From Sphingobacteriales bacterium (GTDB lineage Bacteria; Bacteroidota; Bacteroidia; Chitinophagales; Chitinophagaceae), in NCBI GenBank assembly GCA_026391525.1, contig JAPLEF010000028.1, positions 6,389 through 58,944 of the forward strand: a stretch of 52,556 nt of DNA. The letters are read 5' to 3'. The notes beneath the pieces are model-generated. The model was not told where the DNA came from. It worked only from the letters and a program-made list of their open reading frames with translations, and searched no databases. Numbering within the stretch: position 1 is the stretch's first letter; each line of letters begins with the position of its first letter. The position numbers were made by a program, and so were the translations under genes. Positions 1 through 52,556 of this stretch are shown in pieces.

Positions 1-15
1 ATGTTAATTGAGATA

Positions 16-561
16 TTAAGCGCTTCTTTTCAACTGGATTTCTGCATGAATTTTCACTTCTTCTCCAACCAGTAAGCCGCCGCCATCAAGAGGTACGTTC
101 CAGTTGAGTTCAAAATCTTTGCGATTTACGGTACCATTAATCGCGAACGCAGCCTTTTCATTACCCCAAGGATCTTTTATCACTCCGCCAAATTCCACAT
201 CCAGTTTGATTTTTTTTGAAATGCCTTTGATGGTCAATTCGCCCCAAAGCTCGTAGCTGCCATCCTTATCTACCGATTCAATACTATTTCCGATGAAGCT
301 GATTTGAGGATGGTTTTCCACATCAAAAAAATCAGGAGCCTTTACATGAACATCACGATCGGCATTGCCGGTATCTACTGAAGCGGCATCAATGTAACAA
401 TCGATTTCTGAGGTCATGAAATCATCACCTGTTGTGTAAATACTGGCATCAAATTGTTTGAACTGGCCGCGTACTTTGCTGATCATCAAGTGCCTTACCA
501 TAAAACCGATTTCGCTGTGGGTAATGTCGATCACCCACTTTTCTTTTACTTTTTCTTCCAT
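16..561 (-). CDS. YceI family protein
   Basis: This 181-residue protein matches the YceI-like lipocalin fold family, which binds polyisoprenoid-type lipids. Visible family features are the opening stretch WVIDITHSEIGFMVRHL, the central PQISFIGNSIE segment, and the late NRKDFELNWN segment followed by GLLVGEEVKI. No signal peptide is seen, so this copy is probably cytoplasmic, unlike periplasmic E. coli YceI. Length is typical. The ATG at 561 is the first in frame. It is divergent from smc across 238 bp. The exact ligand cannot be told from sequence. Confidence 0.9.
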   Translation of the reverse strand: MEEKVKEKWVIDITHSEIGFMVRHLMISKVRGQFKQFDASIYTTGDDFMTSEIDCYIDAASVDTGNADRDVHVKAPDFFDVENHPQISFIGNSIESVDKDGSYELWGELTIKGISKKIKLDVEFGGVIKDPWGNEKAAFAINGTVNRKDFELNWNVPLDGGGLLVGEEVKIHAEIQLKRSA

Positions 562-799
562 TTTTGCTTTATTTAATAAGTGAAACTAATCAAAAGATGT
601 TAATAAATTGTTGTGAAAAACTAGTGAATAAGTAAAGATAACACAAGACGGATTAAAAAAAATTACCGAAACAAAAAGATTACATTTACCGTTTGTTTTG
701 TACGCTGTAAGGTGGGTGATTGTTGGGGTTGGTAAATCAATTTATTACCCGGTTTTGCAAAAAAACATATTATTAAGGGAACGATAAAAATTAGAAATA

Positions 800-3700
800 G
801 TGCGATTAAAGAGTTTAGAAATCAAGGGTTTTAAAAGTTTTGCCGATAAAACGGTACTCAACTTTGATGAAGGGATCACGGGTGTGATCGGGCCGAACGG
901 TTGCGGAAAAAGTAATATCATCGACAGCATCCGATGGGTGATCGGTGAACACAAAATCAGTAACCTCAGGAGCGAAAACCTCGAAAGTCTGGTTTTTAAC
1001 GGAAGTAAAACAAGAAGTGCCAGCGGACTTGCCGAGGTGAGCCTCACTTTTGAAAACACCAAGAACCTGTTGCCTACAGAATTTAATACGGTAACGATTA
1101 CCCGAAAATATTACAAAAGCGGCGAAAGTGAATACCGCCTGAACGATGTAAGCTGCAGGCTGAAAGATATCCATAACCTCTTCATGGATACTGGTGTAAG
1201 TACCGACAGTTACGCGATCATCGAATTGGGGATGGTTGACGATATCATAAAAGACAAAGACAATTCCCGCCGCAAAATGCTTGAGCAGGCAGCAGGAATC
1301 ACCATCTACAAAACAAGGAAAAGGGAAGCGAAATTGAAACTGGATGCTACCGAACAAGACCTTGCACGAATTGAAGATCTCCTTTTTGAAATCAACAACC
1401 AGTTGAAAAGTTTGGAAAGCCAGGCCAAGAAAGCAGAGAAATATTTTGAAATCAAAAAGGAGTACAAAGAAATAAGTATTGAGTTGGCTAAAGCTGCTCT
1501 TGAAGGATTCAATATCACTTATCGCGACCTGAATCAGCAGCAGCAGGAAGAAGTAGACAAGCGCATCGAACTGGAAACTACCATTGCCAAAGAAGAAGCA
1601 AATCTTGAACAAGAGAAACTGGTATTCATTGAAAAGGAAAAAGCATTGCACCTGATGCAACAGCAGTTCAATGAAATGCTCGACAATGTCCGTGGCAGGG
1701 AAAATGAAAAGAACCTGGCTTCTCAACGTCTGCAATATCTCAGGGAAAGACAGCTGAACCTGGATGAATTTTTAAAAAAATCTTCCGGTCAACTCAAAGG
1801 GATTGAAGAAAGTATACGATTTACCGGAAACCAGATTCTGGATGAAGAATCCAAGTTAGCAAACCTGGTTACGCAACTAGAACAATTGAAGCAGGCCGTT
1901 GAAGCAAAGCGGGGGGTATTTGATGGCAGGCGTTCGGCTATCGACATTCTCCGTAAAGAAAACCAAAGCATTCAGCGTCATCAGTTCGATGCTGAGAAAA
2001 TGGTTGCCGTTGCCGACACATCCATTCAGAATTTGCAAAGAAGTATTGCTCAATTAAAAGAAGAACAGGTACAACGATTAGATCAGATCAGCAGATTGGA
2101 ATCTGAGCGCAAAGAAAAAGAAAACGAATTGGCTCTTGCCCAGAAAAGTTTGCTGCAATTGCAGGAAGAACACGAATATACCAAAGATCAAATATTACAA
2201 ACTCAGGGTATTTTAGAAGGGTTACGTAACAGTTTGAATGAAGAGAATCGCAAACTGGATGCACGCAAAAATGAACACGATCTATTAAAAAGCCTTATAG
2301 ATTCCATGGAAGGCTATCCGGAGAGTGTAAAATTCCTCCATAAGAATACAGGATGGAACCATGAGGCGCCATTGTTGTCGGATATCATTTATGTAAAAGA
2401 GCAATACCGGGCTGCGGTAGAAAATGTGTTAGAGCCTTACCTCAATTATTATGTAGTGAACAACCTTTCAGAAGGTTTGCAGGCGGTTCATTTGTTGGAT
2501 GAAAACAAGAAAGGCAAAGCGAATTTCTTTTTATTGGATCAGTTTGGTGCCATTGAACAAGGGCACCAGCCGGGCGGAACCATCAAGGCACTGGATGTAG
2601 TAGAAATTGATGGCAAGTACAATCAGTTGGCATCACACTTGTTGGGAAATGTATTTATTGCTGAGAATGATGATGCGCTGAAAGACAGCAACGGTTCTGT
2701 GATACTTGAAAAAACAGGAAAATATGTCAAGGGCAAGTATGCGCTAAGCGGGGGTAGTGTAGGTTTGTTTGAAGGAAAGAAAATCGGCAGGGTGAAGAAC
2801 CTTGAAAAACTTGTTAAAGAAATAGAAGCTCAACGAAAAATTGTGGATGCCTTGAAAGCGGATATCCAGCAACGTCATAACGAGGTGATTGTTTTCAACA
2901 ACCAGTTGAAGGAACAGGCGATCCGTAAAACACAGGAAGACATTAATCAGCTTAGCAATCAGGTTTTTGCCTTGCAACATAAATCTGAAAACCTGCACCA
3001 ACAGGAAACGAATGCTACCCAACGGCTCGCCGATTTAAACAACCAATTGGCATCGAAGCATACTTCAATCGAAAGTACCCGCACCCAGCTTGAAAAGTTG
3101 AACATGCAGCTCATAGAAATCCAGGATCGGTTGCAATCGGAAGAAAATGAATATAGCCTTGCCGAAGAGGCTTATAATCTTTCTAATGCAGCGTTCAACG
3201 AAGGTAATATCAGGTTTACCCAGCAACAAAGCAAATTGCTTTCCATCCGTCAGGAATTGGAATTCAAGAGCAACCAGTTGAGCGATTTACAATTGCAGGT
3301 AGAAAGCAGTTCACAACAACGAGAGGAAGCAGCAGGGAGTATTGCGGAAACTTCAGAAAATCTGAATGGCCTTGAAACTTTGATGGTAGTACTTTTGAAA
3401 CAAAAAGAACTGGAAGAAAAATCACTCAATGAGGCTGATCAGGCTTATTACAACCTGCGCAATATCCTTTCAGAAAAAGAAGGTGAATTGCGCCACAAGC
3501 AAAAATCAAAAGAGGGAATTGATCATCTCTTGAATGAAATCAAAGACAGGCTTACCGATCTCAAATTACAACTGGCCGGTATGAAAGAGCGCCTGAATGT
3601 AGAATTCAGGGTAGATCTGGATGCCATTATCGATGAGCCAAGAACCACTGAAATAGCTTTGGAAGATTTGCAGGAGAAGAATGAGCGGATGAAAAAGAAG

Positions 3701-4315
3701 CTCGAAAACATAGGTGAAGTGAACCCTACAGCCATTGAGGCTTATACCGAAATGAAAAAAAGGTATGAGTTCATCGTTGAGCAAAAAAACGATCTGGTAA
3801 CGGCAAAGGATAGCCTCATGCAAACGATCCAGGAAGTGGAAGCAACCGCCAACCAGCAATTTCTGGATACCTTCAATAAAACCCGTGAAAATTTCCAGAA
3901 AGTATTCAAAGCTTTGTTCACCGATGAAGACACGGCTGATATGGTTTTGGTTGATCCTGAAAATCTTGCTGAAACCGGAATCGATATTGTGGCTAAGCCA
4001 AAGGGGAAACGCCCGAGCAGTATCGGTCAGTTGAGCGGAGGTGAAAAAACCCTTACCGCAACAGCGTTGTTATTTGCCATTTACCTGATCAAACCTGCAC
4101 CTTTCTGTATTCTTGATGAGGTTGATGCACCACTGGATGATGCCAATGTGGGTAAATTCACTAATATGATCAAACAATTCAGTGAAAACTCACAGTTCAT
4201 AATTGTTACCCATAATAAAATGACCATGAGCGCTGTAGATGTGATTTACGGCGTAACCATGCAGGAAGCCGGGGTTAGTAAGCTGGTGCCGGTAGATTTC
4301 AGAAGTTTGAATTAA
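800..4315 (+). CDS. smc: Chromosome segregation protein SMC
   Basis: SMC is the ATPase that organises and separates bacterial chromosomes with ScpA and ScpB. The 1171-residue protein has the full layout: an N-terminal head with Walker A GPNGCGKSN at residues 31-39, a long coiled coil, a hinge near residues 500-630, a second coiled coil, and a C-terminal head with signature LSGGEKTL near 1078 and Walker B CILDEVDAPLDD near 1103. The start is GTG at 800, giving the usual MRLKSLEIKGFKSFADKT opening; no in-frame ATG fits better. Length is normal for the family. No ScpA or ScpB gene is adjacent. Confidence 0.97.
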   Translation: MRLKSLEIKGFKSFADKTVLNFDEGITGVIGPNGCGKSNIIDSIRWVIGEHKISNLRSENLESLVFNGSKTRSASGLAEVSLTFENTKNLLPTEFNTVTITRKYYKSGESEYRLNDVSCRLKDIHNLFMDTGVSTDSYAIIELGMVDDIIKDKDNSRRKMLEQAAGITIYKTRKREAKLKLDATEQDLARIEDLLFEINNQLKSLESQAKKAEKYFEIKKEYKEISIELAKAALEGFNITYRDLNQQQQEEVDKRIELETTIAKEEANLEQEKLVFIEKEKALHLMQQQFNEMLDNVRGRENEKNLASQRLQYLRERQLNLDEFLKKSSGQLKGIEESIRFTGNQILDEESKLANLVTQLEQLKQAVEAKRGVFDGRRSAIDILRKENQSIQRHQFDAEKMVAVADTSIQNLQRSIAQLKEEQVQRLDQISRLESERKEKENELALAQKSLLQLQEEHEYTKDQILQTQGILEGLRNSLNEENRKLDARKNEHDLLKSLIDSMEGYPESVKFLHKNTGWNHEAPLLSDIIYVKEQYRAAVENVLEPYLNYYVVNNLSEGLQAVHLLDENKKGKANFFLLDQFGAIEQGHQPGGTIKALDVVEIDGKYNQLASHLLGNVFIAENDDALKDSNGSVILEKTGKYVKGKYALSGGSVGLFEGKKIGRVKNLEKLVKEIEAQRKIVDALKADIQQRHNEVIVFNNQLKEQAIRKTQEDINQLSNQVFALQHKSENLHQQETNATQRLADLNNQLASKHTSIESTRTQLEKLNMQLIEIQDRLQSEENEYSLAEEAYNLSNAAFNEGNIRFTQQQSKLLSIRQELEFKSNQLSDLQLQVESSSQQREEAAGSIAETSENLNGLETLMVVLLKQKELEEKSLNEADQAYYNLRNILSEKEGELRHKQKSKEGIDHLLNEIKDRLTDLKLQLAGMKERLNVEFRVDLDAIIDEPRTTEIALEDLQEKNERMKKKLENIGEVNPTAIEAYTEMKKRYEFIVEQKNDLVTAKDSLMQTIQEVEATANQQFLDTFNKTRENFQKVFKALFTDEDTADMVLVDPENLAETGIDIVAKPKGKRPSSIGQLSGGEKTLTATALLFAIYLIKPAPFCILDEVDAPLDDANVGKFTNMIKQFSENSQFIIVTHNKMTMSAVDVIYGVTMQEAGVSKLVPVDFRSLN

Positions 4316-4443
4316 TGGTTTGAATTTCCCCTAAAACGGACAAAATATCGATTGGGATTTACTTTTCTAGGTAATTCCCTTTTTTTTATCCTTACTTATT
4401 CAAATAATTAGTACATTTATTCATTGCCAATCAACTCATTACT

Positions 4444-7155
4444 ATGAATAATTCTACTCTCAACAAAATTGCAATCCTATTTTTGTTTTTTGTAAGCTTT
4501 GCTGGATTATCTGCTCATGCACAGGTAAATGATGAATGTAACAATGCTATTGAGCTCAATGTTGGCTCTGCTTGCAATTATCTGCAGTATACTACCTTCG
4601 GCGCAACAGCATCGCAAGGAGCACCTGCTCCGGGTTGTGCCAGTTATCAGGGTGGTGATGTTTGGTTTAAAGCGGTGATTCCTGCTAATGGTACCTTGGA
4701 ACTTAACTCAAATATCGGTGATATAACAGATGGTGGGATGGCCGTTTACACAGGCAATTGTAACTCCCTTACGTTGATTGCATGCGACGATGATGGAGGA
4801 AATAATGGTTTGATGCCCTATCTGAATCTCAGTGGATTAATCGTAGGGTCAACGGTATACATCCGTTTTTGGGAATACGATAATGATGTGTTCGGTACTT
4901 TTTCTATCTGTGCAAAAATTGGTATTACTCCCACTAACTGTACTGTTGCCAACCCAGGAGGATGTTCTTGTGCAACTGCAGGAGCTACCGACTGTAATCT
5001 GATTCCGGACATCATTGCCGGAAAACATTCCTTAAACGACAATACAGGTTGGTTTGAATTTAATCAGCTGATCAATGATGAAAACAAAGGATTATTGAGG
5101 GTGGATGTTTCTACACCCAATGTAGGATGGGGTCCGATGGAGGTTTCACCAACCAATGATTACATCTGTGGAGGCGATACCTTGCGCGATTTCTTTCCTG
5201 CACCTAATTTCCTTTGTCCTGATGGCGGTTTCCCTAAACGCCTGATCAACCAACGCATTTATCATAAAGTGGGTAATACTTTCCAATATATCCTCAGGCC
5301 TGCAGGCTTCATGCAATACCATCCTTCCCATGGTCATATTCATTTAGATGGATGGGGTTTATACACGTTACGATTACGTGATGTTTCAGTTGCAGATACT
5401 TTACAGTGGCCTATTGTAAACAGTGGTGTTAAAGTGAGTTTTTGTCTGATAGACCTTACCACCTGTTCAGGCAGTCAGGGCGATTGTGTTGATGCTGCCG
5501 GAAATACTTTGATCAATACCTCCTTCCCCAATTACGGATTGGGAGATGGCTACAACTGTGGTAATCAACGTCAGGGCATCAGTGTAGGTAAAGTTGATAT
5601 TTATCATCATTACCTCGACGAGAGTTTTGTAAAAATTCCATACGAAGCCTGTAACGGCGATTATCATGTGGTGATTCAAATTGATCCGGATAATCATTTT
5701 CTGGAAATGAATGAGAATAACAACTGGTTGGCAGCAAAAACACCGCTTACCCAACAGCGTACCAGCAATACCGGTGCCTATGCTTATATTTTCAGCAAAA
5801 AGGGAAACATTAGTTGCAGTGGTGAAACGCTTACTTTAGAGGCCTCAGGTGCCAGTAATTATCAATGGAGCACTGGAGCTACTTCTCAAAAAATTACGGT
5901 AAATCAACCCGGTCGTTATTGGGTGCGTGCAACAACCCCTTGTGGTACGGCAACCAGCGATACCCTAGATATCTTTAGTGCAGGCGGAAGTTCACTGCCA
6001 ACCGATGTAAGAACAGATACGGTGTGCCGTGGAGGCAATGCTCATCTTTATGCCAACGGTAATGCGCATTGGTATGATGCCCCAACCGGTGGAAACCTGC
6101 TTTTTGTAGGCAACGATTTCACTACGGGTACGCTTAACAGCAATAGTACTTTTTATGTGGCTGATCAGCCTGCTACTTATGCAGATTCAATGGGACCTGT
6201 AAGAACCAATTTTTCAGGTACCGGAACCCTTGTTTCTGAAACGAACGACTATCTCATCTTTAATGCTTTTCTACCGTTCATCTTGCGTAAAGTAACGGTT
6301 AATGCTGCTACTGCAGGTGTACGTAATATCCAGCTTCGCGACATTTACGGTAAGGTTCTGGTTGAAAAGCAGTTGACACTCAGTGCAGGTATCCAGGAAC
6401 TGTCGTTGAACTTTTATGTGCCTTCCGGCCTCAACCTCCAATTGGGTGTTGAAGTTGGAGGAACTTCTCCCGGATTATACAAAAGCACTACTGGTGCCGT
6501 AAATATTGGTTATCCTTTCAAACTGAATAGCATTGCCAATATCGTGGGCTCTTCTAAAGGCGATCAGCAATATCCTTTCTTTTATAACTGGCAGATTGAA
6601 GGCATGGCTCAAACCTGTAATGATGGAAGCCGTTTACCCATTACTGCTTTTGTAGCGCCTGATGTAACGCCGGTAATTTCTGGTGTTGATCCCATGTACC
6701 TCAGCACCGATCAGCCTGTAATCGTTGGCGTTAGTCCTGCCGGTGGAATCCTTACAGGCCCCGGTGTATCCGGAAATGTTTTCAGTCCGGTTGCAGCAGG
6801 TACCGGCATCCACCAGCTTACTTATACGTACGCTTTTGGTAACTGTACAAGATCTACCAGTTTACAAACAGAAGTGAAATTCGACAGCTCAAGTGTACAG
6901 CTGACCGATATGATCCAATTGTACAATAACCCAAGCCCCAACCCCAGATTATATGTGGTAACCAATCAGGCTACCAACCTGGAATGGCGTATTGTAAACA
7001 GTATCGGACAATTGGTTAAAACAGGCCGCTATGGAACCATCCGTGGAAGCAACATGTACGATTTCGATTTATCGAATCTGTCACGTGGTGTTTATATGCT
7101 GGATGTACGTATGGGTAATGAGGTACAGCGTAAAGTATTCAAACTGGTTCGTTAG
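4444..7155 (+). CDS. Secreted lysyl oxidase-like protein with T9SS sorting domain
   Basis: A 903-residue secreted protein. Residues 1-26 form a signal peptide ending AHA. Residues 30-155 resemble the CUB-like N-terminal module common in T9SS cargo. Residues 190-435 match the lysyl oxidase family: a copper-site histidine cluster H293/H296/H298/H300, and K330 in KVSFCLID and Y387 in VDIYHHY, which align with the lysine and tyrosine that form the lysyl-tyrosyl quinone cofactor in animal LOX. Ig-like modules follow, and the last 80 residues are a type A sorting tail (WRIVNSIGQLV, GVYMLDV). It probably oxidises lysine side chains on extracellular proteins. Substrate and activity are inferred. Confidence 0.85.
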   Translation: MNNSTLNKIAILFLFFVSFAGLSAHAQVNDECNNAIELNVGSACNYLQYTTFGATASQGAPAPGCASYQGGDVWFKAVIPANGTLELNSNIGDITDGGMAVYTGNCNSLTLIACDDDGGNNGLMPYLNLSGLIVGSTVYIRFWEYDNDVFGTFSICAKIGITPTNCTVANPGGCSCATAGATDCNLIPDIIAGKHSLNDNTGWFEFNQLINDENKGLLRVDVSTPNVGWGPMEVSPTNDYICGGDTLRDFFPAPNFLCPDGGFPKRLINQRIYHKVGNTFQYILRPAGFMQYHPSHGHIHLDGWGLYTLRLRDVSVADTLQWPIVNSGVKVSFCLIDLTTCSGSQGDCVDAAGNTLINTSFPNYGLGDGYNCGNQRQGISVGKVDIYHHYLDESFVKIPYEACNGDYHVVIQIDPDNHFLEMNENNNWLAAKTPLTQQRTSNTGAYAYIFSKKGNISCSGETLTLEASGASNYQWSTGATSQKITVNQPGRYWVRATTPCGTATSDTLDIFSAGGSSLPTDVRTDTVCRGGNAHLYANGNAHWYDAPTGGNLLFVGNDFTTGTLNSNSTFYVADQPATYADSMGPVRTNFSGTGTLVSETNDYLIFNAFLPFILRKVTVNAATAGVRNIQLRDIYGKVLVEKQLTLSAGIQELSLNFYVPSGLNLQLGVEVGGTSPGLYKSTTGAVNIGYPFKLNSIANIVGSSKGDQQYPFFYNWQIEGMAQTCNDGSRLPITAFVAPDVTPVISGVDPMYLSTDQPVIVGVSPAGGILTGPGVSGNVFSPVAAGTGIHQLTYTYAFGNCTRSTSLQTEVKFDSSSVQLTDMIQLYNNPSPNPRLYVVTNQATNLEWRIVNSIGQLVKTGRYGTIRGSNMYDFDLSNLSRGVYMLDVRMGNEVQRKVFKLVR

Positions 7156-7166
7156 ATGCTGTTTAA

Positions 7167-7577
7167 TCAGGAAGAAAATGGTTTTGCCTTATTAAGCCTT
7201 TTTTGCAGTTCCATTTCCAATTCAGATTGCTGTTCCTGTTTCTCAAAGATGCGCTGATCAATCTTCAGGTTATTGATCTCTTTTTCGGGGGTAATGATTC
7301 CTTTTGCACTGATAACAACGGTTTGCTGTAAACTGCATTCCCCGGAGAAGCTCAAGGTACCAGTCATCCCGTTCAACGCCGCAGGAAAAATGCTGATATC
7401 CAAAACGAGATCGTATTTCACCACACAACCACCAGATAGTGTAACGGTACCGGTTACATGGATTTTTTTCAGGGGCGATTTGTTTACTTCAATTAAACCC
7501 AGAGGTTCAGCAAATGTTTTTTTGTACATTAGGTTTAAGCCGCAACTCAGCAGCAAAAGAGGAATCAGTTTCTTCAT
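7167..7577 (-). CDS. Hypothetical secreted protein
   Basis: A 136-residue protein with an N-terminal hydrophobic segment (KKLIPLLLLSCGLNLMY) that can act as a signal peptide. A cysteine at position 12 lies inside that segment, but the lipobox is poor. The middle is beta-rich (HVTGTVTLSGGCVVKYDLVL, then MTGTLSFSGECSL) with two cysteines that could pair. The C-terminus is charged and helical (EKQEQQSELEMELQKRL). I do not recognise a family. It is convergent with the lysyl oxidase-like gene, with only 11 bp between stop codons. Confidence 0.6.
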   Translation of the reverse strand: MKKLIPLLLLSCGLNLMYKKTFAEPLGLIEVNKSPLKKIHVTGTVTLSGGCVVKYDLVLDISIFPAALNGMTGTLSFSGECSLQQTVVISAKGIITPEKEINNLKIDQRIFEKQEQQSELEMELQKRLNKAKPFSS

Positions 7578-7617
7578 GACATGATTTTTTTAATGAGCCT
7601 ACCTTAAGTTTTAGGGA

Positions 7618-7779
7618 TTACTTTGTCGGCATTTTACCCGGTTCCAACAGATCTAAACCAGGCATAAAATTATAATCGGCGATTGGGAGTAAAAAGTGAA
7701 AATCAACGCTGTCCAAGTGATTTTGCTTCAAAAAAAAGCGGTCTTTCTCATTAGAAAACTGAGCAAGAAACGGTAAAAA
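7618..7779 (-). other. Open reading stretch without a clear start codon
   Basis: A 53-codon open frame bounded by an upstream TGA and ending TAA. It reads like coding sequence, with a balanced composition and segments such as EKDRFFLKQNHLDSVDFHF and MPGLDLLEPGKMPTK. It has no ATG until codon 39. It lies between two minus-strand genes. It may be the tail of a decayed gene or a small protein using a non-ATG start. No family is recognised. Confidence 0.25.
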
Positions 7780-7818
7780 TCAGGGCAAAAGAAATTATGG
7801 AATTTCCTTATCAGCAGG

Positions 7819-8814
7819 TTACCTTACCAATTTGCCTATTCTGCCACCACCACCTGCAAAATATACCGTTTTGCCTTTCTTTGATTTGGCGCAAACATGA
7901 TAACCATCCTTGCTGATCAGTTTAAAATGCTTCCCATCATCTGAAGTGAAGTCTACGCCATTTAATCCACACATGATCCATTGTTTTTTTCTGAGATACA
8001 CAACACAACTGCGGTATCCATGAGGAGGTTCTATGGGTGTTTGCCAGTTTTTTCCGGCATCTGAAGTAAAAATGCAATTGTATGATGAAGCATCTTTTTC
8101 ATTGAAATCGCCACCAGCAATCATAAACGTTTTCTTGTTTTTTATGGCAATTGAATTGGCTCCACTACTTTCTTTTCTTGTACCTAATGGGAGTTCGATT
8201 TTCTTATCGCGAATGAACAAATGAGCAGATAATCCACCACTGATGAATATCGCTTCCGCTTTATTAAGCGCCCTGATATTGGTACCACTGCTGGCAAAAC
8301 AGGCTTCACCACTGTCAGCAAGCGGACGATAATTTTCCGGGATGCCTTGCCAGTTTCTGCCTTCATCGAATGTTCGGGCGATAAAAAACCTGCCCTTGAT
8401 AGGGTCGCCGATGACGATACCACTTTGGCTGTTCCAGAATTCCATCGCATCAAGAAACATGCCTTTGCTGCTATCACTGAATACCCTGGTCCAGTTTTGG
8501 CCACCGTCTACCGTACGAAGAATATAAGCAGGTTCTGCAATGCCCATCACAACAGCAGTGTATGCATCAAAAGCCTCGATATCCCGGAACTCAGTTTTTT
8601 CATATCCTTTGATCACCGACCATTTCCAGGTAATTCCACCATCCAGGCTTTGGCCTATTTGTCCGTTGTTGCCACAAACCCAAACCGTATTGTCGTTGGG
8701 AACTGATAATCCGCGCATCGAAATTTTTCTACCACTGGTGAGCAGTTGTACTGTTTGGGCACTCATGCTGATGGTTGTGAGTAGCAAAACTATAAATATG
8801 GATATCGGTTTCAT
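7819..8814 (-). CDS. Secreted BNR/YCF48-like repeat protein
   Basis: Starting at ATG 8814 gives 331 residues with a standard signal peptide (MKPISIFIVLLLTTISMSAQ). The frame stays open to an ATG at 8886, but that start would place 24 polar residues before the signal peptide and lies upstream of a -7 element, so it is rejected. The protein carries BNR/Ycf48-type beta-propeller repeats with Asp/Trp signatures: SLDGGITWKW, TVDGGQNWTRV, TFDEGRNWQ, TSDAGKNWQ, TSDDGKHFKL. Family members are annotated as photosystem-II-stability-like or sialidase-like, but catalytic function is not evident here. Probably a periplasmic or secreted propeller. Confidence 0.8.
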   Translation of the reverse strand: MKPISIFIVLLLTTISMSAQTVQLLTSGRKISMRGLSVPNDNTVWVCGNNGQIGQSLDGGITWKWSVIKGYEKTEFRDIEAFDAYTAVVMGIAEPAYILRTVDGGQNWTRVFSDSSKGMFLDAMEFWNSQSGIVIGDPIKGRFFIARTFDEGRNWQGIPENYRPLADSGEACFASSGTNIRALNKAEAIFISGGLSAHLFIRDKKIELPLGTRKESSGANSIAIKNKKTFMIAGGDFNEKDASSYNCIFTSDAGKNWQTPIEPPHGYRSCVVYLRKKQWIMCGLNGVDFTSDDGKHFKLISKDGYHVCAKSKKGKTVYFAGGGGRIGKLVR

Positions 8815-8846
8815 TACTTGTATTTTTAACTGATCTGTGATGCAGG

Positions 8847-8854
8847 CAAATATA
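8847..8854 (-). promoter_or_regulatory. Putative -7 element for the BNR-repeat gene
   Basis: On the minus strand this reads TATATTTG, matching the Bacteroidota -7 consensus TAnnTTTG. It predicts a start of transcription about 25 bases before the ATG at 8814. No good -33 TTTG is seen. It supports the shorter start of the BNR-repeat protein. Confidence 0.35.
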
Positions 8855-8871
8855 CTCTGCATTCTTTTCTT

Positions 8872-8879
8872 TACTTTTG
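8872..8879 (+). promoter_or_regulatory. Putative -7 element for hutH
   Basis: TACTTTTG matches the Bacteroidota -7 consensus TAnnTTTG and sits 37 bases before the hutH ATG. A -33 TTTG at proper spacing is absent, so the call rests on the -7 box only. Confidence 0.35.
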
Positions 8880-8916
8880 AAACCATAGTATTTTTCAGTC
8901 AACTGCCATTTACAAT

Positions 8917-10425
8917 ATGAGTTACAATTACCTGCCACTTGATCGTTTGCCAACAGATTTTACCCAAGTATCTAATTTTCTCCGGTATAACCAAAAGGTA
9001 TCGATCAGTTTTGATGCACATGAAAGGATCATTTCCTGCAGGGCATATCTCGATAAAAAACTTTCAGAAACCGATGAGCTTTTTTATGGCATCAATACCG
9101 GTTTTGGATTTTTGCAGCATGTGCGTATCGATAAAACCCAATTGCATGAGTTGCAGGATAATTTGCTAAAGTCACATGCCTGTGGTTTGGGAGATGAAGT
9201 ACCTGCAGCAATAGTCAAGTTAATGATGGCATTAAAAATAAAGTCGCTGAGTTATGGTCATTCAGGCGTGCAGGTAGAAACGGTAAACCGGTTGATGGAT
9301 ATGCATAATGAGGATATGTTTCCGGTAATTTTTACACAGGGTTCTCTTGGTGCTTCAGGCGATCTTGCACCCCTGAGCCACCTGAGTTTGCCCCTTATCG
9401 GTTTTGGTGAAGTAAACTGGCGGGGCAGGAAATGGGCTGCAGCAGATGCTTTGAAGGAATTGAACTGGCTGCCTGTTGATTTAAAAAGTAAGGAAGGCCT
9501 GGCTTTGATCAATGGCACCCAGTTTATGAGTGCTTATGGCTTGTATTGCATGGTTCAGGCTGAGCGGTTGATGAAATGGGCAAACATCATTGCTGCAATC
9601 AGTGTTGAAGCTTTTGATGCTGTTCCGTATCCTTTCCATCCGTTGATACATGCGGTAAGGCCACATGCCGGACAAGTAGCTACTGCTTCAACACTTTTAA
9701 GGTTACTTAACGGAAGTGAAATTACCGATCAGCCCAAGCAGCAGGTACAGGATCCGTATTCTTTCCGCTGTATACCGCAGGTGCATGGTGCCAGTGCAGA
9801 TACTTTTGAATATGTAAAATCGGTTTTGATCCGGGAGATCAATTCGGTAACAGACAATCCGAATATTTTTCCGGAGGAAGATTTGATTGTAAGTGGGGGA
9901 AATTTTCATGGACAACCTCTAGCCCTTGTATTGGATTTTCTGTCGATTGCCGCAAGTGAATTGGCGAATATCAGTGAAAGAAGAACCTATCAGCTCATCA
10001 GCGGGCAGCGTGGATTACCGCCTTTTCTGGTTCACAATCCCGGGTTGCATAGTGGTTTCATGATTCCTCAATATACTGCAGCGGGAATCGTAAGTGAAAA
10101 TAAGCAGTTGTGCACGCCCAGCTGTGTAGATTCAATTCCATCCAGTAACAATCAGGAAGATCATGTAAGTATGGGTGCCAATGGTGCAGTAAAATGCAAA
10201 CGGGTAATAGATAATATTGAAAAAGTATTGGCAATCGAGTTGCTAACCGCTGTTCAGGCCATTGAATTCAGGCGGCCAGCGAAATCATCCCCTGTTTTGG
10301 AAAAGGTCATTGCTGCCTTCCGCACGAAAGTAAGTATCAATGAGGCCGACCGGATTTTACATGATGATATGATGGCATCAATAGCATTTTTAAGGGATGA
10401 GGAATTATTAGATACTTGTTACTAA
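8917..10425 (+). CDS. hutH: Histidine ammonia-lyase
   Basis: HutH removes ammonia from L-histidine to give urocanate, the first step of histidine degradation. The 502-residue protein has the MIO cofactor triad A146-S147-G148 within GSLGASGDLAPLSH. It also has the YGINTGFG loop with Y57 as the likely catalytic tyrosine, and the conserved FHGQPLA, QYTAAGIVSEN and QEDHVSMG segments. Length is normal. The next pathway gene, hutU, lies 0.9 kb downstream on the same strand, separated by a reversed deoD. hutI and a formiminoglutamate-processing gene are not in the window. Confidence 0.96.
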   Translation: MSYNYLPLDRLPTDFTQVSNFLRYNQKVSISFDAHERIISCRAYLDKKLSETDELFYGINTGFGFLQHVRIDKTQLHELQDNLLKSHACGLGDEVPAAIVKLMMALKIKSLSYGHSGVQVETVNRLMDMHNEDMFPVIFTQGSLGASGDLAPLSHLSLPLIGFGEVNWRGRKWAAADALKELNWLPVDLKSKEGLALINGTQFMSAYGLYCMVQAERLMKWANIIAAISVEAFDAVPYPFHPLIHAVRPHAGQVATASTLLRLLNGSEITDQPKQQVQDPYSFRCIPQVHGASADTFEYVKSVLIREINSVTDNPNIFPEEDLIVSGGNFHGQPLALVLDFLSIAASELANISERRTYQLISGQRGLPPFLVHNPGLHSGFMIPQYTAAGIVSENKQLCTPSCVDSIPSSNNQEDHVSMGANGAVKCKRVIDNIEKVLAIELLTAVQAIEFRRPAKSSPVLEKVIAAFRTKVSINEADRILHDDMMASIAFLRDEELLDTCY

Positions 10426-10450
10426 CAGTAATAAGTATACGAAATTACCA

Positions 10451-11164
10451 TCAATGGTATAAGGCAACTGCCGATTCCAATGCAAGATGCGTCATGCTGT
10501 TGAGGGTATTTTGCCTTTGATCTGGGGTGAGTCGTTCTCCGGTAGGTATGATATCAGTGATGGTAAGCAAGGTAGCAGCCATTTTTTCATGATATCTGGC
10601 ATTGGCAAAAAGGGCAAAGGCTTCCATTTCAACAGCGGCACACTGATGATTAAGTGCTAAGGCAGGAATGCCATCTGCACTCCTGTAAAATACATCACTG
10701 GTATGGATAGGGGCAGATATTACCGGTGTACTCAACCTTGTTGCCGTTTCAATTATACAATCATGGGCCATTCCCTGATGGCTCATAAATTCCTCTTGAT
10801 ACCCAAACGCCTCAAATGCATAGGTAGATTCGCTGTATGCCTTGTTAACATTAATCACATCATAGAGTTTACTATCACTGGTGTAAGCGCCGCAGGTTCC
10901 GATCCTGATGACACACTTTACTTCGTACTGATCAAATAATTCATAAGAGTAGATGCCTATGGAGGGACAGCCCATACCGCTTGCACCGATGGTGATTTCT
11001 ACACCTTCATAGGTACCTGTGTAGAAGTAAATATTTCGTACATCACTTACCAACCTGGGTTTGATCAGCATTTGCGATGCAATATGCTTTGCCCTTAAAG
11101 GGTCTCCCGGCATTAATACGATTGGGGCGATTGCTCCCGGTTGGGCATTGATATGCAGGCTCAT
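10451..11164 (-). CDS. deoD: Purine nucleoside phosphorylase, DeoD type
   Basis: This enzyme splits purine (deoxy)nucleosides with phosphate to free base and (deoxy)ribose-1-phosphate. The 237-residue protein keeps the trimer-of-dimers PNP pattern. H4, G20, R24 and R43 fall at the same numbers as the E. coli DeoD active-site residues. AVEMEAFAL matches the nucleoside-binding VEMEA segment, and TDIIPTGE...QRQNT holds the catalytic Asp and Arg. One phosphate-site residue differs: GTCGAY replaces the usual GSCGA, a conservative Ser to Thr change. It is convergent with hutH and sits between hutH and hutU on the other strand, so it is probably not part of histidine breakdown. Confidence 0.93.
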   Translation of the reverse strand: MSLHINAQPGAIAPIVLMPGDPLRAKHIASQMLIKPRLVSDVRNIYFYTGTYEGVEITIGASGMGCPSIGIYSYELFDQYEVKCVIRIGTCGAYTSDSKLYDVINVNKAYSESTYAFEAFGYQEEFMSHQGMAHDCIIETATRLSTPVISAPIHTSDVFYRSADGIPALALNHQCAAVEMEAFALFANARYHEKMAATLLTITDIIPTGERLTPDQRQNTLNSMTHLALESAVALYH

Positions 11165-11289
11165 GAAAGCGTTTTATATTATGGTGAAATCAAACAGCAT
11201 TGCAATTTATATAAAGCTTTACTAAAGTGGGTTTATTTTATTTTTTGAAGCTTTTAAAAGCGTGGCAGGAAAAATAAGTTTCATTTGGT

Positions 11290-11297
11290 TATTTTTG
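11290..11297 (+). promoter_or_regulatory. Putative -7 element for hutU
   Basis: TATTTTTG fits TAnnTTTG and lies 39 bases before the hutU ATG at 11336. No matching -33 is seen. It suggests hutU has its own promoter, which is expected because deoD interrupts the hut genes. Confidence 0.3.
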
Positions 11298-11335
11298 TAA
11301 ATATTTCATCTAACTTATTCCATAAATATACCATC

Positions 11336-13057
11336 ATGGCCATTGAAACAATTGTTCGCCACTACGACCCGGTGAAATATAAAACGCCAACCGGCAACTC
11401 ATTACAGTGTAAAGGATGGGTGCAGGAAGCAGCCTTGCGGATGTTATTGAATAATCTTGATCCTGAAGTTGCTGAGCGCCCTGATGACTTAATTGTATAT
11501 GGGGGCAGGGGAAAAGCTGCAAGAAGTTTTGAAGCGCTCGATCAGATTATTGCCTCATTAAAAATTCTTGAAAACGACGAAAGCCTGCTTATTCAAAGTG
11601 GCAAACCTGTTGCCATCCTGAAAACACATGCTGATGCCCCCCGGGTTCTTATCAGCAATTCGCAACTCGTACCTAAATGGGCTAGCTGGGAACATTTTGA
11701 TGAATTGGAAAAAAAAGGTTTGATGATGTACGGCCAGATGACTGCAGGTTCCTGGATCTATATCGGGAGCCAGGGGATTGTACAAGGCACTTATGAAACC
11801 TATGCAGCTGTAGCCGAAATGCATTTTGGCGGCACCTTAAAAGGTACGTTGAATGTTACTGCCGGTCTTGGAGGCATGGGTGGTGCACAACCCCTGGCCA
11901 TCACCATGAATGAAGGTGTTGCTCTCGTTGCTGAGGTGGAAGAATGGCGTATTGATAAAAGAATAGAAACCCGATATCTAGATGAAAAATTCACCGATCC
12001 CGATCTCGCCATCACCCAGGCACTAAAATATAAAAAGGAAGGTAAAGCACTCAGCATTGGTGTTTTATGCAATGCCATAACCCTGCTTGAAAAACTGCTC
12101 GAAAGAAATATCATTCCGGATACACTTACCGACCAAACCAGTGCCCACGACCCGTTGATCGGCTATGTGCCGCATAGCCTCAGTAATGAACAGGCCAATA
12201 TTTTGCGAACAGAAAATCCGGTTGAATATACTTCCCGTAGCTATGAAAGCATGTACTATCATGTACAACTCATGTTGCAATTGATGGACAAAGGAGCAAT
12301 CACGTTCGACTATGGCAATAACCTCAGGGCAAGAGCTATGGAATATGAGAAAGATGAAACTCATGCAAAACATACTGGATGGAATTTCAAACCCGGCAGA
12401 TGTTTCGATTTCCCTGGATTTGTACCGGCTTATATCCGTCCACTTTTCTGCGAAGGCAAAGGCCCTTTCAGATGGGTAGCACTGTCTGGCGACCCTGAAG
12501 ATATTCGTGTAACCGATGCCGTTATGAAATCGCTTTTCCCCGAAAATAAAGGAATGCTTCGCTGGATGGAAATGGCTGAAAAGAAGATTGCTTTTCAGGG
12601 ATTACCTGCCCGGATTTGCTGGATAGGGCAGGGCGAAAGGGAGAAGGCAGGTAAGGCGTTCAATGAGCTTGTTCGTTCAGGGAAAGTAAAAGCACCTATC
12701 GTAATCGGCCGTGATCATCTGGATACAGGTTCGGTAGCCAGCCCTAATCGGGAAACGGAAGCTATGCTGGATGGTAGCGATGCAGTGGCAGATTGGCCCA
12801 TTCTAAATGCATTGGTGAATACGGCAGGAGGAGCCAGTTGGGTGAGTTTGCATCATGGAGGTGGAGTGGGCATGGGCTACAGCATTCATTCGGGTATGGT
12901 GATTGTTGCTGATGGAACTGATGCAGCAGCAGCCAGGTTGAGCAGGGTTTTACGCAATGATCCGGGGATGGGGGTCATACGTCATGCTGATGCGGGATAT
13001 GAATTGGCCATACAAACACGTGCTGATCAGGGACTGGATTTTACTGATCGCATGTGA
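11336..13057 (+). CDS. hutU: Urocanate hydratase
   Basis: HutU hydrates urocanate to imidazolonepropionate using tightly bound NAD+, the second step of histidine degradation. The 573-residue protein has the glycine-rich NAD segment [16 protein letters not shown] and the family signature [17 protein letters not shown], whose C428 corresponds to the active-site cysteine (Cys410 in Pseudomonas). It also has the conserved [19 protein letters not shown] and [17 protein letters not shown] segments. I chose the ATG at 11336 because the upstream ATG at 11285 adds 17 residues outside the family alignment and lies before the likely promoter. Confidence 0.96.
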
Positions 13058-13187
13058 TCATTGTTTCCACTTTGCTGGAGGGAACCTTATTCGAGTCACC
13101 TCTTTTTTTCATGCGCAATTTTAAGATTGTTTTCCTGTTATCATTTAAAATTGAATTCTCATCTATTTCAAACCCTATGTCTATATT

Positions 13188-15527
13188 TTAATGAAGCGGG
13201 AATACCCATTCAACATTCGTGTTTTTGGGTAAATCTGGCGAACGCACTGTATTGCTGTAATCCAAATCGCTCCAATGCAGCGGCCCGTTTGGTCCATAGG
13301 CGAGAAAATGTATAGCATTATTAGGAGGGTCTACAACCACTTCCATATAACTTTGAAAGAAAGGCGCCACATTATAATCAAATGCAGCACTCAGCCATTC
13401 TGCACTGAATGGCCACCCATTGTATTTTTTTGTCCATAACCAGGCAGGCTTTTTGAGGATATTGTTTCGTTCATCAATCTTTTTAATTAAAGGTGCTGAT
13501 GCGGGATAATGCGCCCATGTTGGCAGCACCATTTCGTTTCGGGGTTTGAGTGCAGCACCTAAACTCAGGTAAGCGCCACCGCCGCCATTTACAAAGTGAT
13601 GCATGTATTTACCGGTATCCTGCTCACTGATGGGTTCTGCATAATATTCAAGGTCGTGTGTATCCCCAGCCATTACAACCTTTACGCCATAACTCTTCAG
13701 TAAGGAATGGAGCGCTTCAAATTGAGGGTTCATTTTTCCCTGGTATTCGCCAATGGCGTAAAACGGATGGCCAACAAGTGCCATGATGAATTTCCCCTTC
13801 GAAGCTTCAAGGGTGCTTTTAAGCCAGCGCATCTGTACACTGTCTATGCTACGGGTAACACCCGTTTCAATGGAAATGAAGGCAAAGTCTTTAGTCTGTA
13901 ATTGAAAGTAAGGTGCCTGCTGAAACCCTGTAGGAACCTGATAAGCTGCACGAAGCCTTGCCGCTTCATTGAGTTGAGTGGAAAGTTTTTCTTTGAACTT
14001 ATCACTTATTTTCAAATCGCTTTCCCTTCTTGCCTGTATGGCTTTACGTGCGGATACGGGATCGAAAAATGTTACCGCAAATCCCTCCAAAGCATCATAC
14101 CAGTCGTGGTTACCGGGTATGGCATACACCGGTTTATGGATACCTTTCATCGGCAACCAGAATTTTTTTTCATAGTCTTTCAAAGCACCATCCGGATAAA
14201 CCACATCGCTGGATATCACCATGAATTTAACCAATTCCTTAGCGGTGTTAATTACCAATTGATCATGCAGTACCCATTGAGAGGCATCTCCTTCTCCGGG
14301 ATCGCCCAAAACGATAAATGAAAATTTACCTGTATCGGATACACCTTCCGGCTTGATATGAAAACTCGTAGCGTTAGGTGCAGCATCGATGGAATTTACC
14401 ATGCTCATGCGCCAATCGTTGGTTCGTGAGGCTGCCCGACTATCCCATATTCCTGATGCCCAGTTTTCCGTATCAAAATACCAACTCATACCGAAAACAG
14501 GAATAATTGATGCTAGTAAAGCTGCATAAGGTAATCCTATTCGTAAACCGGTTCTTAATGCAGTTTTAAAAGAATAACCAGCCTTTAGTATACGGATATG
14601 ATGCCTGATTTTGCGGTCGAGCCAGGATTTCACCACGGTATGAAAACCGAAACTCTTTGTTTTGTTTGGCGGCAGACCGGTGAGCCATTGCCATCCTCTT
14701 CTTTCAATAGGGCGTATTAGTTTTCGCCAGAAACTTGCCAACGGAATAATAATCACATAAGCGATGATTAGGGCAATTACCATATCTCCAACAAGCGCAA
14801 TGAATGGAGAAAGTATGCCATAATGGGAGCGGTCGAAACCCATCCTGCCCAAATGTATAAAAAATAATACGGCCATTAAAGTTGCAATCCAATACCGATC
14901 AATGGGGGCACGTTTCAACTCTTCATCTTCTATTTCCTGTGCCCTTGCCATCACTGCAGGATTATCCTCCAGATCCAAATGGTCAACAACATCTTCACTT
15001 ACTTCACTCATTACACCTAACCTTGATGTGAGCATTTCAATTCCCATTCCTGCAATCCTTAAACCACTTGAGATGGCTATTAACCAGATAAGCGTTTTGT
15101 CTTTAAAGAAAATTAAAGCCAATACCACCATCATATTGCCTACAAAACCCAATAGTTGACAAAATCGTGGTAGATGATTTTTTTTTCGCTTTAAAAATCC
15201 ATAACCCTGACGCATACCATCAGCAAGAAAAAGTACTAATGTAAAAAGGTAGATGGCATCATGCTGAAACAATTCAAAATTCACCAGCAGCATTCCCAGC
15301 AAAAATGTGATGAATGCACTCATATGAGCAGAACTCCTGTCTTCGGTAGATGATCGGTTAAAACCCTGGAGGAATACCAGTATGGAAGACCATATTACTA
15401 AAGTTCCAATTTCAGAAAGGCCGGCATTGATGTTCAGTGGATTGAACAATACTACAAATGCCATGATGAATGCCAGGCAGGCAAAAACCCTTTGACGGAA
15501 TTTTGCTGTTAAAATGTTATTGAGCAT
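13188..15527 (-). CDS. Membrane-anchored calcineurin-like metallophosphoesterase
   Basis: A 779-residue protein. Roughly residues 1-350 hold many hydrophobic segments, including paired helices near 15-70, 110-165 and 215-270 and one near 335-350, so this half is a multi-span membrane domain. The C-terminal half is a metallophosphoesterase domain with VLGDPGEGDAS, IPGNHDWYD, GHPFYAIGEYQG and MAGDTHDLEYYAEP, which supply the Asp, Asn and His metal ligands. The substrate is unknown. A good Shine-Dalgarno (AGGAG) precedes the ATG, and a perfect 14-bp palindrome lies 26 bp upstream of it. The gene is divergent from the beta-barrel gene at 15748. Confidence 0.85.
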   Translation of the reverse strand: MLNNILTAKFRQRVFACLAFIMAFVVLFNPLNINAGLSEIGTLVIWSSILVFLQGFNRSSTEDRSSAHMSAFITFLLGMLLVNFELFQHDAIYLFTLVLFLADGMRQGYGFLKRKKNHLPRFCQLLGFVGNMMVVLALIFFKDKTLIWLIAISSGLRIAGMGIEMLTSRLGVMSEVSEDVVDHLDLEDNPAVMARAQEIEDEELKRAPIDRYWIATLMAVLFFIHLGRMGFDRSHYGILSPFIALVGDMVIALIIAYVIIIPLASFWRKLIRPIERRGWQWLTGLPPNKTKSFGFHTVVKSWLDRKIRHHIRILKAGYSFKTALRTGLRIGLPYAALLASIIPVFGMSWYFDTENWASGIWDSRAASRTNDWRMSMVNSIDAAPNATSFHIKPEGVSDTGKFSFIVLGDPGEGDASQWVLHDQLVINTAKELVKFMVISSDVVYPDGALKDYEKKFWLPMKGIHKPVYAIPGNHDWYDALEGFAVTFFDPVSARKAIQARRESDLKISDKFKEKLSTQLNEAARLRAAYQVPTGFQQAPYFQLQTKDFAFISIETGVTRSIDSVQMRWLKSTLEASKGKFIMALVGHPFYAIGEYQGKMNPQFEALHSLLKSYGVKVVMAGDTHDLEYYAEPISEQDTGKYMHHFVNGGGGAYLSLGAALKPRNEMVLPTWAHYPASAPLIKKIDERNNILKKPAWLWTKKYNGWPFSAEWLSAAFDYNVAPFFQSYMEVVVDPPNNAIHFLAYGPNGPLHWSDLDYSNTVRSPDLPKNTNVEWVFPLH

Positions 15528-15552
15528 AAAAAAAACTCCTCATAATTAATAA

Positions 15553-15566
15553 ACCTAAATTTAGGT
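15553..15566. promoter_or_regulatory. Perfect palindrome ACCTAAATTTAGGT, candidate operator
   Basis: A perfect 14-bp inverted repeat in the divergent region, 26 bp upstream of the metallophosphoesterase start. Its 12-bp core CCTAAATTTAGG recurs at 20055-20066 in the other large divergent promoter region of this part of the window. It looks like a binding site for a dimeric regulator; which one cannot be told. Confidence 0.45.
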
Positions 15567-15747
15567 AAGTTTTATTCAAGTAATCCATATAACGAATGTT
15601 CTCTATCTGACTTCTTCCTTGTAGAAAAACTTTTATCTATTTTAGGGTACCGATTGGAGTGATATCATCAGGTTAGTTTATATTTTTCTTTAAATTGCTG
15701 CTTGTAATGCCGGAATTGACAATTATATCATTATTAAAACAAAAGAA

Positions 15748-16296
15748 ATGAAAAAATGGATCCTATCATCACTAATGCTTATGGCTCTCACAACAATGGC
15801 TCAAACCGAAAAAAAATCATGGCTTGTTGGCGGAGGTTTATCACTCCGTACAGGAAGTAGTACTGCTGCCTTCTCAATTACGCCTTCTGCAGGCATGTTC
15901 ATAGCCGATAACTTTGTAGTTGGTGGCAATATTGAATACGATTATAATAAGATCGGGGATCTTAAATCGAATGGGTTTGGTATCGGTCCCTTCACCAGAT
16001 ATTATTTTGGAAAATCTAATACAAAACCATTTGCAGTAGGGGAATTTGCTTTTGAGACTAATACCACAAAAAATTCTGTTACCAATACCAATATTAAGAC
16101 AAACGGTTATGGCTTTTTATTTGGCTTAGGATTTGCTGCTTTCATTAATAAGAATATTGCTATTGAAGGGATTTCCGGTTACAGTTTTTCAAAATTTAAA
16201 GATACCGATGGCAGTGGCGGGTTTAATCTCCGATTGGGATTTGGTTTGTATTTCAACCGAAATAATGTGAAAGACCTTAAAAATAATATCCTTTAA
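15748..16296 (+). CDS. Small outer-membrane beta-barrel protein
   Basis: A 182-residue protein with a clear signal peptide (MKKWILSSLMLMALTTMAQ). The rest alternates hydrophobic and polar residues as in an eight-stranded barrel (WLVGGGLSLRTGS, FVVGGNIEYDYN, FGIGPFTRYYFG, YGFLFGLGFAAFI, FNLRLGFGLYF). It matches the general outer-membrane beta-barrel (OmpW/OmpX-like) group rather than a specific function. It is followed by a strong bidirectional terminator shared with the convergent GLPGLI gene. Confidence 0.8.
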   Translation: MKKWILSSLMLMALTTMAQTEKKSWLVGGGLSLRTGSSTAAFSITPSAGMFIADNFVVGGNIEYDYNKIGDLKSNGFGIGPFTRYYFGKSNTKPFAVGEFAFETNTTKNSVTNTNIKTNGYGFLFGLGFAAFINKNIAIEGISGYSFSKFKDTDGSGGFNLRLGFGLYFNRNNVKDLKNNIL

Positions 16297-16340
16297 AATT
16301 AATCTTTACGATTAAAGAACAAAGATTTTTCCAACTATAG

Positions 16341-16377
16341 AAAATGCCACCGGGTGAATTATTCCTAGTGGCATTTT
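16341..16377. terminator. Bidirectional rho-independent terminator
   Basis: Perfect 10-bp arms AAAATGCCAC and GTGGCATTTT around a 17-base loop, with T-runs on both strands. It lies between the convergent beta-barrel gene (stop 16296) and GLPGLI gene (stop 16407) and can serve both. Confidence 0.85.
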
Positions 16378-16406
16378 TGCTTCATGGGGAAAATGGTTTA
16401 AAAAAT

Positions 16407-17180
16407 TTAAAGTAAAGTGCCCCATAAAAACTGATCGATCCATTTTTTTGATTCAGGGTCATCTCCACTGAACCACTCTTTAGTCCGTTCTATTAAGGTA
16501 GATTGTAGTTGTTTTTTGTTTAGCATATTTTTTCCGGTTGTAGTCTTGATATCTGCTTCTTTCGCTGCATCAATAGTTACTTTAGTGGCGATAAAGGAAG
16601 TGTACATCCTCGGAATGGTTAAGCCTAATATCATACCGGGAAGCCCGTTGATGGAACAGGGCCCGCCGGATATCATGATCTCTTCTGTATAGAACGCAAA
16701 AACATAAACGCTATCCATGATAATACCGGTTGCTTTTCGGCAATTATAACCCGCAATAACCCTGTTTTCATTGCTGAGTTTCCATTGTATTTTCATGATG
16801 GAATCAGTAACATTGAAATTAGTACCGAATACATTTTTCTGCATCTGGAACTGGTTGGTGCTGTGATCGAAATACCATTGGTTCTCTTCGTCACTTTTGC
16901 GCAGGAAATCAGGGATTTTTTCTTTCTCATCCCAATGATCAAATTTATAAAGGCTCTTGGTGCCAGAAAAACTGAATTGGTAATATCCTGTTTTGAAAGT
17001 GGGTAAATTCTCGCTCATCCTTTCAGCCCAGGAATCGTTGCCCATGGTCTTTTTAAGATTAGTTTTCACTTCAAATTCAATAGCAGCTTTGCTAATGAAC
17101 TGCTGCGCACGTGAATGGTGGACACCTGAAATCAGTGAAATAAAAAAAATACTAGATCTAATAAATATTGGTTTCATCAT
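16407..17180 (-). CDS. GLPGLI family protein
   Basis: A 257-residue secreted protein with a signal peptide ending near SRAQ. It carries the name-giving motif as NGLPGMILGL (residues 178-187), preceded by the usual FYTEEIMISGGP segment, and the typical YNCRKATG segment. GLPGLI proteins are Bacteroidota-specific and poorly characterised; their usual partners are TonB-dependent receptors. Here the ATG overlaps the stop of the upstream receptor gene (ATGA), which implies translational coupling. A role in peptide or metal handling at the outer membrane is inference. Confidence 0.9.
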   Translation of the reverse strand: MMKPIFIRSSIFFISLISGVHHSRAQQFISKAAIEFEVKTNLKKTMGNDSWAERMSENLPTFKTGYYQFSFSGTKSLYKFDHWDEKEKIPDFLRKSDEENQWYFDHSTNQFQMQKNVFGTNFNVTDSIMKIQWKLSNENRVIAGYNCRKATGIIMDSVYVFAFYTEEIMISGGPCSINGLPGMILGLTIPRMYTSFIATKVTIDAAKEADIKTTTGKNMLNKKQLQSTLIERTKEWFSGDDPESKKWIDQFLWGTLL

Positions 17181-19978
17181 TTTTCGGCAGCTTTGTTTTT
17201 ATTTTTAAAATCCCATGCAAATCCCAGCATGAAGTACCTTTTCAAACGTTGGTTACGCACTTCTGTAACATAGTTGGCAGAGAAACTTCTTTCAATACCA
17301 ATGTTCTGGTTTAAGATATCCCTTGCCTGGAAATACACGGTAAATTCATCCTTGTGGAAGGTGCGTTGCAACTTAGCATTCCAAATATGATTGCTGTTAT
17401 AATCGGGAAACTGTACGGTTTTTTGACGATAGAGAAACTGCCAGTCACTTTGCAACGACCATACTTTTTTGAAATAAACCAAACCGTTCACCATAAGGGT
17501 GTTGGTGAAAAAGTTAGTTGAACCGGTATTCTGGCCATTTTTGTTGTTATTGAAATTGAAGTCGTTATTGAGGGAGAATTCATATTTCTTATCTTTCGAC
17601 TTATCGGCATTTAAAGATAATCCCGCGTTCAAGGTTTTGGAGAAACTCTTATTCCCATTGATGAAATCTGCATATTTATAATAGTTGGCATTGGGTGCAA
17701 TCTGAAACCTTGTATTGATCTTCTTTATTTTGAAACCTATCCCTGTCCATAAATTAACAGAAAGATTTCCATTGGTATTGATGGGTTGAGTGACGGTTTT
17801 TCCTGAACTATAATCTATGATGCTGTTATTGGTGATGGAATTGCTGGTAAGCGTAACGTTTAGCGACTGGTACATCCATTGGTCTTTAAGGAAATCGTAA
17901 CCATTATGGCTGATATTGAAATTGTTGGTGAAAGATGGCTTTAAATCGGGATTGCCGATATATTGGTTGAACTGGTCGGTGTTGTTTTGTAGTGGCTGTA
18001 ACTGGTTGATAGTTGGTTGGGTGGTATTTCCCCGGTAATTGAACCGGAAACTGTGATTGCTTTTATAATTGTAGGTAAATCCTGCAGTAGGGAAAAAATT
18101 GGTGAAATTGCGGTTGTTCTCCTGATCCTGAGAAATATCGTTGAGCCTGAAACGGGTAAGACCGAAACCTGAACCGAAATTATATTTTAACTTCTTATCG
18201 CTGAAATTAAAGCGTAAACTGGGTTTGTTCAAGGTGATGGTTTGCCTGAATTTATTGGTTAACGAATCAACAGGCGTATCGTATTTACCAGAAGCATCCG
18301 AATAACTGAAAGTGCTTTGGTCGTTCTTTCCATAGCTATACTGGAATTCATGACTAAGTTCGATGGCCCATTTCTTGCTTAAGGGTTCGGTATAAACAGC
18401 CTTTGTAGTGAACTTGTTGGTATTTTTATCGCCATCGATACGCTGGTTGAGGTCAACTACAAAAGGGTTCTGCGGATCGAAGGATTGGTTATAGGTATCA
18501 TTGATGCCGGTACTTGTGGTATTGAGCAAACTCCAATCTACGTTCCAGGAAAATGTTCTGCGAAGCTTCCTGAATTTATGCTTGAACAAAGCGGTTCCGG
18601 AATAAGCCTGCTTGTCTATATCACGGTTAAGCGTACCTGCACTTGCGTTGATCAATTGGGCGCTGCCTTCATTCCTGGTTTCCGAAAGGGTACGGTCGGT
18701 ACTTTCTGTATGATAGAAGTTGGCCTTGGCTGTGAGTTTAAGGGTATTGTTGGAGTCGATCTTGATATCATAAACCGCTGTTGTTTTGATATTGTATCTT
18801 TTGATATCACTCTGTTTTGCTTCATTCCGGTTCAGGAACAAAGGTTTGCCTGTAGCAGAATCCAATACCTGGTTTTGGGTAAACGTACTTTGGAGGTTGG
18901 TATAATCCTGCAGATTGAATCTTGGTGAAAAATTCAGGGTTTGCTTATCATTCCATTTGTTGCTGTATTGCAAACCGGCATTTACATTTCGGATGAAGCC
19001 ATTCTCGGTATTGATTTCAGGTTCTTCATCTCCACCGCCTTGTCTCCATGAATACATGCCGCCGGATTCTTCATCAAAGTTCATGGTCATATCGTCGTTG
19101 CCTCCGTATTTCTCGCTATCCTGCCAGTTTAATCCATCCTGGCCGGTATTCCCATTTAAGACGAAGGCAGAAAACTTCCTTTTTCCCTTGAATGATCCAA
19201 ACATCAGGTTGTTGTTGAACCTCGGGTCTACATCATTACTTAAACCACCAGCCAAACCTATTTTTCCGAAATAGCCTTTCTTCTTGTCTTCTTTGAGTTT
19301 CAGGTTGATAGTTTTTTGGGTATTTCCATCATCAATACCGGTAAATTCGGCCTGTTCACTCTTTTTATCAAAAACCTGCACTTCTTTTACTGCATCAGCA
19401 CGGAGATTTTTTACCGCCATTCCGGGATCATCGCCAAAAAATTCTTCTCCATCAACCAATACCTTTTCTACTTTTTCACCCATGGCTTTGATCTCACCAT
19501 TTTTATCTACCTGGATCCCGGGCAATTTCTTCAATAACTCTTCAACATTGGCATTGGCGCTTACATTGAAACTATCAGCTGTATAAATGGTGGTATCACC
19601 TTTGATCTTGATCGGGCTTCCACTTTTAACGATAACGGCTGCAAGCAGTTTCGATTTTGAGGTTACCGGAATTGGGTCAATTTGTTGCTGATTGCTACTG
19701 ATGGTAATACCATCTACATAATCGGCAAATTGCGGATGCATCACCATCAGGATATAATTTCCGGATGGTACATCTTTAAGCACATAGCTGCCGTCGCCGG
19801 AAGTACGGGCGAATGATTTCAGGATCGAATCTTTGGGTGTTAATAATAGCACAACAGCGTTCTGAACAGGAATATTTGAAGTAGTGTCTTTTAATGATCC
19901 CCGGATATCAGTTTGCTGCGCATAGGTACTGTTGATACTGAAAAAAGCAATCAAAAGCAGTAGTAGAATTGAACGCAT
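17177..19978 (-). CDS. TonB-dependent receptor-like outer-membrane beta-barrel protein
   Basis: From ATG 19978 the protein has 933 residues, with signal peptide MRSILLLLLIAFFSINSTYAQ. Residues about 25-105 form a carboxypeptidase-regulatory-like domain (DIRGSLKDT, VPSGNYILMVMHPQF). A plug-like segment follows (VEELLKKLPGIQVDKNGEI, VLVDGEEFFGDDPGMAVKNL), then a long barrel. This is the OMP_b-brl_3 type of receptor typical of Bacteroidota. The earlier ATG at 20011 would add 11 residues before the signal peptide and is rejected. It is co-transcribed with the GLPGLI gene. A palindrome lies 76 bp upstream. The ligand is unknown. Confidence 0.88.
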   Translation of the reverse strand: MRSILLLLLIAFFSINSTYAQQTDIRGSLKDTTSNIPVQNAVVLLLTPKDSILKSFARTSGDGSYVLKDVPSGNYILMVMHPQFADYVDGITISSNQQQIDPIPVTSKSKLLAAVIVKSGSPIKIKGDTTIYTADSFNVSANANVEELLKKLPGIQVDKNGEIKAMGEKVEKVLVDGEEFFGDDPGMAVKNLRADAVKEVQVFDKKSEQAEFTGIDDGNTQKTINLKLKEDKKKGYFGKIGLAGGLSNDVDPRFNNNLMFGSFKGKRKFSAFVLNGNTGQDGLNWQDSEKYGGNDDMTMNFDEESGGMYSWRQGGGDEEPEINTENGFIRNVNAGLQYSNKWNDKQTLNFSPRFNLQDYTNLQSTFTQNQVLDSATGKPLFLNRNEAKQSDIKRYNIKTTAVYDIKIDSNNTLKLTAKANFYHTESTDRTLSETRNEGSAQLINASAGTLNRDIDKQAYSGTALFKHKFRKLRRTFSWNVDWSLLNTTSTGINDTYNQSFDPQNPFVVDLNQRIDGDKNTNKFTTKAVYTEPLSKKWAIELSHEFQYSYGKNDQSTFSYSDASGKYDTPVDSLTNKFRQTITLNKPSLRFNFSDKKLKYNFGSGFGLTRFRLNDISQDQENNRNFTNFFPTAGFTYNYKSNHSFRFNYRGNTTQPTINQLQPLQNNTDQFNQYIGNPDLKPSFTNNFNISHNGYDFLKDQWMYQSLNVTLTSNSITNNSIIDYSSGKTVTQPINTNGNLSVNLWTGIGFKIKKINTRFQIAPNANYYKYADFINGNKSFSKTLNAGLSLNADKSKDKKYEFSLNNDFNFNNNKNGQNTGSTNFFTNTLMVNGLVYFKKVWSLQSDWQFLYRQKTVQFPDYNSNHIWNAKLQRTFHKDEFTVYFQARDILNQNIGIERSFSANYVTEVRNQRLKRYFMLGFAWDFKNKNKAAEK

Positions 19979-20054
19979 GTAATAATAGTTGAACTTCAGT
20001 TGCAAAATCATCTGTTAAATTGTGATAAAAAATCCTTAATGCAAACTAACTATT

Positions 20055-20066
20055 CCTAAATTTAGG
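20055..20066. promoter_or_regulatory. Palindrome CCTAAATTTAGG, candidate operator
   Basis: A perfect 12-bp palindrome in the divergent region between the TonB-type receptor gene and glgB. It is identical to the core of the 14-bp palindrome at 15553. It may control the receptor operon, glgB, or both. Confidence 0.45.
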
Positions 20067-20105
20067 TTAAATCGTTTTTTTTTAAACGGTAACAACAAGC
20101 TATCA

Positions 20106-22043
20106 ATGGCATACGAAGACAATCATTTTATTGAAAGCCGGAAACTGGTGTGGAACTATTCTTTCTTTACCGCATCGTTGATTGAACTTTTTCAGCAAGG
20201 GTTACATGCAACTGCTTATGAACAATTCGGCAACCACCGGCATACTGTTTTAGAAACTGAAGGTTACTATTTTGCAGTTTGGGCTCCCAATGCAAAATAT
20301 ATTTCTATAGTTGGCGATTTCAACGGATGGAAAAAGGAATTACATCCTTTATTTGTGCGGCTTGACTATTCCGGCATATGGGAAGGTTTTATACCCCGTT
20401 TACCAAAAGGAACAGTGTATAAATATCATATTGAAGATGCAGACGGTAACAGCTATCTTAAAGCAGATCCCTATGCACGATTCGCAGAAAAAAGGCCTGA
20501 AACCGCATCTGTCACCTGGCATTTTGAGCATGAATGGAACGACGAATATTGGATGAAAGGCCGAAAAAACAATAATGCACTGAATGCCCCATGGAACGTT
20601 TATGAAGTACATCTGGCAAGCTGGATGCGGCCGGAAAAAAATAATGAAAGCAGTTTCAACACCTACCTGCAAATGGCCGAGACATTAGTGCCATATGTTA
20701 AAGGGATGGGCTTTACACATGTAGAGTTGATGCCGGTGATGGAATATCCTTATGATGGAAGCTGGGGTTATCAGGGTACCGGTTTTTTTGCGGCAACATC
20801 ACGGTTTGGCTTACCCGAAGAATTGATGCATCTGATTCAGGTTTTTCATCAGGAAGGGATTGGAGTTATTCTCGATTGGGTGCCTTCTCATTTTCCGGGA
20901 GATGCGCATGGACTTTATCGCTTCGACGGATCTCATGTTTATGAATATGCAGATATGCGAAAAGGATTCCATCCCGATTGGAACAGCTATATTTTCAATT
21001 ACGACAGGGGAGAAGTTCGTTCGTTCCTGCTCAGCAGCGCTCATTTCTGGTTGAAGTATTACCATGCAGACGGTATACGCGTAGACGCAGTAAATTCTAT
21101 TATACGCCTCGATTTTTCAAGGAAACCAGGAGAGTGGGAGCCTAACAAATTCGGTGGAAATGAAAATATTGAAGCTATTGCTTTTCTAAAAAAAATGAAT
21201 GAAATCATCTATCACGATTTTCCGGATGTACAAACTATTGCAGAAGAAGCATCTGATTGGCCGGGTATCACGCAACCATTGAAAAAAGGCGGTTTTGGCT
21301 TTGGTATGAAATGGATGATGGGCTGGATGCACGATACTTTTCGATATTTCAAACTTCCACACGATAAGCGGATGGCTGCTCAGGATAAGTTCAGTTTTTC
21401 TCTCATGTATTTTTATGATGAAAAATTCATGCTGCCTATCAGCCATGATGAAGTGGTGCATGGTAAAAGTCCGATGATTTACAAGATGCCGGGCTATGAA
21501 TGGGAGAAATTTGCCAATCTCCGTTTGCTTTATACTTATATGTATACACATCCAGGTGCTAAACTCTTGTTCATGGGCAATGAGTTTGCCCAAAGTTCGG
21601 AGTGGAACCACAAATCGGAACTCGACTGGGAACTCCTAAAATTCGATTCGCACCAGAAAATGCAGGATTGTGTGAAATACTTATCCCATCTCTATAAAAA
21701 CCAACCGGCTTTATATGAATACCAGTTTGATCAACGCGGATTTGAGTGGGTGGAATTGAACCGCAGGGAAAATGGCATTATTGCGTATAAGCGAAAGGGC
21801 AAGCACCGCGATGATGACATTTTGGTGGTTATGAATGTATCGAGCAATAATTATTACCAAACGCCTATTACAGTTAAAGGCAAAAGCAACTGGAAGGAGA
21901 TCTTCAACAGCAATGATATCGCCTACTGGGGCACCGGAGAAAACCTTAACCCTTTGCCAACTATCCATTTCACAGATAAAAAAAGAAAGCTTTGTGAAAT
22001 AATTTTAGATGTTCCGGCGTTAAGTGCTATGATATTCCGATAA
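20106..22043 (+). CDS. glgB: 1,4-alpha-glucan branching enzyme
   Basis: GlgB makes alpha-1,6 branches in glycogen. The 645-residue protein has an N-terminal CBM48 module (YYFAVWAPNAKYISIVGDFNGW) and a GH13 catalytic barrel. The barrel has region I VILDWVPSHF, nucleophile D327 in GIRVDAV, the acid/base glutamate at E380/E381 in IAEEASDWPG, and D448 in SHDEVVHG. A C-terminal all-beta domain follows. The architecture is that of a GH13 branching enzyme without the extra N1 domain. No other glycogen gene is in the window. A TPR gene follows after 27 bp. Confidence 0.94.
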   Translation: MAYEDNHFIESRKLVWNYSFFTASLIELFQQGLHATAYEQFGNHRHTVLETEGYYFAVWAPNAKYISIVGDFNGWKKELHPLFVRLDYSGIWEGFIPRLPKGTVYKYHIEDADGNSYLKADPYARFAEKRPETASVTWHFEHEWNDEYWMKGRKNNNALNAPWNVYEVHLASWMRPEKNNESSFNTYLQMAETLVPYVKGMGFTHVELMPVMEYPYDGSWGYQGTGFFAATSRFGLPEELMHLIQVFHQEGIGVILDWVPSHFPGDAHGLYRFDGSHVYEYADMRKGFHPDWNSYIFNYDRGEVRSFLLSSAHFWLKYYHADGIRVDAVNSIIRLDFSRKPGEWEPNKFGGNENIEAIAFLKKMNEIIYHDFPDVQTIAEEASDWPGITQPLKKGGFGFGMKWMMGWMHDTFRYFKLPHDKRMAAQDKFSFSLMYFYDEKFMLPISHDEVVHGKSPMIYKMPGYEWEKFANLRLLYTYMYTHPGAKLLFMGNEFAQSSEWNHKSELDWELLKFDSHQKMQDCVKYLSHLYKNQPALYEYQFDQRGFEWVELNRRENGIIAYKRKGKHRDDDILVVMNVSSNNYYQTPITVKGKSNWKEIFNSNDIAYWGTGENLNPLPTIHFTDKKRKLCEIILDVPALSAMIFR

Positions 22044-22070
22044 TCGAAATATTGAAGCCAAAGCCCGACT

Positions 22071-23087
22071 ATGAAAAACCTCCTGCTTGTAATATCTCTA
22101 TGCCTTTGCAATTTTGTATTCGCCCAAAATACGGACAGCACGGAGTTCTACTTTCAGAAGGGCATGGCTGAGAAAACCTCAGGCCGTTTTCTTGTTGCCA
22201 GCCAGCAATTTGATAAAGCCCTTAACTTCAATCCAAAACATCAACCATCTTTACTCCAAAACGCTTATGCCTGTTTGGAAATGAAACGTACCGATCAGGC
22301 AAAAGCCCTGCTTATCAAATTATACGAATTCTACCCCCACCTTCAGGAAGCAAAGCAGGAACTGATGCAAATCTATTTCAATTACCGACAGTTTTCCGAA
22401 GCTATTGCATTGGCCAATACCTGTAATAATTGCAAAGGTTCGGCCCGGATTCTTGGCATGAGCCATTATGAAAAGGAGGATTATCCGGAAGCCGAAAAGC
22501 ATTTATTAACTGCGCTAAAACAAGACCCTTCAGATGCTGTAGCTACGCATACCCTTGCACGTGTTTATGTGGATATGGAGTTTTATAAAAAAGCCATTCC
22601 CTGGTATGAGAAAGCAGTTGCCTTGAAGGATGCGAAGAGCTCCTGGATGTATGAACAGGGGATATTGCTTTATAACCAAAGCCAATATAAGGCAGCCATG
22701 CAGGCTATGCAGAATGCTGCTGATCATGGTTATACCCAATCGCATGATTTCAAAGAGAATCTTGGTTTTGCATCGTTATACAGTGGTGAATATGAAAAAG
22801 GAGAATCGCTGCTGATGACCGTTTTGGAAAAAAAACCGGGTAACAAAGATCTGATCCGTGGATTGGCCGAAGTACTCTTTCAACAAAAACAATTTGATAA
22901 ATCATTGCAATACTGTCAGAAATTACTGGAGTTAGACGGTAACGATGGTAAAGCATTATATCAGGCCGGGTTATGCTTTCAACGTAAAGGGGAAAAAGAC
23001 CGTGGCCAACAGATGTGCGACAAGGCTATCATAATAGATCCGTCTCTAGCTTCCTTACGCACCAAAAAAGAAATAACAGGATTATAA
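22071..23087 (+). CDS. Secreted TPR-repeat protein
   Basis: A 338-residue protein with signal peptide MKNLLLVISLCLCNFVFAQ followed by about eight tetratricopeptide repeats (for example FLVASQQFDKALNFNPKH, DYPEAEKHLLTALKQDPSD, FYKKAIPWYEKAVALKD, FDKSLQYCQKLLELDGND). TPR arrays mediate protein-protein contacts; here probably in the periplasm. It likely shares a transcript with glgB, 27 bp upstream, though a functional link is not evident. Confidence 0.85.
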   Translation: MKNLLLVISLCLCNFVFAQNTDSTEFYFQKGMAEKTSGRFLVASQQFDKALNFNPKHQPSLLQNAYACLEMKRTDQAKALLIKLYEFYPHLQEAKQELMQIYFNYRQFSEAIALANTCNNCKGSARILGMSHYEKEDYPEAEKHLLTALKQDPSDAVATHTLARVYVDMEFYKKAIPWYEKAVALKDAKSSWMYEQGILLYNQSQYKAAMQAMQNAADHGYTQSHDFKENLGFASLYSGEYEKGESLLMTVLEKKPGNKDLIRGLAEVLFQQKQFDKSLQYCQKLLELDGNDGKALYQAGLCFQRKGEKDRGQQMCDKAIIIDPSLASLRTKKEITGL

Positions 23088-23130
23088 TAAAGAGGCTTTT
23101 CTTAAAGGTTGATTTTTACAGGACAACAGG

Positions 23131-23151
23131 ACCGGGATTAATTATCCCGGT
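23131..23151. terminator. Hairpin, probable terminator
   Basis: Arms ACCGGGAT and ATCCCGGT with a five-base loop, between the convergent TPR and arginase genes. The T-run after it is weak on both strands. Confidence 0.55.
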
Positions 23152-23205
23152 TCACTATTTTCAACTATTTATTACCGTTAGTAAATATAAGATTAAGGGG
23201 ATAAA

Positions 23206-24153
23206 TTAGTTCATCATCAAAATGTTCACACTGCGTTGCAGGATGTTGAATGCGATTTCCGCCATGAGATTTTCCTTATCGAGCGTAGGGTTTACTTCAG
23301 TGATTTCAAAACAGCAAACTTTCCTGTTCTGCATGAATTTACTGATCAGATCTTCAGCTTCTCTTTCCCTAAGCCCGTTACCAACCGGTGTTCCGGTTCC
23401 GCGGGAAATCGCACTATCTAAACTATCCACATCAAAACTTACATAAATGTCGGTACAGTCACTGAGGTATCTCAATACTTTGCGACTGATATTTTCTGCT
23501 CCATTGCGGCGAACTTCGCCGGTACTGATCACTTTCATCCCGTATTTTTCAATCAATGCTTTCTCTTCTTTCTCAAAATCACGCAGGGATATAAATACCA
23601 CATCTTCAGGCAATACTTTCTGGTTGATTTTACCTATCGCTTTCAATTGGTTCCAAAGCTTTGTGGTTTTATCATCCAAATCATGAACTTTATTCTCTTC
23701 ATTATCTTCTGCAATAGCTGTGGCAAGCGGCATGCCATGCATGTTTCCTGAAGGCGTGGTATAAGGGGTGTGGAGGTCGGCATGGGCATCTATCCAAATT
23801 ACACCGAGTTTACTTTTTGGTTTTGCCATCTTGATTCCGGCAATGGTGCCACCTGCATTGCTATGGTCGCCACTGAGGATTACAGGAAAAAAATTATTCT
23901 TCATACTGTCGCATACCGCTTTACTGATTCTTTCGTACATATTCAACACGCCCTGAATTCTTTTTGCATAGGGAGAATAAATGGGTTCAAATAGCAGGGT
24001 ATTTTCTGTTTCAACTTTTTCGGAAGGGAAATGGATGAAGAAATTACTCATGAAGTCGAGCGCCGCAATCTTAATGGCATCTACACCCAGACTGGCGCCT
24101 CTGGTTCCGGCTCCGATTTCGGATGGCACTTCAATCAGTTTGATATTTTTCAT
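23206..24153 (-). CDS. rocF: Arginase family protein, probable arginase
   Basis: Arginase hydrolyses L-arginine to ornithine and urea. The 315-residue protein has the binuclear manganese motifs: SGDHS, WIDAHADLHTP, SFDVDSLD and the ITEVNP glutamate. It also has the PSGNMHGMPLA loop that favours arginase over agmatinase or formimidoylglutamase. SGDHS replaces the more common GGDHS, and the metal-binding His is kept. It follows the CrtA-like gene by 43 bp and probably shares its transcript. Because hut genes are in the window I considered formimidoylglutamase, but the substrate loop argues against it. Confidence 0.85.
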   Translation of the reverse strand: MKNIKLIEVPSEIGAGTRGASLGVDAIKIAALDFMSNFFIHFPSEKVETENTLLFEPIYSPYAKRIQGVLNMYERISKAVCDSMKNNFFPVILSGDHSNAGGTIAGIKMAKPKSKLGVIWIDAHADLHTPYTTPSGNMHGMPLATAIAEDNEENKVHDLDDKTTKLWNQLKAIGKINQKVLPEDVVFISLRDFEKEEKALIEKYGMKVISTGEVRRNGAENISRKVLRYLSDCTDIYVSFDVDSLDSAISRGTGTPVGNGLREREAEDLISKFMQNRKVCCFEITEVNPTLDKENLMAEIAFNILQRSVNILMMN

Positions 24154-24196
24154 GACGTTGATTTTTCCGTTTTATGTCTTTTGATTTTCCTCAGTA

Positions 24197-24913
24197 TCAA
24201 ATGTACATCATTCCTTTCAGCGGGTCAATGCCGTGGAGTGTTCCCCAGGTGCTTACGATTCTGAAACGTACAAACATATCTTCACTATACCATTTCTCTT
24301 TACGGGTTTTTTTAATCACATCCGCATGCAGTTTCATACTGTAAGCGAAATTTTTCATATCCTCTTTCGATTGCCAGATACTGAATGTAGCCTGTTTGAT
24401 CCAGGGAATTTCGCCGATTCCAAAAGAAGTAACAAGCCCTTTTGCTGTACTCATCTGGTTGGCAACCGGGGCAACATTTTTCCAGAAATGGGAAAGCCGG
24501 GAAAGGCGTATCGTTGCTCTTGTAAGTGTTGCGATTGCTCCTGTATGGCTAACATCCGGACCTGGCTTTCCAAATACAGCCTTGCCATCCCAACTACCAT
24601 GGCCTTCGATGGGATCAAGCAGAAGGGTAAAGGTTTCACAGTTGAAAAATCGAAACCATCCCGATATAAAACCGCCATAACAATCTGAAAGTTGATTACT
24701 TAGGGGTTTGGCAGATCCGCTAAAAGTGCATAGTATGGCCCATTGCCTAAAATCAGGAACTTTATCGAAAGTGCCGTTACGACCGGAACCCATCAATTTG
24801 TAAAAGCTGATTTTCTTATTCAGCCAGAGTGGAATACGGAATATAGCCATACTTAAAAAGGCAAACGGTACCGCCCAAATGGGATATCGTGCTATCGTAA
24901 GTGTAACCTGCAT
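24197..24913 (-). CDS. CrtA-like spheroidene monooxygenase family protein
   Basis: About 238 residues from ATG 24913; a GTG at 24925 would add four residues. It matches the spheroidene monooxygenase (CrtA) family: RYPIWAVPFAFLSM near the N-terminus, KLMGSGRNGTF, the strongly conserved ATLTRATIRLSRLSHFWKNV, FGIGEIPWIKQATFSIW, and KEKWYSEDMFVRFRI. CrtA oxygenates the acyclic carotenoid spheroidene in purple bacteria. No other carotenoid or photosynthesis gene is here, so the real substrate is unknown. It may be a general heme-type carotenoid oxygenase. Confidence 0.8.
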   Translation of the reverse strand: MQVTLTIARYPIWAVPFAFLSMAIFRIPLWLNKKISFYKLMGSGRNGTFDKVPDFRQWAILCTFSGSAKPLSNQLSDCYGGFISGWFRFFNCETFTLLLDPIEGHGSWDGKAVFGKPGPDVSHTGAIATLTRATIRLSRLSHFWKNVAPVANQMSTAKGLVTSFGIGEIPWIKQATFSIWQSKEDMKNFAYSMKLHADVIKKTRKEKWYSEDMFVRFRIVSTWGTLHGIDPLKGMMYI

Positions 24914-24989
24914 ATTTGAAAGCACAAGTTAAGGCAGTGCAAAACAATGGTTTGCTTTTTGTTGAATCCGTAACTTTTAAAAACAAAAA

Positions 24990-25014
24990 CCCCTGTTTAA
25001 GAGGTAAACAGGGG
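24990..25014 (-). terminator. Rho-independent terminator of ndk
   Basis: Arms CCCCTGTTTA and TAAACAGGGG with a five-base loop. On the minus strand the stem is followed by TTTTTGTTTTT. It lies 20 bp beyond the ndk stop at 25034. Confidence 0.88.
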
Positions 25015-25033
25015 CGAAATTCATTATTCCTAT

Positions 25034-25450
25034 TTAGAACTGTTCCAATTGGCTGAAGAAGAAATTACCTTCTATTGCCGCATTTTCGTTGCTATCACTG
25101 CCATGAACAGCATTTTCGCCAACCGAAGCGGCGTATAATTTACGGATAGTTCCATCCGCTGCATTTGCGGGATTTGTTGCCCCGATTAGTTTGCGGAAAT
25201 CTTACACTGCATTTTCTTTTTGTAAAATTGCAGCAGTGATGGGGCCACGGCTCATAAATTTAACCAGTTCGCCATAAAAAGGCCTTTCTTTATGTACTTC
25301 ATAGAATGCACCTGCTTTTTCTTCACTGAGATGAGTCATTTTTAAGGCTACGATTCGGAAACCGGCTTTATTAATCATCGCCAAGATAGCTCCGGTATGT
25401 CCATTTTCAGTGGCATCCGGTTTAATCATGGTAAAAGTTCTGTTCGTCAT
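25034..25450 (-). pseudogene. ndk: Nucleoside-diphosphate kinase with in-frame stop codon
   Basis: Ndk moves the gamma-phosphate of NTPs onto NDPs through a phosphohistidine. From ATG 25450 the frame gives a normal start ([18 protein letters not shown]), then TAA at 25202-25204 after 82 codons. The same frame continues without shift for 55 more codons with perfect family sequence ([44 protein letters not shown]) and ends at 25034. The total of 138 codons is the family length. The stop occurs where relatives have Glu (GAA), so one base explains it. The catalytic His of NAVHGSDS lies after the stop, so the truncated product would be inactive. Sequencing error or true nonsense mutation are both possible. 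Confidence 0.92.
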
Positions 25451-25469
25451 TCTTTTTTTATTTTGGGTG

Positions 25470-25477
25470 CAAAGATA
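25470..25477 (-). promoter_or_regulatory. -7 element of ndk promoter
   Basis: The minus strand reads TATCTTTG followed by CA, a textbook Bacteroidota -7 element, 19 bases before the ndk ATG at 25450. It shows that the ndk promoter still looks intact despite the stop codon in the gene. Confidence 0.55.
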
Positions 25478-25506
25478 GCAAATGAACTGTATTATTTTAC
25501 CTTGAA

Positions 25507-25537
25507 TTTGTGTATTCGTCATTTAGCCTTACTTTTG
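25507..25537 (+). promoter_or_regulatory. Bacteroidota housekeeping promoter of nrnA
   Basis: TTTG at 25507-25510, a 19-base spacer, then TACTTTTG at 25530-25537 fit the full TTTG-N19-TAnnTTTG consensus. Predicted transcription starts only a few bases before the ATG at 25547, so the mRNA may be almost leaderless. Confidence 0.6.
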
Positions 25538-25546
25538 CGGCGCTTT

Positions 25547-26566
25547 ATGCAACCAATCAAAGAAATATACCCCCTTTTACAGGTTCCCCGAAAAATTGTA
25601 ATAACCACACATCAAAAGCCGGATGCTGATGCCATGGGTTCATCATTGGGCCTTTACCATTTTTTATTGCCATTCGGCCATGAAGTGAAAGTGATTTCTC
25701 CAACCAATTGGGCATCTTTCCTTAACTGGATGCCGGGCTGTAATGAAGTGTTAGATTATGAAAGGGAAACAGATCAGGCAGATCAATTGATCAATGATGC
25801 CGATTGGATATTTTGTCTGGATTTCAATACCCTCAGCCGTATCAAGCGTATGGAAACCAAACTAAAGCAATCCGCTGCAAAGCTTATACTTATCGATCAT
25901 CATCAACAACCACAAACGGAAGTTTTCTCCTTTGGCATCAGTGATACAACCAAAAGTTCAACTGCAGAAATGCTGTTTGATTTTATTACGGAATCAGGTC
26001 ATGAAAGCAAGATCACACCAACTATTGCCCAATGTATTTATGCAGGCGTGATGACAGATACTGGCTCGTTCCGTTTTCCTGCCACAAGCGCTTCGGTTCA
26101 TCGGTTGGTGGCTGTATTGCTGGAAAAGGGTTTGCAACACACTGATGTACATCAATCGCTGTTTGATAATTTTTCGGAAAACAGGTTCCGCTTTATCGGT
26201 CATGTACTTCAAAACCGGATGGAAGTTTTTTATGAATACAATACGGCATTGATTGCCATTCCACAAGCTGATCTGATAAAGTTTGATATCAAGACGGGTG
26301 ATACGGAAGGACTGGTAAATTACCCATTGAGTATTGAAGGCATACGGTTGGCAGGCATCATCATCGACAGGGGAGAGGAACGCAAATGTTCGTTCAGAAG
26401 TAAAGGTAATTTTGATGTGAATGTTTTTGCCCGTAATTATTTTGATGGGGGTGGGCATGTGAATGCTGCTGGCGGACAAAGCAAAGAGCCATTGGAAGCA
26501 GTTGTAGATCACTTTAAAAAAGCCATGATGGAAAATCGGGCAACTTTAAGTACTTATCAATTTTAA
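25547..26566 (+). CDS. DHH-family phosphoesterase, NrnA-like oligoribonuclease/pAp phosphatase
   Basis: NrnA-type proteins degrade very short RNAs and dephosphorylate pAp. From ATG 25547 the protein has 339 residues. Metal-binding motifs are present in order: DAD at 26-28 (HQKPDADAMGSSLG), the LDFN aspartate, DHH at 117-119, GVMTDTGSFRF, and the C-terminal DHHA1 motif GGGHVNAAGG. The ATG at 25397 would overlap ndk and lies before the promoter, so it is rejected. The next gene starts five bases after the stop, so the two are one operon. Confidence 0.9.
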   Translation: MQPIKEIYPLLQVPRKIVITTHQKPDADAMGSSLGLYHFLLPFGHEVKVISPTNWASFLNWMPGCNEVLDYERETDQADQLINDADWIFCLDFNTLSRIKRMETKLKQSAAKLILIDHHQQPQTEVFSFGISDTTKSSTAEMLFDFITESGHESKITPTIAQCIYAGVMTDTGSFRFPATSASVHRLVAVLLEKGLQHTDVHQSLFDNFSENRFRFIGHVLQNRMEVFYEYNTALIAIPQADLIKFDIKTGDTEGLVNYPLSIEGIRLAGIIIDRGEERKCSFRSKGNFDVNVFARNYFDGGGHVNAAGGQSKEPLEAVVDHFKKAMMENRATLSTYQF

Positions 26567-26571
26567 TCTTT

Positions 26572-27609
26572 ATGAATATGCGTAAAATTTCTTATTTAGC
26601 CATTATTGCAGCAGTTACATTTTCATCCTGCAAAGAAGATTTTCAAAAAGGTGAAATGGGCCTTGAGTACAAAATCATTGAAAAGGGCAGTGGTGCCAAA
26701 GTGAAAATGGGCGACTACATGCAAATCCATCTGGGTCAGTATTACAACAACGGCAAAATCGATTCACTGATGAGCGATACCCGAAATGAAAACGGACCAG
26801 CCATTGAGATGCTCGATAGTGCTTCCACACCTCCGGCTTATCTTAAAGTACTCACACAGATGCGTAAAGGAGATAGTTTGGTGATCAGGATGCTTGCCGA
26901 TTCGGCCTTTGCAAAATATCCGGGTGGCATTCCACCGATGTTCAAGAAAGGGCATTACATGATGACAACCGTAAAGCTACTTAATATTTTCAGCAGCAGG
27001 CAACAAGCCGACAGTGCTTATAAGGCTGAAATGGAATTGAGCCGTCAAAAAGATTCTATCGGTAATATTGCTTTACTGGCTAAAGAAGATAAGGAGTTAC
27101 AAGCCTACTTTGCCAAGAAGAATATCAAAGTGGTAAAAGCACCAATGGGCACTTATGTTGAAATCATCAAACCGGGTACCGGACCAAACATCGATACCAG
27201 TGTTGTAGTAAAAACCAATTATACAGGCCGAACTATGGATGGTGTGATGTTCGACAGCAATACCGATCCTTCAAAAGGACATGTAGAACCTTACAATGTG
27301 AACATGACAAATGATGCTTCCCTTGGTGGCTCTGTTATCAAAGGTTGGACAGATGGTATGACATTCCTTAACAAAGGAGCAGTTGCTAAATTTTATATCC
27401 CGTCAACATTAGCTTATGGTAAACAGGGTAGTGGCAGCGATATCAAACCTAATTCAATCCTTATTTTTGATATTGAAGTATTGGATGTATTGAATAAAGA
27501 GGTAGTACGAGCAGATAATGCAGAACGCGTCAAAACCATGAAAGAAAAGCAGAAGAGGTATATGGACAGTGTAAAGGCAAGTATGCCTGATACGAGTGCA
27601 AAAAAATAA
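26572..27609 (+). CDS. FKBP-type peptidyl-prolyl isomerase lipoprotein
   Basis: A 345-residue lipoprotein with lipobox TFSSC (Cys22 from the first ATG). Two FKBP-like domains are visible: one near 30-135 that looks degenerate (MGDYMQIHLGQYYNNGKID, YPGGIPPMFKKG), and a C-terminal canonical one near 190-305 (VVVKTNYTGRTMDGVMFD, VIKGWTDGMTFLNKGAVAKF, IPSTLAYGKQGSG, ILIFDIEVLDV). It probably assists folding of exported proteins at the outer side of a membrane. ATG at 26578 is an alternative start. Confidence 0.9.
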   Translation: MNMRKISYLAIIAAVTFSSCKEDFQKGEMGLEYKIIEKGSGAKVKMGDYMQIHLGQYYNNGKIDSLMSDTRNENGPAIEMLDSASTPPAYLKVLTQMRKGDSLVIRMLADSAFAKYPGGIPPMFKKGHYMMTTVKLLNIFSSRQQADSAYKAEMELSRQKDSIGNIALLAKEDKELQAYFAKKNIKVVKAPMGTYVEIIKPGTGPNIDTSVVVKTNYTGRTMDGVMFDSNTDPSKGHVEPYNVNMTNDASLGGSVIKGWTDGMTFLNKGAVAKFYIPSTLAYGKQGSGSDIKPNSILIFDIEVLDVLNKEVVRADNAERVKTMKEKQKRYMDSVKASMPDTSAKK

Positions 27610-27641
27610 GTAACAAAACTATTGTAAGAAAGACCGCTTCC

Positions 27642-28505
27642 CTATGAAGCCTCTTTTTTGTAAGCCTCAACGAGTTTAATAGCTTCCATTGCCGGAGCTA
27701 CATCATGTACCCTTAATAGTGAGGCACCGTTGAGCAGTGCAATGGTATGTAATACGGTGCTTCCGTTCAGTGCGTCATCGGGAGATATCCCCAGTGTTTT
27801 ATAGATGCTGCTTTTTCGGGAAAGTCCGGCCATAATAGGTTTATTCAAGCTGTTGAAAGCATTCAGGTTGTGCAGCAAGAGGAAATTTTGTGGAATAGTT
27901 TTTCCAAAGCCGAATCCGGGGTCGATGATGATGTCATGAATCCCTGCTTCAGTGCAGGTGTTTATACGTTCAATGAAAAAATCGAGTATCTCGGTACATA
28001 AATCTTTATAAACCGCTACCTGCTGCATGGTTTGCGGGGTGCCTTTCATGTGCATGATGATATAAGGTACTTTTAGCCCCGCAACCACTGAAAGCATAGC
28101 GGGGTCGAGTAAACCACCACTTACATCATTAACCATTGAAGCTCCGGCAAAAACAGCTTCCCTGGCCACCTGACTATGAAAGGTATCTACAGAAATCGGT
28201 GTATCCGGAAAATTCCGGTGCAGCAAACTGATCACTGGTAATACCCTCCCGGCTTCCGCTGCGGCACTAATGGCAATACTTCCTGGCCTTGTGCTTTGTC
28301 CTCCCACATCCAATATAGAAGCTCCATCTTTAATCATGGCAGATGCTTTTAACAATAAAGCATCTTGTTCCATGTTCAGATGCCCTTCAAAAAATGAATC
28401 AGGAGTGGCATTGATGATACCCATTATGATAGGTTGGGTAAATTCGAGGAGTTTTCCTTTGCAATTAAGGCTAAAAGTAAAGGAAGTACCCATGCTATTC
28501 TTCAT
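27642..28505 (-). CDS. folP: Dihydropteroate synthase
   Basis: FolP joins para-aminobenzoate to the pterin pyrophosphate to make dihydropteroate in folate synthesis. The 287-residue protein has all main motifs: MGIINATPDSFFEG, DVGGQSTRPGS, SVDTFHSQVA, VNDVSGG, DPGFGFGKT, GLSRKSSIYKTLG and the C-terminal LRVHDV with its phosphate-binding Arg and His. It is convergent with the FKBP gene across 32 bp and divergent from the DUF1599 gene. Confidence 0.95.
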   Translation of the reverse strand: MKNSMGTSFTFSLNCKGKLLEFTQPIIMGIINATPDSFFEGHLNMEQDALLLKASAMIKDGASILDVGGQSTRPGSIAISAAAEAGRVLPVISLLHRNFPDTPISVDTFHSQVAREAVFAGASMVNDVSGGLLDPAMLSVVAGLKVPYIIMHMKGTPQTMQQVAVYKDLCTEILDFFIERINTCTEAGIHDIIIDPGFGFGKTIPQNFLLLHNLNAFNSLNKPIMAGLSRKSSIYKTLGISPDDALNGSTVLHTIALLNGASLLRVHDVAPAMEAIKLVEAYKKEAS

Positions 28506-28612
28506 GTTACAAAAGTGCAGATATTCTTGGATAGATTATGGTTTTTGGTGCTAATTTTGAAAACAGGTTCATTTGCATTGTAAATAAAATACTTTTGACA
28601 CTTAAACACGAT

Positions 28613-29164
28613 ATGGATACAACGAACGAACAATATGATAAGGTGGTTGATAATTGCCGGAAAGTTTTTCTTAGCAAAACTGCTGACTATGGCACTTCAT
28701 GGCGTGTATATCGCACTATTTCGGTGGCTGATCAAATTTACATTAAAGCCAGGCGGATCAGAACCATTCAGGATAAAAAGCAGCAACTTATAGCAGATTC
28801 TATCCAGGGAGAATTTGAAGGAATTTTAAATTATGCGATAATCGGACTGATTCAGCTTGAACTTGACGAAACTGCGTCTGAACAGCTAAGTGTACCCGAA
28901 GTGCGCGAACATTATCACCGCCAAATAAAAATCGCACGAGATTTAATGCTTCAAAAAAATCACGATTACGGTGAAGCGTGGCGAGAAATGAGCCCGGAAA
29001 GTTTTGTTGATCTTACGCTGGCTAAACTTTTGCGTATCAAACAGATTATTGCCAACAACGGACAAACAAATGTGAGTGAAGGTATTGATGCCAATTTTTT
29101 AGATATCCTCAATTATGCAGCATTTGCCTTGATATTGATTAACGAATCCAAACCAGCTCAATAA
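28613..29164 (+). CDS. DUF1599 domain-containing protein
   Basis: From ATG 28613 the protein has 183 residues; the upstream ATG at 28538 is rejected because it lies before the likely promoter. It contains two halves that resemble each other: CRKVFLSKTADYGTSWRV...GILNYAIIGLIQL and ARDLMLQKNHDYGEAWRE...DILNYAAFALILI. This is the DUF1599 pattern, thought to be related to MazG-like nucleotide pyrophosphohydrolases. Its order with a DoxX-type gene is a common Bacteroidota arrangement. Function is unproven. Confidence 0.85.
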   Translation: MDTTNEQYDKVVDNCRKVFLSKTADYGTSWRVYRTISVADQIYIKARRIRTIQDKKQQLIADSIQGEFEGILNYAIIGLIQLELDETASEQLSVPEVREHYHRQIKIARDLMLQKNHDYGEAWREMSPESFVDLTLAKLLRIKQIIANNGQTNVSEGIDANFLDILNYAAFALILINESKPAQ

Positions 29165-29168
29165 CGAT

Positions 29169-30302
29169 ATGAAAACTGCCGTGAACCTGATTAGGATATT
29201 AACCGGAAGCTTATTCATTTTTTCCGGACTGGTAAAAGCCATCGACCCACGTGGCTTGGCTTACAAAATGCAGGAATTTTTTGAGGCATGGGCACATGAT
29301 GGCTTTCTTCCGGGTTTGATGGATGGCTTAAATGACTATGCCTTAGTTTTTTCAATTATCATGATTACATTGGAGGTTGCCGTAGGGTTAGCGATCATCA
29401 TAGGATGGAAAAAGAGAATAAGCACCTGGTTGTTATTCCTTTTGATTTTGTTTTTCACCTTCCTTACCAGTTATGTGTTGTTCAGTGGAAAAATCAGGGC
29501 CTGCGGTTGTTTTGGAGATTGTATTCCGCTTACACCCATTCAAACTTTTACCAAGGATATCATCTTACTTATTTTTTCGCTTTTCCTTTTATTCAATCTT
29601 AAGAAATTCCTGCCATGGGTAAAGCCTTTGCCTGCTTTTTTGATGGTAGCAGGGGCAACTTTATTTACGCTGATTCTTCAGTTTTATGTGTTACGTTATT
29701 TACCTGTAGTTGATTGTTTACCATATCGCAAGGGTAATGATATATTGAAGCTTCGTGAAATGCCTGATAACGCCATCCCTGATAAATTTGAGTATGTATT
29801 TATTTATGAAAAAGAAGGCAATCGTAAAGATTTTCTCGTGACTGGATTACCTGACAGCAGTTGGAAATTTATAGAACGTAAACAAAAGCTTATCCAAAAA
29901 GGCAGTAACAACTTACCACTGATTAACGATTTTTCATTTACTACAGCTTCCGGCAATGACACAACAGCTGCGATTCTGGGGCAGGAAGGAAGCTATTACC
30001 TGCTGTTTATAAAGGAAATCAACAGTTTTCCGGAAGGTTGGGAAGGCGACAAACAATTGATTCAAGCCATTGCCGGTAAACACGCGAAAGTTTTTATTAT
30101 TACTGCCCAGCCGGAGGCAGTTAAAATCCGTTATGCAGGTTTAAAAGGATTTAACGGTGAAGGATATTCGTCGTTTATTTTCACCTGCGATGCTACAGCT
30201 ATTAAAACGGCGGCTAGGGCCAATCCGGTTCTTTTCCTTATGAAAGGGCCGGTTGTAACAGAAAAATGGAGCTGGGCTTCTTTCCAAAATGTGGTACTAT
30301 GA
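29169..30302 (+). CDS. DoxX/MauE-type membrane protein (BT_3928-like)
   Basis: A 377-residue protein. Residues 1-150 contain four membrane segments of the DoxX/MauE type, with the conserved cysteine motif CGCFGDCIPLTP after the third. A fifth hydrophobic segment sits near 157-177. The remaining 200 residues are probably periplasmic and thioredoxin-like in layout, but lack a CXXC pair. Such proteins may pass electrons or assist disulphide chemistry; this is inference. It starts four bases after the DUF1599 stop. Confidence 0.82.
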   Translation: MKTAVNLIRILTGSLFIFSGLVKAIDPRGLAYKMQEFFEAWAHDGFLPGLMDGLNDYALVFSIIMITLEVAVGLAIIIGWKKRISTWLLFLLILFFTFLTSYVLFSGKIRACGCFGDCIPLTPIQTFTKDIILLIFSLFLLFNLKKFLPWVKPLPAFLMVAGATLFTLILQFYVLRYLPVVDCLPYRKGNDILKLREMPDNAIPDKFEYVFIYEKEGNRKDFLVTGLPDSSWKFIERKQKLIQKGSNNLPLINDFSFTTASGNDTTAAILGQEGSYYLLFIKEINSFPEGWEGDKQLIQAIAGKHAKVFIITAQPEAVKIRYAGLKGFNGEGYSSFIFTCDATAIKTAARANPVLFLMKGPVVTEKWSWASFQNVVL

Positions 30303-30330
30303 TCATGTGCTGTTGAAAAAAGCAAAATGA

Positions 30331-31377
30331 ATGCTAATGCTTTTCCTTCTTAAAAAAACCGGCTATGCCTCTTTAGTGCTTCTCGGGGTAACCTGTTTGG
30401 TTTTTCTTTTATTTCAGGGCTTTGGCGATCCGGCAAGGCTGATGGCTGGTCAGGCTGGTGACTTGAAAACAGTGCAACAAATCCGAAAGTCGTTACATCT
30501 TGATCAACCCCGATGGAAACAACTGTTATTTTACATCAATGATGTTTCTCCAATTTGTATACATCATAAAACTGATATTGAAGAAAAAAAACTGAAAGGG
30601 ATATTTATTGGAAACAACCTGAAGTTTGGGATCAAAAGGCCATACCTTGGCAAAAGTTATCAAAGTAAGAAAAACGTTGCTGATATACTTGGAGAGGCGT
30701 TGCCAGGAACAATTATATTAGCAATTACTGCTATCTTTTTCGCCCTGGCAGGTGGTTTGTTGTTGGGTATGATTGCAGCCCTTTACCGTGGTAAATGGCC
30801 TGATCATTTAGCCGTTACAGGTAGTGTTGCCGGAACTTCTTTTCCTTCATTTTTTGTTGCTATCGTTCTTGCGTACCTGATAGGAATACTCTGGCATAGG
30901 TATTCCGGATTAATGCCTGCAGGCAGTTTATTTGCTATCAATGAAGTTACAGGCTTGAGATATCCTGAAATAAAAAACCTGATACTACCTGCATTTACAC
31001 TTGGATTACGACCACTTGCCATCATCACTCAACTTACCCGCAGTTCGATGATTGAAGTATTTCATCAAGATTATATACGAACAGGTTTTGCAAAAGGGTT
31101 GAGTAGAAAGTCGGTTATAGTGAAACATGCATTGCCCAATGCTATTAATCCAGTGCTCTCAGCCACCACGGGTTGGTTTGCTGAAATGTTGGCCGGCTCT
31201 TTCTTTATTGAATACATCTTTGGATGGAAGGGTATTGGCAAAGTAACCGTTGATGCATTGGAGAAACTTGATTACCCTGTTGTAATGGGGGCTGTATTGC
31301 TCAGTGCTACATTGTTCACACTGGTAAATTTTTTTTCCGATAGCTTGTACCGCTTGGCTGATAAACGTATCCAATAA
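30331..31377 (+). CDS. ABC transporter permease, DppB/OppB type
   Basis: A 348-residue inner-membrane permease with six hydrophobic segments. The cytoplasmic EAA-type loop is visible as DYIRTGFAKGLSRKSVIVKHALPNAINP. TSFPSFFVAIVLAYL and GSFFIEYIFGWKGIGKV are also typical of the dipeptide/oligopeptide permease family. The ATPase, second permease and substrate-binding genes are not next to it, so it is an orphan here. It is 28 bp after the DoxX-type gene and probably in the same operon. Confidence 0.9.
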   Translation: MLMLFLLKKTGYASLVLLGVTCLVFLLFQGFGDPARLMAGQAGDLKTVQQIRKSLHLDQPRWKQLLFYINDVSPICIHHKTDIEEKKLKGIFIGNNLKFGIKRPYLGKSYQSKKNVADILGEALPGTIILAITAIFFALAGGLLLGMIAALYRGKWPDHLAVTGSVAGTSFPSFFVAIVLAYLIGILWHRYSGLMPAGSLFAINEVTGLRYPEIKNLILPAFTLGLRPLAIITQLTRSSMIEVFHQDYIRTGFAKGLSRKSVIVKHALPNAINPVLSATTGWFAEMLAGSFFIEYIFGWKGIGKVTVDALEKLDYPVVMGAVLLSATLFTLVNFFSDSLYRLADKRIQ

Positions 31378-31437
31378 TATTCCTCACCTATACGGCTATT
31401 GCTGATATCGTCAACATTAAAAAATGGCTTGTACAAG

Positions 31438-31461
31438 TTTTGTAGTAATTATACTACAAAA
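31438..31461. promoter_or_regulatory. Inverted repeat, candidate enhancer-binding site
   Basis: Ten-base arms TTTTGTAGTA and TACTACAAAA flank ATTA. The centre lies about 150 bp upstream of the sigma-54 promoter, the usual distance for an activator (bEBP) site. It could instead be a weak AT-rich terminator of the permease gene, but its arms have little GC. Confidence 0.45.
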
Positions 31462-31600
31462 AAAATCAAGAAAATAATGATTGTCTCACATATAATTTAA
31501 AATAAAACTGCGTTATAGGTAAGCGTTTTATTATTTAAATGAGAAAAAAATAAGTTTCCCGGCGAAATAATAAAATAGTTCTTAAATAGATTTCGATTCT

Positions 31601-31616
31601 TGGCACAACTATTGCA
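31601..31616 (+). promoter_or_regulatory. Sigma-54 (RpoN) promoter, TGGCAC-N5-TTGCA
   Basis: TGGCAC at 31601-31606 and TTGCA at 31612-31616 match the -24/-12 consensus at every key base with exact spacing. Predicted transcription starts near 31627, giving a leader of about 218 bases before the ATG at 31845. It implies activator-dependent expression of the large secreted protein. Confidence 0.75.
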
Positions 31617-31844
31617 TTTAGATGTTAAGGTCGGAAACGATACGTAATCGAATACCGGAACACGCTGTTAAAGTCCAATATCCAACTACTACCAAAGACT
31701 CTCTCAGCTTTATTTTTCCTATTTCAATTTACGTTTAATTATTGCAGAAAGCATCAATACTTACCGGTGCTTAATGCAATGGAAGCCTTATTCTTAGCGG
31801 GATAGTGTGCTATAATATAATGTCAATAACCTAAATGAAAAACC

Positions 31845-34800
31845 ATGAGAGTATTCCTACCCAACAGGTGTATGCTATTTGCATTAATCATGCTCTTCAG
31901 CAGCCTTAGCCATGCAGCCGTTTATTATGTATCCGTAAGCGGAACTAGCTCTAATAACGGCACTTCAACATCAACGCCCTGGAATTTCAGTGGCATGATA
32001 ACCCGATTAAATAATGGCACTATTACGGCAGGCGACCGTATATTGTTCAAGAGAGGGGAGGTATTTAACAATTCCACCACCATCGGTTTCGGTGGATCGG
32101 CCAATTCAGGTACAGCTACCAATCCCATTTATTTTGGTTCTTACGGAACCGGCGCCAAACCCAGGTTTCAGGCCAATACCATCGGGGGAATATTTTGGGT
32201 AGTAGGTAAAAATTATTGGACATGGGACGGGTTGAATTTTCAGGACATCACTTTTCCTGTTTCCGATAAATTAAGTATTGCTCCAACGGGTACGGGTATC
32301 CGACTTGGAGATTTTGGCGGAACAACCAAAAGTAATTATTGTGTGATCAAGAATTGTGATTTCAACAATATCGGTTTAGGGGTGGTGATACTGGGAGATT
32401 ATAACCTTGTTGACAGTTGTACTTTTACCAATTTGAAAAATGTAGTGAATACGCCAAACACAGGAGGTTCATCAGCCTACGAAGATTATGGAGCTAACGG
32501 AATTACTTTGGAAGGCAGCAATAATAAATTCCTTCATTCTTATTACCAGTCTAACTGGTGCGAATCGTATGATTTCGGGTTTTCGGGTGGCGCTAATGAA
32601 ATGTACGGTGCTTGTGTAAACAATGTGTTTGCTTACAATACCTATATCGATTGTGGCGGTATTGCAGAATTCGGCAGTTCAGATGGTTCTGTTTCTTCCG
32701 GAAATTTATTTGCTTATAACAAGATCATCCAGTGCGGAGCACTATCCTGGATCAATTTCAATAATGTATTTGCCACCCAGGCTACCAATACCAAATATTA
32801 TAATAACGTAATAGTAGAAACAAGCGAGAGCAGGTTCAGCGGACCGAATGGTGGAACGGGAATCATCATGCCTGAAGCGATAAGTCATTATTCCAATGAC
32901 TTTTCCCTCCTTGCTTTCAGTTCAGGATCGCCTAATACAACCGTATTCGATCTACGCAACAATACTATGTATATTTCTAACCCCAATTATAGAATTGTAA
33001 GCAATAGTACCGTTGCCAGTAAAACCATACATCAGAACAATGTTTATCGATTCCTAAATGGAGCTTTCACAAATTTTACTCTAAATCCAAATGAAATCAT
33101 CACAACTTCTAACATCTGGAACAATCAAACAGGCCTTACAACATCATGGGATTACCAATTATCGGCTTCTTCTGCTGCCAATGATGCAGGCCAGGCTCTA
33201 GGCTTGTTCGATAAAGATTTTGGGGGGAACCCTATACCAAGTATTCCTAATTCAGGTATATTCGAAACTGCAATCAGTAATATTCTTACCGCAACAGCTA
33301 CACCGGGAATTATAACCTGTAATCAAGGTACAACCACGGTTACAGTTACTGCTTCAGGAGGTACAGCTCCTTATACAGGAACCGGAACCTTTACCGTTAG
33401 TGCAGGAACCTATACGTATACCATAACCGATGCTGCCGGTTCAACCAAGGTAGTAACCCTTACTATCGGTGAACCTACACCTATAGCAGTATTAATTTCT
33501 ACCGGAACGATTACCGTACCCGGTGGAACAACCACAGTAGCTGTTAATGCTTCGGGAGGTACTGGCAGTACTTATACTTATAAACTGAATGCCGGGGCAT
33601 TTCAAGCTTCAAGCACGTTTTTAGCAGTACCTGCCGGAACACATACCGTACAGGTAAAAGATGCTAACGGATGTATTTCTACTAAAACATTCACTATCAG
33701 CGCACCTGTTATACCTCCATTATCAGCAGCAGCCACAACAGGAACAATAGCGTGTAATGGAGGAACAGCCTCAATAACGGTAACGGCTACAGGAGGTACT
33801 CCACCATACACAGGTACAGGTACATTTACCGTATCTGCCGGAACTTATACTTACACCATTACTGATGCCAATGCAGCAACATCAATAACTTCGGTAACCA
33901 TCACACAGCCATCGGCTATTAGCATGACATTAGCAGCAGGTACTATCGCTGTAAACGGGGGTACAACAAGTATTACTGTAACAGCATCAGGTGGTACGGG
34001 TACTTATACCTACAAACTGAATAATGGAATCTACCAGTTTGCTAATATTTTCAATAATGTAAGTGCGGGTACACATACGGTAACCTCGAAAGATGCTAAC
34101 GGTTGTACGGTATCGAACAATATCAATATTACCGAGCCCGCTGCAATACCGCTAACGGCAAACGCAACTGCTACTTCAATAAATTGTAATGGTGGATCTG
34201 CGAATGTAAATGTAGTTGCAACAGGAGGCACAGCTCCCTATTCCGGTGTTGGTAGTTTTACAGTGAGTGCAGGAAACTATAACTACACAGTAACAGATGC
34301 GACCGGCTCAACTGCTGTAACAAGCATTACCGTTTCAGAACCTTCTGCTATAAGTGTTTCAGCAAATGCTGCACCTATAACCATTATAGGAGGTACAACC
34401 ACCATTGATGTTATCGCAAGTGGCGGTACAGGAAACTTTACTTACCAGGTTGGAACGGGTACCTACCAGTCGGCAACAAGTTTTACCGGTATTGCTGCAG
34501 GAACTTACACCATTACTGCAAAAGATGCAAATGGCTGTACAAAAGAAACCTCAATTACGATCAACGTTCCAATAAATCCACTTACGATTACCGCAAATGC
34601 CGGAGTGATTAATTGCAATGGCGAAACTTCCAGTGTAACGGTTTCGGCTAGTGGAGGAACAGCTCCATACACTGGTACGGGAACCTTTACAGTTACTGCA
34701 GGTACTTACAGTTATACCATAACAGACGCTAACAATGTTACGCAAACAACTGCTGTAACAATAACCCAACCCACTGCAATCATTCCGGTTGTTACATCTG

Positions 34801-35945
34801 GCACTATAACAAATTTTGGAGGTACAACTACTATTACAGTTTCAGCTACTGGTGGTACACCTGCTTATAGTTACAGGTTAAATAATGGCAATTATCAGGC
34901 TGCCAGTACATTTAACAATGTTGCAGCGGGTTCGCACACCATCAGGGTACGTGATGCAAACGGCTGTGTTGTTAGCAGTAATATTACTTTATCACAGCCT
35001 TCGTTTACACCATTAAGTGTAACTGTTTCATCTGGAACAATCAATTGTTACGGAGCAACTACAACAGTAACTGTTTCAGCAACGGGGGGTATACCTCCCT
35101 ATACAGGTATAGGCAGCTTCAACGTTCCTGCCGGTTCGCACACTTACACAGTTTGGGATGTAAACGGAGACACCAGTACACAAATTATAAACATCAGTCA
35201 GCCTACAGCAATTGTTGTAACGGCAGTAGTTGCAGGAGACGTCTCCAGCTATGGCGGAACTACCAGTGTAACTGCAATCACTTCTGGTGGTGCCGGAAAT
35301 TATCTGTATAACTTAAACAATGGAACTCAACAGTCAACCCCATCATTTTCAAACGTGCCTGCAGGCAATCACATACTGTTAGTTACCGATGCAAGCGGAT
35401 GTACAAAAGAAATTTCTTTTTCTGTGAACATGGGAGAACCATCAGCTTTCAGTGTAATGGTAATAGCAAAAACCGACGAAAGCTGCCAAGATGCATCAAA
35501 CGGTACCACAGAAGTACTGGCTATTGGTGGAAGGGCCCCCTATACCTATAGAATTGATAATGGAAGATTTGGTATCAATACCCGTTTTTATAATCTATCT
35601 GCTGGTTTGCACAATGTTTATGCAAAAGATGCCGGTGGCAATATTGCTACCACTGTATTGATGATCAATGCCGGCACAGTAAACTGCGGATCAGGAAGAC
35701 CATCCGGAATCACAGCAAATGTATTCCCTAACCCTGCTCCTACACAATTCAACCTTTCATTAAATACAGAAACCCGAGAAGATATTACGATAGAAGTGAT
35801 GGATATGTATGGGGCAAGGGTGTTTAATACTAAAGGAAGTTATGATAAAAAATACCAGTTTGGTGAAAATCTGAAACCTGGAACTTACTTTGTAAGAATT
35901 ACACAAGGAGCAAAAGTTACCACCCAGAAATTGATCAAATTATAA
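31845..35945 (+). CDS. Large T9SS surface protein with beta-helix and SprB-like repeats
   Basis: A 1366-residue secreted protein. Residues 1-24 are a signal peptide ending SHA. Residues 25-475 resemble a right-handed parallel beta-helix of the pectate-lyase/polysaccharide-binding type (many N-N-Y and G-rich turns). Residues about 480-1200 are five tandem pairs of alternating SprB-like repeats. Type A has a Cys-Asn-Gly core and ASGGTAPYTGTGTFTVSAG; type B has GGTGTYTYKLNNG and KDANGC. One further repeat follows, and then a C-terminal type A sorting tail (VFPNPAPTQFNLSLN, LKPGTYFVRI). It is probably a cell-surface or released adhesin or polysaccharide-active protein. Confidence 0.88.
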   Translation: MRVFLPNRCMLFALIMLFSSLSHAAVYYVSVSGTSSNNGTSTSTPWNFSGMITRLNNGTITAGDRILFKRGEVFNNSTTIGFGGSANSGTATNPIYFGSYGTGAKPRFQANTIGGIFWVVGKNYWTWDGLNFQDITFPVSDKLSIAPTGTGIRLGDFGGTTKSNYCVIKNCDFNNIGLGVVILGDYNLVDSCTFTNLKNVVNTPNTGGSSAYEDYGANGITLEGSNNKFLHSYYQSNWCESYDFGFSGGANEMYGACVNNVFAYNTYIDCGGIAEFGSSDGSVSSGNLFAYNKIIQCGALSWINFNNVFATQATNTKYYNNVIVETSESRFSGPNGGTGIIMPEAISHYSNDFSLLAFSSGSPNTTVFDLRNNTMYISNPNYRIVSNSTVASKTIHQNNVYRFLNGAFTNFTLNPNEIITTSNIWNNQTGLTTSWDYQLSASSAANDAGQALGLFDKDFGGNPIPSIPNSGIFETAISNILTATATPGIITCNQGTTTVTVTASGGTAPYTGTGTFTVSAGTYTYTITDAAGSTKVVTLTIGEPTPIAVLISTGTITVPGGTTTVAVNASGGTGSTYTYKLNAGAFQASSTFLAVPAGTHTVQVKDANGCISTKTFTISAPVIPPLSAAATTGTIACNGGTASITVTATGGTPPYTGTGTFTVSAGTYTYTITDANAATSITSVTITQPSAISMTLAAGTIAVNGGTTSITVTASGGTGTYTYKLNNGIYQFANIFNNVSAGTHTVTSKDANGCTVSNNINITEPAAIPLTANATATSINCNGGSANVNVVATGGTAPYSGVGSFTVSAGNYNYTVTDATGSTAVTSITVSEPSAISVSANAAPITIIGGTTTIDVIASGGTGNFTYQVGTGTYQSATSFTGIAAGTYTITAKDANGCTKETSITINVPINPLTITANAGVINCNGETSSVTVSASGGTAPYTGTGTFTVTAGTYSYTITDANNVTQTTAVTITQPTAIIPVVTSGTITNFGGTTTITVSATGGTPAYSYRLNNGNYQAASTFNNVAAGSHTIRVRDANGCVVSSNITLSQPSFTPLSVTVSSGTINCYGATTTVTVSATGGIPPYTGIGSFNVPAGSHTYTVWDVNGDTSTQIINISQPTAIVVTAVVAGDVSSYGGTTSVTAITSGGAGNYLYNLNNGTQQSTPSFSNVPAGNHILLVTDASGCTKEISFSVNMGEPSAFSVMVIAKTDESCQDASNGTTEVLAIGGRAPYTYRIDNGRFGINTRFYNLSAGLHNVYAKDAGGNIATTVLMINAGTVNCGSGRPSGITANVFPNPAPTQFNLSLNTETREDITIEVMDMYGARVFNTKGSYDKKYQFGENLKPGTYFVRITQGAKVTTQKLIKL
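33285..35445 (+). repeat. Five tandem A-B superrepeats in the T9SS protein gene
   Basis: Units start near 33289, 33722, 34154, 34583 and 35017, a period of about 430 bp (143 residues). Each unit is one type A plus one type B SprB-like repeat in strict alternation. The repeats are diverged at DNA level but stay in frame. Confidence 0.8.
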
Positions 35946-35970
35946 TTATCACTTCGATATAATTCTGAAA

Positions 35971-35997
35971 AGCGCTCCATTCGGGGCGCTTTTTTTG
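35971..35997 (+). terminator. Rho-independent terminator
   Basis: Arms AGCGCTCC and GGGGCGCT (one G-T pair) with a four-base loop, followed by eight T residues. It ends the large T9SS gene 25 bp after its stop. Confidence 0.92.
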
Positions 35998-36086
35998 TTT
36001 TGAAAAGGTGAAATTCTCCACAACTTATATAAGGTTTATGCGTATCCCTCCGCCTAATTACATCTTGTTAATGGAAACAATTTTAT

Positions 36087-36300
36087 TTATGGTTGAGCAT
36101 GCGGAAGTAATTCACTGATCCTGTTGATAGGATGGCTTTCAATTTTTTCAAGCGTACTGCGTAGCCAGGCAAAAGGTTCATCATACATTTTCAGGTGCAT
36201 AATAAATAGTACAGCATTGCGCTTCTTTGTGCTGCTTCATGTGACCCGGCAAATAAATAATTCTTGCCCCATCTTGTTTTCAGCGTTACAAGATCCTAAG
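36087..36300 (-). pseudogene. IS66-family transposase remnant (C-terminal part)
   Basis: The minus strand encodes the typical C-terminus of IS66 TnpC: WGKNYLFAGSHEAAQRSAML, then after a stop and frame change MYDEPFAWLRSTLEKIESHP and INRISELLPHAQP ending at 36087. Family members read KNYLFAGSHEAAQR...NPFEWLKDVLERI...HPINKIEELLPH. The 5' end is missing and the frame is broken, so it is inactive. No terminal inverted repeats were found. Confidence 0.82.
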
Positions 36301-36440
36301 TATTTTTCTCCCCAATCAACAAAAAACTCACTCCTAAATTCCTAATTTTCGTATATTCATACAGATTTACCAGTTCTTTAATTTGGCTATGAAGCAGTAG
36401 TAACAAGCAATAGTAGGAATAATAACTACCTCCGGGCGGT

Positions 36441-36587
36441 ATGTTGATGCCGGGGCGTAAATACCCAGCTGCTGGTGGGTTATATAGGTATGGGTTTAAT
36501 GGGAAGGAGAAAGACAATGAAACTACAGGGACTTCAACATACGATTACGGATTTAGGATTTATAGCCCTGCAATTGCTCGATTTCTT
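36441..36587 (+). pseudogene. RHS-repeat core domain remnant
   Basis: The frame from 36441 reads MLMPGRKYPAAGG, LYRYGFNGKEKDNE, and YDYGFRIYSPAIARFL. This is the conserved end of RHS/YD-repeat core domains (family: GM.MPGR...YRYGFNGKEKDNE...YGFRIYDPRIGRFLSVDPL). Homology breaks exactly after RFL, and the sequence upstream is out of frame with a stop at 36423. Only about 50 codons of what was a very large protein remain. Confidence 0.82.
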
Positions 36588-36779
36588 TTTCATGTTTTGC
36601 AGTTTAAATTTAAGTTTTTAACTCTAATTTTAAACTGTCTGCTTTTTAGGGTCCCCTACATGTGCTGCATTAGCGCAGGTCGCGCAAAAAACATGATAAA
36701 AAAACTACCGGCAACACCGCAGATCACCTCTGGTGCTAAGTGTTAGACAGATTTGTAGCTATTCGTAGTTGAAAGAAGA
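36588..36779. other. Non-coding junction region
   Basis: AT-rich sequence after the RHS break. A weak inverted repeat has arms CAGTTTAAA (36600-36608) and TTTAAACTG (36629-36637). Nothing else is recognised. It may mark an old insertion or deletion junction. Confidence 0.3.
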
Positions 36780-37079
36780 TTATTTTCTATAACGCTTCTT
36801 AGGGTTCCGTTTGTAGTGGTATATAGAAGATATCATAATCAATTGTTTACCTGGCTCAATAGTATAGATTATTGTAAATGGATATTTTTTTAATCCTAGC
36901 TCATAAAAACTTTTGTAGGAGTTACGCCATCTTGTAGGAGATGCACAAATTAAATGCAAGGCATCATTTACTGCTGTTATAAAATTCTCGGCAGCCCGTT
37001 TGCTCCGTTCTGCATACCACTGTAATGATGTTTCATACTCTTGTTGCGCAAGCTCATGAATTATATACTTATAGGCCAT
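36780..37079 (-). CDS. Type II toxin, RelE/ParE family
   Basis: A 99-residue protein of RelE/ParE layout: MAYKYIIHELAQQEYETSLQWY at the start, AAENFITAVNDALHLI helix, RRW-like PTRWRNSY, then YPFTIIYTIEPGKQLIMI and IYHYKRNPKKRYRK. ParE-type toxins poison gyrase and RelE-type cut mRNA; the sequence looks nearer to ParE, but this is not certain. Its ATG shares one base with the antitoxin stop (TAATG), the usual coupling for such pairs. Confidence 0.88.
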   Translation of the reverse strand: MAYKYIIHELAQQEYETSLQWYAERSKRAAENFITAVNDALHLICASPTRWRNSYKSFYELGLKKYPFTIIYTIEPGKQLIMISSIYHYKRNPKKRYRK

Positions 37080-37324
37080 TATTTCCGGCTTGCTTTTAAT
37101 ATCTTTTGTACTCTTTTTTTACTCTCTGCGGCTGTTATCATTTTCACATTGCCACTTTTATAACCTGCATAACGTTTGTCAAGCTCTATTTTTAAGTCAT
37201 CGCTGTATTCCAGTTCTTCCTGCTCAATTTCATCTTCTAAAAGCGCATACATTGCTTTCACTTTTTTATCGTCTGCCACCTGCAAATAATCAACTAATTT
37301 TTTACGGATCGCTACTGTTGTCAT
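37079..37324 (-). CDS. Antitoxin of the RelE/ParE pair
   Basis: An 81-residue protein directly upstream of the toxin. It is helical and charged (KKLVDYLQVADDKKVKAMYALLEDEIEQ, then TAAESKKRVQKILKASRK). The pattern fits Bacteroidota addiction-module antitoxins, which bind the toxin with their C-terminus. A -7 element TAAATTTG on the minus strand at 37343-37350 lies 18 bp upstream of the ATG. Confidence 0.8.
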   Translation of the reverse strand: MTTVAIRKKLVDYLQVADDKKVKAMYALLEDEIEQEELEYSDDLKIELDKRYAGYKSGNVKMITAAESKKRVQKILKASRK

Positions 37325-37342
37325 ATTATATTATTTTATACC

Positions 37343-37350
37343 CAAATTTA
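37343..37350 (-). promoter_or_regulatory. -7 element of the RelE/ParE toxin-antitoxin operon
   Basis: TAAATTTG on the minus strand fits TAnnTTTG and lies 18 bases before the antitoxin ATG. No clear -33 is present. Confidence 0.4.
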
Positions 37351-37383
37351 CTTTTTTTTTATCTAAACGGATGATGTTTTGTT

Positions 37384-37599
37384 AGATGTTCAGAAGCCGG
37401 TTTTTATAAATGGAGTACCCGTTATGTAAATAAGCCAACTGCAAAAGAAAATAACTTTGTATTGCTTCATGAAGCTTCAGAAGCAAAAGATGGATCTATG
37501 CTTTTTAAAAAAGAAGGCAGAAAAAAAATCAAAAATATTTTTAAAGTAGCCTTAATAAATGATTTTATCAAAAGCCTTGTATCGCTGCAGGCTTTTTAG
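37384..37599 (+). other. Open reading stretch without start, probable gene remnant
   Basis: About 71 codons are open and end with TAG at 37597-37599 (segments RCSEAGFYKWSTRYVNKPTA, NNFVLLHEASEAKDGSMLF, KKIKNIFKVALINDFIKSL). A second frame over the first part reads DVQKPVFINGVPVM and stops, which suggests a broken gene. The end overlaps the convergent PIN-toxin stop by four bases. No family is recognised. Confidence 0.3.
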
Positions 37600-37979
37600 A
37601 ATTTATGCGGATTAACAATTTTCAGTCCATTAATAAAACCAAAATCTTTTTCATTGCCAGTAATAAGCGTATAGCCATAAGCTAAAGCAGTACCGGCAAT
37701 AATAGCATCAGGCGTTTTTATTTTTTTGCCTTTGCGTAAAGCAACACATTGAGCAATCACATCAGGGCTAATATCCAATACAGCACTATCAGCAACAAAA
37801 TTTTGTATATTTTGTGTAGTAGCAGCATCCGTATTCCAACAAAGCAATTCTATTTGAGTAATGATAGAAATATTAGGTGTAGCATCAATAGCAACGTCCA
37901 TAAGAGCCATACCAGCAGCCGAGAACGAAGCTGAAAAATAATCGGACACTACATTGGTATCAATTAAATACTGTTCCAT
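37596..37979 (-). CDS. vapC: PIN-domain toxin, VapC type
   Basis: A 127-residue PIN-domain ribonuclease. The acidic metal-binding residues are visible: D7 in YLIDTNV, E44 in ITQIELL, D91 in KTPDAIIAG, and the late GNEKDF aspartate (D112). VapC toxins cut tRNA or rRNA with magnesium. Its first 16 bases overlap the upstream antitoxin gene, and an XRE regulator gene precedes both, forming a three-gene operon. Confidence 0.9.
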   Translation of the reverse strand: MEQYLIDTNVVSDYFSASFSAAGMALMDVAIDATPNISIITQIELLCWNTDAATTQNIQNFVADSAVLDISPDVIAQCVALRKGKKIKTPDAIIAGTALAYGYTLITGNEKDFGFINGLKIVNPHKF

Positions 37980-38179
37980 TCGCTACGCATTTGTTTAATG
38001 TGTTCGTTTAAGTTTTGCCCCTGCTCTTTAGTAATAATGCCTTTGTATTTGTCAGACAGCTTTTGTTTTACAGGAGTGAAATTTTCTTTCAACACTTTTA
38101 TTAAATGCAGTTCCTGCAGTTCGTGTAAAAGCCGAACAGCTTTTTGGTTGGTTACTTGTATAAGCATTGTATTATCCAT
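37964..38179 (-). CDS. Antitoxin of the PIN-domain toxin
   Basis: A 71-residue protein upstream of and overlapping vapC. The N-terminal part (MLIQVTNQKAVRLLHELQEL) resembles small Bacteroidota antitoxins that pair with PIN toxins. The C-terminus is charged (GIITKEQGQNLNEHIKQMRSE). ATG at 38167 is an alternative start. It begins six bases after the XRE gene stop. Confidence 0.78.
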   Translation of the reverse strand: MDNTMLIQVTNQKAVRLLHELQELHLIKVLKENFTPVKQKLSDKYKGIITKEQGQNLNEHIKQMRSEWNSI

Positions 38180-38185
38180 AAAAAA

Positions 38186-38551
38186 TTATTTAGCGTGGAG
38201 TAATATTTGAATTTTTGTTTTTGCAATATAGGCATCCATTTGCGACAGCACCGTTTTTTTATCATCCGTCTCTAAACTTTGTACTTCTATAAAACGGCTT
38301 ATCAATTCTTTTTCTAGTCCAGCATCCTTTACCACATCATCAGCCGTACCATTCATTAAAAAATCAACAGTAGTATTCAAAGCTTTGGCAAGTTTAGACA
38401 TTGCTTCGGCATTGGGTTTTGTTTCCCTTCTTTCGTAGCGGCTCACTTGAGTAAAATGTACTTCTATTAGTTCCGCTAAGTCGCCTTGCGAAATCCCTTT
38501 TTGTTTGCGGAGTTGCTTTAATCGGTCTGCAAATTCTATTTTATTAAGCAT
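38186..38551 (-). CDS. XRE-family transcriptional regulator
   Basis: From ATG 38551 the protein has 121 residues. Residues 5-60 are a clear helix-turn-helix of the Cro/C1 type (FADRLKQLRKQKGISQGDLA, then HFTQVSRYERRETKPNAEAM). The C-terminal half is helical and acidic (LEKELISRFIEVQSLETDDK). The longer start at 38590 adds a hydrophobic leader and is rejected. It probably represses the operon it heads, with the antitoxin and vapC directly after it. Confidence 0.9.
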   Translation of the reverse strand: MLNKIEFADRLKQLRKQKGISQGDLAELIEVHFTQVSRYERRETKPNAEAMSKLAKALNTTVDFLMNGTADDVVKDAGLEKELISRFIEVQSLETDDKKTVLSQMDAYIAKTKIQILLHAK

Positions 38552-38606
38552 TAGCGTAAAATTATACAGCAAATTTAGCTTAAAAAACAAGTATAATCAA
38601 TAGTAA

Positions 38607-38663
38607 TTAGACAAATAAGCAAAAAATTAGATTATGATGCTTGTTTATATTAGACAAGTTTGC
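38607..38663. repeat. Direct repeats upstream of the XRE operon
   Basis: TTAGACAAATAAGC at 38607-38620 and TTAGACAAGTTTGC at 38650-38663 share TTAGACAA and a trailing GC, 43 bp apart. They lie 56-112 bp upstream of the XRE ATG and may be operator sites for it. Confidence 0.4.
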
Positions 38664-38800
38664 TAATTTTTGCCCCGCCACTTTTACCCTTGCCCTTGGA
38701 AGCAATAGCTATACGTACTTTATAAAAGTTATTGCCAAAGTTGGTAACTTGATTTGGTTCTACTTCTAAGCATTGGTAAGTAAGAAAAAATTTAAGGATG
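38650..38800 (-). pseudogene. RelE/HigB-like toxin remnant
   Basis: A minus-strand frame ending TAA at 38650 reads CLEVEPNQVTNFGNNFYKVR then IAIASKGKGKSGGAKISKLV. The segment YKVRIAIASKGKGKSGGA is typical of RelE/HigB toxins of Bacteroidota (YKIRLAIKSKGKGKSGGARV). The last 25 or so residues of the family are missing and no ATG start is seen, so this is a decayed copy. It ends inside a repeat that may be the XRE operator. Confidence 0.7.
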
Positions 38801-38831
38801 CTCTTAGTTGTGTGCTGAAAGAGGTTCAATG

Positions 38832-38861
38832 AAAAAGCCGCTGATTGCTCAACGGCTTTTT
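38832..38861. terminator. Bidirectional terminator hairpin
   Basis: Perfect arms AAAAAGCCG and CGGCTTTTT with a 12-base loop. It lies just beyond the stop of the minus-strand small-ORF chain (38860) and can end it. Confidence 0.75.
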
Positions 38862-38958
38862 ATTCTTTCCCTTTTTTATCTGTAAGACAGGCTACACCCC
38901 ACAATAATGCAGCAATACATAATGTATAAAACAAAGCATTTACGAACAATAAACTCAT
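38860..38958 (-). CDS. Small membrane protein, last ORF of the ATGA chain
   Basis: From ATG 38958 this gives a 32-residue peptide: MSLLFVNALFYTLCIAALLW followed by GVACLTDKKGKE. That is one membrane helix and a positively charged tail. Its ATG overlaps the stop of the previous ORF by four bases (ATGA). A longer reading to 39087 exists but overlaps the previous ORF extensively. No family is recognised. Confidence 0.4.
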   Translation of the reverse strand: MSLLFVNALFYTLCIAALLWGVACLTDKKGKE

Positions 38959-39137
38959 TTTGGTTTCTCCATTTCCTCTCGTAAGATTAAGGGGCGTAAG
39001 CTTAATATTTTTAAATACCAAGGCTTTGCACTTCCCCAACTCACCATAAAAGGTATTGACAAAAAAAGTGTAGCGAATAAAAACCAATAAATAATAAATG
39101 AAGCCAATGCGATAACTGTTAAACGTCCTTTTATCAT
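38955..39137 (-). CDS. Small membrane protein
   Basis: A 60-residue peptide with a strong hydrophobic N-terminal half (LTVIALASFIIYWFLFATLF, LSIPFMV), which makes one long or two short membrane segments, and a polar end. Its ATG overlaps the stop of the upstream frame (ATGA), and its own stop overlaps the next ATG the same way. I do not recognise a family. Coupling by overlaps supports real translation. Confidence 0.45.
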   Translation of the reverse strand: MIKGRLTVIALASFIIYWFLFATLFLSIPFMVSWGSAKPWYLKILSLRPLILREEMEKPK

Positions 39138-39214
39138 TTTATTCCTTCTGTTTTAAGTTTATCTGCCAACTCACCTATTTTCTTGTCTGCTTCTGCTCCT
39201 GGTCGGGCAATCAT
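39134..39214 (-). other. Very short ORF in the ATGA chain, possible gene fragment
   Basis: A 26-residue reading from ATG 39214: MIARPGAEADKKIGELADKL then KTEGIK. The frame is open further upstream (NYRHWYTNI), so it may be the C-terminus of a broken gene rather than a peptide. It overlaps the next ORF by ATGA. Confidence 0.3.
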
Positions 39215-39321
39215 AATGTTAGTGTACCAATGCCTATAATTCCTCCTTTGCCATCGCGATTAATTTGATGGGTAAATATATAAACCTTATAAAATTGGAG
39301 GTCACTGTTTGTTACCTCCAA
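39211..39321 (-). other. Short open frame upstream in the ATGA chain
   Basis: Thirty-six codons from a TTG at 39321 read LEVTNSDLQFYKVYIFTHQI then NRDGKGGIIGIGTLTL and stop with TGA overlapping the ATG at 39214. Start choice is uncertain. It may be joined to the following frame in an ancestral gene by a one-base shift near 39230. Confidence 0.25.
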
Positions 39322-39510
39322 TTATGTTTTACCCGAACGGATGATCTTTTGTTGTTAAGCTGGTCAAGGTTTCCATATCCTAAGCTTCATACATTTTTAT
39401 ATTGTTAAACAAGGCGAAATGTACTTCGAAATATCTAATGGCTTGGTTTTTATTAGCAATGTAATTTCAAAGAGAATATTGCCTTAATTACACAACACAG
39501 ATTTTTCGCT

Positions 39511-39553
39511 GCAGGTTTAAATTTGTTGCGTGAAACACGCACCATGGCGGCGA
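39511..39553. repeat. 43-bp intergenic repeat, copy 1
   Basis: Begins GCAGGTTTAAATTTGTTGCG and ends CACGCACCATGGCGGCGA. Copy 2 at 39637-39679 matches over the whole 43 bp with a few changes in the first half and an identical last 24 bp. Confidence 0.75.
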
Positions 39554-39592
39554 AAAAATTACTTTTAGATAACTTTGCGTTGATACAACTAC

Positions 39593-39628
39593 CTTCCAAC
39601 CAAAGTTACTCTTAGCGAGCTTTGCGTT
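39593..39628. repeat. Dispersed repeat related to 51.88 kb
   Basis: CCAACCAAAG, then ACTCTTAGCGAGC, then TTTGCGTT. The same order of words occurs at 51886-51918 in the other repeat-rich spacer of the window, and both sit next to TGCGTTGATA and CCTTCC words. Confidence 0.6.
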
Positions 39629-39636
39629 TTCTTGAT

Positions 39637-39679
39637 GCTGGTCTTAATTTATTGTGTGAAACACGCACCATGGCGGCGA
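39637..39679. repeat. 43-bp intergenic repeat, copy 2
   Basis: Second copy of the 39511-39553 repeat, 126 bp downstream, ending in the same CACGCACCATGGCGGCGA. Confidence 0.75.
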
Positions 39680-39700
39680 CAGCTTAAACGTTTCCACCAT

Positions 39701-40228
39701 TCATCGCACAATCATATTTATCCAGGGTTTCTTTTTGGTAAAGTAAATGAAACTGTTTCGGGGAATCGTTTCGTTGGGAATAAAAAAAATCATTGCCGTA
39801 ATCACAAAAAATATCAACCAGGCCACATGAAACGCCAGCCAGTTTCCTTCGTATGTATCCAACCTTGATATAGAGGGCTTGAATCTTAAATATCTTACAG
39901 GTATAGTTTTTTGAGTGATGGGTATTCCGTTTCTGGTAGAAGATCCTTCGTAAATTTCATCTCCTGCCTTGTAGTGATAAATGATTGTTCCAGGAGTGAT
40001 ATTTCTTCTTTCTCCATAAGGCCCCCAATAGGTTTCACATAGGGCTGTTGTTTTTTCACTGAATAACCACAGGCTTTGATAAAGCAAAACAAGACCTATA
40101 AAAATAGCATGAAGAAAAAGGAAGAAACCCCAGGAAGGCATCTCCCAATAACGGCCAGCTACAGATTTCGATACATTTGAACCTTTGCCAACTACAGTGG
40201 ATACCGGTTCGTACGGAATCAGATCCAA
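39701..40228 (-). CDS. Membrane protein, DUF3592-like layout
   Basis: A 175-residue protein with two membrane helices (FFLFLHAIFIGLVLLYQSLW near 35-55 and WLAFHVAWLIFFVITAMIFF near 128-148). Between them lies a domain of about 70 residues, likely outside the cytoplasm (ITPGTIIYHYKAGDEIYEGS, PVRYLRFKPSISRL). The layout resembles DUF3592 proteins, but I cannot confirm the family. Function is unknown. Confidence 0.6.
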   Translation of the reverse strand: MDLIPYEPVSTVVGKGSNVSKSVAGRYWEMPSWGFFLFLHAIFIGLVLLYQSLWLFSEKTTALCETYWGPYGERRNITPGTIIYHYKAGDEIYEGSSTRNGIPITQKTIPVRYLRFKPSISRLDTYEGNWLAFHVAWLIFFVITAMIFFIPNETIPRNSFIYFTKKKPWINMIVR

Positions 40229-40287
40229 TACAAAAAATTTTGATGGATAAAATATCTTTATGAGATAATTGAAAAGTTAATGGCTGA

Positions 40288-40695
40288 TTAATCCGGATTA
40301 TCCCAATAACTCCAGCTCATGGTAGTGTACTCCGTTTTATGCTCATTGGTTTCCGGCCAATGGTGCTTATCGAAACCGGGGGCTTTTTCTAAGGTCTCCC
40401 TTTTTTCATTGAAAAGAAACAGCTTATGGTCGGGATCAATTTCCAGTAAACGAAAGGGTATAGCAAAGAATTTTTCGCCGATTCCCAGGAATCCGCCGAA
40501 CTCAATTACATAATATTCAATTTTTCCGGAACGGATATCGAGCATGATATCTTTGATATGCCCCATATGTTCCCCTTCTTTATTTTTCACTTTATCGCCA
40601 ATGATAGAATGGGCAGTTAAAAATCTAAGGCTGTTATTCGCATAAGGATCACCTTCGTACTTTCCGGTGAGATTGTCTTTGAATTCTTCAAGCAT
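40288..40695 (-). CDS. PRC-barrel domain protein
   Basis: A 135-residue protein with one PRC-barrel domain near residues 22-90: LTAHSIIGDKVKNKEGEHMG, HIKDIMLDIRSGKIEYYVIE, FGGFLGIGEKFFAIPFRLLE. Related proteins bind RNA or other proteins, or respond to stress. The C-terminal 40 residues are polar and aromatic (HHWPETNEHKTEYTTMSWSY). The neighbour of unknown function follows after 59 bp on the same strand. Confidence 0.88.
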   Translation of the reverse strand: MLEEFKDNLTGKYEGDPYANNSLRFLTAHSIIGDKVKNKEGEHMGHIKDIMLDIRSGKIEYYVIEFGGFLGIGEKFFAIPFRLLEIDPDHKLFLFNEKRETLEKAPGFDKHHWPETNEHKTEYTTMSWSYWDNPD

Positions 40696-41163
40696 GGTAT
40701 AAAAAATTTGTTGATGAATGATTTAAGGTAACTTAACAACCGCAAATAAAATTACAAATTAATTCCCAATAAAATCGTTCAATGAGTTTTTGAATTGCCA
40801 GGCTTTCATACCTCCCCATTCACTAGTTTGAGTCCTTTTTACGCCGCAAATATCATATTTACTGCAGTTTTTCAAAAAATCAGCCATTAGCATATAAAAC
40901 GTCCTTTTACCCTTGCTTTTTTTAGAAGATGAGAGTGCATAACTATTTTATACCGATTGGACAAACAATATAGTCCAATATCGGCTATCGCCTCATCGTA
41001 CTATTTGTTTGATACCATCGGCATTTACTCCCGAAAGCATTCGGGATAAGATTTATAAAATATTGGCATATTATATAAATCACATTGGTATTAATTAATA
41101 GCCTTTAACCGTTCAGATAGATTGAAATGCGTTAATTTTGCAGCCTAAAAGCGCCGCCAGTTC
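40696..41163. other. Intergenic region before lepA with possible small ORF
   Basis: A 44-codon minus-strand ORF at 40759-40893 (MLMADFLKNCSKYDICGVKR...MKAWQFKNSLNDFIGN) has coding-like composition but no recognised family. A hairpin with arms TCCCGAA and TTCGGGA lies at 41029-41046 without a T-run. The lepA -7 element is at 41133. Confidence 0.35.
41133..41140 (+). promoter_or_regulatory. Putative -7 element of lepA
   Basis: TAATTTTG fits TAnnTTTG and lies 23 bases before the lepA ATG. No matching -33 TTTG is seen. Confidence 0.4.
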
Positions 41164-42981
41164 ATGAAGCATATTCGTAATTTTTGTATTATCGCCCATA
41201 TCGATCACGGAAAAAGTACCCTGGCCGACCGTTTGTTGCAAACCACCCATACTATCAGCGACCGCGATATGCAGGCACAGGTTTTGGATGATATGGATTT
41301 AGAGCGGGAAAAAGGCATCACCATCAAGAGCCATGCCATTCAGATTAATTTCCCCTATAAAGGAAATGGTGCTCCCAATGCAGCTCCGGATGGCGATTAT
41401 GTGATGAACCTGATCGATACACCCGGACATGTTGATTTCAGTTATGAAGTAAGCCGTGCCCTTGCAGCCTGCGAAGGCGCTTTACTTTTGGTTGATGCCA
41501 CGCAGGGCATTCAGGCACAAACCATCAGTAACCTGTATCTCGCCATTGGCAATGATCTTGAAATCATTCCTGTTATCAACAAAATTGATATGGATGGGGC
41601 CATGATACCTGAAGTAACCGATCAGATCATCGACCTGGTTGGATGTAAACAGGAAGATATCTTGCTGGCCAGTGGTAAAACCGGCATCGGTATTGAAGCC
41701 ATCCTGCAAGCGATCATTGAAAGGATCCCTGCTCCGAAAGGCGACCCTAATTCCCCATTGCAAGCCTTGATTTTTGATAGCGTTTTCAATTCTTTTCGGG
41801 GAATCATCGTTTATTACCGCATTTTCAATGGCAAATTGAAGAAAGGCGATAAAGTGAAATTCTTCAGTACCGATAAGGAATATGAAGCGGATGAAGTGGG
41901 CATATTAAAATTGGGCATCGAAAAGAAAGAGGAAGTGAATTGTGGTGATGTGGGTTATATCATCACCGGCATCAAAAATGCAAAAGAAGTTAAGGTAGGG
42001 GATACACTAACTACCGTTGTGAATCCCACCCAATCGAGGATCGATGGTTTTGAAGATGTGAAACCGATGGTATTTGCCGGTATTTTTCCGGTGGATACCG
42101 ATAAGTTTGAGGAGTTGCGCGATTGTATGGAAAAACTGCAGCTTAATGATGCTTCTCTCACTTTCGAACTGGAAACTTCACAGGCGTTGGGTTTTGGTTT
42201 TCGCTGCGGATTCCTTGGATTGCTTCACATGGAAATCATTCAGGAACGTTTGGAAAGAGAATTCAACCAAACAGTGATCACTACAGTTCCCAACGTTAGT
42301 TTTATTGCCTATACCACAAAGGGGGAAAAGATTGATGTTCATAACCCGGCCACTTTGCCCGACCCCAGCCGAACTGAACGCATTGAAGAACCTTACATCA
42401 AGGCGCAGATCATCACGCAGGCAGAATATATCGGTAATATCATGACCCTTTGTATCAGCAAAAGAGGCATGTTGATTCATCAGGCCTATCTTACACCAAC
42501 CAGGGTTGAACTTACATTTGAAATGCCACTCACGGAAATCGTTTTCGACTTCTATGATAAATTAAAATCACAAACCCGGGGTTATGCTTCTTTCGATTAT
42601 CACCCGATCGGCTTCAGGCTTAGTGATATTGTGAGGATGGATATCCTGCTGAATGGCGAAAAAGTAGATGCCCTCAGTGCTCTTATACACCGAAGCAGGG
42701 CTCAGGAGTTTGGACGAAAACTATGTGAAAAACTGAAAGAGCTGCTTACGCGTCAGCAGTTTCAAATTGCTATACAAGCAGCCATCGGAGCTAAAGTGAT
42801 TGCTCGCGAAAATATCAGCGCCATGCGTAAAGATGTTACGGCCAAATGTTATGGTGGTGATATCAGCCGGAAACGGAAACTGCTGGAAAAACAGAAAGAA
42901 GGTAAGAAAAGGATGAGGCAGATCGGCAATGTGGAAGTACCACAGGAAGCTTTCCTTGCGGTGTTGAAACTGGATGATTAA
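41164..42981 (+). CDS. lepA: Elongation factor 4 (LepA)
   Basis: LepA is a ribosome-bound GTPase that acts in translation under stress. The 605-residue protein has G1 AHIDHGKST (11-19), G3 [16 protein letters not shown] and G4 NKIDM. The LepA-specific C-terminal domain is also present ([39 protein letters not shown]). Length is typical. It is convergent with the next gene across 24 bp and marks the right edge of the accessory region. Confidence 0.97.
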
Positions 42982-43005
42982 GCAAACGAATACCGGAAAA
43001 GATTA

Positions 43006-43914
43006 CTAATTCTCTTTGATTTCTTTGTTTTCCTTTACAGGAACCGGAACGGGCTCTTTCCCTTCCGGAGTCATTTCATGGAATACTTTTGAAACATATA
43101 TCCATCTTCCCGATTGCCATTTAAACCCTTCATAATCGCCATCGCCGATAAGGGTCCATTTTTTATTCGGCTCATTCGATTCGGAAACCAGATGTTCAAA
43201 AACAATCATGTTGAGTTCATTGTCGTAATTCAGTCTTGGGCCTGCTTCTTTTTTAAATTCCATGATGAAACGGGCGGGATTTTTCACTTTCAATGTATTT
43301 GAGGGAACTGAAAAAAACGGGCCACCAAAAAGCGGTTGGTTGTTTTCGAAACGCAGCACTTCAACGATTTTCTTATTACTACGGATATTGTTTTCATCGT
43401 ACCCCAGTAAGGTGTAATAACTTTTATCCTGGTATTTATTCAGCAACACTTTGTAATAAACTGCACCCATCCATCCATAATTATTTCCTACCGTGTCTTC
43501 CATGTTAACCGTAACATCCGATTTATCAATCAGCGGGAATAATTTCAATCGTCCATCATTGGTTTTCATCTGGATGGCGCCATGCTGCCTGATGATATTA
43601 TCATTGATCACCATCTGCCAGGTGTAAATCCGGAAACTGCTGTCGGGTGCGTATAATTTCGAAACCGTATAAATGGAATCAAAGGGATAATAAAACGAGT
43701 TGGGTATCATCAGTGCCCTTACCAGCATTTTGGTAAGTAAACTGTCTGCTTTAAACCGGTCGGATGCATTGATGCCCTGGATGAGTGTGGAAGCAGGTGT
43801 TTTCATGGAATCTTCTTTTGCCTTCAGCAGTTTGAAATCTGCCGGAAGGATAGGTTGTGCATCTAAAGAAATCATGAAACCAATACAGAGGGCAAGCAAC
43901 AAAATCGTTTTCAT
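43006..43914 (-). CDS. Conserved secreted protein of unknown function
   Basis: A 302-residue protein with signal peptide MKTILLLALCIGFMISLDAQ. The body is mixed alpha/beta with many aromatic residues (RIYTWQMVINDNIIRQHGAI, YGWMGAVYYKVLLN, YYTLLGYDENNIRSNKKIVE, RFIMEFKKEAGPRLNYDNEL). Similar proteins are common in Bacteroidota genomes, but I know no function. It is the last gene after the heptose cluster, 66 bp downstream of gmhB, and may be its own unit. Confidence 0.75.
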   Translation of the reverse strand: MKTILLLALCIGFMISLDAQPILPADFKLLKAKEDSMKTPASTLIQGINASDRFKADSLLTKMLVRALMIPNSFYYPFDSIYTVSKLYAPDSSFRIYTWQMVINDNIIRQHGAIQMKTNDGRLKLFPLIDKSDVTVNMEDTVGNNYGWMGAVYYKVLLNKYQDKSYYTLLGYDENNIRSNKKIVEVLRFENNQPLFGGPFFSVPSNTLKVKNPARFIMEFKKEAGPRLNYDNELNMIVFEHLVSESNEPNKKWTLIGDGDYEGFKWQSGRWIYVSKVFHEMTPEGKEPVPVPVKENKEIKEN

Positions 43915-43980
43915 CTTTAAATTTAGCTAAACTGAGGGAATAAAGATTGCCATTGATTAGGATAAAAGTTTTTTAACGAA

Positions 43981-44541
43981 TTATTGTTGCTTCAGTAATT
44001 CATCCGCAAAGGCCTTTAAAGTTAAAAAACTCAGGTCTATCCGATGATCATTGAGGTCGATTTCCGGATGCGTGGTGGGTAAAAAAACGGTGTAACATCC
44101 GAGATTCCTTCCAAATTCCATATCACTGATGGTATTTCCCACCATGATGGTTTTTGAAAAATCAATGGCAGGGAAGGCTTCTTTGGCTTGCAAACCCATA
44201 CCGGGATTGGGTTTCCGGTTGATGCTGGTTTCTTCCAGATCGGGGCAGAAATAAATGGCATCGATCCTGCCACCGGCTGTTGTTATTACATTTTGCATGT
44301 TCTGATGAATCTCGAATAAATCTTCCGGCCTGGTCAATCCTTTACCAACGCCTTTCTGGTTCGTTACAATGAAGATTCGCGGAAATATATTTGCAAATAC
44401 GGCTAAAGCTTCCATCACCCCTTCATAAAAAACAAATTCATCCCAACGGTGGATATAATCCTTATACTTTTCATGATTGATCACCCCGTCGCGGTCGAGG
44501 AAAAGCGTCCATTCCCGGTTGATCGTATGCAATGGTATCAT
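43981..44541 (-). CDS. gmhB: D-glycero-D-manno-heptose 1,7-bisphosphate 7-phosphatase
   Basis: GmhB removes the 7-phosphate from heptose bisphosphate. This 186-residue HAD-IIIA phosphatase has nucleophile and acid D16/D18 in LFLDRDGVINHEK, motif II IVTNQKGVGKG, and motif III KTIMVGNTISDMEFGRN. It sits directly downstream of hddC, gmhA and hddA on the same strand, which defines its substrate better than sequence alone. One usual zinc-loop Cys is visible (CPDL); the other cysteines of the loop are missing, as in some HAD-IIIA members. Confidence 0.88.
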   Translation of the reverse strand: MIPLHTINREWTLFLDRDGVINHEKYKDYIHRWDEFVFYEGVMEALAVFANIFPRIFIVTNQKGVGKGLTRPEDLFEIHQNMQNVITTAGGRIDAIYFCPDLEETSINRKPNPGMGLQAKEAFPAIDFSKTIMVGNTISDMEFGRNLGCYTVFLPTTHPEIDLNDHRIDLSFLTLKAFADELLKQQ

Positions 44542-44564
44542 ATTGGCGAGTGGTGAATTTGAAA

Positions 44565-45314
44565 TTATTGACTATTATGTTCCGGAAAAATTTGTTGAAA
44601 ATCCTTAGCAGCCTGCTGATAGTCTTCCGGGATGCCGATATCGATAAAATAGTTATCCGAAATAAAAGCCTTGAGATGGCCGGAATGGATTTGCCTTTCC
44701 AGAAAATCTTTTTCGAATGAGAATGTGCCATCCGGACTGTTTTCAAGGAAATAATCTTTGTTCAGCGCATATACACCACCGTTAATCAATCCCGATTCAT
44801 AATATTTTTTCTCCTGAAAGGTAATCACTTCATCTTTGGCATTTGTTTCCACCGCACCGTAACGGCTAAACGATGTCATCGGCTTCAGGGATAGCGTACA
44901 ACCGGCATTTTGTTGTTGATGTTGCTCCATGAGTTTTGAAACGGGCACCTTGAACATCGTATCTCCATTTACCACAATGAGGTTTTTATTGGTAGTTTGA
45001 GAGCAGGCGAGTTTGATGGCACCACCGGTTCCTAATGGAGCAGGTTCAATGGAATAAATTTTATGCAGTGCAGGATAATACAATTCGAGAAATGCAACCA
45101 CGAACTCATTCAGGTAACCTAATGAAAAGATAAATTGTTTCACTTCTTGCCGGATGAGAAAATCCAGCAGATATTGTAAAAAAGGCTTGCCATTTATAGG
45201 AGCCATACACTTGGGCAAATCGGGAACAGTATGCTTAAGCCTTGTTCCCAAACCACCTGCAAGGATGATACAGGTTAAAGGCTCGCTGGTTTCCATCATC
45301 TTTGTTTGCTCCAA
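44565..45314 (-). CDS. hddC: D-glycero-alpha-D-manno-heptose 1-phosphate guanylyltransferase
   Basis: This nucleotidyltransferase attaches GMP to heptose-1-phosphate. The 249-residue protein has the sugar-nucleotide signature LAGGLGTRL (18-26), K35 in DLPKCMAPINGKPFL, LGTGGAIKLA and the metal-binding VVNGDTMF aspartate. Guanylyl specificity is inferred from its place beside hddA, gmhA and gmhB, the GDP-heptose set. ATGs at 45299 and 45296 are alternative starts. Confidence 0.88.
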   Translation of the reverse strand: MEQTKMMETSEPLTCIILAGGLGTRLKHTVPDLPKCMAPINGKPFLQYLLDFLIRQEVKQFIFSLGYLNEFVVAFLELYYPALHKIYSIEPAPLGTGGAIKLACSQTTNKNLIVVNGDTMFKVPVSKLMEQHQQQNAGCTLSLKPMTSFSRYGAVETNAKDEVITFQEKKYYESGLINGGVYALNKDYFLENSPDGTFSFEKDFLERQIHSGHLKAFISDNYFIDIGIPEDYQQAAKDFQQIFPEHNSQ

Positions 45315-45360
45315 GCGATATTGTTTTTAGCGTGAAACTTGATCATCTAAAAAAGCGATG

Positions 45361-45942
45361 CTATGATTTTTTGAAATAGATTTCTTCTACAAGCTGACAG
45401 AGGATATGTCCTAATAAGATATGGCTTTCCTGTATCCGTGGCGTATCAGTTGATGGCACATTGATCAGGATATCGCTGTTCGATTTCATCTTGCCACCGG
45501 TACTGCCGGTGAAACCGATGGTTTGCATTCCTTTTTCATGAGCTGCATCAAATGCTTTTACAATATTGGCACTGTTGCCTGAAGTACTGAGACCGATAAG
45601 TACATCACCGGGCTTACCGATACCAGAAATGATCCTCGAGTAAATCACATCGTAGGCATAATCGTTGGCCACTGCAGTGATATAAGAAGTGTTTACATGA
45701 AGCGCTTCTGCGGGCAAAGCTTCGCGGTCGATATAAAACCTGCCACTGAATTCTGCGGCTAAATGTTGAGCATCTGCAGCACTTCCGCCATTACCACAAA
45801 ACAAAACCTTATTGCCATTGCGGAAACAGGTCAATAACATTTCAACTGCTCCTGATAGGCGTAATTGTATGTCAGGATCAGCTAAAATCAGCTGCTTCAC
45901 CTCTATCGAAGCCTTTATCAGTTCCGGGATTGCTTTGTGCAT
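45361..45942 (-). CDS. gmhA: Sedoheptulose-7-phosphate isomerase
   Basis: GmhA converts sedoheptulose 7-phosphate to D-glycero-D-manno-heptose 7-phosphate. The 193-residue SIS-domain protein has phosphate-binding GNGGSAAD (50-57), H60 and E64 of the zinc site (E. coli GmhA H61/E65), LSTSGNSANI, and the C-terminal QESHILLGH with the catalytic His. It is the first committed enzyme of the cluster. Confidence 0.93.
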   Translation of the reverse strand: MHKAIPELIKASIEVKQLILADPDIQLRLSGAVEMLLTCFRNGNKVLFCGNGGSAADAQHLAAEFSGRFYIDREALPAEALHVNTSYITAVANDYAYDVIYSRIISGIGKPGDVLIGLSTSGNSANIVKAFDAAHEKGMQTIGFTGSTGGKMKSNSDILINVPSTDTPRIQESHILLGHILCQLVEEIYFKKS

Positions 45943-45979
45943 GTTATTTTTTAAGAAATGTAAAGATAAAGAAAAGGCC

Positions 45980-47002
45980 TTACACGCTCCAGCTGCTCAA
46001 TCCGTATTTGGTAAACGAATAATGTTTCACTTCACCACCAAATTGCAGGAGCGCTTTTTTTACGGCGTAGTTGGTATTACCGGGGCAATAAAAAATCATG
46101 AACCCACCACCGCCGGCACCGCTGATTTTTCCACCGGTTGCACCTGCAGCTTTTGCCGCATCATAAATGGCTTCTATGCTTGAATTGCTGATATTGGCTG
46201 CCATCCTCCGTTTCTGCTGAAAACCGTAATCCAGAATTTCGCCGATCTCGGCAAGCTTTCCTTTAAGCAATACCTCCTTCATCATGCGGGCCTGTTCTTT
46301 CAACTGATGCATGGCTTCGATACTTTTTTCATCTTTTCTTTCTACATTTTTCACCTGTTCTTTGATGATGCTTGCACTTTCGCGGGATGTGGCTGTAAAG
46401 TAAAGCACGAGGTTGTTTTCCAGTTCATGCAGATATTGTGAACGGATGCGCAATGGATTTACAATCACTTTGTCGGCATCATAAAATTCCATATAATTCA
46501 CGCCACCAAATGTTGCGGCGTATTGGTCTTGCCGGCCACCAGCCAGTTGCAGATCCTGCCGCTCTATTTCATAAGCAAGATGCGCGATATCATAATCTCC
46601 CAAAGGAAGTTTGAGCATTTCTACAAAGGCTCCAAGGATGGCAACAACCAATGTGGAAGATGTACCCAAGCCCGAACCAGCCGGAGCATCTACAAAGGTT
46701 GAAAGCCGGAACCCGTTTTGCGGAATTTGAAATTCCCTGCTTACCCGGTTATAAACCCCTTTGAGGAGATCCAGTTTTCCGTTGATCGGCAGTACCGGTG
46801 CCCAGGGAAATCTTTGCAATTCGCCACGGTCGAGGGTTTCTACGATGATCTCTCCGGTTTCATTGGGCTCGATACTGGCGTAAGCTGATAAAGAAATGGT
46901 TGCATTGAGGATTGCTCCTCCATAAAGATCGCAATAGGGGCTCACATCTGTGCCACCACCGGCGAGGCCTATACGAAGAGGGGCTTTGCTTCTGTAAATC
47001 AT
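45980..47002 (-). CDS. hddA: D-glycero-alpha-D-manno-heptose 7-phosphate kinase
   Basis: HddA adds a phosphate at C1 of heptose 7-phosphate with alpha stereochemistry. The 340-residue GHMP kinase has RIGLAGGGTDVSPYCDLYGG at the start, the ATP loop PAGSGLGTSSTLVVA, ERQDLQLAGGRQDQYAATFG and the late SGAGGGGFMIFYCP loop. This pattern is that of HddA rather than galactokinase or mevalonate kinase. Alpha-type kinase with gmhA, hddC and gmhB indicates the GDP-heptose route, not the ADP-heptose route of lipid A core. Confidence 0.92.
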   Translation of the reverse strand: MIYRSKAPLRIGLAGGGTDVSPYCDLYGGAILNATISLSAYASIEPNETGEIIVETLDRGELQRFPWAPVLPINGKLDLLKGVYNRVSREFQIPQNGFRLSTFVDAPAGSGLGTSSTLVVAILGAFVEMLKLPLGDYDIAHLAYEIERQDLQLAGGRQDQYAATFGGVNYMEFYDADKVIVNPLRIRSQYLHELENNLVLYFTATSRESASIIKEQVKNVERKDEKSIEAMHQLKEQARMMKEVLLKGKLAEIGEILDYGFQQKRRMAANISNSSIEAIYDAAKAAGATGGKISGAGGGGFMIFYCPGNTNYAVKKALLQFGGEVKHYSFTKYGLSSWSV

Positions 47003-47063
47003 GATTGCAATTTAGGGTTTCGGCAACAAATTACATGGAAACTGATTCAAACTGCCCGGCAGA

Positions 47064-48236
47064 TCAGTTTTCCTGTTTTGATTCAGGTATAAAACCAGCC
47101 AATTTCATCAGCGCATAAACCATCGTTTGCCAACTGTATTTTTTCTTTTCTTCCTGAATTCCGGGTATGAAATGGGCTGCATCGGTTTCAAAGAAGACAG
47201 GAATTTTAGCAGCTATTGAAGCCGCATCGGGTTTGGTAACCAATCCCACTTTTCGATCCGGAACCATCGCGGATAGTCCGCCTACATTGGTAACCAGCAT
47301 CGGAATTTCAAAATGATAGGCGAGGGGCGTTACTCCACTTTGGGTGGCACTTCGGTAAGGTTGCACCACCAGATCGGAGGCAGATAAATAATATTTCACC
47401 TCTTCATCAGCAATAAAATGGGTGTGCATGATCAATGCAGATGCTATTCCCAAACGCTGAATCTGTTCATCATAAGGTTTGCGGTCTTCATAAAATTCAC
47501 CGGCGATCAGAAATTTGTATTGATCAGCTGTTTCAGGGTCTTTCTGAAGCAAGGCAATGGCATCTAATAATATATCGAGGCCTTTATAATGCCTGATGAA
47601 TCCAAAAAACAAAACGATTTTGGCATCTGCAGGAAGCTGCAAATATTCCCTTGCCAGTTTGCAATCAACCTTATCTCCAAAATGGTCGTACAGCGGATGA
47701 GGAACATAAAAAGCAGGTTTTTGCGGGGCAATGCTGTTGATATTATTCATCACAGAAAAACTCATCGCAATAAAACCATCAACAGGTTTGATGAAGTATT
47801 TGGTAAATGCCTTATCGCCAAAACGCTTTTCATGCGGAATGATATTATCGGCAATGCAGGTGATGCGGGAGAATTTGTTCTTTTTAACCTTTCGCAAAAT
47901 CGTACCCAGACAAGGCCCCATGAACGGCAACCAATAGCGTACAACAATGAGATCAGGCTTCAGTTTATTCAGTTCCCTTCCGATTTTAAGCCAGTTGAAA
48001 GGATTTATCGCATTGATGGAAACCTTGATGGAAAGGCTTTCAGGTGCAGGTGATGTAGAATATTGCGAAGTGCCCGGAAACAAGAAACCCGGATATTGCA
48101 AACTAAACGTATAAATCGTAACCTCATGCCCGTCTTCCTGAAAAGCATAAGCCAACCTTTCATTGAAAGACGCCAATCCTCCTCTTAAGGGATGGGCAGG
48201 ACCGATGATGATTACTTTTTTTCTAGCGGTAGTCAA
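47064..48236 (-). CDS. Glycosyltransferase family 4
   Basis: A 390-residue GT-B glycosyltransferase. The N-terminal half has the glycine loop GPAHPLRGGLASFNERLAYA. The C-terminal half has VLFFGFIRHYKGLDILLDAI and the nucleotide-binding ADLVVQPYRSATQSGVTPLA region where GT4 enzymes hold an EX7E-type motif; here the second part reads YHFEIPMLVTNVGG. The donor sugar may be GDP-heptose made by the neighbouring genes, but this is inference. It is followed by hddA after 61 bp. Confidence 0.87.
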   Translation of the reverse strand: MTTARKKVIIIGPAHPLRGGLASFNERLAYAFQEDGHEVTIYTFSLQYPGFLFPGTSQYSTSPAPESLSIKVSINAINPFNWLKIGRELNKLKPDLIVVRYWLPFMGPCLGTILRKVKKNKFSRITCIADNIIPHEKRFGDKAFTKYFIKPVDGFIAMSFSVMNNINSIAPQKPAFYVPHPLYDHFGDKVDCKLAREYLQLPADAKIVLFFGFIRHYKGLDILLDAIALLQKDPETADQYKFLIAGEFYEDRKPYDEQIQRLGIASALIMHTHFIADEEVKYYLSASDLVVQPYRSATQSGVTPLAYHFEIPMLVTNVGGLSAMVPDRKVGLVTKPDAASIAAKIPVFFETDAAHFIPGIQEEKKKYSWQTMVYALMKLAGFIPESKQEN

Positions 48237-48258
48237 AACAGGGATTCAATTCTGGTGA

Positions 48259-49218
48259 TCAATCTTTTTGTACCGGCTCTATGCCTAGTTTTTGTTCGAT
48301 GAGATAAAAATTCCTTTCAGCCGCGTTTCGTGAAATGAGTTCACCCAAAAATCCGGCAAGAAACAATTGAGTACCCAGTATCATGGCGAGGATGGCAAAA
48401 TAGAAAAGGGGCCTGTCGGTCATACCCGTAACGTCAAAGAAAAATTTTGAAACGCTTAGATAGAGAAAAACCACAAACCCGAACAGGAAAAAAAGCGTTC
48501 CCCAAAGTCCAAAGAAATGCATCGGCCGCTTTCCGAATTTTCCTACGAAAAAGATGGTGAGCAGATCTAAAAAACCATTGATGAAACGGCTCCAACCAAA
48601 TTTTGTTACCCCATATTTCCTTGGCCTGTGTTCCACTACTTTTTCGCCAATTTTTTTAAACCCGGCCCATTTGGCAAGCACAGGTACATATCGGTGCATT
48701 TCGCCATAAACCTCAATACTTTTTACCAATTTATTTTTATAGGCTTTCAACCCGCAATTGAAATCATGAAGTTGAATCTTACTCATTCGTCTCGCTGCGG
48801 CATTGAATAATTTACTGGGAATATTTTTAGTTAACGTGTTATCGTAACGTTTTTTCTTCCATCCGCTTACCAGATCAAAACCGTCTTCTATAATCATACG
48901 GCGGAGTTCGGGAATTTCATCCGGACTATCCTGCATATCAGCATCCATGGTGATCACCACTTCTCCGGTTGCTGCTTTGAAACCTTCATTGAGTGCGGCA
49001 CTTTTTCCGTAATTGCGTTGAAACCTGATTCCTTTGATGTGATGATTATTTTTACGTAGGTTTTCAATCACATTCCATGAACCATCGGTACTGCCATCAT
49101 CTACCATGATCACTTCATAAGAGAAATGATGTGTATTCATAACACGTACAATCCAGGCAGCGAGTTCCGGGAGAGATTCTTCTTCATTCAACAGTGGAAT
49201 AACTAAAGTGATGTCCAT
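48259..49218 (-). CDS. Glycosyltransferase family 2 with two membrane segments
   Basis: A 319-residue GT-A enzyme of the polyprenyl-phosphate glycosyltransferase type (DPM1/GtrB-like). It has VIPLLNEEESLPEL, VDDGSTDGSWNVI, and DADMQDSPDEIPEL with the DXD-like metal site. It also has the acceptor segment LHDFNCGLKAY, and two C-terminal membrane helices near 228-255 and 265-290. It likely loads a sugar on undecaprenyl phosphate at the inner membrane. It is 22 bp from both neighbours. Confidence 0.9.
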   Translation of the reverse strand: MDITLVIPLLNEEESLPELAAWIVRVMNTHHFSYEVIMVDDGSTDGSWNVIENLRKNNHHIKGIRFQRNYGKSAALNEGFKAATGEVVITMDADMQDSPDEIPELRRMIIEDGFDLVSGWKKKRYDNTLTKNIPSKLFNAAARRMSKIQLHDFNCGLKAYKNKLVKSIEVYGEMHRYVPVLAKWAGFKKIGEKVVEHRPRKYGVTKFGWSRFINGFLDLLTIFFVGKFGKRPMHFFGLWGTLFFLFGFVVFLYLSVSKFFFDVTGMTDRPLFYFAILAMILGTQLFLAGFLGELISRNAAERNFYLIEQKLGIEPVQKD

Positions 49219-49240
49219 ATGTTTTTAATTCAAGGCAGGT

Positions 49241-49732
49241 TTAACGCTTCTGTTGTTTCATGCTTAAAAGGATACCCAGTAAAAAGCTTATTAATGTTCC
49301 GATTCCGAGATAAGACAATACGGCTGCCATGGTATATCCCGGTAAAATAAATTTTCGATAGGTGGCCAGGTGGCTTTCTATCTCTGCTGCGGCGATATTC
49401 TTATCTTGCTTCAGCATGTCTCTCTGGTTGTTCACCATGCTTTCGATCATTCCGTTATTGAATTTCAGGAAAAGCCATGTTGCGCAAACCATAATCAAGG
49501 TCACTATGATAAATGTTTTAAATCCCTGTTGAAAATATTGCCTGAATGTAGCCTCCTTATTTTCCTGATGAAAACTCAGCATCTGCCATGCGATACCTGC
49601 AGCATAAATAAAATAAGCGATGAGCACAACCGTATTTTCAAAGTTCCCCTTAAGCCAAAAGGTTACCGCAGAAACCAATAATATCAACAACCCGGTTACA
49701 AAACCTTTCTGTGTGGCACTGAATCTTTTCAT
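49241..49732 (-). CDS. DUF4199 domain membrane protein
   Basis: A 163-residue protein with four membrane segments (near 10-28, 33-50, 72-90 and 133-157). It fits the DUF4199 family widespread in Bacteroidota (KEATFRQYFQQGFKTFIIVT before TM3, then a charged loop before TM4). Function is unknown. Its ATG overlaps the stop of the dihydroorotase-like gene by one base, and a GT2 gene follows after 22 bp; DUF4199 next to such genes is a repeated pattern. Confidence 0.85.
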   Translation of the reverse strand: MKRFSATQKGFVTGLLILLVSAVTFWLKGNFENTVVLIAYFIYAAGIAWQMLSFHQENKEATFRQYFQQGFKTFIIVTLIMVCATWLFLKFNNGMIESMVNNQRDMLKQDKNIAAAEIESHLATYRKFILPGYTMAAVLSYLGIGTLISFLLGILLSMKQQKR

Positions 49733-50991
49733 TATGGGTTTCTCAGGAATTGGTTTTGGTTTACAATACCGATAACGCGCCCTTTAGCCGGTAAGCCAAT
49801 AAATGGATTGTTATGGGAGATCGAACGGATGGATGACCGGTCGATCGTCCATTCTGCTAAAGGATTAAATAAGGTTAAACAAGCTTTTTCATTCTCTTTG
49901 ATTTCAGGAATGACAATGCCGGCAATCTTACGTGGTGCAATGGTCATTTGCAAAATCAATCGTTCCAAAGAATGGCTAAATTGGTTTATGATGGGGAAAA
50001 CGGTTTCGAGCCCCGTCATGCCATATTTCGCATATTCGAATTCACATTCTTTTTCATCCGGATGCAAGGGCAAATGATGGGAAGCTATGGCATCAATGGT
50101 TCCATCAGCTATAGCATTTCTTATGGCCATCATGTTGTTGCGGTCGCGTAAAGGTGGGTTCACTTTGAGGTTGCAATCATAACCAACTAAATCTTCATCG
50201 CAGAAATAGGCATGATAGGGAGTAGCCGAGCAGGTTATATGGAGTCCTTTTGCTTTTGCAGCTTGAATCAAATCGATACTTTTTTGGGTGCTGATACCGG
50301 TTATATGTAAAGTTGATCCCGTATAGGCCAGCAATTCGAGGTCTCTAGCCACCATCAGTTCTTCTGCAAGAGCCGGCTTTCCGGGCAAACCCAAACGGGT
50401 GCTCACCACCCCTTCATTCATCAAACCATTTAAGGCAAGTTGTTGATCGTCGGGAAGCTGAATCAGGCAAGATTGAGTGGCCAAAACATATTGTAGGGCT
50501 TTAAGCATCACTCCGGGATGTTGGATAGGCCTGATGCCATCTCCAAAAACCACTGCACCACCGGCATGCATATCATACATTTCTGCAAGCTCTTTACCAT
50601 CTGTATTTCGGGTTGCTGCGCCCATGGGATGAATATTCACAGCGGCACCTAAAGATTTTTGTTTGAGATAGGCTACCTGGGCTTTAGAAGAAACTGCAGG
50701 TTGCGTATTGGGAATCAGTACCACATCAGTAAAACCCCCAGCGGCTGCAGCAGCAATGCCCGAAAATAAGGTTTCCCGGTACTCGTATCCCGGATCGGCA
50801 AAATCTGCAAACAAATCCATCCAGCCGATACTCACGTGCAGGTGATCTGCCTCCACCAAAGAATAGATTCCGGTTTCAATGTGGGGGGCGATTTTGGTAA
50901 TGATCCCATTTTCAATAGCGATATCCATCACCTGCTGATGGTACGGAGAGTGATTACAAATGATCCTTGCCTTGCTGATGAGTAGCTTCAT
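49732..50991 (-). CDS. Dihydroorotase-like protein lacking metal-ligand histidines
   Basis: From ATG 50991 the protein has 419 residues, the family length. Amidohydrolase layout is clear (GGFTDVVLIPNTQPAV, SDGI-like VFGDGIRPIQ, STRLGLPGKPALAEELMVAR, LHITGISTQKSIDLI, LKVNPPLRDRNNM, YAKYGMTGLETVFP). The N-terminal HxH metal motif is replaced by F61 and D63 in WMDLFADFADPG, and the late TDHAPH is ASHHLPL. Catalysis as a normal dihydroorotase is doubtful; it may be a PyrC-like structural partner or a divergent enzyme. The ATG at 51093 is rejected because it adds 34 unrelated residues. Confidence 0.85.
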   Translation of the reverse strand: MKLLISKARIICNHSPYHQQVMDIAIENGIITKIAPHIETGIYSLVEADHLHVSIGWMDLFADFADPGYEYRETLFSGIAAAAAGGFTDVVLIPNTQPAVSSKAQVAYLKQKSLGAAVNIHPMGAATRNTDGKELAEMYDMHAGGAVVFGDGIRPIQHPGVMLKALQYVLATQSCLIQLPDDQQLALNGLMNEGVVSTRLGLPGKPALAEELMVARDLELLAYTGSTLHITGISTQKSIDLIQAAKAKGLHITCSATPYHAYFCDEDLVGYDCNLKVNPPLRDRNNMMAIRNAIADGTIDAIASHHLPLHPDEKECEFEYAKYGMTGLETVFPIINQFSHSLERLILQMTIAPRKIAGIVIPEIKENEKACLTLFNPLAEWTIDRSSIRSISHNNPFIGLPAKGRVIGIVNQNQFLRNP

Positions 50992-51209
50992 GCGCTGTGG
51001 TAATAGGCAAATATCCATAAAATATTTGAGGAAACAAGTTGAAAACACAGGGTGCCCATGCTTTTTATCTCCCCGAAGGAAACCACTTCCCACAAATAGT
51101 TTTGCACCGGTAAAGCGTAATCTTGTTCATAATTTAATTTTAGGTAGCGATATTTTTTAAGTAAATTACGAGAGTTCTTAACAAGATTGTTCACTTAAAA
51201 TCTTTTCGC

Positions 51210-51659
51210 ATGGAAACCAACTATACCGACGAAAGTCATCTTTGCAGTGTTTATCCCGGTGGTTATTTCCCGGTATTGGAAGAGGCTGAACTGCAATGGG
51301 CTTTTCAACAATCGAAGAAAGTGAATACTTTCAATCCCACTTTGAATTTAAATGAGCAGGATGATTGCTTTAAATTAGAAGCTGCCTTACCCGGTCTTCA
51401 TCGGGAAGATTTTTTTATCAGTATTGATGAAGATGTGTTGTCGATTGCCGTGTTGCATCGCCAGGATGACAGTAAGAAGGAAAACTGTTTTCAAATGCCC
51501 AGTTTCGGATACGAATGCTTCAACCGAAAATTAACACTGCCTTCAAATGCAGAATCTACATTCATTCAAGCCGAATACCGGAAAGGGATATTGAACATGT
51601 ATCTCCCAAAAACCGACACACCAACCCGGCAAGCGCATATTAATGTGGTGGTTTATTAA
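51210..51659 (+). CDS. Small heat-shock protein, Hsp20 family
   Basis: A 149-residue protein with an alpha-crystallin domain near residues 38-140: NPTLNLNEQDDCFKLEAALP, GLHREDFFISIDEDVLSIAV, FNRKLTLPSN, and AEYRKGILNMYLPK. The C-terminus carries the IXV-type motif INV used in oligomer contact. Such proteins hold unfolding proteins in solution during stress. It is divergent from the dihydroorotase-like gene. Confidence 0.92.
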   Translation: METNYTDESHLCSVYPGGYFPVLEEAELQWAFQQSKKVNTFNPTLNLNEQDDCFKLEAALPGLHREDFFISIDEDVLSIAVLHRQDDSKKENCFQMPSFGYECFNRKLTLPSNAESTFIQAEYRKGILNMYLPKTDTPTRQAHINVVVY

Positions 51660-51843
51660 TAGCTCAGCAAGAAAATGAAAATAGTGCAGGTGATTTAAAG
51701 TGATGCAACGAAACCTGTTTCCTCCTTATTTTATTTCTACAGCGTCGAAGAATTGCTTTTTCATTTTTCATCTGCCAAACCAGCTCTGTAAAAAGAGCAA
51801 ACCACAAGTAAATAGTAAGGCTTGTTATTTTTCTCCTTCTTAG

Positions 51844-51871
51844 CAACGTCTCTCGAAGAGGATGTTGCATT
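51844..51871. repeat. CGAAGAGGATGTT repeat, copy 1
   Basis: Reads AACGTCTCTCGAAGAGGATG followed by TTGCATTC. Copy 2 at 51939-51968 has the same order with small changes (CGAAGAGGATGTTTCG). Confidence 0.6.
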
Positions 51872-51883
51872 CATAATGCTATC

Positions 51884-51921
51884 ATCCAACCAAAGACACT
51901 CTTAGCGAACATTGCGTTGAT
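51884..51921. repeat. Dispersed repeat related to 39.6 kb
   Basis: CCAACCAAAG, then ACTCTTAGCGAAC, then ATTGCGTTGAT, the same word order as at 39593-39628. Confidence 0.6.
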
Positions 51922-51938
51922 AAAACCACCTTCCCAGT

Positions 51939-51968
51939 AATGTTTCCCGAAGAGGATGTTTCGTTTTC
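51939..51968. repeat. CGAAGAGGATGTT repeat, copy 2
   Basis: Second copy of the 51844-51871 repeat, 95 bp downstream. Confidence 0.6.
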
Positions 51969-51987
51969 ACATCTTTAATAAGTTCCA

Positions 51988-52026
51988 ATTGCGCCAATTC
52001 ACTAAATTAGGATGTATTGGCGCAAT
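51988..52026. repeat. Inverted repeat with 11-bp arms
   Basis: Perfect arms ATTGCGCCAAT and ATTGGCGCAAT separated by 17 bases. There is no T-run, so a terminator is unlikely. It may be a regulator site or the end of a lost element. Confidence 0.6.
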
Positions 52027-52181
52027 AAAGTATATTAGTGTTGCGGCAAATAACCAGTTGTGTGCCATGCAATTTCAAAACTTCGACAGCCTGGAATTTT
52101 TTAGTTTAATGACCCCTATTTTGTTTGACAGTATTAAATTTTGGCGGCTTGAATATTTATTTAATTCACAGAAACAGTTTT

Positions 52182-52553
52182 ATGAAAAAAATTATTTTAA
52201 TATTGGTAATCTCAATTGGCTTCTTATTTATTATACAATCTTGTAAAAAAGATGATGCAAATAAGCCTACAAGTCAAACAATCACAAAAAATTTGACAAT
52301 TAATGAAACTTTTCAATATGACTTGGGTGGCTTTGGAGATGAAGAAGGAGCTTCAATTTCTAAACAAGCTAATAATTATTCAGTAAGTTTTGTGGACAGG
52401 AATATTAACACAGATAAAGTAATTTACAAATATACACCTGCATTAAATTTTGTTGGTATTGACGAAGTTGAAATAAAATCGTCAGGAGGTTCAGATGGTG
52501 CAAGCCCAAACAACAAAATAAATTATACGATTATAAAATTTATCATAAATTAA
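52182..52553 (+). CDS. Small lipoprotein
   Basis: From ATG 52182 the protein has 123 residues. It has a lipoprotein signal peptide (MKKIILILVISIGFLFIIQS followed by CKKDD), with the Cys after IIQS as the lipidation site. The mature part is polar and beta-rich (NLTINETFQYDLGGFGDEEG, VIYKYTPALNFVGIDEVEIK) and resembles a small Ig-like/cadherin-like domain. The ATG at 52125 is rejected because it would bury the signal peptide. Base composition is more AT-rich than the core genes. The frame ends three bases before the window edge. Confidence 0.75.
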   Translation: MKKIILILVISIGFLFIIQSCKKDDANKPTSQTITKNLTINETFQYDLGGFGDEEGASISKQANNYSVSFVDRNINTDKVIYKYTPALNFVGIDEVEIKSSGGSDGASPNNKINYTIIKFIIN

Positions 52554-52556
52554 TAC

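Follow-up and report, generated by a model that had tools for sequence, protein, structure and literature searches.

An in-frame TAA codon interrupts the only ndk gene found in a draft Chitinophagaceae genome: young null allele or consensus error

The window, a stretch of 52,556 nucleotides from a draft Sphingobacteriales genome, carries the only nucleoside diphosphate kinase gene (ndk) found in that genome, and its reading frame is broken by a TAA at codon 83. We see about an even chance that this is a single, very recent nonsense allele that is read under the standard code and is null. Between a real allele and a consensus error in the draft, we lean slightly towards the former. The likelihoods that we attach here to a real allele, an artefact, read-through and recoding are judgements and were not computed.

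Results

One stop codon in an otherwise conserved ndk frame

The in-frame stop that a first-pass annotation had placed in ndk was confirmed as a TAA on the minus strand (Table 1). The two parts of the gene that flank it match Pfam NDK separately and in register (98.5 and 64 bits), and the whole gene, when read through the stop, matches the profile at full length (174.6 bits, positions 1-133 of 135). As the annotation had also described, the frame runs on past the TAA for 55 codons of normal Ndk sequence, including the motif NAVHGSDS, to a normal stop followed by a terminator (-16.5 kcal/mol). Apart from the TAA, the ndk frame is free of stops and frame changes. The -7 element reported as intact is likewise in place 27 nt before the ATG: it has the form TAnnTTTG, which we take to be the Bacteroidetes -7 promoter element, and the same form is found within 100 nt of the ndk ATG in 79 of 99 relatives.

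In its size, its order, its NAVHGSDS motif and the register of its halves, this gene thus resembles the intact members of the nucleoside diphosphate kinase family (PF00334). It differs from them in that the frame of about 137-140 codons is interrupted at codon 83, and in that the usual Glu is missing at codons 64 and 77. The histidine of NAVHGSDS, presumably the catalytic residue, falls outside the translated product, since the motif occupies codons 113-120, downstream of the TAA. A premature stop with homology continuing in frame is the pattern of a recent nonsense pseudogene with a single lesion, and the ordinary promoter-like element and terminator are shared with that class as well. What sets ndk apart from it is that this is a widespread housekeeping gene, though one missing from some relatives, and that a consensus error would look alike here.

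Table 1 Features of the interrupted ndk gene and its flanks (window positions)
Feature	Position	Strand	Evidence or remark
ndk codons 1-82, N-terminal part of nucleoside diphosphate kinase	25205..25450	-	Pfam NDK 98.5 bits, profile 1-80 of 135
In-frame TAA, codon 83	25202..25204	-	counted from the ATG at 25448-25450
In-frame continuation of ndk, 55 codons, with NAVHGSDS	25037..25201	-	Pfam NDK 64 bits, profile 83-133 of 135
Codon 64, AAA (Lys); Lys unseen there in 99 aligned relatives	25259..25261	-	alignment
Codon 77, CAA (Gln); Glu in 99/99 aligned relatives	25220..25222	-	alignment
TAnnTTTG element (TATCTTTG), -7-like	25470..25477	-	begins 27 nt upstream of the ATG
Intrinsic terminator, 11-pair hairpin (arms 25005-25015 and 24989-24999), then T-rich run	24979..25015	-	-16.5 kcal/mol, z -6.0

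If the TAA is present in the cell, the ribosome would stop after 82 codons, and the resulting product, lacking the catalytic histidine and the remainder of the C-terminal active site, would make this a null allele. Such an 82-residue fragment is probably inactive, since the whole catalytic C-terminal part is missing. Read from the sequence, the 55 codons after the TAA hold no ATG, GTG or TTG in frame, which excludes a restart of translation, so that the second half could not be rescued in this way.

A stop codon shared with no relative

Matches to NDK were found in 141 of the 147 genomes searched (own genome included; 140 of 146 relatives), and only the genome studied here has an internal stop. 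A TAA at the same position in G147 is the natural end of the ndk of that genome. In the species collection, the first 82 Ndk residues have their best matches mostly in metagenome-assembled genomes titled Chitinophagaceae, Ferruginibacter or Bacteroidota. At the equivalent of codon 83, GAA was read at 65 of 100 relatives' loci, and the encoded residues were Glu (68), Ala (26), Asp (2), Ser (2), Asn (1) and Leu (1), a count from which 10 more loci had been dropped (1 without a downstream match, 9 with partial matches). The annotated contrast, TAA where relatives have GAA, therefore stands for the majority of loci but not as a rule. Some genomes occur twice in this ndk set, which amounts to 93 distinct proteins with our gene included.

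Relative to locus L036, amino-acid differences affect 11 of 81 codons before the stop and 6 of 54 after it, i.e., constraint is not relaxed downstream of the lesion. Equal constraint on both sides of the TAA implies that the lesion is either extremely young or not real, and an unrelaxed downstream half is what a very young lesion would be expected to give. This comparison involves one genome per species, with the nearest compared ndk being 81% identical. Private residues are absent after the stop, and profile likelihood is ordinary throughout the gene: among 40 near relatives, 10 score no higher than our gene before the stop, and 16 no higher after it.

Three codons at which Glu is usual, 64, 77 and 83, each depart from it by a first-base difference, all in a span of 57 bases. 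Changes at codons 64 and 77 could mean that constraint has begun to relax or that the sequence is poor along this stretch, and the three first-base differences together could equally be a local error cluster. Upstream of the stop, our ndk carries two private residues, a high number compared with none in 30, one in 6, two in 2 and three in 2 of the 40 near relatives. As proof of relaxed constraint, the Gln at codon 77 is weakened by private changes at otherwise invariant positions in 8 of the 93 distinct Ndk sequences (own included) and by a Gln at the same position in the intact Ndk of G147. Since, in addition, the part after the stop is as ordinary as described above, codons 64 and 77 are not strong evidence on the fate of ndk.

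Systematic miscalling of Glu codons was considered as well, and counts of Glu against Lys/Gln gave no clear sign of it. Positions with Glu in our genome and Lys/Gln in a relative, set against the reverse, numbered 55 to 56 for G025 and 50 to 52 for G060, next to 31 to 26, 14 to 16 and 17 to 21 in comparisons among relatives. At loci neighbouring ndk the ratio was 17 to 30, which leans to fewer Glu in our genome on small counts. The DHH, arginase, FKBP and DHPS genes of the window showed no private change at invariant positions when aligned with 79, 8, 38 and 25 relatives, respectively.

Recoding and read-through

The first-pass annotation had left three options for this stop, namely a recent loss, an error and a recoded codon. 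Loss and error both remain, whereas recoding has become very unlikely given the tRNAs, the release factors, the ordinary use of TAA and the lack of a second supported internal stop. ARAGORN listed no tRNA with a UUA anticodon in stretches covering all 34 tRNA matches, and it called no gene at one weak match (C75:39556-39617). Two release factors of full length are encoded in the genome, presumably RF1 and RF2, both of which recognize TAA, together with a shorter protein that has an RF-1 domain. In a sample of 239 kb, TAA ends 39 of the 56 long frames that pass the coding filter and is the commonest ordinary stop. This stop-usage count is the only part used of a coding-potential scan that examined 76 stops and was too insensitive to list the ndk stop itself.

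That this genome reassigns TAA to an amino acid, a reading for which nothing speaks but the open frame itself, is extremely improbable in light of these results, to which the survey described below adds that no other supported internal TAA occurs in the 131.8 kb covered of 504.7 kb. Read-through of a real TAA, giving some full-length Ndk, is better placed: the 55 codons downstream of the TAA are constrained as much as the 82 upstream, and the gene keeps an intact terminator and promoter-like element. It too is unlikely, because the stop is found in no relative; two full-length release factors face a codon that both would read, the UUA-anticodon tRNA was not found, and an intact second half is also expected from a very young lesion. 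With recoding and programmed read-through, the gene shares a conserved frame that is open beyond the stop, and it departs from them in that the stop is private, no suppressor tRNA was found and TAA is used ordinarily.

In a separate observation, two low-scoring tRNA-Asn calls with the unusual anticodon ATT stand in a row after a tRNA-Lys at L133 (G000:C75, 1639-1848); these may be decayed tRNA copies.

Absence of ndk in relatives and possible backup enzymes

As proposed in the first-pass annotation, the genome was searched for a second ndk. None was found in the assembly, which holds one NDK match; contigs that read only N (4 of 20 fetched stretches) lay outside both this search and that for tRNAs.

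One relative of the same genus, G054 (rated 100% complete, 110 contigs), has no ndk at the usual locus (L187, G054:C100). Between the DHH gene, which adjoins ndk in our genome, and an arginase-family gene lie two ORFs there, one DUF1801 and one glyoxalase-like. Elsewhere in G054, no Ndk was found by protein search, and the NDK profile gave only a sub-threshold match of 24.8 bits. In a wider sample of the class, 243 of 247 genomes had an NDK match, and the four without one (G300, G324, G289 and G344) are at 99-100% completeness; G300, at 99%, is a single contig and belongs to the same genus as G324. Among the matches listed for this sample, only G147 also has a TAA. G043 and G034 were not used as cases of ndk loss, since the DHH neighbour is missing there too and an assembly gap is as likely.

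Adenylate kinase (Adk) and one pyruvate kinase are intact in our genome, and the NDP-kinase task would fall to enzymes such as these if Ndk were absent. In published work, a viable ndk deletion is reported for Pseudomonas fluorescens, with backups named (PMC4357382), Ndk is called not essential in many organisms (PMC12934123), and the enzymes put forward as possible Ndk backups are adenylate kinase, pyruvate kinase, polyphosphate kinase and succinyl-CoA synthetase (PMC4357382; PMC12934123). Judged by title and the start of the abstract, none of the papers listed deals with an ndk pseudogene in Bacteroidota or with false stops in metagenome-assembled bacterial genomes. Taken together, the absence from G054, the four of 247 class genomes without NDK and the intact likely backups indicate that loss of ndk would be tolerable. 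The earlier description of ndk as an important gene was thus too strong, given its absence at the same locus in G054 and the lack of an NDK match in 4 of 247 genomes.

Assembly quality and other lesions

The draft genome comprises 188 contigs totalling 2.85 Mb and has a completeness rating of 99.94%. The window is part of contig C72, where the ndk stop has a mid-contig position, about 31.6 kb along a length of 58.9 kb. Runs of N of 9 to 101 bases occur in four of the fetched stretches of this genome and resemble scaffold gaps, although N may also stand for withheld bases.

A homology survey, restricted by strand to remove antisense hits, found no other supported internal stop in 131,761 homology-covered bases of the 504,733 bases sampled from this genome; the ndk stop, supported by 97 matches, was the sole one. 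Supported frame changes were absent from the homology-covered sequence of our genome, as they were from G025 and G060. Three other flagged stops at locus L120 of our genome, with one relative match each, proved to be antisense or 5'-flank matches, and the one flagged frame change traces to the same L120 5'-flank match. Control surveys flagged five stops in G025 and five in G060, each on a single match or a few, and these are not comparable as lesion rates. No internal stop was found within 35 ABC_tran and 17 Plug matches. The lack of any other supported stop or frame change in 131.8 kb suggests an assembly that is not visibly error-rich.

A second pyruvate-kinase-like gene, on the minus strand of L192 (G000:C103, about 900-2490), is interrupted by several stops and includes a 77-base unit that is repeated twice (1677-1832). 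This gene was invisible to the homology survey, having no match among the fetched relatives' proteins. A 15-base core of the 77-base unit occurs in 12 of the loci checked in our genome, including window positions 40950-40964. The core is perhaps a dispersed short repeat, the single copy in the window being within chance at two mismatches. Also in the window, a PIN-domain protein is encoded close to a helix-turn-helix protein (37596-38590, minus strand), perhaps as toxin-antitoxin-like genes.

Discussion

The main alternative to a real allele is that the stop is an artefact, either a base miscalled in the consensus or a minor variant caught in the draft, with an uninterrupted ndk in the living population. 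We consider this a serious contender, with a probability somewhat short of even. The fragmentation into 188 contigs with N runs would fit such an error, as would a gene that is otherwise intact and conserved on either side of the stop, the lack of a stop in the matches of the 140 relatives with NDK, and three unusual first-base differences in 57 bases, as might come from a poor stretch. Set against these are the mid-contig site, the lack of other supported stops or frame changes in the covered sequence and in the ABC_tran and Plug matches, Glu to Lys/Gln differences that are in no clear excess across the genome, and four other genes of the window without private changes at invariant positions.

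For a real allele, the same mid-contig site and lesion-free survey combine with the single NDK match in the genome, the ndk-free locus of G054, the four class genomes without NDK, the intact backups, the published viable deletions, the two private residues before the stop and the visibly broken pyruvate-kinase-like copy on C103. The points against it are a post-stop part that is equally conserved, free of private residues and of ordinary profile likelihood, and a fragmented draft with N runs, compared with relatives at one genome per species. Under a real allele, the TAA would be present in the population, and we infer that the backup enzymes would then suffice for NDP phosphorylation.

Whether real allele or artefact, the explanation of this stop is an ordinary one, and it lends no support to a new genetic code. 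Were the stop not real, it would illustrate that a single erroneous base in a draft can be enough to mimic gene loss. Were it both real and fixed in the species, which we regard as possible but doubtful, it would represent the first step of losing the only Ndk, in a genus that includes the ndk-free lineage of G054, and the unusual residues at codons 64 and 77 would mark constraint beginning to relax. With a real stop, a Bacteroidota lineage would have been caught at a very early stage of losing Ndk, which would add one example of such loss and offer a natural test of the enzymes that step in to phosphorylate NDPs.
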